Shown here in pieces: positions 1 through 64,000 of a stretch of DNA of 64,000 nucleotides. Location: positions 31,973 through 95,972 of the forward strand of contig NZ_MEDO01000004.1 in the NCBI RefSeq assembly GCF_001724815.1. The letters run 5' to 3'. This DNA is from Arenimonas sp. SCN 70-307. GTDB taxonomy: Bacteria > Pseudomonadota > Gammaproteobacteria > Xanthomonadales > Xanthomonadaceae. How positions within the stretch are numbered: position 1 is the stretch's first letter; each line of letters starts with the position of its first letter. Made by a program: the position numbers and the translations under genes. The notes beneath the pieces were generated by a model, which worked only from the letters and a program-made list of their open reading frames with translations, did not search any database and had not been told where the DNA came from.

Positions 1-96
1 GACGCCTTCGTCATCCCGGCCGGCTTCCGCGGCACCTGGGAAGTGCTCGAGACCACCACCAAGCGTTTCGTCATCAGCGAACCGCCGGCGGGCTGA
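1..96 (+). CDS. Cupin-domain protein, C-terminal end (partial)
   Basis: Only the last 31 codons are in the window; the reading frame enters at base 1 and ends at TGA 94-96. The residues (FVIPAGFRGTWEVLETTTKR) match the last beta-strands of the small cupin_3/DUF861-type proteins, in which a glycine- and tryptophan-rich turn is followed by a strand closing the barrel. The metal-binding strands lie outside the window, so substrate and function cannot be given. It ends 77 bp before the gntR gene and is probably a separate transcript, since a promoter lies between them. Confidence 0.6.
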   Translation, partial: DAFVIPAGFRGTWEVLETTTKRFVISEPPAG

Positions 97-109
97 GCCC
101 GGAGGGGGC

Positions 110-138
110 TTGCACCCTCCGAAACCACTGTGCATACT
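110..138 (+). promoter_or_regulatory. Promoter of the gntR-ABC transporter operon
   Basis: TTGCAC (110-115) and CATACT (133-138) are separated by 17 bp and sit 35 bp before the gntR start codon, a good sigma-70 arrangement. The -10 box lies inside the inverted repeat 127-160, as expected for a self-repressed YtrA-type operon. An alternative -10, TATAAC (144-149), lies further downstream but has no matched -35. Confidence 0.5.
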
Positions 139-160
139 GTGCATATAACAGCAGCACAGT
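127..160 (+). promoter_or_regulatory. Probable GntR (YtrA-type) operator
   Basis: Inverted repeat ACTGTGC (127-133) / GCACAGT (154-160). Inside it are two tandem copies of CTGTGCATA (128-136, 137-145) and a smaller CTGT/ACAG repeat (137-140, 148-151). It overlaps the predicted -10 region and lies just upstream of a gntR gene. Autorepression is inferred from this layout, which is typical of YtrA operons. Confidence 0.5.
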
Positions 161-172
161 AAGCCCGCGCCC

Positions 173-571
173 ATGGAATTGCTCCTGTCGGCCAGCGACC
201 CGCGGCCGATGTACCAGCAGATCGTCGACCAGGTCACCGCCAGGGTGATGGCCGGCGATTGGGCCCCCGGCCAGGCCCTGCCCTCGATCCGCGAACTGGC
301 GGCCGACAGCGGCGTGAGCGTGATCACGGTGCGCCGCGCCTACGAGGAGCTCGAGCGCGCCGGCGTCATCGCCACCCGCCAGGGCAAGGGCTCGGTGGTG
401 GCCGAGCGCGCCGACCTGCCCGGCGTGCTGATGCACGAGGAACTGCGCCGCCAGCTCGAGGCCCTGCTGGCGCTCGCCGCGCGCCTGGGCCTCGACCGCG
501 ACGAACTGCACCGCCTGCTCGACGCCGCCGACGACGCGCGCACTCCCACCCCGCCAGGAAACACGCCATGA
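173..571 (+). CDS. GntR family regulator, YtrA subfamily
   Basis: 132-aa DNA-binding repressor. Residues about 10-78 form the GntR winged helix-turn-helix (LPSIRELAADSGVS, then ITVRRAYEELERAGVI). The C-terminal tail is short and helical with no large effector domain, which defines the YtrA group. Such proteins are usually encoded first in an operon with an ABC exporter and repress it. That is the layout here: the stop overlaps the start of the ATPase gene (ATGA, 568-571). The ATG at 173 is used because the fold begins within ten residues of it. The inducer is not evident; cell-wall-active peptides are inducers of some relatives. Confidence 0.85.
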   Translation: MELLLSASDPRPMYQQIVDQVTARVMAGDWAPGQALPSIRELAADSGVSVITVRRAYEELERAGVIATRQGKGSVVAERADLPGVLMHEELRRQLEALLALAARLGLDRDELHRLLDAADDARTPTPPGNTP

Positions 572-1452
572 CCCCCGCCTTTTCACTCAGCGGCATCAGC
601 AAGCGCTACCCGCAGTTCGCGCTGCAGGACATCAGCCTTTCGCTGCCCGAGGGGCAGGTGATGGGCCTGGTGGGCGTGAACGGCGCCGGCAAGACCACGC
701 TGCTGCGCCTGCTCACCGGCCTGGCCGCGCCCGATGCCGGCGAGGTGCGCGTGCTCGGCCACCGCCTGCCCGAGGGCCAGGTGGCCGCCAAGCGCGAGAT
801 CGGCTTCGCCTCGGAAGACATGCGCCTGTACCGCACGCAGAGCCTGCGCTGGCACATGGACCTGGTGCGCCGCGCCTTCCCCGGCTGGGACGCCGACTAC
901 GCCGCCGCCCTGGTGCAGCGCTTCGACCTGCGCGCCGACCAGCCCCTCGATGGCTTCTCGCACGGCCAGCGGGTCAAGGCCCTGCTGCTGCTGTGCCTGG
1001 CCCGTCGCCCGCGCCTGCTGCTGCTCGACGAACCCACCACCGGCCTCGACCCGGTGGCGCGCATCGAGGTGCTCGAGGCCCTGGCCGACGTGCTGCGCGA
1101 CGAACGCCGCAGCGTGCTGTTCTCCTCGCACAACACCCACGACGTGGAGCAGCTCGCCGACGCGATCACCTTCGTGCACCAGGGTCGCCTGGTGGCCAGC
1201 GACGACAAGCACGCCTTCATCGACCGCTGGCGCCGCCTGCTCTGCCAGGGCACGCCGCCCGACGGGCTGTCGGCCTGGCCGGAGCTCGCCAGCGTGCGCA
1301 CCAGCGGCAGCCTGGTCGAGCTCAAGGTGCGCCAATGGCGCGACGACCTGCCCGCACGCCTCGCCGCCAGCGGCCTGCAGGTGCAACGCGACGACCCGAT
1401 GGCGCTCGAGGACATCTTCATCACCGCCGTTCGTTCGGGAGCCGTGGCATGA
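568..1452 (+). CDS. ABC transporter ATP-binding protein
   Basis: 294-aa cytoplasmic ATPase of an ABC-2 type transporter. Walker A is GVNGAGKT (residues 36-43), the signature is the divergent FSHGQRVK (130-137), Walker B is LLLLDEP (about 150-156) and the switch histidine is H188 (SSHNTHD). The usual Q-loop glutamine is replaced by glutamate in FASEDMRLY. After about residue 210 a roughly 80-residue C-terminal extension carries no recognised motif. The start overlaps the gntR stop by ATGA and the stop overlaps the permease start by ATGA, so the three genes are translationally coupled. The substrate is unknown; YtrA-type operons often export antimicrobial peptides or similar molecules. Confidence 0.88.
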   Translation: MTPAFSLSGISKRYPQFALQDISLSLPEGQVMGLVGVNGAGKTTLLRLLTGLAAPDAGEVRVLGHRLPEGQVAAKREIGFASEDMRLYRTQSLRWHMDLVRRAFPGWDADYAAALVQRFDLRADQPLDGFSHGQRVKALLLLCLARRPRLLLLDEPTTGLDPVARIEVLEALADVLRDERRSVLFSSHNTHDVEQLADAITFVHQGRLVASDDKHAFIDRWRRLLCQGTPPDGLSAWPELASVRTSGSLVELKVRQWRDDLPARLAASGLQVQRDDPMALEDIFITAVRSGAVA

Positions 1453-2126
1453 ACCTCAACCTCCCCGTGGTGCGCCTGCTGGTGCTCAAGGACTGGCAGC
1501 TGTTCCAGAAGCAGCTGGCGCTGTACGTGCTCGCCGGCTTCGTGGCGCTGTGCTTCATCGGCCTGGGCAAGCCCTGGGCCTTCTACGTGGGCTCGCTGAT
1601 GCTGATCATCGTGATGGTGGCCAGCGCCTGCTTCTCGATCTCCACCTCGCTGCTGGTCGAGCGCAAGGACAAGACCCTGGCCTTCGCCATGAGCCTGCCG
1701 GTGTCGCCGCTCGACTTCACCGCCGCCAAGCTGGCGGGCAACCTGCTCACCTTCGCCGTGCCTTTCGTTGTCATCCTGGCCGGCACCGTGGGCGTGGTGC
1801 TGGCCACGCCGCTGCCGGACGGGCTGGTGGTGTATTCGCTGCTGGTCTTCGCCTGGATCGGCTTCGCCTTCGCCGTCTCGCTCGCCGTGGCGATGTCGGT
1901 CGAATCCGAAGGCTGGGCCACCTTCGCGATGATCGGTTCGATGGTGCTGATCAATCCCTACCTGATGGCGCTCGGCCAGGTGCCGGCCATCCAGACGCGC
2001 ATCGCGCAGGACGCGATCGTGTGGACGCCCGAGGCCCTGGGCCTGCTGGCCGTGCTCGGCGGGTTGGGCCTGCTGGTGCTGGCGGCCACCGCCTGGCACC
2101 ACGCGCGCAAGCCGGCGTTCTACTGA
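1449..2126 (+). CDS. ABC-2 type transporter permease
   Basis: 225-aa integral membrane partner of the preceding ATPase, with about six hydrophobic segments (near residues 23-40, 46-65, 100-120, 127-148, 155-172 and 195-213). The stretch VERKDKTLAFAMSLPVS after the second segment is the cytoplasmic coupling region typical of ABC-2 permeases. The start codon is placed at 1449, where ATGA overlaps the ATPase stop; the open frame extends further upstream but only as a shadow of the ATPase gene. Each half-transporter is encoded once, so the complex is presumably a dimer of each. The substrate cannot be read from the sequence. Confidence 0.85.
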   Translation: MNLNLPVVRLLVLKDWQLFQKQLALYVLAGFVALCFIGLGKPWAFYVGSLMLIIVMVASACFSISTSLLVERKDKTLAFAMSLPVSPLDFTAAKLAGNLLTFAVPFVVILAGTVGVVLATPLPDGLVVYSLLVFAWIGFAFAVSLAVAMSVESEGWATFAMIGSMVLINPYLMALGQVPAIQTRIAQDAIVWTPEALGLLAVLGGLGLLVLAATAWHHARKPAFY

Positions 2127-2129
2127 GCC

Positions 2130-3242
2130 GTGGCCGAAGGCGAAAACGCGCGGCTTCACTACTTCGACCACCTGCGCGCGCTGGCCATGCTGGCCGGCGT
2201 GTTCTTCCACGCCGCGCTGGCCTACAGCCCGCTGATGCAGCCCTGGTGGCCGCCGGCCGACCGCGCCACGCTGCCGGCGGTGGACCTGGTGGCCTGGGGC
2301 CTGCACCTGGTGCGCATGCCGCTGTTTTTCCTGGTGGCGGGCTGGTTCGCCGCGCACCTCATCGCGCGACGCGGCGGCGCGGCGCTGGCGCGCCAGCGAT
2401 TGCGGCGCATCGGGCTGCCCTTCCTCGTCGCCTGGCCGCTGGTGGCCTGGTCGCTCTCCGCCAGCACGGGCTGGGCGGCGATGCACGTCGAGCACTCTTC
2501 GGCCGTGCTCGCCCTGGTGCGCGAGTGGATGCAGCAGCCCGACCCGCCCTCGCCGCCGCCCGGCACGGCGCACCTGTGGTTCCTGTACTACCTGCTGCTG
2601 CTGTCGGTGCTGCACTGGGTGGCGCGCACGCTGGAACTGGGCCGCCGCGCCGCCGCGCTGCTGCAGCGCCACCCGGCCTGGGTGCTGCTGGGCCTGCCCT
2701 TGCTGCTGCTGCCGGCGCTGGCGTCGGTGAGCGCCCCGCACCCCGCGCCCGAGGGCCTGCTGCCCACGTTCTGGGCACTGGGTTTCTATGGCGCGTTTTA
2801 CGCGTTGGGCGTGCTTCTCCAGGGCCAGCCCGACTGGCTGGCGCGCCTGGCACCGCTGTCGAAATGGCTGTGGGCGGGCATCGCCGTCGCCTACCTGCTG
2901 TTCCTGCGCGGGCTGGCCAACGCGTCGCCCGCGCCCACCGCCTCGTGGCCGATCGCCGCGCTCGAAGCGGTGCTGGCGACCTGGCTCACGCTGGCCTGCC
3001 TGCTCGCTGGTCGGCGCTGGCTCGACCGGCCCAGCGCGCCCATGCGTTACCTCTCGCAGGCGTCCTACACGCTCTACCTCGTGCACTTGCCGCTGCTGTT
3101 CGCGCTGCAGTACGGGCTGATGGACCTCGGATGGAGCGCCGGCGCCAAGCTCGGGCTGTCCTGCGCGGGCACGCTGGCCGGCGGCCTGCTCGTGTACCAG
3201 CTGACGGTGCGGCACACGCCCCTGGCCCGCTTCATCGGCTGA
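2130..3242 (+). CDS. Membrane acyltransferase family protein (OpgC/acyltransferase 3-like)
   Basis: 370-aa inner-membrane protein with about ten hydrophobic segments. The N-terminus (YFDHLRALAMLAGVFFHAAL) has the R-A-(L/M) helix and membrane-embedded histidine typical of Acyl_transf_3 proteins, which acylate sugars, glucans or other envelope molecules. A second family feature is the late YLVHLPLLFALQYG helix. The GTG start at 2130 follows the permease stop by 3 bp, suggesting co-transcription with the ABC operon; no internal ATG preserves the first helix. A link between this enzyme and the exporter is inferred from position only, and the acceptor molecule is unknown. Confidence 0.75.
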   Translation: MAEGENARLHYFDHLRALAMLAGVFFHAALAYSPLMQPWWPPADRATLPAVDLVAWGLHLVRMPLFFLVAGWFAAHLIARRGGAALARQRLRRIGLPFLVAWPLVAWSLSASTGWAAMHVEHSSAVLALVREWMQQPDPPSPPPGTAHLWFLYYLLLLSVLHWVARTLELGRRAAALLQRHPAWVLLGLPLLLLPALASVSAPHPAPEGLLPTFWALGFYGAFYALGVLLQGQPDWLARLAPLSKWLWAGIAVAYLLFLRGLANASPAPTASWPIAALEAVLATWLTLACLLAGRRWLDRPSAPMRYLSQASYTLYLVHLPLLFALQYGLMDLGWSAGAKLGLSCAGTLAGGLLVYQLTVRHTPLARFIG

Positions 3243-3268
3243 GCCGCGCCCAGGCCGCGCGGCTCCAC

Positions 3269-3274
3269 TATGCT
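3269..3274 (+). promoter_or_regulatory. Possible -10 box for leaderless ntrB mRNA
   Basis: TATGCT ends 6 nt before the ATG at 3281, so transcription would begin at or next to the start codon. This is one of six genes in the window with this spacing. The match to TATAAT is weaker than in the others. Confidence 0.35.
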
Positions 3275-3280
3275 TGGGCG

Positions 3281-4318
3281 ATGACGCCCGACGCGCCACC
3301 GCTGGACCAGCTCGCCACGCCCGTTGCCTGGCTCGACGCCGAGGGCCGGCTGCAGGGCTGCAACCCGGCCTTCGCCAGCTGGCTGGGCATCAGCGCGCGT
3401 CGCCTGCAGGGCGTGGCGCTGGCCGAGCTCGACGCCGAGGGCGGGCGATTGTCGGAGCTGCTGCCGCGCTTGCCGGCTTCGGGCGAGGCGCTGCGCGTGC
3501 GCCGCGGCCGGCTGGCGTTTCCCGGCGCCGCCGAGCATTTCGCCGAGCTGTGGCTGGCGCGCACCGCGGACGGCGGCATCTGCCTCGAGGCGCACCCGGC
3601 CGACGAATTCCCCGGCGAAGATCCCGCCACCGCACTGCCGGCCGCGCTCTCGGCCGCGCTCAAGGGGCTGGCGCACGAGATCCGCAATCCGCTGGCCGGC
3701 ATGAAGGGCGCGGCGCAGCTGCTGGCGCGCCGCGTCGAGGGCGAGGATTCGCGCGAGCTGGTGGAGCTGATCGGCAGCGAGGTCGACCGCCTCGCGGCCC
3801 TGGTCGAGCGCCTGATGAACCCCGCGCCGCCGCGCGAATTCGCGCCCACCAACATCCACGCGGTGCTCGAGCGCGTGCGCCAGCTGGCGGAGGCCGAAGC
3901 GGGCTGGTCGGTGAAGCTGGTGCGCGACTTCGATCCGTCGCTGCCCGAGTTCCAGGGCGACGCCGACCGCCTGGTGCAGGCGCTGTGGAACCTGGTGCGC
4001 AACGCGCTCGAATCGGGTGCGTCCACGGTGGCGCTGCGCACGCGCGCCGAGCACCACGTGCTGATCGGCGACACCGCGCACAAGCTCGCGCTGCGCGTGG
4101 AAATCGCCGACGACGGCCGCGGCGTGCCCGAGGACCTGGCCGAGCGCATCTTCCTGCCGCTGGTGTCCGGCCGCGCCGAAGGCACCGGCCTGGGCCTGCC
4201 GCTAGCGCAGCAGGTGGCGCGCGAGCACCGCGGCTCGCTGGGCTACCGCTCGCGCCCCGGCCACACCGTGTTCACCCTGCTGCTGCCCGTTCCCGACGCC
4301 CCGGAGGAGACCGAATGA
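3281..4318 (+). CDS. glnL: Nitrogen regulation sensor kinase NtrB (NR(II))
   Basis: 345-aa soluble histidine kinase that phosphorylates NtrC when nitrogen is scarce and is controlled by the PII protein. A PAS domain occupies roughly residues 8-105. The H-box is LAHEIRNPLAGMKG with the phosphorylated histidine at H132, the N-box is WNLVRNALES (N241), and the ATP-lid glycine motifs are DDGRGV and GTGLGL. There are no membrane segments, as usual for NtrB. In most relatives ntrC follows immediately; here four genes intervene and ntrC begins only at 6668. The stop overlaps the next gene by ATGA (4315-4318), coupling ntrB to a small membrane protein instead. Confidence 0.9.
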   Translation: MTPDAPPLDQLATPVAWLDAEGRLQGCNPAFASWLGISARRLQGVALAELDAEGGRLSELLPRLPASGEALRVRRGRLAFPGAAEHFAELWLARTADGGICLEAHPADEFPGEDPATALPAALSAALKGLAHEIRNPLAGMKGAAQLLARRVEGEDSRELVELIGSEVDRLAALVERLMNPAPPREFAPTNIHAVLERVRQLAEAEAGWSVKLVRDFDPSLPEFQGDADRLVQALWNLVRNALESGASTVALRTRAEHHVLIGDTAHKLALRVEIADDGRGVPEDLAERIFLPLVSGRAEGTGLGLPLAQQVAREHRGSLGYRSRPGHTVFTLLLPVPDAPEETE

Positions 4319-4881
4319 ACACCATAGCCGCGCCGCGCTCCACCTTCGTCAACGTCGTGGGCTGGGTGTTCCTGGTGTTCTCCGGGTTGGGCGTGCTGGT
4401 GGGCCTGCTGCAGAACCTGATGATCCACACGATCTTCCCCGCGGACATCTTCGAGCAGATCGCCACGCAGCAGCCCGAACCGGGCATGCCGCCCTACGTG
4501 CAGTGGATCTTCGGCCATATCAAGCTCTTCTTCGCGCTGGGATTGCTGCTGTCGCTGGCTCATTTCATCGCCGCGCTCGGCCTGCTGCGCCGCTGGGGCT
4601 GGGCGCGCTGGCTGTTCATCGGCCTGATGGCCTTCGGCATCGTTTCCAGCCTCGGCGGCCTGGTGCTGCAGGCCTCGATGATGTCGGGCATGTACGAGCA
4701 GTTCTCGGTGCTGCACGACGGCGGCCGGGGGCAGATGCCCGACATGCGCGCCTTCTTCATCGGCATCGGCGTGTTCTCGGCGCTGATGTCGCTGGCCTTT
4801 TGCGTGCTCTACGGCTGGATCATCAAGCTCCTGCTGGAGCCGGCGGTGGCGGCGGAGTTCCGCGCCGCTCAGGCCGTGTAG
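4315..4881 (+). CDS. Hypothetical four-helix membrane protein
   Basis: 188-aa protein with four hydrophobic segments, near residues 14-35 (VVGWVFLVFSGLGVLVGLL), 67-90, 97-118 and 148-172. A hydrophilic loop rich in Q, P and E separates the first two. I do not recognise a named family. It is translationally coupled to ntrB through an ATGA overlap, so it is made with the kinase, but there is no sign that it signals to it. Its 3' end overlaps the convergent RES toxin gene by 13 bp (4869-4881), which suggests the toxin locus arrived right at the end of this gene. Confidence 0.65.
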   Translation: MNTIAAPRSTFVNVVGWVFLVFSGLGVLVGLLQNLMIHTIFPADIFEQIATQQPEPGMPPYVQWIFGHIKLFFALGLLLSLAHFIAALGLLRRWGWARWLFIGLMAFGIVSSLGGLVLQASMMSGMYEQFSVLHDGGRGQMPDMRAFFIGIGVFSALMSLAFCVLYGWIIKLLLEPAVAAEFRAAQAV

Positions 4882-5579
4882 TCGAAGGCCAGCTGCTCGT
4901 CGCCGCGGCGCCAGAGCGCGCGGCCCGGCTGCACCGCCAGCCACCAGGTCTGGGTGGCGCCCACCGGGCGCGGCGAAGCGAAGCCCTCGGGCAGCAGCAG
5001 CGCCGTGCAGGCACCGTGCGCCGGGTCGCGCACCGAGCGGTAGCGGATGGCGCCGAGGTTCGCCTCGCGCGCGCAACGCGCCAGCGCCTGGGTGTGGCGG
5101 TAGTCGTCGGGCGCACTCCAGCGCGCCGCATCGGCCGACAGCGGCGGGCGACGCAGGTCGATGGCAGACGTGGCGATGCTGGTGCGGAAGGCGGTCTGCG
5201 CCACCGGCTCGAGCCGCGTCAGGCCGCTGGCGTCGGCCAGGAAGCGCGAGCGCCAGTAGCCGATCTCGGCGCAGGCGGTGGCCAGCCGGTCGGCGCCGTA
5301 GAACACGCCCGGTTCGCCGGCGGCGCGAAAGCGCGAGCCACTCGGCAGCGGCGGATAGCGGAAGGGCGTTGCCAGCAGGTAATGCAGCCCGCGCGCCGCG
5401 GCCGGCAGCGGCGGCTTGGCCGCCTCGAGCAGCTGTTCGAGCAGGCGCTGCTCGGCCGCCGAGTCCACCAGCTTCAGGGTCGAGGCCTCGTGCTGGGCTT
5501 CGACCACGCGCCAGGCGCTGCCGCGCCAGGCCCGCGCCTCAGACGCGAGCGCGGTGGGCGTCCAGGTAGTCGGTGACAT
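4869..5579 (-). CDS. RES-domain toxin (NAD+ phosphorylase family)
   Basis: 236-aa toxin of the RES-Xre toxin-antitoxin class. Characterised RES proteins break down cellular NAD+ and stop growth. The RES core is visible as SGSRFRAAGEPGVFYGADRL followed by ATACAEIGYW, carrying the conserved Arg, Tyr and Glu, and later as SVRDPAHGACTALL, carrying the conserved Ser. Compared with many RES toxins it has an N-terminal extension of about 70 residues. The first 41 bp overlap the antitoxin gene, giving coupled translation in the usual antitoxin-then-toxin order. It lies between ntrB and ntrC on the opposite strand. Confidence 0.85.
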   Translation of the reverse strand: MSPTTWTPTALASEARAWRGSAWRVVEAQHEASTLKLVDSAAEQRLLEQLLEAAKPPLPAAARGLHYLLATPFRYPPLPSGSRFRAAGEPGVFYGADRLATACAEIGYWRSRFLADASGLTRLEPVAQTAFRTSIATSAIDLRRPPLSADAARWSAPDDYRHTQALARCAREANLGAIRYRSVRDPAHGACTALLLPEGFASPRPVGATQTWWLAVQPGRALWRRGDEQLAFDYTA

Positions 5580-5916
5580 GCACGAGGCCGCGCGGGCTGA
5601 GGATGAGCTCGCGCGGGCGGCCGTTGAGGCCGGCGTTGTCGCCGTCGAGCCAGGCGCGCGCGGCTTCCTGCCCGCCGGTGATCGAGTCGAGCGAGCGGAA
5701 CAGGCGCACCAGCAGCAAGGCCAGCTCGCCGGGCTTGGAATCCGGTTCGAGCCGGTAGCTGCCCTGGTGCAGGCGGGTCACCGTGGCCTGGCTCAGGCCG
5801 AGGATGCGGCCCAGGGCCACGTTCGGGATGCCCAACTGGGCGGCGGCCCGCGACACGGCCTTGGCCAGCACGGCGGCGGCTTCCGGGGCGGCGACGGTTT
5901 GCGGTTGGCTGCGCAT
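5539..5916 (-). CDS. Xre/MbcA/ParS-type antitoxin of the RES system
   Basis: 125-aa antitoxin. Residues about 15-60 form an Xre-like helix-turn-helix (IPNVALGRILGLSQATVTRL), and the C-terminus (about 85-125) is the toxin-binding DUF2384 domain, seen as ARAWLDGDNAGLNGRPRELI and the closing helix. It should bind and neutralise the RES protein encoded directly downstream and repress the operon. The open frame continues upstream, but the ATG at 5914-5916 is the start: it has a strong AAAGGAGG ribosome-binding site 7 nt upstream and lies just inside the operator 5929-5962. Confidence 0.85.
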   Translation of the reverse strand: MRSQPQTVAAPEAAAVLAKAVSRAAAQLGIPNVALGRILGLSQATVTRLHQGSYRLEPDSKPGELALLLVRLFRSLDSITGGQEAARAWLDGDNAGLNGRPRELILSPRGLVHVTDYLDAHRARV

Positions 5917-5928
5917 GCGGCCTCCTTT

Positions 5929-5962
5929 CCTGAGAAACAATGCTCCAGTTTCGTTTCTCAGG
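5929..5962 (-). promoter_or_regulatory. Operator and promoter of the RES-Xre operon
   Basis: Perfect 10-bp inverted repeat CCTGAGAAAC (5929-5938) / GTTTCTCAGG (5953-5962) with a 14-bp spacer. On the minus strand TTGCCT (5965-5960) and CATTGT (5942-5937), 17 bp apart, form a promoter, so one arm covers the -35 box and the other reaches the -10 box. Autorepression by the Xre antitoxin is the natural reading. Confidence 0.6.
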
Positions 5963-5984
5963 CAAGTCCGGGGCCAGAAGGCCC

Positions 5985-6575
5985 TTACCGGAGCTGGGAC
6001 CAGAGGTAGAAGCCGCCGAGGGCGCCGAAGACGATGGCGAAGACGACGAGCTGCTTTACCAGGTCCTTGACCATCGTCTGGCGGGCGGTCGGCAGGGGTG
6101 GGTAGTGCCGGGCGACGCGGGCCTCCACCTCCCCGGCCAATTTCGCGGGCGAGCCGCGCTGGCCGACATGCAGGTCGTCGAGCGGGGCGCCCGGCCCCCA
6201 GCCGTCCTCCGGCGGGAGCAGTTCGTCCTCGATCAGCAGGCTGGCCCGGTAGCGGCGGCCCATGACCAGTTGGACCAGCAACACCGTCTCGGCGGACAGG
6301 CTGCCCTGGCCGCCGAAGGACAGCAGCGTGTCTCCCGCCTCGGTCGCCCCCTCCGGCAGATCGGCAGGATCCACCCCGGACAGCGGCTGGACGGCATAGT
6401 TGAATCCGCTCGGTTCGCCATCGACCACCACGGGCACCCAGCCCCCGACGTCCTGGTCCAGGGCAAAGCCCGCAGGGAAGTCCATCGCCACGCCGGTTTC
6501 CGCAATGTCGGCCGCCAGCTGCGCGACGGTGGGAAGGGCGTCCTTGCGGACGATCAGGGCGCTGTCGACGCTCAT
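5985..6575 (-). CDS. Unknown protein with C-terminal membrane anchor
   Basis: 196-aa protein I cannot assign to a family. It is acidic and soluble for about 170 residues, then basic (TVKDLVKQ-like) and hydrophobic (LVVFAIVFGALGGFYLW, about 174-191), so it looks tail-anchored with the bulk in the cytoplasm. The ATG at 6573-6575 is chosen because GGAG lies about 8 nt upstream; an upstream ATG at 6650 would begin inside the NtrC box. It is divergent from ntrC and points toward the RES-Xre operon, ending 22 bp before the operator. It may be part of the same insertion between ntrB and ntrC, or an NtrC-regulated gene. Confidence 0.55.
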   Translation of the reverse strand: MSVDSALIVRKDALPTVAQLAADIAETGVAMDFPAGFALDQDVGGWVPVVVDGEPSGFNYAVQPLSGVDPADLPEGATEAGDTLLSFGGQGSLSAETVLLVQLVMGRRYRASLLIEDELLPPEDGWGPGAPLDDLHVGQRGSPAKLAGEVEARVARHYPPLPTARQTMVKDLVKQLVVFAIVFGALGGFYLWSQLR

Positions 6576-6626
6576 CAGAGGAACTCCACCGGGCGGGTTC
6601 GCCGGAGTGTAATGGACGGCCAGCGC

Positions 6627-6645
6627 TTGCACTATGATGGTGCAA
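6627..6645. promoter_or_regulatory. NtrC-binding site upstream of ntrC
   Basis: TTGCACTATGATGGTGCAA is an inverted repeat (TTGCAC / GTGCAA, 7-bp centre) matching the enterobacterial NtrC consensus TGCAC-N7-GTGCA, including the TGGTGCA half-site. Its centre contains TATGAT (6633-6638), a possible -10 box, 29 nt before the ntrC ATG. NtrC bound here would be expected to repress its own gene. The divergent gene starting at 6575 could also be affected. Confidence 0.65.
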
Positions 6646-6667
6646 ACCAAGTCCGCCGGGGCCCGCC

Positions 6668-8086
<1,419 letters not shown>

Positions 8087-8146
8087 CCGCGCTTTAAGGC
8101 GCGCCGGCGCATGCTCGGCCGCCACGCATCCCCACGGAGAATGCCA

Positions 8147-8812
8147 ATGCAGACCAGGACCACGCTGATCGCCGCCGCCCTCGCCCTCGCGCTCGCCGCC
8201 TGCAGTCCGGCCGATGACGCCGCTGCGCCGGCCGCCAACGAATACGGCGACGCCGCCGCGCCCGCCGCCACCGAACCCGCCGCCGGGCCGGCGCCGGCCG
8301 ACGCCGCTTCGGGCATCGCCCTGGCCGCGCAGGCGCGCGTGGTGCTGCAGGAAGTGCAGGGCAGCGGCGTCAGCGGCGAGCTGGTGTTCGATCCGGATGG
8401 CGACGCGCTGCGCCTCACCGGCGACGTGCGCGGCCTGACGCCGGGCGCCACCCACGGCTTCCACGTGCACGAAACCGGCGACTGCAGCGCGCCCGACGCC
8501 ACCAGCGCCGGCGGCCACTTCAACCCGATGGGCGCGCCGCACGGCGACAGCCAGGGCGGCGTGCCGCACCACGCCGGCGACATGCCCAACCTGGTGGCCG
8601 GCGACGACGGCGTGGCCCAGGCCGACAAGCGCCTGGCCGGCCTGCGCATCGGCGACGGCAGCGAGGTGGACGTGGTGGGCCGCGCCCTGATCGTGCACGC
8701 CCAGCCCGACGACTACACCACCCAGCCCACCGGCAACGCCGGCGCGCGCATCGCCTGCGGCGTGATCGAGCTGGCCAACCCGGCGCCGGCCTACGAAGGC
8801 CCGGCGCAGTGA
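8147..8812 (+). CDS. sodC: Cu/Zn superoxide dismutase, periplasmic lipoprotein
   Basis: 221-aa SOD converting superoxide to peroxide and oxygen in the periplasm. A lipoprotein signal (LAAC, lipidated Cys at about 19) is followed by an Ala/Pro-rich linker of about 35 residues that tethers the enzyme. Copper and zinc ligands are visible in THGFHVHETGDC, GGHFNP, APHG and PHHAGDMPNL, and in GRALIVHAQPDD; the disulfide cysteines are in GDCSAP and RIACGV. ATG 8147 is preferred over 8141 because GGAGA ends 7 nt before it. The stop overlaps the following GNAT gene by GTGA. Confidence 0.92.
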   Translation: MQTRTTLIAAALALALAACSPADDAAAPAANEYGDAAAPAATEPAAGPAPADAASGIALAAQARVVLQEVQGSGVSGELVFDPDGDALRLTGDVRGLTPGATHGFHVHETGDCSAPDATSAGGHFNPMGAPHGDSQGGVPHHAGDMPNLVAGDDGVAQADKRLAGLRIGDGSEVDVVGRALIVHAQPDDYTTQPTGNAGARIACGVIELANPAPAYEGPAQ

Positions 8813-9270
8813 CGCCAGCCTGGCGCATCCGTCCCGCGGGCGTGGCCGACGTGCCGCGCCTGCGCGACTGGGCCGTGGCCATGGCCCGCGAAACCGAAGA
8901 CAAGGCGCTCGACCCGGCCACGGTCGAGGCCGGCATCCGCGCAGTGCTCGAGGAGCCGCGGCGCGGCGCCTATTTCGTCGCCGAGCGCGAGGGCGTGCCG
9001 GGCGGCACGCTGATGCTCACCTACGAGTGGAGCGACTGGCGCAACGGCGACTGGTGGTGGATCCAGAGCGTGTACGTCGATCCGGCCTGTCGCCGCCAGG
9101 GCTGCTACGCCGCGCTTTACCGCCACGTGTCCGAAGCCGCGAAGGCCACGCCCGGCGTGTGCGGGCTGCGCCTGTACGTCGAGCACCACAACGCCGCCGC
9201 GCAGCGCACCTACGAATCGCTGGGCATGGCCGACGCCGGCTACCGCATGTACGAGGCGCCGACGCGCTGA
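8809..9270 (+). CDS. GNAT family N-acetyltransferase
   Basis: 153-aa acetyl-CoA-dependent transferase. The GNAT core is clear: a beta-strand WWIQSVYVDPACRRQGCYAA carries the acetyl-CoA-binding motif (R/Q-x-x-G-x-A, here RRQGCYA), followed by helix LYRHVSEAAKA, strand GLRLYVEHHN and motif B NAAAQRTYESLGM. The acceptor is not predictable. It starts with GTG overlapping the sodC stop (GTGA, 8809-8812) and so is probably translated from the sodC message. The next gene is convergent, ending 7 bp downstream. Confidence 0.85.
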   Translation: MTPAWRIRPAGVADVPRLRDWAVAMARETEDKALDPATVEAGIRAVLEEPRRGAYFVAEREGVPGGTLMLTYEWSDWRNGDWWWIQSVYVDPACRRQGCYAALYRHVSEAAKATPGVCGLRLYVEHHNAAAQRTYESLGMADAGYRMYEAPTR

Positions 9271-9277
9271 GCCCGGC

Positions 9278-11494
9278 TCAGCGCGCGCGACCCAGCTCGA
9301 GCAGGAAGATGCCCTCGCCGCCTTCGCGGATGCCGTAGCCCAGCTGCAGCGGGCCGAGCCAGGAATCGAAGCCGAAATAGACGCTGCCGTGCAGCTCCGA
9401 CTCGCCGTCGTCCAGGTCCTGGCCGGTGCCCCAGATGCGCCCGTATTCCACCGTGCCGCCCAGCACCGCCGGCCGGCCCAGCACGCGGCCCAGCTCCCAG
9501 GTGTAGCCGCCGTAGGCCAGGGCGTAGTTCTCCGCCAGGCGCTCGTTGGGGCGGTAGCCGGCGAAACGGGTCAGGCCGCCGAGCCGGAACAGGCCGGGCA
9601 GCGAAACGAGGTCGTCGCTGCTGGTGTGCCAGCGCAGGCCGCCGAAGCCCGAATGCCGGCCGATGGCGCCGGCGCCGATCAGGTCGAAGTTGAACTGTTC
9701 GTAGTTGGTGTCGGCACCGAGCGCCTCGCGCGCCACCACCACCGAGGCCGTGGCCTGCACGCCCTGGCGCGGCAGGTAGCTCGAGTCGATGCGGTCGTAG
9801 GTGTAGGCCAGCTCGGCCTCGCCCTGGTTCCATCCCAGGCCATCGAACAGGGGCTCGCCCAGGTCCAGGCGGATGTCGCCGGTGCGACGGCGCAGGCCGA
9901 CCGTGGCGGCGCCGAAGTTGCCGTACTCGCGGCCCAGCATCACTTCGCCGCCGTAGTTGGGCGCGCGGTAGTTGGCCAGGCGCTCGCCGTTGCCGTTGAA
10001 CAGGCCGAAGCGCGGGCTTTCGTAGCTCGCCTGCGCCACCAGGAACCAGTCGCCCTGGCGGCCCAGCGGCTGGTAGTAGTCCAGCAGCAGGCCGGGTTCG
10101 TCGCCCAGCTGCAGCAGGCCGCGCAGCTCGCCGCCGAGCGGGTTCACCGGCGCGCGCATCACGCCGGCGCGCAGGTTGACGAAGAAGTCGCCGCTGAAGT
10201 CGGAGTACAGGCTCAGGCCGGTCTCGAGGTAGTTCGGGCCGTGGCGGTGCGGCACCACGGTGACGAGCAGGCCGTTGCTGCCGTTCTCCTCGATCAGGTC
10301 GTAGGACACCTGGTCGAGCGTGGCCAGGCCGTGGATGGCCTGCAGGTTCTTCTCCAAGCGCGCGGTGTCGAGCGGCTGGCCGGGCGCGATGTCGATGCGG
10401 CTGAGCAGGAAGGTGTCGTCGTAGCGGCTGCGGTTGTCCAGGCGCACGAAGTGCACCACCGGCGGCTCGCGCGAGGGCTGCCTGGCCGACGCCAGGCGCG
10501 CTTCGTGCGCCGCGGCGTCCAGGCCCAGGGCCGCCAGCCGCGGGCGCACCGCGTCCAGGCTTTCCTCGCCGATGCGCAGCGCCTGTTCGAACTTGGCGAA
10601 GTCGGCCGTGCCCACGTCGGCGCCCAGTGCCGGCCGCACCAGCACGTCGTCCGGGCCGAGCGTGCGCGCCTGCGCATCGGTGCCGCCGACGGTCATGAAG
10701 CCGCTGATCTGGTCGATGATCTGCACCAGCCCGGCCGATTCATCGAGCTTGGCCAGCGGCGTGCCCACGTCCACGGCGATGACGATGTCGGCGCCCATCG
10801 CGCGCACCACGTCCACCGGCAGCTGGTTGGCCAGGCCGCCGTCGATGAGCACGCGCTCGCCCAGCACCACCGGCTTGAACACGCCGGGGATGGACAGGCT
10901 GGCGCGCATCGCCATCGCCAGGTTGCCTTCGCCCAGCACCACGGTCTGGCCGGTGTTGAGGTCGGTGGCGACGGCGCGGTAGGGAATCGGCAGCTCGTCG
11001 AAGTCCTTCGAAAAACCGACCGGCTGCGTCAGGCGCTCGAGCAGCAGCGTGACGCGCTGGCCCGAGAGCACGCCGGCGGGCAGCTTGATGCCGGTGTTGC
11101 CGATGCCCGGCCGCGCCGGCAGCAGGGCCAGGTCGTCGTCGCGCTTGCGGCGGAAGCTGCGGTCGGGGCGGCTGACGCTGTCGCGGAACACCGCCGACCA
11201 GTCCAGTGCGCGCATCTCGCGCTCCAGCGCGTCGGCGTCCATGCCCGAGGCGTAGAGGCCGCCGACGATCGCGCCCATCGAGGTGCCGGCGATGCAATCC
11301 ACCGGCACCTTCAGGCGCTCGAGCTCGCGCAGCACGGCCACGTGGGCGAAGCCGCGCGCACCACCGCCGCCCAGCACCAGGCCGATGCGCGGACGGTCGG
11401 GATCGCCGCCGCCGGCGCGGCAGGGCAGCACGTCGTCGGCCGCGGCCGGCAGGGCGGCCGCCAACAGCAGCAGGAAGGACAGGAACGCGCGCAT
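9278..11494 (-). CDS. Patatin-like phospholipase autotransporter (type Vd, PlpD-like)
   Basis: 738-aa secreted lipase fused to its own transporter. Residues 1-19 are a signal peptide. The patatin domain follows with oxyanion loop GGGGARG (about 42-48), nucleophile GTSMG (S72) and catalytic aspartate in IDGG (D218). A POTRA-like segment (about 345-420) precedes a C-terminal BamA/TamA-type 16-strand barrel (about 430-738). This order matches Pseudomonas aeruginosa PlpD, in which the patatin domain reaches the cell surface. All catalytic residues are intact. It stands alone, convergent with the sodC-GNAT pair. Confidence 0.88.
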   Translation of the reverse strand: MRAFLSFLLLLAAALPAAADDVLPCRAGGGDPDRPRIGLVLGGGGARGFAHVAVLRELERLKVPVDCIAGTSMGAIVGGLYASGMDADALEREMRALDWSAVFRDSVSRPDRSFRRKRDDDLALLPARPGIGNTGIKLPAGVLSGQRVTLLLERLTQPVGFSKDFDELPIPYRAVATDLNTGQTVVLGEGNLAMAMRASLSIPGVFKPVVLGERVLIDGGLANQLPVDVVRAMGADIVIAVDVGTPLAKLDESAGLVQIIDQISGFMTVGGTDAQARTLGPDDVLVRPALGADVGTADFAKFEQALRIGEESLDAVRPRLAALGLDAAAHEARLASARQPSREPPVVHFVRLDNRSRYDDTFLLSRIDIAPGQPLDTARLEKNLQAIHGLATLDQVSYDLIEENGSNGLLVTVVPHRHGPNYLETGLSLYSDFSGDFFVNLRAGVMRAPVNPLGGELRGLLQLGDEPGLLLDYYQPLGRQGDWFLVAQASYESPRFGLFNGNGERLANYRAPNYGGEVMLGREYGNFGAATVGLRRRTGDIRLDLGEPLFDGLGWNQGEAELAYTYDRIDSSYLPRQGVQATASVVVAREALGADTNYEQFNFDLIGAGAIGRHSGFGGLRWHTSSDDLVSLPGLFRLGGLTRFAGYRPNERLAENYALAYGGYTWELGRVLGRPAVLGGTVEYGRIWGTGQDLDDGESELHGSVYFGFDSWLGPLQLGYGIREGGEGIFLLELGRAR

Positions 11495-11555
11495 CCGGGC
11501 AAGCCTCGTCGCCGGCGGGGGCCGGCCTTGGCCGCAGTCTATCGGCGCGCGATGT

Positions 11556-12431
11556 TTATTCGGCGAGAACCGTGCGTGGGTCGCGCCCGGCCGGGCAGTG
11601 GTCGAAGGTGACCGGCACGCCGTGCGCGCCGAGCACCGCGGCCAGCTGGCGCTGGCGCATCTGGAAGCGGTCGAAGGCGCGCGAGAGACGCTCGGCGTCG
11701 GCTCCGGCCGGCGCGAAGCCGCCCTCGGCCCAGGCGTCGATGTCGAGCAGGGCCATGCGCACGCCGCCGTTTTCGTACACGGCCAGCGGCTCGGGCGGGG
11801 TGTCGAGCCACTGCACGTCCCCGGGCGAAAGCAGCGCGGCCTCGAGCAGCGGCCACAGCGGGGCGAGGCCCGCGTGTTCGTACTGCATGGCCATCATCGC
11901 GGCCAGGTCGTTGAGCGTAAGCAGGCGCGCGTGCTCCACCGGCACCGCGAAGCCCGACTGCGCCAGCAGCGCGGTGTCGGCGCCGGCCATGCCGGTGTCG
12001 AGCAGCACCTGTTCCAGGCGCTCGCCCACCGGCGCCACGGCCTCGGGCGCGCCGCGCAGCAGCACCGGCAGCAGCTTGAGCGGGCCACCGGCGAATTCCG
12101 CCGACGGGCGCAGCGATTCGGGCAGGCCGGCGCCGTCGGCGCCGAAGCCCACCACCCGGCCGCCGGCGGCACCGGGTGCGCGCGCCACCAGGCGCTCGAG
12201 TTCGGCGTGCAGCGGCCAGCCCGGGCGCAGCAGTTCCACCGGGTCGAACAGGCCGGCCACCAGGGCGAGGTCGAGCCCGGCGGCCTCGGGCACCAGCCTG
12301 GCCAGGTCGCGCGCCACCAGGCCGGCCAGCTCGCCGGCCGCAGCCACGTCCAGCGCGGTCTTCCCGGGCTCGGCGCCGGGCGCCAGTTCGAGCGCGAGGG
12401 CGGCCAGGACGCTCAGTTCGGGCTTGGACAT
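11556..12431 (-). CDS. Conserved hypothetical protein divergent from fadI
   Basis: 291-aa protein without signal peptide or membrane segment. It is rich in Ala, Leu, Gly and Pro and largely helical; I recognise no catalytic motif. The ATG at 12429-12431 is used (MSKPELSVLAALALEL), because the longer open frame upstream runs antisense through fadI. It is divergent from fadI across a 60-bp gap containing the palindrome 12452-12472, whose right half supplies a TATGAT -10 box for this gene. Shared regulation with the thiolase is therefore likely, but no link to fatty-acid metabolism can be read from the protein itself. Confidence 0.6.
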   Translation of the reverse strand: MSKPELSVLAALALELAPGAEPGKTALDVAAAGELAGLVARDLARLVPEAAGLDLALVAGLFDPVELLRPGWPLHAELERLVARAPGAAGGRVVGFGADGAGLPESLRPSAEFAGGPLKLLPVLLRGAPEAVAPVGERLEQVLLDTGMAGADTALLAQSGFAVPVEHARLLTLNDLAAMMAMQYEHAGLAPLWPLLEAALLSPGDVQWLDTPPEPLAVYENGGVRMALLDIDAWAEGGFAPAGADAERLSRAFDRFQMRQRQLAAVLGAHGVPVTFDHCPAGRDPRTVLAE

Positions 12432-12451
12432 ACGGTGGCGTGCGGTGTCGG

Positions 12452-12472
12452 GGTATGATCCGACATCATACC
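12452..12472. promoter_or_regulatory. Palindromic operator with two divergent -10 boxes
   Basis: GGTATGAT (12452-12459) and ATCATACC (12465-12472) form a perfect 8-bp inverted repeat with a 5-bp centre. Each arm contains TATGAT in the orientation of a -10 box: 12454-12459 for fadI and 12470-12465 for the divergent gene. A repressor bound here would block both promoters at once. The sequence does not resemble the FadR or PsrA sites I know. Confidence 0.6.
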
Positions 12473-12491
12473 TTCCACGTCGGAGTGACCG

Positions 12492-13769
12492 ATGTCGCCT
12501 TCCCGTCGCGTCGCCATCCTGGGCGGCGTCCGCATTCCCTTCGTACGCAACAACACCGCCTACCACGACGTGGGCAACCTGGGCATGTCGATCAAGGCCC
12601 TGGGCGCCCTGGTCGAGAAGTTCGGCCTGCACGGCCAGCAGCTCGGCGAAGTGGCGATGGGCGCGGTGCTCAAGCACAGCAGCGACTGGAACATCGGCCG
12701 CGAGGCCACGCTCAGCTCGGGCCTGTCGCCGGCCACGCCGGGCATCACGCTCCAGCGCGCCTGCGGCACTTCGCTCGACACCGTGATCACGGTGGCCAAC
12801 AAGATCGCGCTCGGCCAGATCGACGCCGGCATCGGCGGCGGTTCCGACACCACTTCCGACGTGCCGATCGCGGTCAACAAGCGCCTGCGCCGCCGCCTGC
12901 TCGACGCCAACATGGCGCGCAGCTTCGGCGCGCGCCTGAAGGCCTTCAAAGGCTTCAGCTTCAAGGAGCTCAAGCCCGAGTTCCCGGGCGTGGGCGAACC
13001 GCGCACCGGCAAGTCGATGGGCGAACACTGCGAGATGATGGCCAAGGAATGGGGCATCACCCGCGAGGCCCAGGACCAGCTGGCCTACGAGTCGCACACC
13101 AAGGCCGCGATGGCCTACGAGCGCGGCTTCTTCCGCGACCTGGTGGTGCCTTTCCGCGGCGTCGAGCGCGACAACATCCTGCGCCCCGACACTACCGTCG
13201 AGAAGCTCGCCACGCTCAAGCCCGCCTTCGACAAGACCTCGGGCAAGGGCACGCTGACCGCCGGCAATTCCACCCCGCTCACCGACGGCGCCTCGGCGGC
13301 GCTGCTGGCCAGCGAGGAGTGGGCCGCCGCGCACGGGCTCGAGGTGCAGGCCTACCTGCGCGACGCCCAGGTGGCCGCCGTTGATTTCGTGCACGGCGAA
13401 GGCCTGCTGATGGCGCCGTGCTGGGCCGTGGCCCAGCTGCTCCAGCGCAACAAGCTCTCGCTGCAGGATTTCGACTTCTACGAGATCCACGAAGCCTTCG
13501 CGGCGCAGGTGCTGTGCACGCTCAAGGCCTGGGAAGACCCGGTCTTCTGCAAGGAAAAGCTCGGCCTCGACGCGCCCCTGGGTTCGATCGACCGCAGCAA
13601 GCTCAACGTCGTCGGCAGCTCGCTGGCCGTGGGCCACCCCTTCGCCGCCACCGGCGCGCGCATCGTCGCCACCGCCGCCAAGCTGCTCAAGGAAAAGGGT
13701 TCGGGCCGCGTGCTGATCTCGGTGTGCACCGCCGGCGGCATGGGCGTCGCCGCCATCGTCGAGCGCTGA
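12492..13769 (+). CDS. fadI: 3-ketoacyl-CoA thiolase FadI-type (acetyl-CoA C-acyltransferase)
   Basis: 425-aa thiolase for the last step of fatty-acid beta-oxidation, splitting 3-ketoacyl-CoA with CoA to release acetyl-CoA. Catalytic residues are present: the acylated Cys in LQRACGTSLD (C91), the histidine of EIHEAFAAQ, the histidine of AVGHPFAATG, and the second Cys in SVCTAGGMG (C412). Length and the Arg-rich insertion (KRLRRRLLDANMARSFGARL) fit the FadI branch rather than FadA. No fadJ-like subunit lies nearby in the window. The gene ends 2 bp before palindrome 13772-13856. Confidence 0.88.
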   Translation: MSPSRRVAILGGVRIPFVRNNTAYHDVGNLGMSIKALGALVEKFGLHGQQLGEVAMGAVLKHSSDWNIGREATLSSGLSPATPGITLQRACGTSLDTVITVANKIALGQIDAGIGGGSDTTSDVPIAVNKRLRRRLLDANMARSFGARLKAFKGFSFKELKPEFPGVGEPRTGKSMGEHCEMMAKEWGITREAQDQLAYESHTKAAMAYERGFFRDLVVPFRGVERDNILRPDTTVEKLATLKPAFDKTSGKGTLTAGNSTPLTDGASAALLASEEWAAAHGLEVQAYLRDAQVAAVDFVHGEGLLMAPCWAVAQLLQRNKLSLQDFDFYEIHEAFAAQVLCTLKAWEDPVFCKEKLGLDAPLGSIDRSKLNVVGSSLAVGHPFAATGARIVATAAKLLKEKGSGRVLISVCTAGGMGVAAIVER

Positions 13770-13771
13770 GC

Positions 13772-13856
13772 AGGCACAAGAAACGGGGTCAGGTTCACTT
13801 ATTTCCCGGGGCAACGCCCCGGGAAATAAGTGAACCTGACCCCGTTTCTTGTGCCT
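13772..13856. repeat. REP-like palindrome, family A (copy 1)
   Basis: A perfect 41-bp inverted repeat (13772-13812 / 13816-13856) with a 3-base loop AAC. Each arm reads from the outside AGGCACAAGAAAC, then the family core GGGGTCAGGTTCACTT, then ATTTCCCGGGGC. It fills the gap between the convergent fadI and hemY genes and supplies two bases of the hemY stop codon (13855-13857). No T-tract follows, so it is not a standard terminator, though the hairpin could protect the 3' ends of both mRNAs. Confidence 0.9.
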
Positions 13857-15102
13857 AAGGCGGCAGCAGCGGGATGCCGTGGGCGTTGCGGACTTCCGCC
13901 ACGGCCTGGTCGGCGATCTGCTCGCGCAGGCTGCGGCCGCCGAGCGCCAGCGGCGGTTCGCCGCGGGCCACGCGCAGGGCGTTGGCGTAGGCGATCTGCG
14001 CCTTGCCGGCGTCGCCCTGGGCGGTGAACACGTGGCCCAGGCTTTCCCAGGCGTCGGGACCGGCGCCCTGGGCGAGCGCGCGGTGCAGGAAATCCTCGGC
14101 CTTGCCCCACAGCTGCTGCGCGCGGCACAGGCAGCCCAGCGCGGTCAGCAGGCCGGGACTGGACGGATGCTGGGCCAGCCAGGCTTCGGCCCGGCCCAGG
14201 CGCTGGCCATCGCGGCCCGGCGGCAGGCGGCCGTACAGCGCGGCAAGTGATTCGTCCCAGTTGGCTTCGAGCGCGTCGGCCACGGCGTGCGCACCGGCAT
14301 CCTCCAGGCCCAGCGGCGCCGCGCGCAGCGCGAAGGCGGACGCCACCGGCGCGCTGGTCTTGAGCGGCTGCGGCAGCGCGTGCCAGCGCTGCTGCAGCTC
14401 GTCGGCCTGCGCCGCCTGCGCCAGCGTGGCGGCGGCGATGCGGGTTTCGAGCGCCGCCAGCGCCGCGGGCTCCAGCGCCTGGTCGCGGCGCAGCGTGCCC
14501 AGAAGTGCCTGTGCTTCGATGGCGCGGCCCGCGGCCACCAGCGCCTCGGCGCGCAGCACGCCGGCCCGCGGCGAGTTCGCGCCGGGCTGGCCGCCCAGGG
14601 CTTCCAGCGCTTCGCTGGCCTTGCCCTGGCCGAGCAGGCGCTCGGCCTGGTCGAGCGCGGCGGCGCTGGCGTCATGCGCCAGCAGCGCGGCGTGGTGTCG
14701 GGCCACGGCCTCGGCGTCGCCGCGCGCGGCCGCGGCGCGGCGCGCGCCCAGCAGCGCCGGCGTGCGCAGCTCCTTGTCGGCGGCGGCCTTGGCCAGCAGC
14801 TGCTCCGCGCGCTGCCAGCGGCCCTGGTGCAGGGCCTCGAGGCCGCTCACCAGGCGGTTGCGCGCCAGCCGGTGCGCGTGCCGCCGCCAGGCCCGGAAGG
14901 GCAGGCGCAGTAGCCACCACAGCGACCACAGCGCGAACCACAGCAGGCCCCAGGCCAGCACGAAATACGCCAGGGTGGTGGTGTAGGTCAGGCCGCGGAA
15001 GCGCACCACCACGTCGCCCAGGTCCTGCGAGAACCAGTGCCAGCCCAGCGCGCCCAGCACCGCCAGCGCCAGCCACCACAGCAGGCTGCGGTAGAGGTTC
15101 AT
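13855..15102 (-). CDS. hemY: HemY, heme-biosynthesis-associated TPR membrane protein
   Basis: 415-aa inner-membrane protein of the proteobacterial HemY family (unrelated to protoporphyrinogen oxidase). Two N-terminal hydrophobic segments (about 7-25 and 42-66, the latter LAYFVLAWGLLWFALWSLWW) are followed by a long Ala-rich helical region of TPR-like repeats, seen in [18 protein letters not shown] and AWESLGHVFTAQGDAGKAQI. Its exact role in tetrapyrrole synthesis is not settled. The start ATG at 15100-15102 overlaps the hemX stop by 4 bp. The TAG stop (13855-13857) sits on the edge of palindrome 13772-13856. Confidence 0.85.
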   Translation of the reverse strand: MNLYRSLLWWLALAVLGALGWHWFSQDLGDVVVRFRGLTYTTTLAYFVLAWGLLWFALWSLWWLLRLPFRAWRRHAHRLARNRLVSGLEALHQGRWQRAEQLLAKAAADKELRTPALLGARRAAAARGDAEAVARHHAALLAHDASAAALDQAERLLGQGKASEALEALGGQPGANSPRAGVLRAEALVAAGRAIEAQALLGTLRRDQALEPAALAALETRIAAATLAQAAQADELQQRWHALPQPLKTSAPVASAFALRAAPLGLEDAGAHAVADALEANWDESLAALYGRLPPGRDGQRLGRAEAWLAQHPSSPGLLTALGCLCRAQQLWGKAEDFLHRALAQGAGPDAWESLGHVFTAQGDAGKAQIAYANALRVARGEPPLALGGRSLREQIADQAVAEVRNAHGIPLLPP

Positions 15103-16121
15103 GGCGCGCCGCGGCCCCGGCGCAGGTCGCGCAGCTGCTGCAGGGCCGCGCCCTGGTCGGGCAGGGCCGGCGCCAGCGACTGGCCGGACAGCGCCGACAG
15201 GCGCTCGCGGCGCTCGCGCAGCAGCGCGTCGTCGGCATACAGCCGCTGCAACCACTGGTCGATGCGCACCAGGCTGGCCTGGAAGGACGGGTCGTCGCGG
15301 CGCTCCATGGCGGTGCGCGCCAAGGCGAGTTCCAGCGCCAGCGTCGCTTCGCCGGTGGCGCGGTCGGCCGGGGAAATCAGGTCCTGGCTCGAGCTCGGGC
15401 GCACCTGCACCACGGCGTCGAGCACGCGGCGCCAGCCACTGCTGCCCTCGCCGGCCGCCGGCGGCGTGCCGGGCGCGCGGCTGGTCAGGCGCGGCAGCGT
15501 GGTTTCGAGCGCGTCGAGTTCGCCGGCTGCCAGCGCACGCGGGTCGTCGGGCAGCGCGCGCAGCGCCGCCAGCTCCTGGGCGATGGTCTGGCGCAGGCTG
15601 ATGAACTGCGGGTCGGTGAGCGGCGCCAGCGCCTGCTGGGCCAGCGCGGTGGCGCGGATCGCGCCCTCCTTGTCGCCGGCCACCACCAGGCGCGCCTGCG
15701 CCAGGCCCAGCAGCAGCTCGACTTCATCCAGGCGCAGCGCCTGCGCGCCTTCGGCGGCCTGGGTGGAGAGCTCGCGCAGGTTTTCCTCGAGGATGGCGGC
15801 GCGCTGGCCCACGCCCAGCACTTCCTCGCGCAGCAGGCCGGTGCGGGCCTGGGTGTCGACCACGCGCTGTTCGATGCCCTGCTGGTTGCGGCGCAGCGAG
15901 GCGACGGCCTGCTCGGCCTCGAGCAGGCGCGCGTCCAGGGCTTCCGGGCTCAGGTCCGGGCCGTCGGCGGGCGTGGCGCCGCGCTGGCTCCACCACCAGG
16001 CGCCGCCGGCGCCCACGGCCACCAGTACCAGCGCGCCAAGCAGCCAGCCGAACAGCCCCGGGCCGCGGCCAGGGGAGCGGGAAATCACGGTCTCGTCTTG
16101 CTCGGTGTCCACGGGGGGCAT
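15099..16121 (-). CDS. hemX: HemX, uroporphyrinogen-III C-methyltransferase-family membrane protein
   Basis: 340-aa protein with a short cytoplasmic N-terminus, one membrane segment (about 22-45, LFGWLLGALVLVAVGAGGAW) and a periplasmic helical domain with a long coiled coil (LLEAEQAVASLRRNQQGIEQ and the following heptads). The order hemD-hemX-hemY is the classic enterobacterial and xanthomonad arrangement. Despite the family name the methyltransferase catalytic residues are absent, and a structural or assembly role is generally assumed. The ATG at 16119-16121 is 23 bp after the hemD stop; the open frame upstream is antisense or out-of-frame hemD sequence. Confidence 0.83.
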   Translation of the reverse strand: MPPVDTEQDETVISRSPGRGPGLFGWLLGALVLVAVGAGGAWWWSQRGATPADGPDLSPEALDARLLEAEQAVASLRRNQQGIEQRVVDTQARTGLLREEVLGVGQRAAILEENLRELSTQAAEGAQALRLDEVELLLGLAQARLVVAGDKEGAIRATALAQQALAPLTDPQFISLRQTIAQELAALRALPDDPRALAAGELDALETTLPRLTSRAPGTPPAAGEGSSGWRRVLDAVVQVRPSSSQDLISPADRATGEATLALELALARTAMERRDDPSFQASLVRIDQWLQRLYADDALLRERRERLSALSGQSLAPALPDQGAALQQLRDLRRGRGAP

Positions 16122-16144
16122 CAACGCGGGAATCGTTGCCAATC

Positions 16145-16921
16145 CTACCGGAAGCGTCCCTGGCCAACATCGGCGGCCAGGGCCCCGAGCATCGTTTCCG
16201 GTGCCGCGCCCGGTGCCAGCACGAGCGCCCGGAAGCCCAGCGCCGCCAGTTGCGCCGCCAGGCGCGGGCTGCTCACCACCGCCGGGCGCGCGCGCAGGGC
16301 CTCGCGGCCCGCTTCGTCGAGGGGTTTCCACAGCCCGTCGAAGGCTTCCGAACTGCTCACCAGCAGCGCCGTCTGCGCCGGCAGCTTGCGCAGGCGGCGC
16401 AGGCGCGCCGCGCGCGGGTGCACGGCCACGCGCTGGTAGACGTTGGCGCGATGGACGGCGGCGCCGCGCTGGGCCAGGGTTTCGGGAATCAGCCCGCGCC
16501 CGCCCGGTGCCGTCAGCAGGCCCACCGCGGACGGCGGCGGCTTGAGCGCAGGCAGCGCGAGCAGCGCTTCGGAATCGGTGCCGCTGTCCGGGAAGGCGGC
16601 GCCCGCCACGCCCGCGCGCTCCAGCGCCGCCGCCGTGCCGGCACCCAGCGCCAGCCAGCGCTGTCCGGGCGCGGCCGCCAGCGCCAGCTGCTGGCTGGCG
16701 AAGCGCACCGCCGCCGGGCTGGTGACCACCACCACCGGGCAGGCCAGGGCGGCGACCAGCGCCGGCCTCGCCGGCAGCGGACGCAGGGCCAGCGTGGACA
16801 CCGACACCACGCCGGCACCGAGCGCCGACGCGGCCCGGCGCACCGGCGCGTGGCTGCCCGAGGGGCGCAGCGAGATGACGTACCATCCCGCCAGCGCTGG
16901 CGCGGACCCGATCTTGTCCAT
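16145..16921 (-). CDS. hemD: Uroporphyrinogen-III synthase
   Basis: 258-aa cytoplasmic enzyme that cyclises hydroxymethylbilane with inversion of ring D, the branch point to heme, siroheme and cobalamin. The family is weakly conserved. Characteristic pieces are VVVTSPAAVRFASQQL (strand and helix of the first domain), LALGAGTAAAL, GLLTAPGGRGLIPETLAQRG, ANVYQR and TALLVSSSEAF. Length is typical. It is the first gene of hemD-hemX-hemY. hemC, often next to it, is not in the window. The start is 38 bp from the divergent thioesterase gene. Confidence 0.87.
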   Translation of the reverse strand: MDKIGSAPALAGWYVISLRPSGSHAPVRRAASALGAGVVSVSTLALRPLPARPALVAALACPVVVVTSPAAVRFASQQLALAAAPGQRWLALGAGTAAALERAGVAGAAFPDSGTDSEALLALPALKPPPSAVGLLTAPGGRGLIPETLAQRGAAVHRANVYQRVAVHPRAARLRRLRKLPAQTALLVSSSEAFDGLWKPLDEAGREALRARPAVVSSPRLAAQLAALGFRALVLAPGAAPETMLGALAADVGQGRFR

Positions 16922-16959
16922 GCCGACAGCTTGGCACAGCCTTCGGGAATCGGCATTGC

Positions 16960-17409
16960 ATGGACCTGCTCGACGAACTCAACGCCCACTACGACGCCAT
17001 GCCGCCGGTGGCGGCGATGCAGGTGCGCGCGGTGCACTACGACGGCCAGCGCCTGCGCCTGCACGCGCCGCTGGCGTGCAACGTCAACGACAAGGCCTGC
17101 GCCTTCGGCGGCAGCCTGGTGAGCCTGATGACCCTGGCCGGCTGGGGCCTGCTGACCCTGCGCCTGCGCGAGGCCGGCATCCAGGCCGAGGTCTACGTGG
17201 CCGACAGCCAGGTGCGCTACCTCGCGCCCGTGTACACCGACCTCGAGGCCGAGGCCTGGCTGGCCCCCGAGGTGGACTGGGACGCGGTGCTGGCGGCCTG
17301 GGCCGCCCGCGGCCGCGCCCGCGCCGGCGTGCTGGCCCGGGTGGCCGGCGCCGACGGTGGCAACGCGGCCGAACTCAGCGGCCGGTTCGCGGCCTTGCGG
17401 CCGGCGTGA
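16960..17409 (+). CDS. Putative thioesterase (YiiD C-terminal domain family)
   Basis: 149-aa protein with a single hot-dog fold like the C-terminal half of E. coli YiiD. The central helix segment ACAFGGSLVSLMTLAGWGLL and the following strand AEVYVADSQVRYLAPVYTD are characteristic of this group. Such proteins probably hydrolyse acyl-CoA or acyl-ACP thioesters; the substrate is unknown. It is divergent from hemD with only 38 bp between starts, and ends 32 bp before the lipoprotein gene. Confidence 0.75.
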   Translation: MDLLDELNAHYDAMPPVAAMQVRAVHYDGQRLRLHAPLACNVNDKACAFGGSLVSLMTLAGWGLLTLRLREAGIQAEVYVADSQVRYLAPVYTDLEAEAWLAPEVDWDAVLAAWAARGRARAGVLARVAGADGGNAAELSGRFAALRPA

Positions 17410-17429
17410 GCACGGCGGCGCGAGGCGGG

Positions 17430-17435
17430 CATAAT
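17430..17435 (+). promoter_or_regulatory. -10 box for a leaderless lipoprotein mRNA
   Basis: CATAAT ends 6 nt before the ATG at 17442, placing the expected transcription start on or beside the start codon. No ribosome-binding site is visible in the six bases between (GCGGCC). Confidence 0.45.
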
Positions 17436-17441
17436 GCGGCC

Positions 17442-17861
17442 ATGAACCGGATCCTGCGCCCGCTCGTCCTGACCTGCCTGGTGCTCCTGCTCGCCGCCTG
17501 CGCCGGCGGCGGCGGCCAGCGCAGCCCCCGCGACCAGATGCTCTACCACTACGTGAGCGCGGTGCGCTGGAGCGACTTCGACGCCGCCTACGGGTTCCTC
17601 GACCCGGCCTGGCTGGCCGCCAACCCCATGACCGACGCCGAGCGCGAGCGCTACCGGCAGTTCCAGGTCTCGGGCTACGAGGTCAAGTCGGCGCGCGAAC
17701 CGGCCGAGGGCGAGTACGAGCAGGTGGTCGAGGTGCGGGTGGTCAACCGCCACACCCAGGTGGAGAAGCTCATCACCGACCGCCAGCGCTGGCGTTACGA
17801 CGCCCAGGCCAAGCGCTGGTGGCTGGCCAGCGGCCTGCCCGACCTGGACGCGGCGCGCTGA
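17442..17861 (+). CDS. Hypothetical lipoprotein
   Basis: 139-aa exported protein with a lipoprotein signal (LVLTCLVLLLAAC, lipidated Cys at about 21), then a Gly-rich spacer. The mature part (YHYVSAVRWSDFDAAYGFLD, then QVSGYEVKSAREP and RQRWRYDAQAKRWWLASGLP) has the alternating helix and strand pattern of small NTF2-like or DUF4878-like domains, but I cannot assign a named family firmly. The ATG at 17442 is fixed by the signal peptide; the open frame extends upstream only as a shadow. A TANAAT-type -10 box lies 6 nt upstream. Confidence 0.7.
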   Translation: MNRILRPLVLTCLVLLLAACAGGGGQRSPRDQMLYHYVSAVRWSDFDAAYGFLDPAWLAANPMTDAERERYRQFQVSGYEVKSAREPAEGEYEQVVEVRVVNRHTQVEKLITDRQRWRYDAQAKRWWLASGLPDLDAAR

Positions 17862-17925
17862 TCGGTTTGGCCGGCGGGGCCCGCGGCCCCATAATGCCCG
17901 GCCCACCTGCGTCGAACCGTCTTCC

Positions 17926-18357
17926 ATGGATCGCCTGACCGAATTCTTCCAAGCCAACCTGGTGCTGTCGCTGGTGTTCGCCGGCCTCACCGTGGCGCTC
18001 ATCTACACCGAGATCGCCCGCCTGTTCCGGGGCTTCAAGGGCATCACGCCGGCCCAGCTCACCGACCTGATCAACCGCGAGGGCGCGCTGGTGCTCGACA
18101 TCCGCGGCCAGGGCGAGTTCGAGAAGGGCCACATCATCGGCTCCAAACACCTGCTGCCCAGCCAGGTCGACCCCGAGGGCAAGCTCCTGGCCAAGGCCAA
18201 GGTGTCGCCGGTGGTGGTGGTCTGCGCCGCGGGCATCACCGCTTCCGGCGTCGCCGGCCGGCTGGTGAAGGCCGGCTACAAGCAGGTCAGCATCCTCGAG
18301 GGCGGCATCGGCGCCTGGCAGCAGGCCGGCCTGCCGCTGGCCAAGGGCAAGGCCTGA
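17926..18357 (+). CDS. Membrane-anchored rhodanese-like protein (YibN type)
   Basis: 143-aa protein with an N-terminal membrane segment (about 12-30, LVLSLVFAGLTVALIYTEI) and a cytoplasmic rhodanese domain. The active-site loop is VVVCAAGITASG with catalytic Cys at 100. The domain also shows ALVLDIRGQGEFEKGHIIGS and the closing LEGGIGAWQQAGLP. It may transfer sulfane sulfur or act in thiol redox reactions. Position just upstream of secB and gpsA matches the E. coli yibN-grxC-secB-gpsA order, with grxC missing. A likely -10 (CATAAT, 17890-17895) lies about 30 nt upstream. Confidence 0.85.
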   Translation: MDRLTEFFQANLVLSLVFAGLTVALIYTEIARLFRGFKGITPAQLTDLINREGALVLDIRGQGEFEKGHIIGSKHLLPSQVDPEGKLLAKAKVSPVVVVCAAGITASGVAGRLVKAGYKQVSILEGGIGAWQQAGLPLAKGKA

Positions 18358-18447
18358 GGCCCCGCGCCGGTGCTTTCGCGCGGGCCTCGGGCGCCGTGCG
18401 ATAATCCCCGGTCTTTCCACGATTCCCCTTAATTCCCGGAGCAAACC

Positions 18448-18945
18448 ATGGCCGAGCAGAACAACGGCGCCGTCGCCGCGAGCGAACAGCAGGCGCAGTT
18501 CACCATCCAGAAGATCTACGTCAAGGACATCTCCTTCGAGGCGCCCAACGCGCCGCAGGTCTTCAACGAAACCGGCCAGCCGCAGCTCGAGCTCAGCCTC
18601 AACCAGAAGGTCGGCCGCGTGGGCGAGGACCTGTTCGAGTGCGTGCTCGCGGTCACCGTGACCTGCAAGATCGCCGACAAGACCGTCTACCTGGCCGAGG
18701 TCGAGCAGGCCGGCCTGTTCCAGCTCGCCGGCTTCGACGAGCGCACCCTGGACATGATGCTCGGCACCTACTGCCCGAACGTGCTGTTCCCGTACGCCCG
18801 CCAGACCGTGGGCGACCTGGTCGCCTCGGGCGGCTTCCCGCCGTTCTACCTGCAGCCGATCAACTTCGAGGCGCTGTACGCCGAGGGCCTGCGCCGCCGC
18901 GCCGAGCAGGCCCAGGCCGCCGCCCCGGGCGCCGGCAACGCCTGA
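18448..18945 (+). CDS. secB: Protein-export chaperone SecB
   Basis: 165-aa tetrameric cytosolic chaperone that keeps preproteins unfolded and delivers them to SecA. Diagnostic segments are [20 protein letters not shown], the strand [23 protein letters not shown] and the ILFPYAR-like patch [13 protein letters not shown], then [13 protein letters not shown]. The acidic and alanine-rich tail is normal. CCGGAG lies 9 nt before the ATG. GATAAT about 45 nt upstream is a probable -10. It is followed after 10 bp by gpsA. Confidence 0.95.
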
Positions 18946-18955
18946 CCCGGGCCGC

Positions 18956-19984
18956 GTGCCGGTGAATTCGGCCAAGCCATCGATCGCCGTGCTCGGGAGT
19001 GGCTCCTGGGGCACGGCGCTGGCCAGCCTGATCGCCCGCAACGGGCACCCGACCACGATCTGGGGGCGCGACGCCGCCCAGGTCGCGGCCATCGCCCGCA
19101 CGCACGAGAACCCGCGCTACCTGCCGGGCATCCCGCTGCCCGAATCGCTGGCGGCCAGCACCGACCTGGCCGCCACCGTGGCCGGTGCCGACCTGGTGCT
19201 GGCGGTGACGCCCAGCCATGCCTTCACCGAAACCCTGCATGCGCTGGCGCCGCACCGTCGCGCCGGCGCCGGCGTGGCCTGGGCCACCAAGGGCTTCGAG
19301 CCCGGCTCGGGCCGCTTCCTGCATGAAGTCGCCGCCGAAGCCCTGGGTGCCGACGTGCCGCTGGCCGTGGTCACCGGGCCGTCCTTCGCCAAGGAAGTGG
19401 CCCAGGGCCTGCCCACCGCGGTCACCGTGCACTCCGACGACGAGGCCTTCGCCCAGTCGGTGGCCGGTTCGCTGCACGGCCCCACCTTCCGCGCCTACAC
19501 CGGCAACGACATGCTCGGCGCCGAGCTGGGTGGCGCCATGAAGAACGTGCTGGCGGTCGCCACCGGCGTCGCCGACGGCATGCAGCTGGGCCTCAACGCC
19601 CGCGCCGGCCTGATCACCCGCGGCCTGAACGAGATGCTGCGGCTCAACCTCGCGCTCGGCGGCAAGGCCGAGACGCTGATGGGCCTGGCGGGCCTGGGCG
19701 ACCTGGTGCTCACCTGCACGGGCGACCTCTCCCGCAACCGTCGCCTCGGCCTCGCCCTCGGCCGCGGCCAGTCCATCGCCGAGGCGGTGGCGGCCATCGG
19801 CCAGGTGGTGGAGTCGGTGCAGACCGCCGACGAAGTGATGCGCCTGGCCGAGCGCCACGGCATCGAGCTGCCGATCTCGGCCCTGGTGCGCGAAGTGCTG
19901 CACGGCACGATCACCCCGGTCGAAGGCCTTAAGATGCTGCTCGCCCGCGAGCAGAAGCCGGAGTTCCCCGAAGGCCTGCTCTGA
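18956..19984 (+). CDS. gpsA: Glycerol-3-phosphate dehydrogenase (NAD(P)+)
   Basis: 342-aa cytosolic enzyme reducing dihydroxyacetone phosphate to sn-glycerol-3-phosphate for phospholipid synthesis. The N-terminal Rossmann motif is [12 protein letters not shown]. Substrate and catalytic segments are [34 protein letters not shown] (with the catalytic Lys) and [17 protein letters not shown]. Two GTG starts are possible (18956 and 18962); both precede the fold by about ten residues. Ten base pairs separate it from secB. A strong bidirectional terminator follows. Confidence 0.93.
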
Positions 19985-20006
19985 GCCGCGTTTCCCGCGC
20001 GCAAAA

Positions 20007-20034
20007 AGAAAGCCCGGCCGAAGCCGGGCTTTCT
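20007..20034. terminator. Bidirectional terminator between gpsA and the Ax21-like gene
   Basis: Stem AGAAAGCCCGGC (20007-20018) / GCCGGGCTTTCT (20023-20034), loop CGAA. T-runs follow in both directions (CGTTTT on the plus strand, TTTTTGC on the minus strand). It lies between two convergent genes and should end both transcripts. Confidence 0.88.
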
Positions 20035-20054
20035 CGTTTTCGATCCGTGGGGGA

Positions 20055-20603
20055 TCAGAAGCTGGCGCGCAGGCCGAGCAGGTAGGTCTCGCCGCCGTCG
20101 GCGAACTCGACCTCACCCACCACGCCCCAGGTCTGGCTGAACTTGTACTGGCCGCCGACCGTGGCGCTGAAGTCGCCGCTGAAGTCGCTGCCGTCGATGT
20201 AGTTGGCCTTGAGCAGGCCCTCGAACTTGTCCGAGAACGAGCCGCGCAGGCCGACCGAGGTGCGGTAGCCGTCGATGTCGCCGAAGCCGTTGACGTCGGC
20301 GTTGATGTAGGCCAGCTCCGCGATCAGGGCGGTGTTGGCCGACAGGCCGTGGGCGTAGCCGATGCCCAGGTCGTAGGTGTCGACGTCGATGTTGGTGTTG
20401 TCGATCTCGACGGTGTTGTAGCCGCCGAAGCCGTAGAAGCCCGACTGGCCGAACTCGAACGAGCCACGCACGCCGAAGCCGTCGGCGTCGCCGTCGACGT
20501 TGACGTAGTTGCCTTCGACGTAGGTGTAGCTGAGCTTGTCGTCGGCCTGGGCCGACAGCGGGAGCAGGGAAGCCAGGGCAAGGGCAATGAGGGAGCGCTT
20601 CAT
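20055..20603 (-). CDS. Ax21-like outer-membrane beta-barrel protein
   Basis: 182-aa secreted protein. The signal peptide (MKRSLIALALASLLPLSAQA) is cut before DDKLSYTYVEGNYVN, which resembles the mature start of Xanthomonas and Stenotrophomonas Ax21 proteins. The rest is a small barrel of alternating aromatic and polar strands (FGQSGFYGFGGYNTVEID and so on), ending in phenylalanine (LLGLRASF), the usual recognition signal for the BAM complex. Strands are separated by Asp/Asn/Gly-rich turns. The reported signalling role of Ax21 has been retracted or disputed, so only an outer-membrane location is supported. The open frame upstream of the ATG (20601-20603) encodes no signal. Confidence 0.78.
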   Translation of the reverse strand: MKRSLIALALASLLPLSAQADDKLSYTYVEGNYVNVDGDADGFGVRGSFEFGQSGFYGFGGYNTVEIDNTNIDVDTYDLGIGYAHGLSANTALIAELAYINADVNGFGDIDGYRTSVGLRGSFSDKFEGLLKANYIDGSDFSGDFSATVGGQYKFSQTWGVVGEVEFADGGETYLLGLRASF

Positions 20604-20720
20604 GTTTTTGTACTTCCGTTGTTGTTGGGGGAGGCCCCGCATCGCGAGGCTGGGGGCCAGTATCCGAATCCAAACGTAACGAAGGATTAACCCGGCACTG
20701 ACTCGCACTTAACCGTGTCG

Positions 20721-21194
20721 TCAGTCATGGGTGCGAGCGCCTGCGTAGCCGAACTGGCGCCAGGCCTCGAACACAGCCACGGCGACGGCGTTGGAGAGAT
20801 TGAGGCTGCGCTGGCCGGCGCGCATCGGCAGCGTGAGCTGGTTTTGCGGCGCGACGCCCGTGAGGACCTCCGGCGGCAGGCCGCGGGTCTCCGGTCCGAA
20901 CAGCAGCGCATCACCCTGGCGATAGGCGGGCTCGTCGAAACGCCGCGTTGCACGCGCGCTGAACGCGAACAGCCGCGGCTGGCCCAGTGCGTCCAGGCAG
21001 TCATCGAGGCTGGCATGGCAGCGCATGCTGGCGAACTCGTGGTAGTCCAGGCCGGCGCGGCGCAGGCGCGCGTCGTCGAGCTCGAAACCGAGCGGCTCGA
21101 CCAGGTGCAGGTGGGCGCCGGTGTTGGCGCATAGCCGGATCACGTTGCCCGTATTGGGCGGGATCTCGGGCTGGTAAAGGATGACGTGCAGCAT
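20721..21194 (-). CDS. trmL: tRNA (cytidine/uridine-2'-O-)-methyltransferase TrmL
   Basis: 157-aa SPOUT enzyme that methylates the ribose of nucleotide 34 in tRNA-Leu. The family N-terminus [20 protein letters not shown] is complete. The knotted AdoMet site is formed by [31 protein letters not shown] and the final helix. Length matches E. coli TrmL. It is monocistronic, between the Ax21-like gene (same strand) and a small secreted protein. Confidence 0.92.
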
Positions 21195-21230
21195 CGCGGC
21201 ATTATCGCCGCGCGAGGGTCGGGGCGGGGC

Positions 21231-21458
21231 TCAGCCGGCGCAGTGCAGGCGGCGGACCAGCAGGCCCAGGTCGCCGGGCATGCGCGACAGGCCGCGCGGG
21301 CCGGCCTGGCCCGGACCCGATTCGCAGGCCAGGCCCGCCGAGACCACGTCGCCCAGGGTCTTTTGCAGGCTGGGCGGTTCGAACAGCAGGGCGGCCAGGC
21401 CCAGGGCCAGCAGCGGCAGGGCGGCCAGGCTTCGGCGCAGGTGCGTTTGGTGGGACAT
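21231..21458 (-). CDS. Small hypothetical secreted or membrane peptide
   Basis: 75-aa protein with a basic N-terminus and one hydrophobic segment (LRRSLAALPLLALGLAALLF, about 8-27), then a Gly/Pro-rich tail with two cysteines (about 45 and 73). I do not recognise it. The start at 21456-21458 has AGGAG about 14 nt upstream, which is slightly long. An alternative ATG at 21533 would add 25 residues without a signal. It lies in the same direction as the following exported hypothetical gene (21561-22346). Confidence 0.5.
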   Translation of the reverse strand: MSHQTHLRRSLAALPLLALGLAALLFEPPSLQKTLGDVVSAGLACESGPGQAGPRGLSRMPGDLGLLVRRLHCAG

Positions 21459-21560
21459 GGCGGCTTCCGGTTTCAGGAGGTGGCACCAAGGTTTTGCAGG
21501 AAGCGTGCCATCCACCATGGCCTTTGGAATCAAAGACTTGGCGGTGTCCGGGCTGTCCGC

Positions 21561-22339
21561 TCAGCCGCCGCGGACGCTGCAGGCGGACAGTGGCTCGGCC
21601 GACAGGGCCTGCCACTGGTCCGGGGCGGCCGGCCCGGCCGGGCGGGGGAAGTCGATGCGCGCCAGCAGCTGGTCCTTGCCCTGGTCGTCGCGCAGGTTGC
21701 TCAGGCCCTCGAAGCGCAGCAGGCGGCGGCTGTCGCGGCCGTAGGCCACGTCGATGTGCGGCGCCAGCCAGCCCAGCAGGCCGCCCAGGCGCAGCCGGAA
21801 GAACTCGGCCGGCTCGCCCGCCACTTCGCCGGCGCCGCGGCGGCGCACGGTGAAGTCGTAGGCGTCGAGCCGGGAAGGCACCGCGAACTGCAGCGGCACC
21901 GGCTTGCCGTCGAGCAGCGGCTGCCAGCGCTCGCGGATGAACTCGTCGAAGCCGGCATCGGCCACCAGGGCCTCGCCGCCGGCCACCGGCGCACTGCGCT
22001 CGGCGGCCTGCGGGCCGCGCCGCACCCACAGCTCGCCGGCGTCGCCGGCGCGGCGCAAGCCCTCGCGATAGCCCAGGCGCACGTCCTCGAAGGAGAACGC
22101 GGGCGCGAGCGAGGAGTCGCCGTAATCGACCTGCTTGCGCGCGAAGGCGGTGCCGTCGGTGCAGCGGTAGACCACCAGGCGCCTGCGCAGCTCGCCGTCG
22201 GCGTGGTCGAGCAGGTGCTGCTCGCGATAGAGCAGCGCGCCGCTGTCGGGGTCGCGCGCAAGGCCTTCCTGGAACTGCAGCGAGGCGGCCGCCGGCGCGG
22301 CGAGCGCGGCGATCGAAACAGCCAGCATCAGGCGAAGCT

Positions 22340-22346
<7 letters not shown>
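21561..22346 (-). CDS. Hypothetical exported protein
   Basis: 261-aa protein with a cleavable signal peptide (MVKLRLMLAVSIAALAAPAAA). The mature part is beta-rich, with conserved-looking segments LYREQHLLDHADGELRRRLV, YDFTVRRRGAG and IDVAYGRDSRRLLRFEGLSN, the last two resembling a periplasmic substrate-binding or outer-membrane-linked module. Two cysteines (in YRCTDG and LSACSV) could form a disulfide. No enzymatic motif is visible. Its start overlaps the SDR gene end by 7 bp (22340-22346), so the two are probably co-transcribed. Confidence 0.65.
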
Positions 22347-23053
<707 letters not shown>

Positions 23054-23149
23054 CTCCCGACTATGGCCTTCGGCCTAGTGTATGGCCCGTCAATGCAGGC
23101 TAGGATTCAAGCCCCCCGGGCTGTCCGGGTGAAGAACAGGAACCCACGC

Positions 23150-26011
23150 ATGACCCAGTCCCGTCTTCCGCGCGTGCGCGCGCTGGTCCTGGCCCTCGGC
23201 TTCGCCGTGGCCACCCTCTCGCCCGTGCATGCGCGCGACGCCGCCAACGAGGCCGGTTCGTCGGTGCAGGCCGATATTCCGTTCGAGCAGTTCACCCTGC
23301 CCAACGGCCTGCGCGTGGTGGTGCACACCGACCGCAAGGCGCCGATCGTGGCGGTGAACGTCTGGTACCACGTGGGCGCCAAGAACGAGCTGCCGGGCCG
23401 CACCGGCTTCGCGCACCTGTTCGAGCACCTGATGTTCCAGTCGAGCGAGAACCACCAGGGCGAGTTCTTCACCCCGTTCGAGCTGGTCGGCGCCACCGAC
23501 CAGAACGGCACCACCAACTCCGACCGCACCAACTACTTCCAGAACGTGCCCACCACCGCGCTCGACATGGCGCTGTGGATGGAGTCCGACCGCATGGGCC
23601 ACTTCCTCGGCGCGGTCAGCCAGGAAGTGCTCGACGAGCAGCGCGGCGTGGTGCAGAACGAGAAGCGCCAGGGCGAGAACCAGCCCTATGGCCAGGTCTT
23701 CCAGCGCCTGCTCAAGGCCAGCTACCCCGAGGGCCACCCGTACAGCTGGCCGGTGATCGGCTCGATGTCCGACCTCAACGCCGCCTCGCTCGAGGACGTG
23801 CAGAACTTCTTCAAGAGCTGGTACGGCCCGAACAACGCCGTGCTGGTGCTCGCCGGCGACATCGACGTCGAGACGGCGAAGAAGAAGGTGACCCGCTACT
23901 TCGGCGACATCCCGGCCGGCCCGACCCTGGCCCAGCCCAAGGTCGACCCGGCGCCGCGCACCGAATCGACCCGCGACGAGTTCACCGACCGCGTGCCGCA
24001 GGCGCGCATCTACCGCGCCTGGAACATCGCCGAGTACGGCAACGTCGACGTCGAGCGCCTGCAGCTGCTTTCGCAGGTGCTGGGCGGCTCGCGTGCCTCG
24101 CGCCTGGACAAGCGCCTGGTGCACGGCGAGAAGATCGCCGACCGCGTCTCGGCCAGCGCCTGGGGCAACCAGCTCGGCGGAATGTTCTTCATCAGCGCCG
24201 ACGTGAAGGCCGGCGTCGACCCGGCCGTGGTCGAGAAGGCCCTGGACGAGGAGCTGCGCCGCCTGGTGGCCGAAGGCCCGACCGAGAGCGAACTCGAGCA
24301 GGCCCGCACCACCTTCAAGGCGGGATTCATCCGCGGCATCGAGCGCATCGGCGGCTTCGGCGGCAAGGCCGACGCGCTGGCCGAGTGCACGGTGTACATG
24401 GGCGACCCGGGCTGCTTCCGCGAGAGCCTGGCCGCCATCGACGCCGCCACCGCCGCGGACCTCAAGGCCGCCGGCCAGCGCTGGCTGGCGCGCGGCGACC
24501 ACACCATCGTGGTCACCCCGGGCGAGCGCGTGCCGACCGTCGAGGACGAGAGCGTCGCGCACCCGGACATGCCGGCCGTGCCGCCCGCCGACCCGAAGTA
24601 CACCACGGTCGCCAGCGACGTCGATCGTTCCAAGGGCCCGCCGGTGACCACCGAGTTCCCGGACCTGGTGTTCCCGGAGCTCAAGCGCACCCAGCTGTCC
24701 AACGGCATCACCCTCGTGCTCGCCGAGCGCCCGGGCCTGCCGGTGGTGCAGATGAGCCTGCAGCTGCCGGGCGGCTACGTGGCCGACGTGGGCCGCAAGC
24801 TCGGCACCGCCAGCTTCACCATGGGCATGCTCGACGAGGGCGCCGGCAAGTACAGCGCACTGGAGTTCGGCAACGAGGCCGAACGCCTGGGCGCCAACCT
24901 CGGCTCGAGCGCAGCGCTCGACGGCGGCAGCGCCTTCCTGTCGGCGCTGAAGGAGAACCTCGACGAGTCGGTGGCGCTGTTCGCCACCATGCTGCGCACC
25001 CCGCGCTTCGACGACGCCGAGATCGAGCGCGTTCGCCAGGGCTGGATCGCGACGATCAAGCAGGAGAAGGCGCGCCCGAACTCGGCCGCCACCCGCCTGC
25101 TGCCGCCGCTGCTGTACGGAAAGGGCCATCCTTACGCCATCCCGTTCAGCGGCACCGGCGACGAAGCCTCGATCGCCTCGCTCACCCGCGATGAACTGCT
25201 GGCCTACCACCGCGACTTCGTCCGCCCCGAGGGCTCGACCCTGATCGTGGTGGGCGACACCACGCTCGACGAGATCGTGCCGGTGCTCGAGAAGCACCTG
25301 GGCCAGTGGAAGGGCCAGGGCCAGGCCCCGGCGCTGCCCGCGGTGGCCACCGTGGCGCTGCCGCAGTCGCCGCGCGTGTTCCTGGTCGACCAGCCGGGCG
25401 CGATCCAGGCCAACATCTACGTCGGCCAGCTGGCGCCCTCGACCATGGACGAGAAGGCGACCGAGTTCGAGATCGCCAACGCCGTGCTCGGCGGCGAGTT
25501 CAGCTCGCGCCTGAACATGAACCTGCGCGAGGACAAGCACTGGGCCTACGGCAGCTACAGCTTCGTGCAGGCCGCCAAGGGCCAGCGCCCGTGGATGGCC
25601 TTCGCGGCCGTGCAGATCGACAAGACCGCCGAGTCGATGGCCGAGCTGCAGCGCGAGATCAGCCAGTACGCCACCGGCGAAGCACCGGCCACGCCGGAGG
25701 AAGTGGCCAAGATCCAGGCCAGCGAAATCCGCAGCCTGCCGGGCTCGTACGAAACCGCCAACGCCGTGCTCGGCGCCATCGGCGGCATCGTGCGCTACAA
25801 CCGTCCGGACGACTACGTGGTGCAGCGCAAGGACAAGATCGAGGCGCTCACCCCCGAGATCGTCAACGCCGCCGCCGGCACCATCCGTCCCGGTTCGCTG
25901 ACCTGGGTGGTGGTGGGCGACCTCCAGCAGATCGAGCAAGGCGTGCGCGCCCTCGGCCTGGGCGAGGTGCACGTGATCGACGCCGACGGCAACCCGGTGG
26001 CCGGCAAGTAA
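23150..26011 (+). CDS. M16 family zinc metallopeptidase (two-domain, exported)
   Basis: 953-aa periplasmic peptidase. A signal peptide (about 1-29, ending PVHA-R) is followed by the first M16 unit with the inverted zinc motif HLFEH (H89, E92, H93) and third ligand E171 (VVQNEKRQ). A second, catalytically inactive M16 unit begins near residue 500 (LKRTQLSNGITLVLAERPGL) and lacks the zinc motif but keeps the Arg/Tyr-containing substrate-clamp region. Such clam-shell enzymes degrade peptides. ATG 23150 is set by the signal peptide; the frame upstream is antisense to the SDR gene. It is a paralogue of the gene at 37102-39834. A terminator follows at 26038. Confidence 0.9.
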   Translation: MTQSRLPRVRALVLALGFAVATLSPVHARDAANEAGSSVQADIPFEQFTLPNGLRVVVHTDRKAPIVAVNVWYHVGAKNELPGRTGFAHLFEHLMFQSSENHQGEFFTPFELVGATDQNGTTNSDRTNYFQNVPTTALDMALWMESDRMGHFLGAVSQEVLDEQRGVVQNEKRQGENQPYGQVFQRLLKASYPEGHPYSWPVIGSMSDLNAASLEDVQNFFKSWYGPNNAVLVLAGDIDVETAKKKVTRYFGDIPAGPTLAQPKVDPAPRTESTRDEFTDRVPQARIYRAWNIAEYGNVDVERLQLLSQVLGGSRASRLDKRLVHGEKIADRVSASAWGNQLGGMFFISADVKAGVDPAVVEKALDEELRRLVAEGPTESELEQARTTFKAGFIRGIERIGGFGGKADALAECTVYMGDPGCFRESLAAIDAATAADLKAAGQRWLARGDHTIVVTPGERVPTVEDESVAHPDMPAVPPADPKYTTVASDVDRSKGPPVTTEFPDLVFPELKRTQLSNGITLVLAERPGLPVVQMSLQLPGGYVADVGRKLGTASFTMGMLDEGAGKYSALEFGNEAERLGANLGSSAALDGGSAFLSALKENLDESVALFATMLRTPRFDDAEIERVRQGWIATIKQEKARPNSAATRLLPPLLYGKGHPYAIPFSGTGDEASIASLTRDELLAYHRDFVRPEGSTLIVVGDTTLDEIVPVLEKHLGQWKGQGQAPALPAVATVALPQSPRVFLVDQPGAIQANIYVGQLAPSTMDEKATEFEIANAVLGGEFSSRLNMNLREDKHWAYGSYSFVQAAKGQRPWMAFAAVQIDKTAESMAELQREISQYATGEAPATPEEVAKIQASEIRSLPGSYETANAVLGAIGGIVRYNRPDDYVVQRKDKIEALTPEIVNAAAGTIRPGSLTWVVVGDLQQIEQGVRALGLGEVHVIDADGNPVAGK

Positions 26012-26037
26012 GCCAGCCCCGGTACATTGCGGGTTAA

Positions 26038-26073
26038 GCACGGGCGGGGCGAGAATCCCGCCCGTGCCTTTTT
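26038..26073 (+). terminator. Rho-independent terminator after the M16 peptidase gene
   Basis: Perfect 11-bp stem GCACGGGCGGG (26038-26048) / CCCGCCCGTGC (26057-26067), 8-base loop, followed by CTTTTT (26068-26073). It ends 12 bp before the next start codon, so the downstream lipoprotein needs its own promoter or read-through. Confidence 0.88.
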
Positions 26074-26084
26074 GGAGATTCGGG

Positions 26085-26480
26085 ATGCGAAAGATCGCTT
26101 TGGCCCTGGCCCTTGTTCCCCTCGTCGCCGCCTGTACGTGGGTCAAGATGGCGCCGGGTGGCGCGCAGGTCCGCGTGGCGGCCGCCGGCCAGGACCTTTC
26201 GTCCTGCGAGCGCCGCGGCGAGATCTCGGTGTCGGTCAGGGACCGCCTGGGCCCCTACTCGCGCAACGACATCAAGGTGCGCGACGAGCTCGAGACCCTG
26301 GCCCGCAACGAGGCGCCCGGCCTGGGCGCCGACACGGTGCAGCCCAAGGCCGCGCCCAACGACGGCGAGCAGCGATTCCTGGCCTTCAGCTGCCGCGGCG
26401 CCGCCCCGGCCGCGGCCGCCCGCCCGGCCGCCGGCAACCGCTCCGACGACGGCGTCGAGACCTATCCCATCGAGGATTGA
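26085..26480 (+). CDS. DUF4156 lipoprotein (YjeI-like)
   Basis: 131-aa protein with a lipoprotein signal (IALALALVPLVAAC, lipidated Cys at 18), then the DUF4156 pattern: WVKMAPGGAQVRVA, a conserved Cys in LSSCERRGEISVSV, the helix VRDELETLARNEAPGLGADT and a second Cys in FLAFSCRG. The function of this small envelope family is unknown. ATG 26085 is fixed by the signal, with GGAG 9 nt upstream. The tail is Ala/Pro-rich. Confidence 0.8.
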   Translation: MRKIALALALVPLVAACTWVKMAPGGAQVRVAAAGQDLSSCERRGEISVSVRDRLGPYSRNDIKVRDELETLARNEAPGLGADTVQPKAAPNDGEQRFLAFSCRGAAPAAAARPAAGNRSDDGVETYPIED

Positions 26481-26485
26481 CGCCC

Positions 26486-26513
26486 CCGGCGGCCTTCGCG
26501 TGAAGGCCGCCGG
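26486..26513. terminator. Strong hairpin between the DUF4156 gene and oleA
   Basis: 12-bp perfect stem CCGGCGGCCTTC (26486-26497) / GAAGGCCGCCGG (26502-26513), loop GCGT. No T-tract follows, so it may pause or protect transcripts rather than terminate alone. It lies 5 bp after the lipoprotein stop. Confidence 0.5.
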
Positions 26514-26579
26514 AAGTTGAGCCAGGGGGGCGAAACGGGTAACTTTGACGGGTTTCCCCAACGCCGGGCATCCCCGCTT

Positions 26580-27596
26580 ATGTTGTTCAAGCATGTTTCC
26601 ATTGCCGGCCTTGCCCATATCGATGCGCCGCATCGCCTGAGCTCGGCCGACATCAATGCCCGGCTCAAGCCGACCATGGACCGCCTCGGCATCAAGACCG
26701 ACGTGCTCCAGGACATCGCCGGCATCTATGCCCGCCGCCTGTGGGACGACGAGGTGCAGGCCTCCGACGCCGCCACGCTCGCCGCCGAGAAAGCCATCGC
26801 CGACGCCGGCGTCGACCGCGCCAAGATCGGCCTGCTGGTCAACACCTCGGTCAGCCGCGACTACCTCGAGCCGTCCACCGCCTCCATCGTCTCGGGCAAC
26901 CTGGGCCTGGGCGAGAACTGCCAGAACTTCGACGTCGCCAATGCCTGCCTGGCCTTCATCAATGGCATGGACATCGCCAGCCGCATGATCGAGCGCGGCG
27001 AAATCGAATACGCCCTGGTCGTCGACGGCGAAACCGCCAACCTCGCCTACAAGAAGACGCTCGAGCGCCTGAGCGGCCCGGACGTCACCGAAGAGCAGTT
27101 CCGCAACGAGCTGGCCACGCTGACGCTCGGCTGCGGCGCCGCGGCCATGGTGCTCTCGCGCAGCGAGCTCACCCCGGACGCGCCGCGCTACAAGGGCGGC
27201 GTCACCAAGGCCGCCACGCAGTGGAACACGCTGTGCCGCGGCAACCTCGACCGCATGGTCACCGACACCCGCATGCTGCTGATCGAAGGCCTCAAGCTCG
27301 CCACCGCCACCTTCGGCGCGGCGCGCCAGGCGCTGGGCTGGGTGGTGGACGAGCTCGACGAGTTCGTCATCCACCAGGTCTCGCAGGTGCACACCCAGGC
27401 CTTCATCAAGGCCTTCGGCATCGACCCGAACAAGGTGATGACCATCTTCAACGAGCACGGCAACATCGGCCCGGCCTCGGTGCCGATCGTGCTGAGCAAG
27501 CTCAAGGAAATGGGCCGCCTCAAGAAGGGCAGCCGCGTCGCCCTGCTGGGCATCGGCTCGGGCCTGAACTGCTCGATGGCCGAGGTCGAGTGGTAA
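26580..27596 (+). CDS. oleA: OleA, acyl-CoA Claisen condensing enzyme for olefin/beta-lactone synthesis
   Basis: 338-aa thiolase-fold enzyme that joins two fatty acyl-CoAs head-to-head to a 2-alkyl-3-keto acid, first step of long-chain olefin synthesis. It closely matches Xanthomonas campestris OleA from its first residues (MLFKHVSIAGLAHIDAPH). Predicted active-site residues are E97 (YLEPST), C123 (NACLAF), H265 (VIHQVS) and N295 (NEHGNIG). They correspond to E117, C143, H285 and N315 in the published numbering, a constant offset of 20. ATG 26580 is chosen because the frame upstream adds unrelated residues. The other ole genes lie 3.2 kb downstream. TTGACG at 26545 may be a -35. Confidence 0.95.
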   Translation: MLFKHVSIAGLAHIDAPHRLSSADINARLKPTMDRLGIKTDVLQDIAGIYARRLWDDEVQASDAATLAAEKAIADAGVDRAKIGLLVNTSVSRDYLEPSTASIVSGNLGLGENCQNFDVANACLAFINGMDIASRMIERGEIEYALVVDGETANLAYKKTLERLSGPDVTEEQFRNELATLTLGCGAAAMVLSRSELTPDAPRYKGGVTKAATQWNTLCRGNLDRMVTDTRMLLIEGLKLATATFGAARQALGWVVDELDEFVIHQVSQVHTQAFIKAFGIDPNKVMTIFNEHGNIGPASVPIVLSKLKEMGRLKKGSRVALLGIGSGLNCSMAEVEW

Positions 27597-27610
27597 GAAG
27601 AAAGGGAAAA

Positions 27611-27697
27611 AGAAAGGGGGTCAGGTTCACTTTTCGGGAGTAGCTGTTTCGCAAATGCGAAGTCCGCCTCCCGAAAAGTGAACCTGACCCCCTTTCT
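27611..27697. repeat. REP-like palindrome, family A (copy 2)
   Basis: Perfect 30-bp arms (27611-27640 / 27668-27697), each containing GGGGTCAGGTTCACTT, with a 27-base centre that itself holds a small hairpin (TTCGC / GCGAA near 27648-27662). It separates oleA from the convergent ABC genes. Its last two bases are part of the TAG stop of the ATPase gene (27696-27698), the same relation seen at hemY. Confidence 0.9.
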
Positions 27698-28400
27698 ATT
27701 CGTCGCTGGCGATGCGGCCGTCGACCAGGGTGATGGTACGGTCGCACTGCGCCGACAGCCGCGGGTCGTGGGTCACCAGCAGCACCGCGCAGCCGAACTC
27801 GCGGTTGAACTTGCGGAACAGCGCGAACACGTCCGCCGCCGAATGGCTGTCGAGGTTGCCCGTCGGTTCGTCCGCCAGCAGCAGGGCCGGGCGCGTGGAC
27901 AGCGCACGCGCCACGGCCACGCGCTGCTGCTGGCCGCCGGAAAGCTGGTCCGGCCGGCGCTGCTCCAGGCCCGACAGCCCCACCTGCGCCAGCAGCTCGC
28001 GGCCCCAGGCCAGCTGGGCCGGCGTGGGCTTGCCGCCGGCCACGATCAGCGGCATCAGCACGTTCTCCAGCGCGGTGAAGGCCTGGATGAGATGGTGGAA
28101 CTGGAACACGAAGCCGATCGACTCGCGCCGCAGCCGCGTGCGGCCTTCATCGTCCATGCGCCGCGTGGGCTGGCCGAGCAGGTAGAGCTCGCCTTCGGTC
28201 GGCTGGTCGAGCAGGCCCACCACGTTGAGCAGGGTGCTCTTGCCCGAGCCCGAGGCGCCGACGAGCGCCGCGAAGTCGCGACGGTGCAAGGACAGGTCGA
28301 GGCCGTGCAGCACCTCCACCTCGGTCGGCTTGCCGACGTTGTAGCGCTTGCGCAGGCCCTCGAGCCGCAGCACTTCCTGGGCGGCGTCGTGCTCAGACAT
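27696..28400 (-). CDS. ABC transporter ATPase (MacB/LolD type) in the ole cluster
   Basis: 234-aa cytoplasmic ATPase of the type VII (MacB/LolD) class. Walker A is GASGSGKST (48-56), the Q-loop FVFQFHHL, signature LSGGQQQRVAVARAL (153-167) and Walker B with D-loop LLLADEPTGNLDS, then switch His in VTHDPRL. It couples ATP hydrolysis to movement of the FtsX-like permease encoded next. It is the last gene of an operon (adaptor, permease, ATPase) on the minus strand between oleA and oleB. Its TAG stop is shared with palindrome 27611-27697. Confidence 0.9.
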   Translation of the reverse strand: MSEHDAAQEVLRLEGLRKRYNVGKPTEVEVLHGLDLSLHRRDFAALVGASGSGKSTLLNVVGLLDQPTEGELYLLGQPTRRMDDEGRTRLRRESIGFVFQFHHLIQAFTALENVLMPLIVAGGKPTPAQLAWGRELLAQVGLSGLEQRRPDQLSGGQQQRVAVARALSTRPALLLADEPTGNLDSHSAADVFALFRKFNREFGCAVLLVTHDPRLSAQCDRTITLVDGRIASDE

Positions 28401-29595
28401 GGCGGATCGCCTCCACGGGGTCGAGCGCCGCCGCGCGCCGCGCCGGCACCGCCGCCGCGACGATGCCGGTGACGGTGGCCAGCCCCGCGGCCGCCACCGG
28501 CAGCCAGGGATCGACCGGGATGTAGAACAGCCGCGGCCCGAAGGTGTTGAACACCCACACCAGGCCGTAGCCCGCGCCGCCGCCGACCACCGAACCGGCC
28601 AGCCCGAAGATCGCGCCCTGCAGCAGGAACACCTGCAGCATCTGCCGGCGCGTGGTGCCCATCGCCCGCAGGATGCCGATCTCGCGCGTGCGCTGCACCA
28701 CGCTCACGCTGAGCACGCTGGCGATGCCCAAGGCCACGCTTAGCGCCACGAACAGGCTGATCATGCGCGTGCTCAGGCTCTGCGAGCGCAGCGCGTTCAT
28801 CAGCTGCGCGTTGGTTTCCATCCAGCTCTCGGCCTTGGCGCCGGTGAGCCGGGACAGCCGCGCGGCGACCTCGCGTGCGCCGAAGATGTCGTCCACCGTC
28901 ACGTCGATGACGGTGGCGCCGCCGGGCAGGTCGAGCAGCGACTGGGTCTGCTTCATGTCCAGGTAGACGTAGCGCGAATCGAGCTCGCGCACGCCCAGCT
29001 CGAATATGCCGGCCACGTTGAGCACGGCTTCGCGGCCCTGGCCGGCGTCCAGGCGCAGCTTGTCGCCCACCTGCAGGCCGAGGTCGCGCGCGAGCTGGCT
29101 GCCGATCACCGCATCGCCGGCGCCGACGCGGAAGCTGCCGGCGACGATGTCCTCCTGCACCGGGATGATGCGCAGGTAGCGCGCCGGCTCGATGCCCACC
29201 AGCGCCACCGATTCCACCGCCTCGCCGCGGCGCGCGAAGGCCGGCCCCGAGATCACCGGCGACACCGCCCGCACCTGCTCGAGCGCATCGGCCGCCGCCA
29301 CCACCTGCTGCCAGTTGTTGATCGAGCGCAGGCGCTGCGCGCGCCGCGTCTCGAGCAGCAGCTGCACCGCGCCGTCGGGCGCGGGCAGCACCACGTTGTT
29401 CTCTTCGGTGGGCTGGACGCGGATGTGCGCCTGGGTGCCGAGCGTGCGCTCGATGATGTTCGACTGCAGGCCGGTGATCAGTGCGGTCAGGAACACGATC
29501 ACCGCCACGCCCACGGCGATGCCCACGAGGATCAGCGTGCTCTGCGCCTTGCCTTCGCGCAGGAAGCGGGTGGCGATGGTCCACTGCGCCCACAT
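28393..29595 (-). CDS. ABC transporter permease (MacB/LolE type, FtsX domain)
   Basis: 400-aa permease with one N-terminal membrane helix (about 20-40, STLILVGIAVGVAVIVFLTALI), a large periplasmic MacB-PCD domain (about 45-260), then three helices (about 275-300, 320-345 and 370-390) of the FtsX fold. The EIGILRAMGTTRRQMLQVFL stretch is the conserved FtsX coupling region. Type VII transporters push substrates out of the periplasm or the outer leaflet rather than across the inner membrane. It overlaps the ATPase gene by 8 bp and follows the adaptor gene by 5 bp. Confidence 0.88.
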   Translation of the reverse strand: MWAQWTIATRFLREGKAQSTLILVGIAVGVAVIVFLTALITGLQSNIIERTLGTQAHIRVQPTEENNVVLPAPDGAVQLLLETRRAQRLRSINNWQQVVAAADALEQVRAVSPVISGPAFARRGEAVESVALVGIEPARYLRIIPVQEDIVAGSFRVGAGDAVIGSQLARDLGLQVGDKLRLDAGQGREAVLNVAGIFELGVRELDSRYVYLDMKQTQSLLDLPGGATVIDVTVDDIFGAREVAARLSRLTGAKAESWMETNAQLMNALRSQSLSTRMISLFVALSVALGIASVLSVSVVQRTREIGILRAMGTTRRQMLQVFLLQGAIFGLAGSVVGGGAGYGLVWVFNTFGPRLFYIPVDPWLPVAAAGLATVTGIVAAAVPARRAAALDPVEAIRHV

Positions 29596-29600
29596 CGGCG

Positions 29601-30680
29601 TCAGTCCAGCTTCGCCGGCAGTTCCTTGCGCGTGGCCGGGTCCTGGCCAGCGCCCGGCGGGGCCATCGGCGTCGTGCGCACGCGCTGGCCCTCGGCCACC
29701 GGCGCGGACGCGTCGGCCAGCACCACGTCGCCGGGCGCCAGGCCTTCGATCACTTCGCTCAGGGCCAGGCCGCGCAGGCCCAGCGTCACTTCACGGCGCA
29801 CCGCGCGGCCGTCGGAGGCGAGCCAGACTTCGGCGCGGTTGCCGTCGATCGCGCCCAGCGCGTCGTTGGGCACCACGAGCGCCCGTTCGCGCCGGCCGGT
29901 CTCGATGTTCACCGACACGGTCATGTCCTGGCGCAGGAAGTCGGGCACCGGCGACACGGTGAGGCGGATGTCGACCGAGCCGCGCTGCGCGTCGACCGAC
30001 GGCGCGATGAAGCCCACGGTCGCGTCGAAGGGCTGGCCGGGGAAGGCGTCGGCCACGCAGCGGGCCGGCTGGCCCAGGGCCAGCACGCCCAGGTTGCGCT
30101 CGTCGAGCGGCACCAGCACCTCGGTGTCGCCGTCGCGGGCGATCTCGAACAGCACGCGGCCCGGCTGCACCAGGTCGCCGGGCTCGGCGTTGCGGGTGAG
30201 CACGGTGCCGGCGACTTCGGCGCGCACGAGGGCCTTCTCGAGCTGGGCGCGGGCGGTGGCCACGCGGGCGCGTGCGGCGGTTTCGGCCTGGCGGGCCTGT
30301 TCGAGGTCCTCGCGAGCGATGAACTGGCGCTCGAACAGCCCGGCCCGGCGCACGGCTTCGCGGCGGGCCTGCCCGAGCGCGGCCTCGGCCTCGCGCACGG
30401 CGGCCTCGAGGTCGTCGGCGCGCAGCACGGCCAGCACGTCGCCGGGCTGCACGCGGTCGCCCTCGCGCACGCGGCGTTCGAGCACCACGCCGGTCACCGG
30501 GCTGCCGGCCTGGGCGCGCGACACCGCCGCCACGCGGCCGGTCGCCACCACGGTCTGCACCAGCGGCTGCTCGCGCAGTTCGTAGGCGGCCAGCTCGGGC
30601 CCGCGCAGCGCCCCCACGGCCATCCAGCCCGCCAGGGCCGCTATCGGCAGGACGAGCAGTACAAGGCGGCGGCGGGTCAT
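29601..30680 (-). CDS. Periplasmic adaptor (HlyD/MacA-like membrane fusion protein)
   Basis: 359-aa protein anchored by an N-terminal helix (LVLLVLPIAALAGWMAVGAL, about 5-24). Lipoyl-type half-motifs (VTGVVLERRVREGDRVQPGD and the later matching strand) flank a coiled-coil hairpin (AAVREAEAALGQARREAVRR and following, about 112-175), then beta-barrel domains. With the permease and ATPase it would form a MacAB-like tripartite exporter using a TolC-type channel from elsewhere. The gene starts 138 bp from oleB on the other strand. Confidence 0.88.
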   Translation of the reverse strand: MTRRRLVLLVLPIAALAGWMAVGALRGPELAAYELREQPLVQTVVATGRVAAVSRAQAGSPVTGVVLERRVREGDRVQPGDVLAVLRADDLEAAVREAEAALGQARREAVRRAGLFERQFIAREDLEQARQAETAARARVATARAQLEKALVRAEVAGTVLTRNAEPGDLVQPGRVLFEIARDGDTEVLVPLDERNLGVLALGQPARCVADAFPGQPFDATVGFIAPSVDAQRGSVDIRLTVSPVPDFLRQDMTVSVNIETGRRERALVVPNDALGAIDGNRAEVWLASDGRAVRREVTLGLRGLALSEVIEGLAPGDVVLADASAPVAEGQRVRTTPMAPPGAGQDPATRKELPAKLD

Positions 30681-30745
30681 GCGGGCTCCGTGGCAGGGAC
30701 TACCAGCGCGACGATACCCAAACCCCCGTGACGACGTCAGTCACG

Positions 30746-30803
30746 AGAAAGGGGGTCAGGTTCACTTCCGGGCCGGCCCGGGAAGTGAACCTGACCCCGT
30801 TCT
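30746..30803. repeat. REP-like palindrome, family A (copy 3)
   Basis: Imperfect palindrome of about 58 bp. The outer arms carry GGGGTCAGGTTCACTT in opposite directions around a GGGCCGGCCC centre; one base is missing in the left arm relative to the right and the outermost bases differ. Unlike copies 1, 2 and 4 it lies in a divergent gap, between the adaptor gene and oleB, and it covers the position where the oleB -35 box should be (about 30783-30788). Confidence 0.85.
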
Positions 30804-30805
30804 TA

Positions 30806-30811
30806 TAGAAT
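30806..30811 (+). promoter_or_regulatory. -10 box of oleB, leaderless type
   Basis: TAGAAT ends 7 nt before ATG 30819, so the transcript should begin about at the start codon. The -35 position lies inside palindrome 30746-30803 and no good -35 hexamer is visible. Confidence 0.5.
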
Positions 30812-30818
30812 GCGGGGC

Positions 30819-31748
30819 ATGGAAAACCACACTTTCAGCGCCGAACAGGCCCGCGTGCTCGCCAAGGGGCCGTTCCCGGACTACCCCTTCACCCCCAAGA
30901 CCTTCCGCCATCCCAACGGGCTGGCCCAGAGCTACCTCGACGAGGGCCAGGGCGAGGCGGTGCTGATGCTGCACGGCAACCCGTCGTGGTCCTACTACTG
31001 GCGCAAGCTGGTGCTGGGCCTGCGCGACGGCTACCGCTGCATCGTGCCCGACCACGTCGGCATGGGCCTGTCGGACAAGCCCGACGACAAGGGCTACCAG
31101 TACACCCTGCGCAGCCGCGTCCAGGACCTCGACCGCGTGCTCTCGCACGCCGGCGTCGGCGACGAGCTCACCCTGGCCGTGCACGACTGGGGCGGCATGA
31201 TCGGCTTTGGCTGGGCGCTCAAGCACGGCGCGCGCATCAAGCGCCTGGTGGTGCTCAACACCGCCTCCTTCCCGCTGCCGGCGTCCAAGCCCATGCCCTG
31301 GCAGCTCAAGCTCGGCCGCGACTACAACCTCGGCGCGCTGGCCATCCGCGGCTTCAACGCCTTCGCCGCCGGCGCCACCCGCCAGGGCGTGGTGCACAAG
31401 ATGCCGGCCGACGTGCAGCGCGCCTACGAGGCGCCCTACGACAGCTGGAAGAACCGCATCTCGACCCTGCGCTTCGTGCAGGACATCCCGCTGCGCGCCG
31501 GCGACCGCGCCTGGGACCTGGTGGAGGAGGCCGGCAAGCGCCTTCCCGAATACGCCAACCGCCCGGCCTTCATCGGCTGGGGCCTGCGCGACTTCGTGTT
31601 CGACCACCACTTCCTCAAGGGCTTCACCGACGCGCTGCCCAAGGCCGAGGTGCACGCCTTCGAAGACGGCGGCCACTACGTGCTCGAGGACAAGGCCGAC
31701 ACCCTCGTCCCCGCCATCCGCGCCTTCCTGGAGCGCAACCCGCTTTGA
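30819..31748 (+). CDS. oleB: OleB, beta-lactone decarboxylase
   Basis: 309-aa alpha/beta hydrolase of the haloalkane dehalogenase branch. In the Ole pathway OleB decarboxylates the cis-beta-lactone made by OleC to the final cis-olefin. Visible features are the oxyanion-loop [12 protein letters not shown] (51-62), nucleophile aspartate in VHDWGGMIG (D123), cap domain, and catalytic His in [13 protein letters not shown]. Start ATG 30819 is favoured by the -10 box; an in-frame ATG at 30810 would add MRG. The TGA stop overlaps the oleC TTG start (TTGA, 31745-31748). Confidence 0.93.
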
Positions 31749-33406
31749 GCGAGGCCTGCAACATCGCGGCGGCGCTGCCGCGGCTGGCGGCCGCGGGGCC
31801 GGGGCAGGTCGCGATGCGCTGCCCCGGCCGTCGCGGGGCCAACGGATTTGCGCGTTACGACGTCACGCTCAGCTACGGCGAGCTCGACCGGCGTTCGGAC
31901 GCCATCGCCGCCGGGCTCGCCGCGCAGGGCATCGGCCGCGGCCACCGCGTGGTGGTGATGGTGCGGCCCTCGCCCGAGTTCTTCCTGCTGATGTTCGCCC
32001 TGTTCAAGGCCGGCGCCGTGCCGGTGCTGGTGGACCCGGGCATCGACAAGCGCGCCCTGCGCCAGTGCCTGGACGAGGCGGATCCCGAGGCCTTTATCGG
32101 CATCCCGCTGGCGGTGTTCGCACGCAAGTTGCTCGGCTGGGCCCGCCGTGCCCGCGTGGTGGTCACCGCCGGCCGCCGCTGGTTCTGGGGCGGGCCCACG
32201 CTCGCCGCCATCGAGGCCGCCGGCGCCGGCGCCGGCCCGCAGCTGGCCGACACGAAGCCCGACGACGTCGCCGCCATCCTCTTCACCTCCGGCTCCACCG
32301 GCGTGCCCAAGGGCGTGGTCTACCGCCACCGCCACTTCGTCGCCCAGGTCGAGCTGCTGCGCGAGGCCTTCGGCATCCAGGCCGGCGGCGTCGACCTGCC
32401 CACCTTCCCGCCCTTCGCGCTGTTCGACCCGGCCCTCGGCCTGGCTTCGATCATCCCCGACATGGACCCCACGCGCCCGGCGCAGGCCGACCCGCGCAAG
32501 CTGCACGACGCGATCGAACGTTTCGGCGTCGACCAGCTGTTCGGCTCGCCGGCGCTGATGCGCGTGCTGGCCGAACACGGCCAGCCATTGCCGACGCTGC
32601 GCCGCGTCACCTCCGCCGGTGCGCCGGTGCCCGCGGCCGTCGTGGCGAAAATGCGCGAACTGCTGCCGGAACAGGCTTCATTCTGGACGCCCTACGGCGC
32701 CACCGAATGCCTGCCGGTCGCCGTCATCGAGGGCCGCGAGCTGCAGGCCACGCGCGAGGCCACCGAGCAGGGTGCCGGCACCTGCGTCGGCCGCCCGGTG
32801 CCGCCGAACGAGGTGCGCATCATCGCCATCACCGACGCAGCCATCGAGGATTGGTCGCAGGCGGTGGTGCTGGGCGCCGAGGCCATCGGCGAGATCACCG
32901 TCGCCGGCCCCACCGCCACCGACGAGTATTTCCGCCGCCCGCAGGCCACCGCGCTGGCCAAGGTCCGCGAGACCCTGCCCGACGGCAGCACGCGCATCGT
33001 GCACCGCATGGGCGACCTGGGTTACTTCGACGCGCAGGGCCGGCTGTGGTTCTGCGGCCGCAAGTCGCAGCGCGTGCGCACGCCCGAGGGCAACCTCTAC
33101 ACCGAGCAGGTCGAGCCGGTGTTCAACACCCACCCCGAAGTGGCGCGCACCGCGCTGGTGGGCGTGGGCGAAGGCACCGCGCAGGAGGCCGTGCTCTGCG
33201 TGGAGGTGGAAAAGCACCTGCCGCAGTACGAGCACGAGCGCATCCTGGCCGAACTGCGCCGGCTGTCGGAAGGCTTCGTGCACACCGCGCGCATCCGGCA
33301 TTTCCTGGTGCACGACGGCTTCCCGGTCGACATCCGGCACAACGCGAAGATCGGCCGCGAGAAACTCGCGGCCTGGGCAAGCAAGGAACTGAGGTGGCGC
33401 CGATGA
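31745..33406 (+). CDS. oleC: OleC, beta-lactone synthetase
   Basis: 553-aa ANL-superfamily adenylating enzyme. OleC uses ATP to convert the 2-alkyl-3-hydroxy acid from OleD into a beta-lactone. The P-loop is [17 protein letters not shown], the A5-type motif YGATE, and the hinge aspartate with following glycine are in [18 protein letters not shown]. The C-terminal lysine region is [17 protein letters not shown] start at 31745 overlaps the oleB stop and is in frame with the whole domain; no ATG or GTG exists nearby. The stop overlaps oleD by 4 bp, making oleBCD a coupled unit. Confidence 0.93.
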
Positions 33407-34401
33407 AGATCCTGGTGACGGGTGGTGGCGGTTTCCTGGGCCAGGGCATCTGCAAGGCCCTGCTCGCCGAAGGCCACGAGGTGACGAGCTTCCAGCGCAG
33501 CCATTCGCCCGCGCTCGAGGCGATGGGCGTGCGCCAGCTGCGCGGCGACCTCGCCGATGCGCAGGCCGTGCACGCCGCCTTCGCCGGCCACGAGGCCGTC
33601 TTCCACAACGCCGCCAAGGCCGGCGCCTGGGGCAGCTACCAGAGCTACTTCGACGCCAACGTCACCGGCACCCGCAACGTGCTGGCGGCGATGCGCGCGC
33701 ACGGCATCGGCCGGCTGGTGTACACCTCCACGCCCAGCGTCACCCACAGCGGCCGCACGCCGGTGGAAGGCGGCAACGAGGCCAACACGCCCTACGGCCA
33801 CGGCTTCAAGGCGCCTTACCCGACCACCAAGCTGGTGGCCGAACTCGAGGTGCTGGCCGCCAACGGCGCCTCGCTGTCCACCGTGGCCCTGCGCCCGCGC
33901 CTGATCTGGGGCCCGGGCGACACCCAGCTGCTGCCGCGCCTGGCCGAACGCGCGAAGGCGGGCCGCCTGCGTTTCGTCGGCGGTGGCCACAACCGCATGG
34001 ACACCACCTACATCGACAACGCCGCCCAGGCCCACCTCGATGCCTTCAAGGCGCTGGCGCCGGGCGCGGCCTGCGCGGGCAAGGCCTATTTCATCTCCAA
34101 CGGCGAGCCGCGCGAAGTCCGCCGCATCGTCAACGACATGCTGGTGGCCGCCGGCGTGCCGCCGGTGGACAAGTCCATTCCCTACGGCGTGGCCTACGCC
34201 GCCGGCGCGGTGCTCGAAGTGGCCTGGCGTGCGCTGCGCCTGCAGGGCGAGCCGCCGATGACGCGCTTCCTCGCCGAGCAGCTGTCCACGCCCCACTGGT
34301 ACGACATCTCCGCCGCCGCGCGCGATTTTGGCTACGTGCCGCGCGTGTCCATGGACGAAGGCCTGGCGCGGCTTGCGCAGTGGTGGTCCGCGCGCACTTA
34401 A
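33403..34401 (+). CDS. oleD: OleD, 2-alkyl-3-ketoalkanoate reductase
   Basis: 332-aa extended SDR enzyme that reduces the OleA product to the 3-hydroxy acid with NADPH before lactone formation by OleC. The nucleotide motif is [10 protein letters not shown] (6-15). The catalytic Ser/Thr is in [12 protein letters not shown] and the Tyr-Lys pair in [11 protein letters not shown]. Start ATG 33403 overlaps the oleC stop (ATGA). The TAA stop lies in a small inverted repeat (AACAAAC / GTTTGTT, 34400-34419). All four Ole enzymes are intact, so the pathway should work. Confidence 0.93.
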
Positions 34402-34419
34402 CAAACGGCTCAGTTTGTT
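34400..34419. promoter_or_regulatory. Inverted repeat after oleD, possible fatty-acid regulator site
   Basis: AACAAAC (34400-34406) and GTTTGTT (34413-34419) separated by 6 bp. The halves resemble the CAAAC/GTTTG arms of Pseudomonas PsrA sites, but the spacer is longer than the reported 2-4 bp. It lies upstream of the DUF1328 gene and could be its operator. Confidence 0.3.
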
Positions 34420-34493
34420 GGCGGGTAGTCAGCAAAGGGAAGCTAGCGTCGTTGTCGCCCCATCGAGGGCAACAACAAGAAGGAGGGCATCCC

Positions 34494-34649
34494 ATGCTCC
34501 ATTACGCGCTGATCTTCCTTGTCGTCGCCATCATCGCCGCCGTGCTCGGCTTTGGCGGCATCGCCGGCACCGCCGCCTGGATCGCCCAGATCCTGTTCGT
34601 GGTGTTCCTGATCCTGGCCATCGTCTCCTTCCTCAAGAAGGCCACGTGA
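34494..34649 (+). CDS. DUF1328 small membrane protein (YtjA-like)
   Basis: 51-aa peptide that is almost wholly hydrophobic: two helices ([20 protein letters not shown] and [20 protein letters not shown]) separated by a Gly-rich turn, and a basic end (LKKAT). This is the DUF1328/YtjA family, common and often stress-induced in Gram-negative bacteria but of unknown function. AAGGAGG lies 8 nt before the ATG, one of the strongest ribosome-binding sites in the window, suggesting high expression. Confidence 0.88.
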
Positions 34650-34687
34650 AGACCGGCGGGTCGGCGCCCGCGGGGGCGCCGGCCCGC

Positions 34688-34693
34688 TAGAAT
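34688..34693 (+). promoter_or_regulatory. -10 box of ubiJ, leaderless type
   Basis: TAGAAT followed by GGCGGC and then ATG 34700. The 6-nt spacing predicts transcription starting at the start codon. Confidence 0.5.
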
Positions 34694-34699
34694 GGCGGC

Positions 34700-35338
34700 A
34701 TGAGCCAGCCCGCCGCCTCGCCCTTCGACGCCCTCAAGCCCCTGGCCGGCCGTGCGCTGGAACAGGCGCTCAACCGCCTGGTCGCGCTCGACCCCGACAC
34801 CGCCGCCGCGCTCGCGCGCCTCGGCGGCCATCGCATCGGCCTCGCGCTCGAGGCGCCGCCGATCGCACTGGAGCTGTCGGTGGACGAAGGCCGGCTCAAG
34901 GTGGGCCCGCCGCGCGAGGAGCCCGACCTCGGCGTGCGCGCCACGATTTCCGGCGTGCTCTCCCAGCTCCCCTTCCTGCGCCCGCCCGGCGCCCCGCCGG
35001 TGGGCAAGGTGCGCATCAACGGCGACGCCGAGCTGGCGCGGCAGCTGCAGAAGCTTGCGCAGCGCTTCGACCCCGACTGGGAAAAACCCTTCGCCGAGCT
35101 GCTCGGCCCGGTGTTCGGCCCGCAGGCCGCGCGACTGCTGCGCGACGCGCTGTCGGGCGGCCTGAAGTTCGCGCAGGGCTTCAGCCGTGACGCGGTGGAC
35201 TACCTGGTCGAGGAGCGCCGCGACGTGGTCGGCAAGGCCGAACTCTCGGCCTTCCACGACGACGTCGACGAACTGCGCGACCGGGTCGAGCGGCTCGCCG
35301 CGCGCCTCTCGCGGCTGTCGCCGGGAGGCGCCGCATGA
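34700..35338 (+). CDS. ubiJ: UbiJ, SCP2-domain ubiquinone biosynthesis accessory factor
   Basis: 212-aa protein with an N-terminal SCP2-like lipid-binding domain (about 15-115, [15 protein letters not shown] and [20 protein letters not shown]) and a C-terminal coiled coil ([20 protein letters not shown]). UbiJ helps organise the soluble enzymes of ubiquinone synthesis and handles their lipid intermediates. The ATGA overlap with ubiB (35335-35338) supports the assignment, since ubiJ-ubiB are neighbours in many Proteobacteria; ubiE is not present here. Confidence 0.85.
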
Positions 35339-36996
35339 CCCCGCTGCGGGGCAGCTGGCGCGCCATCGGCATCGCGCGCGTGCTGTTGCGGCACCGGCTC
35401 GACGCGCTGCTCGAGGGCACCTCGGTCGGCCGCTGGCTGTGGCTGCTGCGCCCCTTCACCCGCCGCGCCGGCGACGACGACGCACCGCGCGGGCAGCGCC
35501 TGCGCCTGGCGCTGCAGGAGCTGGGCCCGATCTTCGTGAAGTTCGGCCAGGTGCTCTCGACCCGCCGCGACCTGCTGCCGCCGGACGTGGCCGAGGAGCT
35601 TTCGCTGCTGCAGGACCGCGTGGCGCCCTTCCCGGGCGAGCAGGCGCGCGCGCGCATCGAGGCCGGCCTGGGCCGACCCGTGCCGGAGCTCTACGCCGAG
35701 TTCGAGGCCACGCCGCTGGCCTCGGCGTCCATCGCCCAGGTGCACGCCGCGCGCCTGCACGACGGCCGCGAGGTGGTGGTGAAGGTGCTGCGCCCGGGCA
35801 TCGCCCAGCGCATCGCCGACGACATCGCCCTGCTGCGCACGCTGGCGGCGCTGGCCGATCGCCACCACCCGCGCGCCGACAGGATCCGCGCGCAGGAAGT
35901 GGTCAGCGAGATCGAGTCCACGCTTTACGCCGAGCTCGACCTGCAGCGCGAAGGCGCCAACGCCAGCCTCATGCGCCGCACCTGGGCCGGCAGCGACGAG
36001 CTGTACGTGCCCGAGGTGTTCTGGACCCACACCAGCGAGTCGGTGCTGACGATGGAGCGCGTGCGCGGCATCCCCAGCGACGACGTCGAGGCCCTCGACG
36101 CCGCCGGCATCGACCGCAAGGCCCTGGCGGCGCGCGGCGTGCGCGTGTTCTACACGCAGGTGTTCCGCGACAACTTCTTCCACGCCGATGCGCACGCCGG
36201 CAACATCTGGGTCGACGCCGACCCGGCGCGCAAGGCCAACCCGCGCTTCATCGCCATTGATTTCGGCATCGTCGGCCAGCTCGCGCGCCGCGACCAGTAC
36301 TACCTGGCCGAGAATTTCATGGCGATCTTCCAGCGCGACTACCGCCGCATCGCCGAGCTGCACGTCGAGGCGGGCTGGATGCCGGCCACGGTGCGACTCG
36401 ACGAGCTCGAGGCCGCCACGCGCGCGGTGTGCGAGCCCTACTTCACCCGGCCGCTGAGCGAAATCTCGCTGGGCGAGGTGCTGGTGAAGCTGTTCAAGAC
36501 CGCCCAGCGCTACGAGCTCACCCTGCAGCCGCAGCTGATCCTGCTGCAAAAGACCCTGCTCAACATCGAGGGCGTGGGCCGCCTGCTCGACCCGAAGCTC
36601 GACATCTGGGCCGAGGCGCGGCCGGTGCTCGAGGCCATCCTTCGCGAGCGCTACAGCCCGGCCACGCTGGGCGCGGAGTTCCGCAAGCGCCTGCCCGAGC
36701 TGGTGACGCACGCGCCGGACATGCCGCGCCTGCTGCACGAGTTCCTGGCCCAGCAGGTCCGCGGCGAGCACTCGATCAACATGCGCAGCGAAGACCTGGC
36801 CGAACTGGCGCGCATCTCCCGCGCCGGCCAGCGCCAGACGGTGTACGCCATCCTCGGCACGGGCCTGATGATCGTCGCCGCGGTGCTCTACGCGCTCGAA
36901 GCGGGCGGCCCGCGCCTGTGGGGCATCCCGGCCGTCGCCGGCATCGCCGCGCTGGGCGCCTTCGGCGCCTTCCTCGCCGCCTGGCCCCGCCGCTGA
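35335..36996 (+). CDS. ubiB: UbiB, ABC1/ADCK-type atypical kinase for ubiquinone biosynthesis
   Basis: 553-aa membrane-associated protein of the UbiB family, required for ubiquinone synthesis; members have ATPase activity with unusual kinase folds. The invariant KxGQ motif is [16 protein letters not shown]. The Ala-rich nucleotide loop is [13 protein letters not shown], the ATP-binding Lys is in [10 protein letters not shown], the ExD motif in [13 protein letters not shown], the catalytic loop [10 protein letters not shown] and metal Asp in AIDFGIV. Two C-terminal hydrophobic segments (about 502-520 and 527-548) anchor it. Length is normal. It is translationally coupled to ubiJ. Confidence 0.93.
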
Positions 36997-37006
36997 CCGC
37001 TGCCGT

Positions 37007-37083
37007 GTAGGAGCGCCTTGAGGCGCGAATCCGTTCTTTGCCGAAGGCAAAGGCAGAAGATTCGCGCCTGAAGGCGCTCCTAC
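37007..37083. repeat. REP-like palindrome, family D (GTAGGAGCGCC type)
   Basis: 24-bp arms (37007-37030 / 37060-37083) beginning GTAGGAGCGCCTT, with one mismatch, enclosing a second hairpin CTTTGCC / GGCAAAG. It fills the space between the convergent ubiB and M16 genes. The 5' GTAG and GC-rich stem agree with classical REP sequences moved by RAYT proteins in Pseudomonas and Stenotrophomonas. Confidence 0.85.
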
Positions 37084-37101
37084 GGGGCGCGTCGCGGCCG
37101 C

Positions 37102-39834
37102 TTACAGATCGCCGGCGGCGAAATCGCTGAAGGCGGCCGCGCCGAAGTGCTGCCGGATCGCCCGGTCCACGTCGGCCTTGCTCAGCGCCGCGATGCGCGC
37201 CTCGAGCTCGGCGCTCCAGGCCAGGCTGCGGTCGTACTGCAGGTTGCTGGCCAGCAGGCCGGCGAGGTTGCCGTCCTCGGCGCGCGACAGCACGCGGGCC
37301 TTGAGGATGCCGTCCACGGCGTCCTTGAGCTCCTCGTCGGTCACGCCCCCGGCGATGAACCGCGCGAGTTCCTCGTCGAAGGCGGTGCGCACGCGGCCCA
37401 CGTTCTCGGGCGCGGTGATGGCGAACATCTCCAGCGAGGCGTTCTCGTCGAGGATGCTGGCGTTGAAGCGCGAGCCGACCGAATAGCTCAGGCCATCGGT
37501 CTGGCGCACGCGGTCGCCCAGGCGCGACTTCATGCCGCCGCCGCCGAAGATGTTGTTGGCCACCACCAGCGCGGCGTAGTCCGGATGGCTGTCCGAGAGC
37601 GCCAGCGTGGCGCGGCGGAAGATCGCCGCGTTGGCCTGGTCGGGCGTCTTGAGCTCGCGCACCACGGCCTCGGGCGAATGCGCCGGGTTGGCCAGGCGCA
37701 CGTAGGGCCTGGGCGCGTTCCAGCCGCCGAAGTGCTGCTCGAGCAGGGCCATCGCTTCCTGCGGGTCGAAGTCGCCCACGAGCGAGATCTCGCCCACGCC
37801 GGCGCCGAGGAAATCGACGTGGAACCGGCGCACTTCGTCCAGCGTCACTGTGCGCATTTCCGCGATCGCCTCGTCCAGCGTCTGCGCATACCACGGATGG
37901 CCCTTGGGCCAGGGGCTGAAGTGCCGCGACAGCGCCCGGCTGGCCACCGACTGCGGCTGGTTGCGGCCCGCCTCGAGGCCGGTGATGGCCTGGTTGCGCA
38001 GCTGCTCGAACTCATCGGCGGGGAAGGACGGCGTGCGCAGCATCTCGGCCAGCAGGGCCAGCAACTCCGGCAGGTGCTCGCGCGTGGTGGTGGCGCCGAC
38101 GCCGACCGACTGGCGGCCGCCGCTGATCGACACCCGCGCCTTGAGCTCGTCCAGGCGCCGGGTGATTTCGGCGCGGCTGCGCCCGGTGGTGCCGCGGCTG
38201 AGCATCGCCGCCACCAGGCCGCCGGCCGCGTCGCGTCCGGTCACGTCCTCGATGCTGCCGAAGCGGAACTGCAGGTTCAGCGCCAGCGTGTCGCCGCGCG
38301 TCTGCTTGGGCAGCAGCGCCACCCCGGTGCCGTTCGACAGCGCCGCGGTGGTGGTGCGCGCGTCGATGTTGGCCGGGCTGGCGTCGAAGGCCTCGCCCGC
38401 CGCCACCGCCTCGCGGCCCACGTAGCCTTCGACCAGCGAAGCCACGTCCGGTGCGGCCGGAATCTCGGCGCGATCAGGGGCTTCGGTCGGCACGAAGCGC
38501 GCGAGCGTGCGGTTGGCCGGCTTGAAGTACTGCTTCGCCACCCGCGCCACGTCCTCCACGCCCACCGCCTCGATGCGGTCGCGGCGCAGGAAGAACAGCC
38601 GCCAGTCACCGGCGGCGATGGCCTCCGACAGCGCCATCGCGGTGCCGTTGGCGTCGTTGAACAGCAGTTCGATGTTCTTGAGCAGGCGCTCGCGGGCGCG
38701 CGCCACCTCGTCTTCGGTGAAGGGCGTGGCGCCGGCCTGCTCGATGCCCTCGATCAGGGCCCGGGCGGTCGCCTCCGGGTCGCCATCCACCGGCACCATC
38801 GCGAACGACAGGAACAGGCCCGGCTCGGCCAGCAGCCAGGGGCTGGCGCTGACGCTGGCGGCCAGGCCCGGCTCCACCAGCGACTTGTGCAGGCGGCCGG
38901 TGGGCGTGTCGCCCAGCACCTGGCCCAGCACCTGCAGCGCGGCGGTGTCGGGGTGGGCCGAGGCGGGGATGTGGTAGCCCAGGCCCACCAGGCGCGTTTC
39001 GCCGACGCGGCGCACCGTGATCTCGCGCTCGCCGTCCTGCACGGGCTCGGCGGTGTAGGTGCGCGCCAGCGGCCCGGCCGGCTTCGGGATCGGGCCGAAG
39101 TGGCGTGCCACGCGCGCCAGCACGTCGGCCGTATCGACGCGACCGGCCACCAGCAGCGTGGCGTTGTCGGGGCGGTAATAGCGGCGGTAGAAAGCCTGCA
39201 GCGCCTCGATCGGCATGTTCTCGACGTCGGCGCGGGCACCGATGGTGCTGTTGCCGTAGTTGTGCCAGAGGTAGGCCGTGGCCGACAGGCGCGACATCAG
39301 CACGCGGAAGGGCTCGGTCTCGCCGCGCTCCATCTCGTTGCGCACCACCGTCATCTCGCTGTCGAGGTCGGCGCGGGCCACGTTGGAATTGACCATGCGG
39401 TCGGCTTCCAGCGACAGCAGCCAGTCGAGGTTGCCCTCGCCGTCGGCGAAGCTGCCGAAGTAGTTGGTGCGGTCGTACCAGGTGGTGGCGTTGTAGCGGA
39501 TGCCGCGGCGGCGCATCTCGCCCGGGATGTCGGCGTTGGTGGGCGTGCCCTTGAACAGCAGGTGCTCGAGCAGGTGCGCCATGCCCGTTTCGCCGTAGCC
39601 CTCGTGGCGCGAGCCGACCAGGTAGGTCAGGTTCACGGTGACGGTGGGCTTGGTGGCGTCGGGGAACACCAGCACGCGCAGTCCGTTTTCGAGCCGGTAT
39701 TCGGTGATGCCCTCCACCGAGGCCACTTCGGTCACGCCCTTGGGCAGCGTCGTGGCGTGGGCGTCGAAGGACAACACGAAACCAAGGACCAGCAGGCAGG
39801 CGCCCAACCAGCGGGCGGCGACATTCGTCGTCAT
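37102..39834 (-). CDS. M16 family zinc metallopeptidase (second paralogue, exported)
   Basis: 910-aa periplasmic peptidase with a signal peptide (about 1-27, LGACLLVLGFVLSFDAHA). The active zinc motif is HLLEH (H87, E90, H91) with third ligand E167 (VVRNEMERGE). A second M16 unit starts near residue 470 (TTAALSNGTGVALLPKQTRG) and lacks zinc ligands, as usual for the fused form. It shares architecture with 23150-26011 but differs enough that the duplication is old. It converges on ubiB across a family-D palindrome; upstream it is divergent from truC across a family-B palindrome. Confidence 0.9.
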   Translation of the reverse strand: MTTNVAARWLGACLLVLGFVLSFDAHATTLPKGVTEVASVEGITEYRLENGLRVLVFPDATKPTVTVNLTYLVGSRHEGYGETGMAHLLEHLLFKGTPTNADIPGEMRRRGIRYNATTWYDRTNYFGSFADGEGNLDWLLSLEADRMVNSNVARADLDSEMTVVRNEMERGETEPFRVLMSRLSATAYLWHNYGNSTIGARADVENMPIEALQAFYRRYYRPDNATLLVAGRVDTADVLARVARHFGPIPKPAGPLARTYTAEPVQDGEREITVRRVGETRLVGLGYHIPASAHPDTAALQVLGQVLGDTPTGRLHKSLVEPGLAASVSASPWLLAEPGLFLSFAMVPVDGDPEATARALIEGIEQAGATPFTEDEVARARERLLKNIELLFNDANGTAMALSEAIAAGDWRLFFLRRDRIEAVGVEDVARVAKQYFKPANRTLARFVPTEAPDRAEIPAAPDVASLVEGYVGREAVAAGEAFDASPANIDARTTTAALSNGTGVALLPKQTRGDTLALNLQFRFGSIEDVTGRDAAGGLVAAMLSRGTTGRSRAEITRRLDELKARVSISGGRQSVGVGATTTREHLPELLALLAEMLRTPSFPADEFEQLRNQAITGLEAGRNQPQSVASRALSRHFSPWPKGHPWYAQTLDEAIAEMRTVTLDEVRRFHVDFLGAGVGEISLVGDFDPQEAMALLEQHFGGWNAPRPYVRLANPAHSPEAVVRELKTPDQANAAIFRRATLALSDSHPDYAALVVANNIFGGGGMKSRLGDRVRQTDGLSYSVGSRFNASILDENASLEMFAITAPENVGRVRTAFDEELARFIAGGVTDEELKDAVDGILKARVLSRAEDGNLAGLLASNLQYDRSLAWSAELEARIAALSKADVDRAIRQHFGAAAFSDFAAGDL

Positions 39835-39890
39835 GGAAACTCCGTGTGCTTGTGCCCATCAAGGGCCGAACCCGCAGGATGCCGCAAAAG

Positions 39891-39935
39891 TGGGGTCGGA
39901 GGTAATTTCCCGTTGGGAAATTACCTCCGACCCCA
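39891..39935. repeat. REP-like palindrome, family B (copy 1)
   Basis: Perfect 21-bp arms (39891-39911 / 39915-39935), T followed by GGGGTCGGAGGTAATTTCCC, loop GTT. The arms are identical to those at 45625-45669. It lies in the divergent gap between the M16 gene and truC, and its right end covers the expected truC -35 position (about 39927-39932). Confidence 0.9.
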
Positions 39936-39949
39936 GGGCCTTCGCGTGT

Positions 39950-39955
39950 GAGAAT
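39950..39955 (+). promoter_or_regulatory. -10 box of truC, leaderless type
   Basis: GAGAAT followed by GCGCGC and ATG 39962. The spacing of 6 nt fits the other leaderless-type promoters in the window; the hexamer itself is a weaker match. Confidence 0.4.
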
Positions 39956-39961
39956 GCGCGC

Positions 39962-40663
39962 ATGCAGGTTCTTTACATCGATGAACAACTGGCGGTGGTG
40001 GACAAACCCGCCGGCCTGATGGTCCACGACAGCAAGCTCGCGCGCGGCGAAACCGATTTCGCCGCCGACCGGCTGCGCGAGCAGTTCGGGCGGCCGGTGT
40101 TCCTCGTGCACCGGCTCGACCGCGCCACCAGCGGCTGCCTGCTGCTGGCCTTCGACCGCGACACCGCCTCGGCCCTGGGCCGCAGCCTGATGGCCGAACA
40201 CTTCCGCAAGGACTACCTCGCCGTTTGCCGCGGCTGGCCCGCGCCGCCCGGGGGCGTCATCGACCATCCGCTCGACGGCGGCCCGGGCAAGCCCGTGAAG
40301 AAGCCCGCCATCACCGACTACCGAACGCTGGCCACCGCCGAGGTCGACTGGCCCAGCCAGCAGCACCCCACCTCGCGCTACGCGCTGCTGTGCTGCAGCC
40401 CGCGCACCGGCCGCTTCCGGCAGATCCGCCGGCACCTCAAGCACGTCCACCACCACCTGGTGGGCGACTCGAGCCACGGCGACGGCCGCCACAACCTGGC
40501 CTTCCGCCTGCGCGGCGTGCATCGCATGCTGCTGCATGCCTGGCGCCTGGGTTTCCCGCACCCGGCCGACGGCCGCCCGCTGACCGTGGTGGCACCGCCG
40601 GACCCGGAGTTCCTGCGCGCGCTCGAACTGCTGGGCCTGCCCCCGCCCGAGGCCGGGGCATGA
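39962..40663 (+). CDS. truC: tRNA pseudouridine(65) synthase TruC
   Basis: 233-aa RluA-family enzyme. The catalytic aspartate is in HRLDRATSGCLL. Segments typical of TruC rather than RluC/D are LYIDEQLAVVDKPAGLMVHD at the N-terminus, ITDYRTLATAEV, SRYALLCCSPRTGRFRQIRR, and GDSSHGDGRHN. There is no S4 domain, also as in TruC. It should form pseudouridine 65 in tRNA-Ile and tRNA-Asp. ATG 39962 is used because the frame upstream runs through palindrome 39891-39935 and adds unrelated residues. Confidence 0.9.
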   Translation: MQVLYIDEQLAVVDKPAGLMVHDSKLARGETDFAADRLREQFGRPVFLVHRLDRATSGCLLLAFDRDTASALGRSLMAEHFRKDYLAVCRGWPAPPGGVIDHPLDGGPGKPVKKPAITDYRTLATAEVDWPSQQHPTSRYALLCCSPRTGRFRQIRRHLKHVHHHLVGDSSHGDGRHNLAFRLRGVHRMLLHAWRLGFPHPADGRPLTVVAPPDPEFLRALELLGLPPPEAGA

Positions 40664-40737
40664 CGCACGGCCCATGCCGCCGCCCCCCGATGCGGGCACA
40701 CTGCCCCCCGTTCCCCCCGCCCAGCGAGACCCCACCG

Positions 40738-41499
40738 ATGCGCCTGAGCCTGCTTGCCTGCGTGCTTTCCCTGGCCGCCCTGATCGCCGCGCCCGCCTTC
40801 GCCCAGTCGTCCAACGACGAGGACGAGAAGCTGGTCGTCTCCAGCGAGGGTTTCCTTTCCGCCCACCCCGACCTGCGCCACCGCCTGGCCGGTCTGCGCG
40901 CCTACAACAAGGGCGACTTCAAGGGCGCCTACGAGCGCTTCCGCCGCGCCGCACGCTTCGCCGACAAGCCCTCGCAGGGCATGGTCGCCGAGATGCTGTG
41001 GGAAGGGCAGGGCGTTGCCCGCGACAAGGCCCTGGCCTACGTCTGGATGGACCTGGCCGCCGAGCGCCAGTACCCGCTGATGCTGGTCAAGCGCGAGCGC
41101 TACTGGAACGAGCTCGACGAGGCCGAGCGCGCCCGCGCGCTCGAACTGGGCGAGGCCATCTACGCCGAGTTCGGCGACGAGGTCGGCAAGCGCCGCCTCG
41201 ACCGCGAGCTGCGCCAGGCCAAGCGCCAGAGCACCGGCAGCCGCCTGGGCTCGGTCGGCGCGCTCAAGATCCAGATCCCCACCCCGTCGGGCTACCAGAT
41301 CATCGACGGCAGCACCTACTACGACCCGAAGTTCTGGGACATCGACCAGTACATCGAGTGGCACGACGGCGACTGGACCTACTACGCCGAAGGCACCGTG
41401 GACGTCGGCGAGGTGATGAGCGCCGAGGATGCCGCCGCCGATGCCGCGGCCGAGGCCGCCTACGAGGCCGAGGAAGCCCGGCAGTCCGACGAGGACTGA
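40738..41499 (+). CDS. Exported Sel1-like repeat protein
   Basis: 253-aa secreted protein with signal peptide (MRLSLLACVLSLAALIAAPAFA). Residues about 50-115 form Sel1/TPR-like helices (GLRAYNKGDFKGAYERFRRA, then GMVAEMLWEGQGVARDKALA), which mediate protein contacts. The C-terminus has a Trp/Tyr-rich patch (FWDIDQYIEWHDGDWTYYAE) and an acidic Ala/Glu tail. The ligand is unknown. ATG 40738 is set by the signal peptide; the upstream in-frame sequence after truC lacks one. It probably shares the truC transcript (75 bp gap). Confidence 0.75.
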   Translation: MRLSLLACVLSLAALIAAPAFAQSSNDEDEKLVVSSEGFLSAHPDLRHRLAGLRAYNKGDFKGAYERFRRAARFADKPSQGMVAEMLWEGQGVARDKALAYVWMDLAAERQYPLMLVKRERYWNELDEAERARALELGEAIYAEFGDEVGKRRLDRELRQAKRQSTGSRLGSVGALKIQIPTPSGYQIIDGSTYYDPKFWDIDQYIEWHDGDWTYYAEGTVDVGEVMSAEDAAADAAAEAAYEAEEARQSDED

Positions 41500-41564
41500 G
41501 CCGGGCCGGACAGCGGGGGCCGGGGCGGCGATAATGCCGCCTCGTCCCACCGCCGGATCCCGCC

Positions 41565-42197
41565 TTGGCCAAGCTTTATTTCTACTACTCGGCGATGAAC
41601 GCCGGTAAGACCACCACCCTGCTGCAGAGCGCGCACAACTACCACGAGCGCGGCATGCGCACGCTCATCCTCACGCCCAGGCTCGACAACCGCTACGGCG
41701 AGGGCCTGGTGGCCTCGCGCATCGGCCTGAAGGCGCGCGGCACGGTGTTCACCTCCGACGACGACCTGCAGGCCCTGGCCGAGGCCGACATCGCCGCGCG
41801 CGGCCCGCTGCACTGCGTGCTGGTGGACGAGTCGCAGTTCCTGTCCAAGCGCCAGGTCTGGCAGCTCGGCGAAATCGTCGACCGCCTGAACATCCCGGTG
41901 CTGGCCTACGGCCTGCGCACCGACTTCCGCGGCGAGCTGTTCGAGGGCAGCCAGTACCTGCTGGCCTGGGCCGACAACCTGGTCGAGATCAAGACCATCT
42001 GCCACAGCGGCCGCAAGGCCACGATGGTGCTGCGCGTGGACGAACAGGGGCGCGCCATCACCGACGGCCCGCAGGTGGAGATCGGCGGCAACGAGCGCTA
42101 CGTCTCGGTCAGCCGCGGCGAGTTCAAGAAAGTGATGGCCGGCGAGGGCCGCATCGACCTGCAGCAGCCGCAGCTGCCGCTGGGCACGCCCGACTGA
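41565..42197 (+). CDS. tdk: Thymidine kinase, type II
   Basis: 210-aa salvage enzyme phosphorylating thymidine. The P-loop is [13 protein letters not shown] (about 7-19), the Asp-Glu Walker B region [11 protein letters not shown], lasso-loop Tyr near [12 protein letters not shown]. The start must be the TTG at 41565 since the first ATG lies inside the P-loop. The structural zinc site looks degenerate: the first Cys remains (TICHSG), but the second Cys position is Ser and the late C-x-x-H pair reads SRGE. The TGA abuts the convergent kinase stop with no gap. ATAAT about 30 nt upstream may be a -10. Confidence 0.9.
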
Positions 42198-44993
<2,796 letters not shown>

Positions 44994-45008
44994 GCGGGCG
45001 GGCCGGGC

Positions 45009-45572
45009 TCAGCCCTGCAGGGCGGCCAGCAGGAACATGCGGGCCTTCTGCCAGTCGCGGCGCACGCTGCGCTCGGAGCGCTTGAGCAGGCCGGCGATCT
45101 CGGTTTCCGACAGGCCGGCGAAGTAGCGCATCTCCACCACCTGGGCCAGGCGCGGGTCGAGGTCGTGCAGCTTGTTGAGCGCCACGTCCAGGCCCAGCAT
45201 GTCCTCGTCCAGGCGCATGCCGCCGCCGGCGTCCTCGGGCAGGTCGGTGACCCGGTGCAGGTCGCCGCCGCGCTTGACCGCCATGCGCTGGCGGGCGTAG
45301 TCCACCACCACCGAGCGCATGGCGCTGGCGGCGTAGGCGAAGAAGTGGGCGCGGTCCTCGAACTCGGCTTCGGCGCGGCCGGCGAGCTTGAGGTAGGCCT
45401 CGTGCACCAGCGCGGTGGTATCGAGGGTGTGGCCGTGCTGCTGGCCGCCCAGCTGGCGCCGGGCCATGCCGTGCAGTTCGCGGTACAGGGTGGCCAGCAC
45501 GCGGTCGAGCGCGGACCGGTCGCCGCCTCGGGCGGCGCTGAGCCACTGGGTGATTTCAGCCGTTTCGTTCAT
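45009..45572 (-). CDS. ECF-type RNA polymerase sigma factor (EcfK/ECF43-like)
   Basis: 187-aa sigma factor. Region 2 is ALVHEAYLKLAGR followed by HFFAYAASAMRSVVVDYARQR. Region 4 is LDPRLAQVVEMRYFAGLSET followed by EIAGLLKRSERSVRRDWQKA. The sequence belongs to the group annotated sigma-70 ECF-like (TIGR02999 type), whose members have no anti-sigma factor and sit next to Ser/Thr kinases, being activated by phosphorylation. That kinase gene follows here. Its targets are unknown; in X. citri they are type VI secretion genes, none of which occur in this window. TATAGT (45613-45608) is a likely -10. Confidence 0.87.
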   Translation of the reverse strand: MNETAEITQWLSAARGGDRSALDRVLATLYRELHGMARRQLGGQQHGHTLDTTALVHEAYLKLAGRAEAEFEDRAHFFAYAASAMRSVVVDYARQRMAVKRGGDLHRVTDLPEDAGGGMRLDEDMLGLDVALNKLHDLDPRLAQVVEMRYFAGLSETEIAGLLKRSERSVRRDWQKARMFLLAALQG

Positions 45573-45624
45573 GGGTCCCCGGGGCCCGTCCGACGCGGGT
45601 TGGGGACACTATAACCAGAAGGCT

Positions 45625-45669
45625 TGGGGTCGGAGGTAATTTCCCGGGGGGAAATTACCTCCGACCCCA
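45625..45669. repeat. REP-like palindrome, family B (copy 2)
   Basis: Perfect 21-bp arms (45625-45645 / 45649-45669), identical to copy 1, with loop GGG. It lies between the stop of mutM and the start of the ECF sigma gene, both on the minus strand, and covers the expected -35 position of the sigma-gene promoter (about 45636-45631). Confidence 0.9.
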
Positions 45670-45682
45670 TCGGCGGGGCCCG

Positions 45683-46495
45683 TCAGCGCTGGCAGCCCGG
45701 GCACCAGGCGGTGGCGCGGTTGCCCATCCGCCCGTCCCGGATGGTCCGGCCGCACACCTTGCAGGCCTCGCCTTCCCGGCCGTAGACGAACAGTTCCTGC
45801 TCGAAATACCCCGGCGCCCCGTCCGGGCTGAGGAAGTCGCGCAGGGTGGTGCCGCCGCGGGTGATGGCGTAGGCCAGGATCTCCTTCACCGCCGCGGCCA
45901 GGCGCCGGTAGCGCTCGCGGCTGACCGAGCCGGCCGCGCGGCCCGGCGCGATGCCGGCGCGGAACAGGCTCTCGGCGGCGTAGATGTTGCCCACGCCCAC
46001 GACCACCGCCTGGTCCATCAGGAAGGTCTTCACCGGCGCCTTGCGGCCGCGGCTGAGCGCGAACAGAGTGTCGCCGTCGAAGGCGTCCGACAGCGGCTCC
46101 GGGCCGAGGTGGGCCAGCAGCGCGTGGGTTTCGCCGGCAGGCTGCCAGAGCAGGCAGCCGAATCGGCGCGGATCGGTGAAGCGCAGCACGCGGCCCGAAT
46201 CGAGCACCAGGTCGACGTGGTCGTGCGTGGCCACCGGCGTCTTCGCTGGCAGCACCCTCAGCATGCCGCTCATGCCCAGGTGCAGCAGGGCGCTGCCGGG
46301 CGCGGTGTCGAGCAGCAGGTACTTGGCGCGGCGGCGCACGCCGAGCACGCGCTGGCCGGGCAGTTCGCGCGCCACTTCGGGCGGGATTGGCCAGCGCAGG
46401 TCCGGCCGGCGCAGCACCACGCCGGTGACCAGGCGGCCCTCGACGTGCGGCGCCAGGCCGCGCCGGGTGGTCTCGACTTCGGGCAGTTCAGGCAT
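45683..46495 (-). CDS. mutM: Formamidopyrimidine-DNA glycosylase
   Basis: 270-aa base-excision repair enzyme removing 8-oxoguanine and formamidopyrimidines and nicking the strand. The N-terminus [14 protein letters not shown] carries catalytic Pro2 and Glu3; the conserved Lys is in RRAKYLLLD, the intercalating Met/Arg region in DPRRFGCL, the helix-2-turn-helix in [19 protein letters not shown]-terminal zinc finger is complete (CKVCGRTI...WCPGC). The ATG at 46493-46495 is certain, since the second residue must be proline. It is divergent from the mechanosensitive channel gene (74 bp gap). Confidence 0.95.
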
Positions 46496-46569
46496 GGACG
46501 AAGTTTGGCAGAGCACCGCGCGCCCCGGCGTGATTGCGGCGCGGGGCCGGCGCGGCATAGCCTTGGCCG

Positions 46570-49500
46570 ATGCCCCAGACCGCCCGCCCCCCGCGTTCCC
46601 GCCTGGCCCTGGGCCTGTTCGTCCTGCTCCTGCCGGCCCTGGCCCAGGCCTCGGCACCGTCGGGCCCGGCCGAAAGCCTGCGCGCCGCGCTCTCGGGCCT
46701 GGCCGACCCGCAGCGCCAGGCCGCGAGCGACAACCTCGATGCCGCCGCCCGCGCCGACGAGGAAACCGCCCAGCTGCGCGAGCAGCTGGCCGCGCTCGAG
46801 GCCGACATCGCCTCCGCCCCGGATCGCGCCCGCCGCTTCGAGCAGCAGCTGCAACGTTCGCCGCGCCAGGCGCTGGCGGCCTGGGAATCCGCGCTGCCCG
46901 CGCGCGCCGACGTCGAAGTGCTCGAACGCCTGCTCGAACAGGAGCGTCGCGAAGCGCAGGCCCTGGGCGACCGCATCGCCAACCTCACCCGCGCGATGGG
47001 CGAGGCGCTGGCCGCCGACCCGGTGGCGGACACCAACCTCGACGAACTGCGCAACCGCCTGGCCACGCTTTCCGCGCCGGTCACCGCCGCCGACGGCGAG
47101 CCCGCCGCCCTGGCCGAGTCGCGCCGCCTGCGCCAGGTCGCCGAGCGCCGGCGCCTGGAGGCCGAGATCGCCCTGCGCGAAACCCGCCACGATTCCGCGG
47201 CCACCCGCCAGCGACCGCAGGAGCTCGAGCTGCGGGTGCTGCGCCTGCGCCTGGCCCAGCACGAACCGCGCCTGCTGCTGCTGCAGCGGCGCATCCTCGG
47301 CCAGGCGCGCGCCGACCTGCAGCGCCTGGTGGAGGACGTGGACGCCCGCGCTGCCGCCCTGCCCGACGACGATGCCGCGCTGGCCGAGGCCGCCGCCACC
47401 AACCTCTCGGTCGCCGGCGACCTGCTGGCCGCCAACGAGCAGCTGGCCGAATACCGCCGCCGCCTCGCCGCCGAGGAGCAGGCCCTGGCCAACGACCGCG
47501 CCGCGCTGCGCGACAGCCGCGCCCGCCTCGAGCTGGGCGGCAGCAGCGAGCAGGTGGGCACCTGGCTGTGGGCGGTGCTGCGCCGGCTCGAGAGCGAGGC
47601 GGTGCTGTCCGGGCGCCTGTCGGACGTGCGCCAGGCCCTGGCCGAAGTGCGCCTGCGCCTGATCTCGCTCGACGAGAACCAGCGCGACCTGGCCGACCTG
47701 CCCGGCAGCGCGCGCAACCTGCGCGCCAGCGCCGAAGCCGGCGGCGCCGGTGAGGAGGAGGGCGACGGCAACGCCGCGGCGGGCGACGCCGAAGCCCTCG
47801 CGGCCTGGCTGGAGATGCGCGTGGACCTGTACGCACGGCTCGAGCCGCTGCTCTGGCGCCAGGTGGCCACGCTCGAGCAGGCCGAACGCAGCCTGCAGGA
47901 GCGGTTGCAGGCCACCGGCGAACTGCGCCAGCTGCTCAACCGCCACCTGCTGTGGATCCGCAGCCATGCCGCGGTCGATGGCGAGTGGGTCGCGCGCTGG
48001 CCGGCGGCCCTGGCCGACCTCGCCAAGCCCTCGCGCTTCGCCACCACCGCCCGGCTGGCGGCCGCGGCCGCGGCCCAGCGGCCGCTTGGCTACTTCGTGG
48101 CGATCGTGCTGGTGCTGGCGCTGGCCTGGCTGCGCTGGCGCGCCCGCACGCGCCTGGAGGCCGTGGGCCAGAAACTGCGCGACATCGGCCAGGACCGCTA
48201 CCGCCGCACCCTGGCCAGCCTGGCCTGGACCGTGGCCGCGGCGCTGCCGCCGGCGGCGGCGCTGTGGCTGGCCGGCGAGCTGCTGCGCGACGTGGGCGAA
48301 CTCGGCAAGTACAGCGATTCGCTGGGCCTGGCGCTGCAGGCCCTGGCGCTGCCGGCGTTCACCCTGTCCTTCCTCGGCTGGCTGGTGCGCGACCGCGGCC
48401 TGGCCCACGCCCATTTCCGCTGGACCCGCCAGCGCCGCGAGGCGCTGCAGCGCTGGGTGCCGCTGCTGCAGGCCGGCCTGCTGCCGCTTTATTTCGTGGT
48501 CGCGCTGGGCTTCATCCGCAACCAGGACCTGGCCATCGACGTCACCGCCCGCGCCGGCGTGGTGCTGGCCTCGTTGCTGTCGGCCGCGGCCCTGGCCTGG
48601 CTGCTTGGCCCCGAGCGCCTGACGCACAAGCGCGGCGCGCGGCCGCCGCACGCCTTCCGCCGCCGTGCGCTGAGGGTGCTGCTGCCGCTGGGCCTGCTGG
48701 CCTGCGTGGTGCTGGCGCTGCAGGGCTACGTGTATTCGACCGCCATCCTGCTCGAGGCGCAGTTCGCCAGCGTCGGCGTGTTCATCGCGGTGGCGGTGCT
48801 GCACGGCCTGCTGGCGCGCTGGTTCGCGCTGGGCGAGCGCCGCCTGGCGCTGCGTCGCGCCGAACAAAAGCGCGAGGCCGAGGCTCAGGCCCGCGCCGAG
48901 GGCGGTGCGGTGGACGAGGGCGGCGGCGAGGCGATCCCGCTGGAGATCGACGAGGACCTGGCCCTCGAGCAGGTCAACGCGCAGACGCGCCGCCTGCTGC
49001 GCGCCGTGAAGTGGGTGCTGCTCGTGGTCGGCCTGGCCTGGGTGTGGGCCGACGTGATGCCGGCCTTCGCCCGCCTCGACGAGTGGGTGCTGTGGACGGT
49101 GCAGCAGTCGGCCGCCGACGGCGGCAGCACCGTCGTGCCGATCACGCTGATGGCCGCGCTGCTGGGCCTGCTGGCCCTGGCGCTGACCTTCGTGGCCGCG
49201 CGCAACCTGCCGGGCCTGCTCGAGATCGGCCTGCTCTCGAAGGTGCACATCGACGCCGCCTCGCGCTACGCCATCACCAGCGTGGCGCGCTACGCGATCG
49301 TGATGGTCGGCATCGTCGTCGGCCTGGGCCTGCTGGGCCTGCGCTGGAGCCAGCTGCAGTGGCTGGCGGCGGCGCTGACGGTGGGCCTGGGCTTCGGCCT
49401 GCAGGAGATCTTCGCCAACTTCGTCTCGGGCCTGATCCTGCTGTTCGAGCGGCCGTTCCGGGTGGGCGACGTGATCACGGTCAACAACCTCGATGGCACC

Positions 49501-49968
49501 GTCACCCGCATCCGCACCCGCGCGACCACGATCCTGGACTTCGACAACAAGGAAATCGTGGTGCCCAACAAGGCCTTCATCACCGGCCAGCTGGTGAACT
49601 GGACGCTCAGCGACGAAACCACGCGCGTGGTGGTGAAGGTGGGCGTGGACTACGGCACCGACCCGGTGCTGGTGCAGCGGCTGCTGATGCAGGCCGCCAC
49701 CGAGAACCCGCGCGTGCTCGAGTCGCCGCCGCCGCGCAGCTGGCTGCTGGAGTTCGGCGCCAATTCGCTGGACTTCGAGCTGCGCGTGTTCGTGGGCGGC
49801 ATCGCCGACCGGCTGGCGGTGCGCAACGAGATCAACCTGCGCCTGGTCGAACTGTTCGAGCAGAACGGCGTGGGCTTCGCCTTCCCGCAGCTGGACGTGC
49901 ACGTGCGCGAGCTGCCGCAGCCGCCGGCTTCGCCACCGCCCGCGCCGCCGGCCGACGCGCGAAGCTGA
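46570..49968 (+). CDS. Large mechanosensitive channel, MscK/MscM-like
   Basis: 1132-aa inner-membrane channel that opens under osmotic tension. A signal peptide (about 1-27) leads to a long periplasmic coiled-coil domain (about 30-480, heptads such as [15 protein letters not shown]), then roughly eleven membrane segments. The MscS pore and beta-domain are at the end: [57 protein letters not shown]. The closing alpha/beta domain is intact. Its C-terminus is Pro/Ala-rich. It resembles E. coli MscK (KefA), which also responds to potassium, but substrate sensing cannot be inferred. Confidence 0.9.
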
Positions 49969-50114
49969 ACGAGCGGGCGGGGAAACGGCCGCCCGGGCGC
50001 CCCTTGCGGGTGGCCCGGCGCGCCCCCATGAAGGCTGCAGAGGTGATTTCGCCGTGAAGGGCGGGCATCATCGTCCTGCCACCGGGCCATCCGCCCGCCC
50101 CCCTGGAGTTACCG
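49969..50114 (+). other. Intergenic region with GC hairpins, no gene
   Basis: The 146 bp between the channel gene and the desaturase gene contain a GC-rich hairpin (CGGGCGG / CCGCCCG at about 49976-49998), no T-run, and no clear -10 box. GGAG lies about 7 nt before the desaturase ATG. I see no small ORF with a credible start. Confidence 0.4.
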
Positions 50115-51299
50115 ATGTCCCCTGAGTTGTTCGACTGGCTGGCCCGCGGCTTCACGCAGGCCAGCTACTGGCAGATGGCCGCCTACTTCCTGGTCGTGGT
50201 GCAGCTGACGATCTTCACCGTCACCCTGTACCTGCACCGCAGCGCAGCCCACCGCGGCGTCGACTTCCACCCGGTGCTGACCCACTTCTTCCGCTTCTGG
50301 GCCTGGCTGACCACCGCCATGGTCACCAAGGAGTGGACCGCGGTGCACCGCAAGCACCACGCCAAGTGCGAGACCGAGGAAGACCCGCACAGCCCGCGCT
50401 TCCAGGGCATCAATCGCGTGCTCTGGCGCGGCGTGGAGCTCTACCAGAGCGCGCGCAACGACAAGGACATGCTCGAGAAGTACGGCAAGGGCTCGCCGGA
50501 CGACTGGATCGAACGCAAGCTCTACACCGCGCACCCGTCCTGGGGCCCGAGCCTGATGCTGTTCATCAACCTCGCCCTGTTCGGAATCCCGGGCATCGCG
50601 ATCTGGGCGCTGCAGATGGCCTGGATCCCGTTCTGGGCCGCCGGCGTCATCAACGGCCTGGGCCACTGGTGGGGCTACCGCAACTTCGATACCGCCGACA
50701 CCGCCACCAACCTCACCCCGTGGGCGTTCTGGGTGGGCGGCGAGGAGCTGCACAACAACCACCACGCCTTCCCGAGCTCGGCCAAGTTCGCGCTGCGCCG
50801 GTACGAGTTCGACATCGGCTGGACCGTGATCCGCGGCCTGCAGGCCCTGGGCCTGGCCAAGGTGCTGCGCGTGGCGCCGGAACTCGACGTGCGCCCGAAC
50901 ATCCAGGTGCCCGACACCGACACGATGCGCGCGATGATGGCGCACCGCTGGCAGGTCGCCACCGACTACTACAAGCTCGTGCTCAAGCCGCACCTGCAGG
51001 CCGAGGCCGCCGACCTGCCGGGTCGCCTGCGCCGCGCCTTCCGCAGCGAGGGCAGGTGGCTGGGCGAGGAGCAGCGCGCCCGGTTCAGCGCCTGGATCGC
51101 CGAGCGCCCGCAGACCGCGCGCCTGATGGAGTTCCGCGCCCGCCTGCTGGCCATCTACGACATCAAGAGCGCCGAGGCCGAAGCCAAGCTCGAGGCCCTG
51201 CGCGCCTGGTGCGCCGAGGCCGAAGCCTCGGGCATCGCCCAGCTGCAGGAGTTCTCCGAGCGCCTCAAGGGCTACTCCATGGCACCCGCCCGCGCCTGA
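50115..51299 (+). CDS. Membrane fatty-acid desaturase (acyl-CoA/acyl-lipid delta-9 type)
   Basis: 394-aa di-iron enzyme introducing a double bond into saturated acyl chains, important for membrane fluidity. Three histidine boxes are present: HRSAAH (41-46), HRKHH (78-82) and HNNHH (213-217). Helical hairpins lie before the first box (about 20-40) and around residues 148-178. A C-terminal domain of about 110 residues (EAKLEALRAWCAEAEASGIA) is helical and soluble, longer than in minimal desaturases. No ferredoxin partner is adjacent. It converges on a small membrane gene across a family-A palindrome. Confidence 0.88.
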   Translation: MSPELFDWLARGFTQASYWQMAAYFLVVVQLTIFTVTLYLHRSAAHRGVDFHPVLTHFFRFWAWLTTAMVTKEWTAVHRKHHAKCETEEDPHSPRFQGINRVLWRGVELYQSARNDKDMLEKYGKGSPDDWIERKLYTAHPSWGPSLMLFINLALFGIPGIAIWALQMAWIPFWAAGVINGLGHWWGYRNFDTADTATNLTPWAFWVGGEELHNNHHAFPSSAKFALRRYEFDIGWTVIRGLQALGLAKVLRVAPELDVRPNIQVPDTDTMRAMMAHRWQVATDYYKLVLKPHLQAEAADLPGRLRRAFRSEGRWLGEEQRARFSAWIAERPQTARLMEFRARLLAIYDIKSAEAEAKLEALRAWCAEAEASGIAQLQEFSERLKGYSMAPARA

Positions 51300-51306
51300 G
51301 TCGAAA

Positions 51307-51375
51307 GAAAGGGGGTCAGGTTCACTTATTTCCCGGGGCGTTGCCCTGGGAAATAAGTGAACCTGACCCCCTTTC
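51307..51375. repeat. REP-like palindrome, family A (copy 4)
   Basis: 33-bp arms (51307-51339 / 51343-51375) with one mismatch, loop GTT. The core GGGGTCAGGTTCACTT and the ATTTCCC extension are the same as in copy 1. It fills the gap between two convergent genes, starting 8 bp after the desaturase stop and ending 2 bp before the stop of the next gene. Confidence 0.9.
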
Positions 51376-51377
51376 CT

Positions 51378-51662
51378 TTATGCCAGCACCAGCCAGCCCT
51401 GGCTGTAGAACAGCATGTACAGGCCGATGCGCAGGCCCAGCAGCAGGATGAAGGCGTACCAGCCCAGGTGCGAATGCGGCACCACCCGCCCGAGCGTGGC
51501 GCGCAGTGGTGCGAGCACCGGCCACAGCGCCCAGGTGAAGAGCTGGTAGACCGGGTTCTTCGACGGGTCGCCGGGGATCATCAGCCGCAGCACGCCGCGG
51601 CCGACCAGGGTCCACATCAGCACGGCGATCACGTAGCTCAGCAGGGTGTAGGTCGTCAGCAT
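51378..51662 (-). CDS. Small hypothetical membrane protein
   Basis: 94-aa protein with three probable membrane helices (about 5-25 YTLLSYVIAVLMWTLVGRGV, 42-58, and 68-90 WYAFILLLGLRIGLYMLFYS), a YggT-like size and pattern, but without the signature needed to place it there. The conserved-looking loop PGDPSKNPVYQLFTWALWPV precedes the second helix. Unknown function. Its TAA stop (51378-51380) lies 2 bp from a family-A palindrome. The terminator of the upstream symporter operon ends 20 bp before its start codon, so it needs its own promoter. Confidence 0.65.
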   Translation of the reverse strand: MLTTYTLLSYVIAVLMWTLVGRGVLRLMIPGDPSKNPVYQLFTWALWPVLAPLRATLGRVVPHSHLGWYAFILLLGLRIGLYMLFYSQGWLVLA

Positions 51663-51682
51663 CGTTCGATTCTAGCCCCATG

Positions 51683-51714
51683 AAAAAGGCGCCGGTGCAT
51701 CGGGCACCGGCGCC
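51683..51714 (-). terminator. Rho-independent terminator of the symporter operon
   Basis: Read on the minus strand: 11-bp perfect stem GGCGCCGGTGC / GCACCGGCGCC (51714-51704 and 51698-51688), 5-base loop, followed by TTTTT (51687-51683). A second hairpin, CCGCCTTCCCC / GGGGAAGGCGG (51722-51749), lies just before it. Confidence 0.88.
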
Positions 51715-51758
51715 GGTTGCACCGCCTTCCCCGGGGAGGGGGAAGGCGGCGTCACGCC

Positions 51759-53531
51759 TCAGCCGCGGGCGAGCTTGGGATAACGCAGCTCCTCGACCAT
51801 GTCCTTGGTCTCCTGCGACGGCTCCTTGGTCAGCAGGCTGACCACCACGATCGTGAGGAAGCCCAGCGGGATGCCGAAGATGCCGGCCGACACGTCCTTG
51901 ATGCCGAACCACGGCGTCATGCCCAGGAACTTCACGTTGATCAGGTAGTACAGGGTGAGGCCGAAGCCCACCAGCATGCCCGCCACCGCGCCGGCCTTGT
52001 TGGCCCGTTTCCAGAAGATGCCGAGCACCAGCGCAGGGAAGAAGGCCGCCGCCGCGATCGAGAACGCCCAGGCCACGATCGACAGGATGGTCGCCGGTGC
52101 GTTCGAGGCCGCGTAGGCCGCGATCGCCGCCACGCCCAGCAGCAGGATGCGGGCGACGGTGAGGCGCTTCTTGGCGGAAGCGTTCGGGTTGACCATCTTG
52201 TAGTAGACGTCGTGCGAGAGCGCGTTGGAGATCGTCAGCAGCAGGCCGTCGGCGGTCGACAGCGCCGCCGCCAGGCCACCGGCGGCCACCAGGCCGGCGA
52301 TGACGTAGGGCAGGCCGGCGATTTCCGGCGTGGCCAGCACGATCGCGTCGGCGTTGAGCACCAGCTCGGCCAGCTGCAGGATGCCGTCGCCGTTGCCGTT
52401 GGCCGCGCAGCCCTTCACCACTTCCATCGCGTTGGTGGCGTCGCAGATCGACACCAGGCCCACCTTCGACCACGAAGCCACCCAGGCCGGGAGCGTGGCG
52501 ATGGACTGCCCGATCACGTTGGAATAGACCTCGAGCTTGGCGAAGGCCGCATAGGCCGGCGCGGTGAAGTACAGCAGGAAGATGAAGAACAGGCTCCAGC
52601 CCACCGACTTGCGGGCCTCCTTCACGCTCGGGGTGGTGAAGAAGCGCATCAGGATGTGCGGCAGCGCGGCGGTGCCCACCATCAGGCAGAACGTCAGCGC
52701 CATGAAATTGACGATGTCGTTCTTCACGAAGGGCGTGGCGTGGCCGGCGGTGACGCCCAGCTGCTGCTCGAGCGTGCCGATCTGCTGCAGCACCTCGCCG
52801 TAGGCCAGCTGCGGCACCGGGTTGCCGGTGACCTTGATCGACAGCCAGACCACCGGGACCAGGTAGGCGATGATGAGCACGATGTACTGCGCCACCTGCG
52901 TCCAGGTCACCGCGCGCATGCCGCCCAGCAGCGAGCACACCAGCACGCCCACCAGGCCCACCCACACGCCGGTGGCCAGGTCGATGCCCAGGAAGCGGCT
53001 GGTGATGATGCCGGCGCCGTAGATCTGCGCGATCACGTAGGTGAAGCTGGCCGTGATGGCGCAGATGATGCCGATGGTGCGCGGCAGGTTGCCGCCGTAG
53101 CGCGTGCCCAGGAAGTCCGGGATGGTGTACTGGCCGAACTTGCGCAGGTAGGGCGCCAGGAACAGCGCCACCAGCACGTAGCCGCCGGTCCAGCCCATCA
53201 CGAAGGCCAGGCCGTCGTAGCCTTGGGCGTAGAGCGTGCCGGCCATGCCGATGAAGCTGGCCGCCGACATCCAGTCCGCGCCCGTGGCCATGCCGTTGAA
53301 CAGGGCCGGCACGCGCCGGCCGGCGACGTAGTACTCGTCGGTCTCGGCGGTGCGGCTCATGATGCCGATCATCGCGTACAGGCCGATGGTGGCGGCCATG
53401 AAGATGTAGCCGATCCAGACGTTGGGCAGGCCCATCTGTTCGGCGATGGCCAGGGCGATGACGAAGGCGAGGAAGCCGCCCGTGTACATGCCATAGATTT
53501 TCGGGAGTCGACTGACGAAATCTCCGGACAT
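51759..53531 (-). CDS. Sodium:solute symporter, large subunit (ActP-like, VC_2705 type)
   Basis: 590-aa inner-membrane transporter with about 13-14 helices of the solute:sodium symporter family. Family landmarks are YYVAGRRVPALFNGMATGAD near the first helices, SFIGMAGTLYAQGYDGLAF, LGTRYGG, and GGMRAVTWTQVAQYIVLIIA. The pairing with the DUF4212 protein encoded 3 bp upstream defines the two-subunit subgroup found beside acs genes, so acetate or another short-chain carboxylate is the likely substrate. It is the third gene of the porin-small subunit-symporter operon, which ends in a strong terminator. Confidence 0.88.
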   Translation of the reverse strand: MSGDFVSRLPKIYGMYTGGFLAFVIALAIAEQMGLPNVWIGYIFMAATIGLYAMIGIMSRTAETDEYYVAGRRVPALFNGMATGADWMSAASFIGMAGTLYAQGYDGLAFVMGWTGGYVLVALFLAPYLRKFGQYTIPDFLGTRYGGNLPRTIGIICAITASFTYVIAQIYGAGIITSRFLGIDLATGVWVGLVGVLVCSLLGGMRAVTWTQVAQYIVLIIAYLVPVVWLSIKVTGNPVPQLAYGEVLQQIGTLEQQLGVTAGHATPFVKNDIVNFMALTFCLMVGTAALPHILMRFFTTPSVKEARKSVGWSLFFIFLLYFTAPAYAAFAKLEVYSNVIGQSIATLPAWVASWSKVGLVSICDATNAMEVVKGCAANGNGDGILQLAELVLNADAIVLATPEIAGLPYVIAGLVAAGGLAAALSTADGLLLTISNALSHDVYYKMVNPNASAKKRLTVARILLLGVAAIAAYAASNAPATILSIVAWAFSIAAAAFFPALVLGIFWKRANKAGAVAGMLVGFGLTLYYLINVKFLGMTPWFGIKDVSAGIFGIPLGFLTIVVVSLLTKEPSQETKDMVEELRYPKLARG

Positions 53532-53534
53532 GGT

Positions 53535-53804
53535 TCAGCCCTCCTCGGCCACGCCGAACTCGCGGTCCAGCCTGTTCATGTACCAGGCGTAGAACACGAT
53601 CAGCACCACGTAGATGATCAGCGAACCCTGCGCGCCCATGTAGAAGGCGAACGGGAAGCCGAGGAAGGTGATCGCGTTGAGTTCAACGGCGTAGAAGATC
53701 ACCACGTAGGTCACGACGAACCAGATCGACAGCAGGATTGCCGTGACCCGGAGCGTTCGGCGCCAGTACTCCTTGCGCCTTTCTTCGGTGATGGGACTAT
53801 TCAT
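53535..53804 (-). CDS. DUF4212 sodium/solute symporter small subunit
   Basis: 89-aa protein with two helices (about 20-42, VTAILLSIWFVVTYVVIFYA, and 50-75, FYMGAQGSLIIYVVLIVFYA). The N-terminus is basic and hydrophilic (EERRKEYWRRTLR) and the C-terminus ends NRLDREFGVAEE, both typical of DUF4212. It is thought to assemble with the large subunit. Start ATG at 53804; the stop is 3 bp from the symporter start and the start is 22 bp from the porin gene end. Confidence 0.9.
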   Translation of the reverse strand: MNSPITEERRKEYWRRTLRVTAILLSIWFVVTYVVIFYAVELNAITFLGFPFAFYMGAQGSLIIYVVLIVFYAWYMNRLDREFGVAEEG

Positions 53805-53826
53805 TGCTCAGGCCTCCGGGCGCTGG

Positions 53827-55155
53827 TCAGAAGCTGTACTTGACGTGCATGTGCAGGCGGCGAAGGTCGCCGTCGGCACCGCTCTCGAGCTCACGGTTGC
53901 CCCAGATCAGCTCGGCGCCGACGTCGAGCTTGGGCAGCGGCGAATAGATCAGGTTGGCGTGGAACGACTGCGAGGACTCGGTGACGCCGAGGCCGGTGAG
54001 CGCGGTCTCGTTGTCGAACTTGGCGGCCGAGTAGAAGACGTTGCCGCGCCACTTCGGGCTGAACACGTGGCGCCAGGCGACGAAGCCGCCGATGCCGTCG
54101 AGCGCTTCGAGCGAGCCATCGGCCGCGGTCATCGCGTCCGGGCCCAGGCCCAGGCCCAGGTAGCGGCCGATGCCCGGGCCGTAGCTGAGCATGTAGCGGA
54201 CGTCGTCGCTGGCGCCGACGTTCCACTTGCCCGACACGCTCACCGCGAAGGCGGTGTCGTCCTGGCTGCCGAAGGCGTTGGCCACCTTCAGCTGGCGCGC
54301 CATGCCGGCGATGCTGACGTGGCCCCAGTCGCCGCGGCTGACGTAGCGGGCGGTGAAGTCGGGCACGGAGTTGTCGTCGCTGTTGCCGCGCACGCCGGTG
54401 AGGTAGGACGTGGTGGTGGTCTCGGGGTTCTCCAGCGAGAACGACCACGGGCCGCTGGTGTAGCGCAGCTGGGCCTGGCGCACGAAAACCGTGCCCTCGG
54501 TCGGGCCGATGAAGTCGACCGCGTCGGGCAGCGAGGCCACGTCCTGGAAGTTCGACCAGGTCTGGCCGGCCAGCCACTTGTCCCAGCTCACGTAGGCGTG
54601 GCGGATGGTCAGCCCGTAGGTGTTGGTGGCGATTTCGTTGCCGAGCGCGCCGCCGAAGATGTCCATCTCGAGGTAGGCCTTGAGCTTGCGGCCGTCGAGG
54701 TCGGTGTCGGCGCCGAACCACAGGCGCGAGAACTGCGCATGCGAGTCCAGGTCGTTGCCGCTTTCCGGGGCGCCGCCGACCGGGATGGCGCTGGGCAGGT
54801 AGAACAGGCGCCCGGCGGAGCCGTCGGCGATCTCGCCGCCGTCGGTGTCGGTGACCATGGCATCGAGCTTGACGAAGCCGCCGAAGCTGAAGCGCGTGCC
54901 CGGGTTGGCCGCCGGCATGATCGGCGTGGACTGCAGCGGCTGTGCCGCCGGCGCCGGCGGCGGCGCGGCCGCGGCCTGCGCCTTCTGTGCGTCGAGCTCG
55001 GCCTTCAGGCCCTGCACCATCTGCTCGAGCTGCGCGATGCGCGCCTCGAGGTCCTGCGTGCCGGCGTCCTGCGCCAGCGCCTGGCCCGGTGCCGCGATCG
55101 CCAGCAAGATGGCGAGCGTCAGCGCGGGCCGCTGTTTGCGAGTGAGTTTGTTCAT
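53827..55155 (-). CDS. DcaP-like trimeric outer-membrane porin
   Basis: 442-aa porin. A signal peptide (about 1-30, ending QALAQ) is followed by an N-terminal coiled coil (DLEARIAQLEQMVQGLKAEL, about 35-60) that trimerises the pore, a Pro/Ala-rich linker, then about 16 beta-strands and a terminal phenylalanine (HMHVKYSF) for BAM. DcaP of Acinetobacter carries dicarboxylates and other organic acids. Being first in an operon with a carboxylate symporter, this porin probably lets the same substrate across the outer membrane. The ATG at 55153-55155 is set by the signal sequence. Confidence 0.85.
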   Translation of the reverse strand: MNKLTRKQRPALTLAILLAIAAPGQALAQDAGTQDLEARIAQLEQMVQGLKAELDAQKAQAAAAPPPAPAAQPLQSTPIMPAANPGTRFSFGGFVKLDAMVTDTDGGEIADGSAGRLFYLPSAIPVGGAPESGNDLDSHAQFSRLWFGADTDLDGRKLKAYLEMDIFGGALGNEIATNTYGLTIRHAYVSWDKWLAGQTWSNFQDVASLPDAVDFIGPTEGTVFVRQAQLRYTSGPWSFSLENPETTTTSYLTGVRGNSDDNSVPDFTARYVSRGDWGHVSIAGMARQLKVANAFGSQDDTAFAVSVSGKWNVGASDDVRYMLSYGPGIGRYLGLGLGPDAMTAADGSLEALDGIGGFVAWRHVFSPKWRGNVFYSAAKFDNETALTGLGVTESSQSFHANLIYSPLPKLDVGAELIWGNRELESGADGDLRRLHMHVKYSF

Positions 55156-55230
55156 CCTTCCCCTCCCGGAAGACCGAACCGTGGCCACGATGGCCGGCCG
55201 AGTCTGGGCGCGGCCCGGGGGTGCGGCCAT

Positions 55231-55273
55231 TAGCCATTGGTCTAGTGCGGGCCCGCTTTAGACGAAGGTCTAA
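55231..55273. promoter_or_regulatory. Two TAGNC-N4-GTCTA boxes between the porin and acs operons
   Basis: Box 1 is TAGCCATTGGTCTA (55231-55244) and box 2 is TAGACGAAGGTCTA (55259-55272), the latter within the perfect repeat TTAGAC-N4-GTCTAA (55258-55273). They are 28 bp apart in the 207-bp divergent gap. Binding of the LuxR-type regulator encoded downstream of acs is the most economical explanation. Confidence 0.6.
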
Positions 55274-55362
55274 TTGGGCCGGCGGGGTGGGTGTCCAGAA
55301 TGGCGGGCAGGCGAGTAACCTTTTCAATGTCAGCCGCGCGGCCCCGGGCCGCTGGAGCCCCC

Positions 55363-57324
55363 ATGTCCGAGCGCATCGTCCCCGTCCCCCCGGCCTTCGA
55401 GGCCGCCGCCGCGATAAAACGCGCCGACTACGAGCGTGGCTATGCCGAGTCGCTGCGCGACCCGGAGGCTTACTGGTCCAGGGTGGGCCGGCGGCTGCAG
55501 TGGTCGAAGCCCTACACGCGCGCCAAGGACACCAGCTACCGCCTCGAGGATTTCCACATCCGCTGGTTCGCCGACGGCGAGCTCAACGTCAGCGTGAACT
55601 GCCTGGACCGCCATCTCGCGGAGCGCGGCGACAAGGTGGCCATCGTCTGGGAGGCCGACGACCCGAAGACGCCGCCGCGGCGGATCACCTACCGCGAGCT
55701 GCACGCCATGGTGTGCAGGCTGGCCAATGCGCTCGAGGCCCTGGGCGTGGTCAAGGGCGACCGCATCACGCTCTACCTGCCGATGATCCCCGAGGCCGCG
55801 GTGGCCATGCTGGCCTGCGCGCGCATCGGCGCCATCCACTCGGTGGTGTTCGGCGGCTTCTCGCCCGATTCCATCGCCAACCGCATCGCCGACTGCGCCA
55901 GCAAGCTCGTCATCACCGCCGACGAGGGCCTGCGCGGCGGCAAGACCATCCCGCTCAAGGCCAACGTCGACGAGGCCCTGTCCAAACCCGGCACCAACAG
56001 CGTGGAAACCGTGCTGGTGGTGCGCCACACCGGCGGCGGCGTGCCCATGCAGATGCCGCGCGACCGCTGGTACGACGCCGTGGTGGACGCGCAGCCGGCC
56101 ACGCACGCGGCCAGGGCGATGAACGCGGAGGACCCGCTCTTCATCCTCTACACCTCGGGCAGCACCGGCAAACCCAAGGGCGTGCTGCACACCAGCGGCG
56201 GCTACCTGACCTGGGCCAGCTACACCCACGAGTGCGTGTTCGACCTCAAGGACGACGACGTGTTCTGGTGCACCGCCGACGTGGGCTGGGTGACTGGCCA
56301 CAGCTACGTCGTGTACGGCCCGCTGGCCAACGGCGCCACCACGCTGATGTTCGAGGGCGTGCCCACCTACCCCGACCCGGGCCGCTTCTGGGACGTGTGC
56401 GACCGCCACCAGGTGACGATCTTCTACACCGCGCCCACCGCCATCCGCGCGCTGATGCGCGAGGGCGACGCGCCGGTCAAGCGCAGCAAGCGCACGTCCA
56501 TCCGCCTGCTGGGCACGGTGGGCGAGCCGATCAATCCCGAGGCCTGGGAGTGGTACAACCGCGTGGTCGGCGAGGAGCGCTGCCCCATCGTCGACACCTG
56601 GTGGCAGACCGAAACCGGCGGCGTGCTGATCTCGCCGCTGCCCGGCGCCATCGCGACCAAGCCCGGTTCGGCCACCCTGCCTTTCTTCGGCGTGCAGCCG
56701 GCGCTGGTGGACGCGGAAGGGCGCGAGCTGCACGGCGCCACCGAGGGCAACCTGGTGCTCAAGGATTCCTGGCCGGGCCAGATGCGCAGCGTCTACGGCG
56801 ATCACCAGCGCTTCATCGACACCTACTTCAAGACCTACCCGGGCCTGTACTTCACCGGCGACGGCTGCCGCCGCGACGCCGATGGCTACTACTGGATCAC
56901 CGGCCGCGTGGACGACGTGATCAACGTCTCGGGCCACCGCATGGGCACGGCGGAAGTGGAAAGCGCGCTGGTCGCGCACCCGGCCGTGGCCGAGGCGGCG
57001 GTGGTGGGCGCGCCGCACGACATCAAGGGCCAGGGCATCTACGCCTACGTGACGCTCAAGGCCGGCATCGAGCCGACCGACGCGCTGCGCAAGGAACTCG
57101 TGCAGCACGTCCGGCACGAGATCGGCCCGATCGCCGCGCCCGACTGGCTGCAGTGGGCGCCGGGCCTGCCCAAGACCCGCAGCGGCAAGATCATGCGGCG
57201 CATCCTGCGCAAGATCGCCGAGGCCGGTCCCGAGGGCGTCGACCGCGGCACGCTGGGCGACACCTCGACGCTGGCCGATCCGGCCGTGGTGGACTCGCTG
57301 GTGCGCGAACGGCAGGTCCGCTGA
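55363..57324 (+). CDS. acs: Acetyl-CoA synthetase
   Basis: 653-aa AMP-forming enzyme activating acetate to acetyl-CoA. The ANL core is [20 protein letters not shown], with [10 protein letters not shown] (A5), [20 protein letters not shown] (hinge and A8), and the C-terminal acetylatable lysine in [11 protein letters not shown]. The propionate/acetate pocket tryptophan is in DTWWQTE. ATG 55363 has GGAG 10 nt upstream; earlier in-frame starts add a basic, Ala-rich stretch not seen in the family. It is divergent from the porin/symporter operon across two operator-like boxes and is followed after 2 bp by a response regulator. Confidence 0.95.
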
Positions 57325-57326
57325 GC

Positions 57327-57989
57327 ATGCCCAACACGCCCACCATCCTGGTGGCGGACGACCATCCGCTGTTCCGGGAGGCGCTCAAGGGCGCGGTGTC
57401 GAAACTGCTGCCGCAGGCGCGGCTGGTGGAGTCGGATTCGGCCGAAGGCCTGCTGGCCAGCGCCGAGGCCCACCCCGAGGCCGACCTGGTGCTGCTGGAC
57501 CTGAACATGCCCGGCGCGCACGGCTTCAGCGCGCTGGTGCACCTGCGCGCGGTGCAGCCGCAGCTGCCGGTGGTGGTGGTGTCGGCGCGCGAGGAGCCCA
57601 GCGTGGTGCGGCGCGCGCTCGAGCACGGCGCGGCCGGCTTCATCCCCAAGAGATCCGACCCGGCCACCATCCGCGCCGCGATCGCGGCGGTGCTCGACGG
57701 CGGCCAGTGGGCGCCCGTGCAGGCCGACGCCGCCGAAGGCCTGGCACCCGAGGAGGCGCGCGTGGCCGAGCGCCTGCGCGAACTCACGCCCCAGCAGTTC
57801 AAGGTGCTGGGCATGCTCGGCAGCGGCCTGCTGAACAAGCAGATCGCGCACGCGCTGGGCGTGTCCGAAGCCACCGTAAAGGCCCACATGACCGCCATCC
57901 TGCGCAAGCTGGGCGCCAGCAACCGCACCCAGGCGGTGCTGATGGCCGGCCGCCTCGCCGTCGACCCTGAACCAACCGAACCAGGTTGA
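57327..57989 (+). CDS. NarL/LuxR-type response regulator (CrbR/ErdR-like)
   Basis: 220-aa transcription factor. The receiver domain (1-125) has D10/D11 and the phosphorylated D58 (LLDLNMPG), T/S in VVVSAREE and K110 region IPKRSD. The LuxR helix-turn-helix is QQFKVLGMLGSGLLNKQIAH followed by ALGVSEATVKAHMTAILRKL. Homologues next to acs (CrbR, ErdR) activate acs with the kinase CrbS/MxtR; that kinase is not in the window. Its last residues (EPTEPG) and TGA stop are encoded by a RAYT-associated repeat (57978-57996), so the native C-terminus was probably altered. Confidence 0.85.
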   Translation: MPNTPTILVADDHPLFREALKGAVSKLLPQARLVESDSAEGLLASAEAHPEADLVLLDLNMPGAHGFSALVHLRAVQPQLPVVVVSAREEPSVVRRALEHGAAGFIPKRSDPATIRAAIAAVLDGGQWAPVQADAAEGLAPEEARVAERLRELTPQQFKVLGMLGSGLLNKQIAHALGVSEATVKAHMTAILRKLGASNRTQAVLMAGRLAVDPEPTEPG

Positions 57990-58015
57990 TTTTATCGAAC
58001 CAGGTTCATTTTATT
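57978..58015. repeat. Left inverted repeat pair of the RAYT element (family C)
   Basis: Two direct copies of a 19-bp unit: GAACCAGGTTGATTTTATC (57978-57996) and a two-mismatch copy (57997-58015). The first is an exact inverted match to 58830-58848 and 58861-58879 on the other side of the transposase gene. The left copy contains the stop of the acs-linked regulator (57987-57989); the right copy contains the stop of the transposase (58006-58008). Confidence 0.85.
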
Positions 58016-58710
58016 GCGCGGCGTCGGGTGGATTTGGGCCGGCCTCTGGCCCGCGTACTTGCCACCCGCCCGAGCAGCTGTCCGATCTGGAGTTGGAATG
58101 ACGGGCTACCCCAGGCGCGGCCCTGGTTGGTGCTGCGGGTGAGGGCATCGCGCTGCTGGTCGGTGATGCCTTCCGCAACAAGCGCCCTATAGGCGCGCCA
58201 CCGCTCGTTCGCGTCCGCCGCCAGCGCAAGGTAGACCGGGTGCGGCTGCACCAGCGGGTCGATCCTTCCCTGCGCATTGAAGTGATAGCTCGACCAGCGG
58301 TACATCCCCGGGTGCGGCACCATCCCCGCACGCACCGGGTTGAGTTCGATGTAGCGCTGGCAGGCCAGCAAGTAGTCGTCGGAGCCTACAAGGCAGGAGC
58401 GGAAGCGCCCCTCCCACAGCGTGCCGGTCCGCTGGTGGCAGGCGTTGAAGTACCTGACGTAGCGCGTGCCCAGCTGCTGCATCATCCGGCTGGTAGCCCC
58501 GTCCTCCTGCGGCGTGACCAGCAGGTGCACGTGGTTGGTCATCAGGACGTAGGCGTGGATGCGGCAGCCTGCCTGCTTCGCCGCCAGCGCCAGTTCGTCC
58601 AGGTATCTCCAGTAGTTGGCGCCGTGGACGAAGCAGGGGGCGCGATTCACGCCCCGCTGGATGATGTGGTTCGGGATGTGCGCGAGATCGAGTCGTGGGA
58701 TGGCGGGCAT
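58006..58710 (-). CDS. REP-associated tyrosine transposase (RAYT, Y1/IS200-like)
   Basis: 234-aa single-strand DNA nuclease. The Y1 fold is complete: PRLDLAHIPNHIIQRGVNRA at the N-terminus, the HUH histidines in HAYVLMTNHVHLL (H60, H62), and candidate nucleophile tyrosines in GTRYVRYFNA (Y84/Y87). The C-terminal extension (GRPKSTRRRAIK) is basic, as in RAYTs. ATG 58708-58710 is preferred to 58746 since family members begin M-P-x-x-P-R. The TGA stop is inside its own terminal repeat. It probably moves the family-C repeats; a link to families A, B and D is not shown. Confidence 0.9.
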   Translation of the reverse strand: MPAIPRLDLAHIPNHIIQRGVNRAPCFVHGANYWRYLDELALAAKQAGCRIHAYVLMTNHVHLLVTPQEDGATSRMMQQLGTRYVRYFNACHQRTGTLWEGRFRSCLVGSDDYLLACQRYIELNPVRAGMVPHPGMYRWSSYHFNAQGRIDPLVQPHPVYLALAADANERWRAYRALVAEGITDQQRDALTRSTNQGRAWGSPSFQLQIGQLLGRVASTRARGRPKSTRRRAIK

Positions 58711-58829
58711 GGCGCGGGCCTTGTGGCGGACCACCATTCCACTCAACGGCTCGGCCCGCCGGGCTCCGCCTTTTCATCAACGTGGCGTCGGCGCCAATCC
58801 CTTCCTGCCCCAAGAAACAAACCTGGTTG

Positions 58830-58879
58830 GATAAAATCAACCTGGTTCATTTGGTTCAGCGATAAAATCAACCTGGTTC
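58830..58879. repeat. Right inverted repeat pair of the RAYT element (family C)
   Basis: Two exact direct copies of GATAAAATCAACCTGGTTC (58830-58848 and 58861-58879), separated by 12 bp. The outer copy provides two bases of the TGA stop (58878-58880) of the next gene on the minus strand. Confidence 0.88.
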
Positions 58880-59333
58880 AGGCGAAGAACCCGAAGGTCT
58901 TCGAGGTCTCCGGTTCCGCCGCCCGCACCTGCTCCGAGAAAGCGCGGTAGAGCATCCAGGTCGAGTGCAGCGGGCTGCCATTGAGGCGGTTCTGCACCAC
59001 GTCGAAGGCGCCCAGCGCCACCTGGAAATTCGGCCCCGGGACCACCAGCACCGAGTGCTTCCCGGGCTCGAAGTAGGCGAAGTGGCCCCCGTGTTCGCGC
59101 CTTCCGACCTCCAGCACGTAACAACCAATGATGTTCACCAGCGCGTCGAACATTCCCTTGTCCATCTGGTCGCGGTGCGGCGAGAGATGGTCAATCACGG
59201 CATCAACCGCCCGAAGACTCTCGTGCGTATAGTCCCACTGCCCGGGCACCCTGCCCTGGAGTCGCTCGACCGCAAGCGCGGCATTGTGTTCGATGTTGGA
59301 CAAAAGGCTTCCCCTGGTTCGGTGAGTGCGCAT
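58878..59333 (-). CDS. Unknown protein, 3' end reshaped by the RAYT element
   Basis: 151-aa soluble protein with no signal or membrane helix. Helical at the start (LLSNIEHNAALAVERLQGRV), then a core with ALVNIIGCYVLEVGRREHGG and YFEPGKHSVLVVPGPNFQVA, which has the look of small immunity or DUF-type proteins, but I cannot name a family. The TGA stop is shared with the RAYT right repeat (58878-58880), so the last codons may have been replaced when the element inserted. A good -10, TATAAT, lies at 59365-59360 on the minus strand, 26 nt before the ATG. Confidence 0.6.
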   Translation of the reverse strand: MRTHRTRGSLLSNIEHNAALAVERLQGRVPGQWDYTHESLRAVDAVIDHLSPHRDQMDKGMFDALVNIIGCYVLEVGRREHGGHFAYFEPGKHSVLVVPGPNFQVALGAFDVVQNRLNGSPLHSTWMLYRAFSEQVRAAEPETSKTFGFFA

Positions 59334-59359
59334 GCGGGGGCGCCGGGCCCCGCGGCCGA

Positions 59360-59365
59360 ATTATA
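59360..59365 (-). promoter_or_regulatory. -10 box of the unknown gene 58878-59333
   Basis: Minus-strand TATAAT, a consensus -10, 26 nt upstream of the ATG at 59333. A GC-rich stretch between them (GGCCGCGGGGCCCGGCGC) can form a hairpin in the leader. No convincing -35 was found. Confidence 0.55.
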
Positions 59366-59387
59366 GCGGCACGCCCGAACACTGGCC

Positions 59388-61247
59388 TCAGGCCCACGTC
59401 CGCAGCGGCAGCAAACCCCAGGCTGCGAGCACCGCGCACCACTGCAGCACGCCGGCCATCGCCAGCGCGTCGGCCAGCTGCCAGCGCGAGCGGCGCGGCG
59501 CGCGCCAGGTCCGCCACAGCCCGACCCCCATGGCGACCGGCAGCAGCAGCGTCACCGCCGCCAGCAGGCCGCTGGCCACGGTCAGGTCGCCTATCGCCAG
59601 GAAGGATTGGCCGAAGAAGAATGGCACCGGCAGCGCCAGCAGCAGGATGCCCAGGCAAGGCGCCGCCAGCGGCTGCCGCCAGCGCGGACCCCCGCCGAAG
59701 GCCAGGCGCGGCACGCCGGCCAGCAGCAGCCAGCCCAGGCCAAGCAGGCCGGCGACCAGGCTGGACCACAGCGCCACCATCGCGGCCGTCGACGCCCGCG
59801 CATAGGTCTGCAGGCCGGTGCTGACCACCGGCCGGCCATCGTCGGCGACCGTCACCACATGCGAAGCGACAAGCCGGCCGGGTACGCGATAGCGCCCGCC
59901 GCCGAGCGGCTGCAGCACGATCGCGGGCGACTGGAAAGGCGCGAAGCGCAGGCCCCCGGGGGTCGGATCCACCCGCACGAAGTTCAGCGTCGTATCGATC
60001 CAGGCGAATCGCGCGAAACGGTTCGGCGCCGGGACGTAGAAACCCGCGGCGACCTCGCCCGGCGCACCATCGACGGCTGCCGGCTCGAACGGCGGCATCG
60101 CCAGCGACTCGACCAGCAAGCGGTCCACGCGCCCGTAATCGGCGCCTTCGTGGTCGGAATTGACGGCCGTGAAGAACGCGCTGCGTTGCGCCGGGAACAC
60201 GCACAACATCGCCTGGAAGCCCACCGTGCTGCCGCCGTGGCACTTGCCGACGGCCCCGTGCCGGTCGCGCGTCGCCATGCCCAGGCCGTAACCCACGGAC
60301 AGGCCGGCATCGGCGGCTTCGGTACCGACCGGCTGGCCCATCGCCGCCAGCAGGTCGGCGCGCACGAGCCTGCGGCCGTCGGCGGTGCCATCGCCCATCA
60401 GGAAGGCCGCCAGCCTCGCCATGTCGGCGGCCGTGGTGGTGAACTGCGTCGCCGGACGCAGCGGCGTCGGCACCGCCGCCTGCGTCTGGCCGCCCTCGAA
60501 GTGGCCCATCGCCACGCTGGCGTCGGCGCGCGGGCCCTCCTGCGTGGTGAAGTCGAAAGTGCTGCGATGCATGCCCAGCGGCTGCAGCAGAGTGCGTTGC
60601 AGGTAAGGCTCGTAGCGCTCGCCGGTGCTGGCTTCAAGCACCAGGCCGAGCAGGGCGTAGCTGGTGTTCGAGTACGAATGGCGGCTGCCCGGGCGGCTGC
60701 GCACCGCCAGCCGGCGACCTTGGGCGAACCCGCCGAGTGGCGCATCGGCGTCCGCCTCGAGGCTGAAGACGTCGGCCAGGCGCGCATCGTCCAGGCCGGC
60801 GCTGTGGTCGAGCAGGTGTCGCAGCCGCACCGGATCCGTTGCGGCCCAGGGGTTGTCGAAGTCGACCTGCGGCAGCAGGGTCGCGACCGGCGTTTCCAGG
60901 TCGAAGCGGCCTTCTGTCACCAGCTGCAGCACGCCGATGGCGAGCATCGTCTTGGCCACCGAACCGACGTGTACGCGGTCGTCGGCCGACAAGGCCTCGC
61001 CGCTGCGGGCATCGCGCACGCCGACGGCACCGGTGCGCGTGACGCCTTCGGCGTCGAGCGTGGACCAGACCAGGCCCTGCCAGCCCTGTTCGGCGACCAA
61101 CGACGACAGCGCGTCGTGCAGCGCCGGGTGCGGCCCGTCGTTGGCACGAGCCGGGGCCAGCGCCAGGAACAACGCCAACGCGGCCCCGAGGGCAGCCGCA
61201 CGGGCGGTCGAGGCGGGGGAAGATCCGATCATGGGCGGCTCCGGCAA
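59388..61247 (-). CDS. Exported beta-lactamase-fold serine hydrolase with membrane C-terminus
   Basis: 619-aa protein. A signal peptide (cut after about 35, ALAPARA-N) is followed by a class C beta-lactamase/PBP-like domain (about 40-400) with SVAK (S96, K99), YSN (Y192, N194) and HGG in place of KTG (KCHGGS, about 335). A second soluble part (about 400-470, FAWIDTTLNFVRVDPTPGGL) is followed by about four membrane helices (475-610). The class includes esterases, D-peptidases and envelope enzymes; HGG instead of KTG makes a true beta-lactamase unlikely. The start may be 61247 or the next ATG at 61232. Confidence 0.82.
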   Translation of the reverse strand: MPEPPMIGSSPASTARAAALGAALALFLALAPARANDGPHPALHDALSSLVAEQGWQGLVWSTLDAEGVTRTGAVGVRDARSGEALSADDRVHVGSVAKTMLAIGVLQLVTEGRFDLETPVATLLPQVDFDNPWAATDPVRLRHLLDHSAGLDDARLADVFSLEADADAPLGGFAQGRRLAVRSRPGSRHSYSNTSYALLGLVLEASTGERYEPYLQRTLLQPLGMHRSTFDFTTQEGPRADASVAMGHFEGGQTQAAVPTPLRPATQFTTTAADMARLAAFLMGDGTADGRRLVRADLLAAMGQPVGTEAADAGLSVGYGLGMATRDRHGAVGKCHGGSTVGFQAMLCVFPAQRSAFFTAVNSDHEGADYGRVDRLLVESLAMPPFEPAAVDGAPGEVAAGFYVPAPNRFARFAWIDTTLNFVRVDPTPGGLRFAPFQSPAIVLQPLGGGRYRVPGRLVASHVVTVADDGRPVVSTGLQTYARASTAAMVALWSSLVAGLLGLGWLLLAGVPRLAFGGGPRWRQPLAAPCLGILLLALPVPFFFGQSFLAIGDLTVASGLLAAVTLLLPVAMGVGLWRTWRAPRRSRWQLADALAMAGVLQWCAVLAAWGLLPLRTWA

Positions 61248-61292
61248 TCGAGGGCCCAGTATCCGCGGCCGATGCCCGCGCCAGATGTGCCT

Positions 61293-61853
61293 TCAGTCCC
61301 GGTCGGCGTCCTTGGCCGCAGCCTCCGGAGCGGCCCCGGCCATCGCCTCGAACACGCCGTCCCGCCGCACCCAGGCGTGGTGCAGTGCGCCGGCGACGTG
61401 CGCCAGCACCAGCGCGAAGAACGCGTAGCCGAGCACGCCGTGGGCGCTGCGCAGCAGCGTGTAGAGCGCGGCGTCCTGCGGCGCCAGTGGCGGCAGCGTC
61501 AAGCCGAAGGGCAGCGTCACGAGGTAACCACCGGCGGACGACATGGCCCAGCCCAGCAGCGGCATCGCGAACATCAGTGCGTACAGCGCCACGTGCGAAG
61601 CGCCGGCGATGCGCGCCTGCAGGCGCGGAAGATCCTCGGGCAGGGCCGGCGGCGGATTGCGGCGCCGGTGCCACAGCCGCAGCACGGCCAGCGCCAGCAC
61701 CAGCAGCCCCAGCGGCCGGTGGATATCCAGCAGCAGCGGCCGCAGCTCGAGCGAGGTGACCATCGCGACGCCGATGAACAGCATCGCCAGGATCATCGCC
61801 GCCATCGACCAGTGCAGCCAGCGGGCGGTGCGGGTGAAGTGGGCGTTGGCCAT
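61293..61853 (-). CDS. Cytochrome b561
   Basis: 186-aa membrane di-heme protein with four helices. Heme ligands are expected at the histidines in TARWLHWSM (helix 1), LLDIHRPLGLLVL (helix 2), GASHVALYALMF (helix 3) and VLAHVAGALHHAWV (helix 4). It carries electrons between the quinone pool and the periplasm. The ATG at 61851-61853 overlaps the stop of the upstream catalase-like gene by 1 bp. Pairs of a catalase-family peroxidase and a cytochrome b561 are common, suggesting the cytochrome supplies electrons for peroxide removal. Confidence 0.88.
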   Translation of the reverse strand: MANAHFTRTARWLHWSMAAMILAMLFIGVAMVTSLELRPLLLDIHRPLGLLVLALAVLRLWHRRRNPPPALPEDLPRLQARIAGASHVALYALMFAMPLLGWAMSSAGGYLVTLPFGLTLPPLAPQDAALYTLLRSAHGVLGYAFFALVLAHVAGALHHAWVRRDGVFEAMAGAAPEAAAKDADRD

Positions 61854-62915
61854 CACGGCGTCTCCTGGCGGGCCACTTCGCGCTGGCGGCGGTTGAACGA
61901 CACCGAGTAGGCCGCGGCGCGCGCAGCCAGCACCGGGTCGCGCGAGGGCGCGATGCCGGTGGGCAGGATGGTGGGGTCGAAGTTGATGTCGCGGCAGTCG
62001 CCATCGGCCTCGGCGGTGGCGCGCTCGAGCACGAGGGTGCCGGCGTCCACGCGCGTGCGCTCTGCCGGCCAGGGCTGCGACGGGTTCTCGATCGGGTCGC
62101 CGTCCTCGGCCAGCTGCACCGACAGCGTCCAGCGCACCGGGCCCCGGGCCAGGCGCGCGGCCAGCTCGTCGGCCAGGTAGCTGGCCTCGGCGGCCTGGCG
62201 CTGTTCGGCCTCCATCGGCTCGAACGACGCCTGTGGCACGAAGGACCAGCGCACCCAGCGCGACGTGCCCGCCTCGTTGCTGAAGCGGAAGGCATGCACG
62301 CCGTTGTAGGCCGTGCTGGCATAGCTGGTGGACCACGGCGCCGACTGCGCCCAGGCCATGAAGTTCAGCACCTCCGGATGCCGCTGCGCGAAGGCCTGTT
62401 GCTTGGCCGGGTCGGGCTTGCCCGTGGCCGGATCAGGCCGCGAGGCGAGGATCTGCTCGGCGAAGGCCTGCGGCGTGGACACCGCGAAGAAGGGGAAGCT
62501 GTTCATCGCCAGCCGCCACTGCTGGCCGTCGTCGGTGTCGAGCTGCAGCGCGAGGCTGCGCACGCGCGCCATGGCCTCGGGGCCGTTCGGATCGCCGCCG
62601 CCGATGGACATGCGGCCCAGCGCCGGCGTGCGCGCCTGGCTGAAGACGCGCGCCTTCGACAGCGCCGCGCCCTCGGCCGTGGGCTCGAAATAACCGGCCA
62701 CGCACACCCCGCGCGCATGCGCGCGCCGGAAGCCGACGAAGGGCTTGCCGTTCTCGATGCTGTCCACCAGCCGCGGCGCCGTCACCCGCTGCGGCGTCAG
62801 CCAGCCCGCGGTCCAGGCAAAGGCGCCGCCCAGCGCGCCCACCACGGCGGCGATGCCGACATAGGGCAGCAGGGATCGCCAGCGCGGCGGGGCGGGGGGG
62901 CAGGGGCTCGGACAT
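61853..62915 (-). CDS. Catalase-family peroxidase (SrpA-like), N-terminal frame disrupted
   Basis: The catalytic part is open from 62845 to 61853: distal His in RRAHARGVC, distal Asn in MNSFPFF, and the proximal heme Tyr region AAAYSVSFNRR. The uninterrupted frame has no ATG; it can only start at GTG 62845, in the middle of a membrane helix. The natural start is ATG 62915 (MSEPLPP), but it is in another frame. Removing one base from the C7 tract (62894-62900) restores a protein with N-terminus MSEPLPPAPPRWRSLLPYVG and an intact anchor helix. The cause is a sequence error, a true frameshift or slippage. Its stop overlaps cytochrome b561. Confidence 0.75.
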
Positions 62916-62984
62916 GGCGGGGCTCGCGGCGGGGACGCGGTATTGGGCCACGGCGGTTGTTCGGCGGGGGTGATGGATGCGGGC

Positions 62985-62990
62985 TAAAAT
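62985..62990 (+). promoter_or_regulatory. -10 box of the alpha/beta hydrolase gene, leaderless type
   Basis: TAAAAT followed by seven bases (CGCCCCC) and ATG 62998. No ribosome-binding site fits in the gap, so leaderless translation is likely. Confidence 0.5.
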
Positions 62991-62997
62991 CGCCCCC

Positions 62998-63900
62998 ATG
63001 GACACGCTCCGCACCGCGCTTCGAGAGCGCCTGGGCCTGGCACCGCCGGCTCCGGTGGACGTGAGGCGGGGCGAGGTGGTGGCCTGCGATGGCTACGACC
63101 GCGAGCGCATCGAATACCCCGGCCTGGAAGGCGATGTCATTCCGGCCTTCCTGTTCACCCCTGTCGGTCGCGAGCCGCTCGGTGGGGTCGTGGTCTTCCA
63201 CCAGCACAACGGCGAGTTCCACTTCGGAAAGAGCGAGGTGGCCGGCCTGGTGGGCGACCCGTTCCAGGCCTTCGGGCCGGCACTGGCGCGGCAGGGCCTG
63301 GTGGTGCTGGCGCCGGACGCCATCAGCTTCGAGGACCGGCGGGCCGGAGTGCGCGGCGTGCAGCCGGACACCTACGACTGGCTGCAGCACTACAACGCGA
63401 TGAGCTACCGCCTGCTCGATGGCGACACCCTGATGCGCAAGGGGCTCGACGACGCCCAGCGCGCGATGACCGTACTGCTTGCCGTCAGCGGCGTGGACCC
63501 GTCGCGCGTGGGCGTGGCCGGCCACTCCTTCGGCGGCACCACCGCGATGTACCACGCGGTGGTGGACCCGCGCTGCCGCTTCGCCGCCATCAGCGGCGCG
63601 GTGGGCAGCTTTGACTCCCGCCGTGGCGCGGGCACCGGCATCCTGCTCTTCGAAACCGTGCCCGGCCTGGCCCGCTGGCTGGACACGCACGACCTGCTCT
63701 CGGCCATCGCGCCCCGCCCCACCCTGGTTGTCTCGGGCACGCAGGACAAATACTCCCTCGACGCGGACGAGGTGGTTGCCAGGGCAGGCGGCGACTCCAT
63801 CACCCACCTGCGCGTCGAACGCGGCCATGCGCTGGACGCGGAGCGGTTCGAAGCGATCGTGGCGTGGGTTGTTGGAGAGGGCGCGCAGGGTGTCCGGTAG
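62998..63900 (+). CDS. Alpha/beta hydrolase (dienelactone hydrolase/acetylxylan esterase-like)
   Basis: 300-aa cytoplasmic hydrolase. Nucleophile elbow GHSFGG (S177), acid in LVVSGTQDKYSLDADE, and catalytic His in RVERGHALDAERF make a complete triad. An oxyanion-region motif VVVFHQHNGEFHFGKSE carries several histidines. The N-terminal 40 residues and the absence of a signal fit the DLH-like/DUF1100 group. The substrate is unknown. ATG 62998 is chosen from the leaderless promoter; an in-frame ATG at 62977 would begin upstream of the -10. It ends immediately before a probable insertion-sequence end. Confidence 0.85.
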   Translation: MDTLRTALRERLGLAPPAPVDVRRGEVVACDGYDRERIEYPGLEGDVIPAFLFTPVGREPLGGVVVFHQHNGEFHFGKSEVAGLVGDPFQAFGPALARQGLVVLAPDAISFEDRRAGVRGVQPDTYDWLQHYNAMSYRLLDGDTLMRKGLDDAQRAMTVLLAVSGVDPSRVGVAGHSFGGTTAMYHAVVDPRCRFAAISGAVGSFDSRRGAGTGILLFETVPGLARWLDTHDLLSAIAPRPTLVVSGTQDKYSLDADEVVARAGGDSITHLRVERGHALDAERFEAIVAWVVGEGAQGVR

Positions 63901-64000
63901 CGGCCTATTCCGTTGAAAAACTCGGTTGAATCGGCCTCCTGAAGCTGGTCCACTGACTTCCCATCGATCCAGCGGAAATCGCAGCGATGATGGGACGTCA
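63901..64000 (+). mobile_element. Probable left end of an insertion sequence (IS5/IS1182-like), truncated by the window
   Basis: The bases after the hydrolase stop (GGCCTATTCCGTTGAAAAAC from 63902) resemble the terminal region of widespread IS5/IS1182-group elements. The sequence then reaches a start codon. This is recognition from memory, not an alignment; the other end and the transposase lie outside the window. Confidence 0.45.
63987..64000 (+). CDS. Probable transposase start (partial)
   Basis: ATG ATG GGA CGT CA at the right edge would encode M-M-G-R-Q/H, a common N-terminus of IS5/IS1182-type DDE transposases. Only four full codons are available, so this is a weak call that depends on the preceding terminal-repeat-like sequence. 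Confidence 0.35.

What the first reader, a model, noticed from the sequence alone, without database searches (positions are those of the whole stretch)
57978..58880. RAYT gene within terminal inverted repeats, with three stop codons supplied by the repeats
Exact 19-bp inverted repeats, doubled at each side, bound the transposase. The 19-mer contains TGA in one direction (GGTTGA) and in the other (TGAACC). The acs-linked regulator, the transposase and the unknown gene 58878-59333 all stop inside these repeats. The element seems adapted to insert at gene ends without extending the proteins. Most RAYTs are described as single-copy domesticated genes without such ends.
Basis: partly seen in the sequence, partly recalled or inferred. 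Interest (0 to 1): 0.7.

Follow-up and report, generated by a model that had tools for sequence, protein, structure and literature searches.

The report
Transposase palindromes that fit stop codons
In a bacterium likely of the genus Arenimonas, a single-copy transposase gene is flanked by inverted repeats that recur across the genome as small palindromes, many of which have their ends exactly on the stop codons of neighbouring genes; they are likely miniature mobile elements spread by this transposase, a variant of a known kind.

Summary
A Y1 (HUH) transposase gene of the RAYT type (likely 58006-58710, minus strand) lies between multiplied AACCWGGTT inverted repeats; its own stop and both neighbours' stops lie inside them. 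The 902-bp unit is single-copy, but the repeat recurs at 17 further sites that I read in this genome, and its 14-mer in 6 of 27 genus genomes, those with the transposase or a trace of it at one old site beside acs and its regulator. What looks new is the precision: of 75 stop codons close to the repeats, 46 start at exactly two positions (23 at -2, 23 at -11 from the repeat's AACC, where the repeat carries TGA); no other position holds more than 3. A hold-out genome agrees (14 of 29). At one convergent pair a neighbour's stop is TAA in 6 of 6 genomes without the element and TGA in 3 of 3 with it; at other sites the native stop is merely abutted. Mobility and target choice are inferred. New variant of a known kind.

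The parts
57327..57989 (+). LuxR-type response regulator beside acs; its last residues (EPTEPG) and its TGA (57987-57989) are repeat sequence
   Evidence: tails of relatives
57967..58014 (+). left terminal inverted repeat: outer CTGAACC (57967-57973), units GAACCAGGTTGATTTTAT (57978-57995) and GAACCAGGTTCATTTTAT (57997-58014)
58006..58710 (-). RAYT-type Y1 (HUH) transposase, 234 aa from the ATG shared with relatives (open frame to 58746); HUH motif NHVHL, Y in QRYIELNPV (motif assignment recalled); stop TGA 58006-58008 in the repeat
58815..58859 (+). right terminal inverted repeat, partner of 57967-58011 (89% complementary)
58860..58880 (+). extra right-hand unit CGATAAAATCAACCTGGTTCA, exact partner of 57978-57997; carries the stop (TCA on +) of the gene to the right
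58878..59333 (-). gene of unknown function (151 aa as listed), found in 1 of 27 genus genomes; TGA 58878-58880 in the repeat

Best explanation
A RAYT-type HUH transposase gene lies between palindromic AACCWGGTT repeats and likely spreads miniature copies of them to gene ends, where the TGA trinucleotides carried by the repeat coincide, at two fixed positions, with the stop codons of many neighbouring genes. Shown: the repeat family is dispersed, its 14-mer is confined to 6 of 27 genus genomes, the repeat carries TGA at -2 and -11 from its AACC core, and stops of facing genes pile up at those two positions. Shown at one site (C): a neighbour's TAA in 6 of 6 genomes without the element is TGA in 3 of 3 with it. 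Inferred: the transposase cuts and joins the single-stranded palindromes as its REP-bound relatives are thought to do; new units survive at gene ends because the protein still ends there; units that hit coding sequence are lost. Also inferred: because a unit is a palindrome with TGA at one end and TCA at the other, it can fit between two converging genes and serve as the stop of both.
For: Dispersed family with control 0. Repeat type goes with the transposase clade and the old acs-regulator site. Stop register: of 75 facing stops within -40..+30 of the repeat, 23 at -2 and 23 at -11, no other position above 3. TGA at -11 in 37 of 130 ends against a mean of 1.0 at other positions, and in 14 of 107 ends that do not use it as stop. 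TGAACC is the stop hexamer of 37 of 81 facing genes and of 2 of 201 other genes in the same stretches. Hold-out G017: 8 at -2 and 6 at -11 of 29 in range, background 1 of 79. Filled and empty pairs at site C. Both arms agree in the variable S letter in 36 of 41 paired elements.
Against: No movement, cutting or binding was tested. At sites A and B relatives without the element already have TGA there, so the element abuts rather than supplies the stop; at D and E in G008 and G017 the stop is TAA or TAG beside the element. 29 of 75 stops, and 15 of 29 in G017, are out of register. In G008 22 repeat clusters exist although the transposase of this clade was not found there. G006 lacks the exact 14-mer but has a degenerate copy at site B, so co-occurrence is not strict. 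Orthologous sites are counted more than once in the first set.
Confidence: 0.72

Rival explanations
1. Selection alone: units land anywhere, convergent gaps in these genomes are only a few bases wide, so tolerated insertions are necessarily close to stops, and the TGA in the unit acts as a stop by chance of reading frame.
For: Empty convergent gaps at site C are a few bases. Other TIR families in the genus also sit between converging stops, ending in TAA or TAG.
Against: Two exact positions hold 46 of 75 stops, and 14 of 29 in the hold-out. Among stops lying at or inside the repeat (offset -2 or more) 23 of 35 and 8 of 12 in G017 use one frame, where random frames would give about a third.
Confidence: 0.2
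2. The palindromes are host hairpins (terminators or mRNA ends) kept and copied between gene ends by recombination or template switching; the transposase is a resident or domesticated gene that no longer moves them.
For: Single, vertically inherited transposase locus; broken copies in G003 and G017; at site A the palindrome encloses a terminator-like core where relatives have a bare one; strong predicted folding.
Against: The repeat type tracks one transposase clade and is absent elsewhere in the genus by the 14-mer; sites are filled in some species and empty in close relatives.
Confidence: 0.15
3. An ordinary insertion sequence of about 0.9 kb that transposes whole.
For: Layout of one gene between inverted ends.
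Against: Single copy in the genome; same site in G000, G012, G014 and G003.
Confidence: 0.03

Closest known systems
TIRYT / TIRtron (Di Nocera, De Gregorio and Rocco 2013, PMC3733652; section 16 and passages seen)
   Same: RAYT-like Y1 transposase gene between long inverted repeats that are not GTAG REPs; repeats partly or wholly self-complementary; repeats dispersed in the genome as a moderately abundant family; repeats may overlap the gene's 3' end.
   Different: Most TIRs there share GGGGWSAS; here the core is AACCWGGTT. The two fixed TGA registers on neighbours' stops are not described in what I saw of that paper.
RAYT / REPtron with GTAG REPs (Nunvar 2010, PMC2817692; abstract and passages)
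   Same: Single-copy gene between inverted palindromic repeats with many dispersed copies; coevolution of gene and repeat. PMC3733652 reports that GTAG REP ends often provide a TAG stop to flanking ORFs.
   Different: No GTAG or GTGG foot on these repeats; the stop is TGA, at two positions.
REPIN (Bertels and Rainey 2011, PMC3116915; passages)
   Same: Inverted doublets of short palindromes around a spacer, with changes on both arms that keep the hairpin.
   Different: Other repeat sequence; here single palindromes are also common, above all in G017.
REP near stop codons acting on translation (Liang, Rudd and Deutscher 2015; only seen as a reference, paper not held; content recalled)
   Same: Palindromes at stop codons.
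   Different: There an effect on translation, as I recall; no effect was tested here.

Membership tests
TIRYT / TIRtron | RAYT-like Y1 (HUH) transposase | tested here: met
   PF01797 E=1.5e-12 above its cut-off; 4er8 TnpAREP E=0.0017; NHVHL and QRYIELNPV in the sequence
TIRYT / TIRtron | gene between inverted repeats unrelated to GTAG REPs | tested here: met
TIRYT / TIRtron | TIRs may belong to a dispersed repeat family (not in all members) | tested here: met
TIRYT / TIRtron | GGGGWSAS motif in the TIR (shared by some, not defining) | tested here: not met
   the second transposase at C10 has a GGGGTCAGG repeat
TIRYT / TIRtron | C-terminal helix-turn-helix domain of subclass 2.1 (PMC6006769) | tested here: inconclusive
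   Pfam found only Y1_Tnp in three genus transposases even at E up to 5
TIRYT / TIRtron | single-strand cutting and movement of the repeats by the transposase | not testable with these tools
   needs biochemistry
RAYT / REPtron (GTAG) | NCBIfam NF047646 REP_Tyr_transpos at its cut-off | tested here: not met
   74.3 bits against a cut-off of 80, E=9.1e-21: a near relative
RAYT / REPtron (GTAG) | GTAG or GTGG at the foot of the palindrome | tested here: not met
   sequence of the repeats
IS200/IS605-type insertion sequence | mobile as a whole, several copies | tested here: not met
   one full-length copy; same site in relatives
REPIN | inverted doublets predicted to form hairpins with compensatory arms | tested here: met
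   41 of 65 clusters are paired this way; 36 of 41 agree in the S letter

The most novel reading that the evidence does not exclude
The stop codon itself is the landing site: the transposase inserts its palindrome directly after (C)TGA, so each copy keeps or rebuilds a TGA stop on one side and, through the palindrome's mirrored end, on the other, turning convergent gene pairs into stop-to-stop hairpins without changing the proteins. GTAG REPs that end genes with TAG would be the same trick with another stop codon.
Probability: 0.28. Interest if true: 0.72.

Novelty: new variant of a known kind. Interest (0 to 1): 0.5.

Why it matters
If the register is a target rule, it would explain how RAYT-type elements persist in dense genomes: they land where proteins already end. 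It gives a testable reason why REP-like repeats crowd at gene ends, and a set of natural sites, empty in one species and filled in another, for measuring what a hairpin at converging stop codons does to termination and mRNA.

Tried and rejected
Searching named genomes with the transposase gave no relative. Rfam gave nothing at gathering thresholds in 56000-61000. A first look at stops by open frames and a first count with a GC3-based gene caller (33 TGAACC of 72) were replaced by a codon-usage caller, because the GC3 caller missed known genes such as the regulator. The first arm-pairing script (in one search, five pairs) was too strict and was redone (41 pairs, 24 clusters without a pair). CTGA as target: C precedes the -11 TGA in 27 of 37 ends, but codons of this GC-rich genome often end in C, other repeat families of the genus sit at TAA or TAG stops, and sites D and E in G008 and G017 lack it; kept only as the novel case. 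Whole-unit insertion sequence: rejected. A design with stops in all three frames: only some copies would have it (for example C4:9739), rejected as a rule. The uniform null (best two positions together at most 13 in 20000 draws, 46 observed) ignores orthology and is illustrative only.

Sampling: only part of the known sites was fetched. G014: four places listed were not fetched as stretches (C140, C172, C178, C221:30197; C172 was seen as site B), and its list there was cut; G012: C101 was seen only as site C; G003: one of two sites; G017: all places. Four lone AACCWGGTT palindromes of G000 were fetched (L117-L120) and not analysed. The G000 site at C14:524973 was too divergent for my pattern and is not in the counts. 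Clusters inside called genes were left out of the stop counts: 2 in the first set, 5 in G017. One offset (L109 right, +14) is an artefact of my outermost-AACC rule, which caught an AACC inside the gene; the same holds for L434 right in G017. The regulator script did not read G003, G010 and a second G011 locus.

Full report
What is there. The window lies at G000:C4:31973-95972. A transposase gene of the RAYT type (minus strand, likely 58006-58710) lies between inverted repeats. PF01797 matches at E=1.5e-12, NCBIfam's RAYT model scores 74.3 against a cut-off of 80, and the only solved relative by sequence is TnpAREP, 4er8, E=0.0017. The regulator on the left, the transposase and the gene of unknown function on the right all end in TGA inside the repeats.

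One gene, many repeats. The 902-bp unit occurs once; the next best DNA match, at C10, is 68% identical over 426 bases and is another transposase with other repeats (GGGGTCAGG type). The repeat is dispersed: 42 hits with up to one mismatch, control 0; 59 AACCNGGTT palindromes against 7 in the control. Fifteen fetched stretches gave 16 clusters outside the transposase locus, one of them inside a called gene, and a further divergent site lies at C14:524973. Over five genomes 41 of 65 clusters are inverted pairs of units around a core; the variable letter S agrees on both arms in 36 of 41; inner arms match their own partner at 62% (32 elements) and those of other elements at 34%. Changes on both arms that keep the hairpin are known from REPINs (PMC3116915, passages).

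History. The exact 14-mer is found in 6 of 27 genus genomes: G000, G003, G008, G012, G014, G017. In G000, G012, G014 and G003 a transposase of this clade sits beside the same regulator, in G017 beside acs, and in G008 only TGAACCTGGTACC is seen at the regulator's stop. G003's copy is matched in two overlapping pieces of different frames and G017's in two pieces. In five genomes without the 14-mer whose regulator end was read (G005, G006, G011, G015, G026) no repeat is there; the other 16 were not read. G006 nevertheless has a degenerate AACC palindrome at site B. Transposases with AACC repeats group together (97/98 for four rows, 75/60 with the G003 fragment; 8 of 15 inner branches of that tree are weak). 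So this is an old, vertically inherited locus whose repeat type goes with the gene.

Stop codons in register. I called genes by codon usage trained on 25 long open frames of the window and measured each facing stop's first base from the first A of the outermost AACC. In 65 clusters (G000, G003, G008, G012, G014) there are 82 facing 3' ends; 75 lie within -40 to +30, of which 23 are at -2 and 23 at -11; no other position has more than 3. TGA is at -11 in 37 of 130 ends, against 1.0 on average at positions -57 to -12, and in 14 of 107 ends that do not use it as stop, so it belongs to the repeat. TGAACC is the stop hexamer of 37 of 81 facing genes within 200 bases and of 2 of 201 other genes in the same stretches. 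As a hold-out I then fetched every listed place of G017: 8 at -2 and 6 at -11 among 29 in range, no other position above 2, background 1 of 79. Orthologous sites are counted more than once in the first set (for example L113, L393, L400), so its numbers are not independent events.

Orientation. Of 63 clusters outside called genes in the first set, 26 lie between two 3' ends, 27 have one 3' and one 5' end, 7 lie between two 5' ends and 3 are incomplete or far. Counting one more with a distant stop, 9 of 27 convergent elements have both stops in register, 12 one, 6 none. G017: 13 convergent, 14 mixed, 3 divergent, 5 inside called genes, of 35.

Empty and filled sites. Site C (C15:37990): the right-hand gene ends in TAA in 6 of 6 relatives without the element and in TGA in 3 of 3 with it (G000, G012, G017); the left-hand stop is TAG in 5 and TGA in 2 of 7 without it, and TGA in 4 of 4 with it. 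In G017 the insert there is a 31-base palindrome, TGA at one end and TCA at the other. Against a general supply of stops: at site A eight relatives without a palindrome of this kind, and at site B six of seven, already have TGA at that codon (G010 has TAG), so the element follows the native stop; at D and E in G008 and G017 the stop is TAA or TAG with the element beside it. At the regulator the element gives the last codons and the stop. So the repeat sometimes supplies and sometimes abuts the stop.

Shared places. At site D the same gene end holds an AACC-type palindrome in G000, G014, G008 and G017, and in G026 a GGGGTCAGAGTG palindrome, the repeat type of G026's own transposase; G003, G004, G006 and G011 are empty there. 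At sites A and E some relatives hold GTAG- or GTGG-footed palindromes (G008; G014 and G004). At site A the palindrome of G000 encloses a terminator-like core, where G001, G002, G003, G023 and G026 have a bare terminator-like hairpin. I had no control gene pairs, so how unusual this sharing is remains open. Of ten other transposase loci of the genus, six have the stops of both neighbours within 10 bases of, or inside, their repeats, with TAA and TAG as well as TGA: sitting between converging stops is not special to this family, while the two TGA registers were measured only for it.

Reading. The closest class is TIRYT/TIRtron (PMC3733652, section 16), later placed mainly in subclass 2.1 (PMC6006769, section 20). 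That GTAG REP ends provide stop codons is in print (PMC3733652, passage). I found no description of two fixed TGA registers for TIR repeats in what I saw; the searches were made, of an open-access library only, and one search found two papers with the words TIRYT or TIRtron, of which I read sections and passages. Movement by the transposase, TGA as target, and any effect on termination are inferred.

Noticed in passing
G000:C10:17331-18029 (L062): A second RAYT-type transposase in the same genome, 46% identical, with doubled GGGGTCAGGTTCACTT repeats; the left neighbour's TAA overlaps the repeat's edge.
   Followed up: partly
L042, L044, L045, L051, L053, L062: Other TIRtrons of the genus, with several repeat types, also sit between converging stop codons (6 of 10 loci within 10 bases on both sides).
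   Followed up: partly
L154 (site A, G000:C2:152650-152728): The palindrome encloses an A-tract/GC-stem/T-tract terminator-like core; relatives without the repeat have a bare terminator-like hairpin at the same gene junction.
   Followed up: partly
L339 (site D in G026) and L337, L343 (site E in G014, G004): The same gene ends hold palindromes of different families in different species.
   Followed up: partly
G012 (L156, L222, L394, L395): Assembly gaps (NN) lie in the middle of long palindromes, so such elements may be under-counted in short-read assemblies.
   Followed up: no
window 58878-59333: The right-hand gene is found in 1 of 27 genus genomes; five homologues exist in the protein database, without Pfam domain.
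   Followed up: partly
window about 58010-58060, minus strand, and relatives: An RGRP or GRP motif like an AT-hook (motif recalled) recurs near the C-terminus of many genus transposases.
   Followed up: no
   Followed up: no
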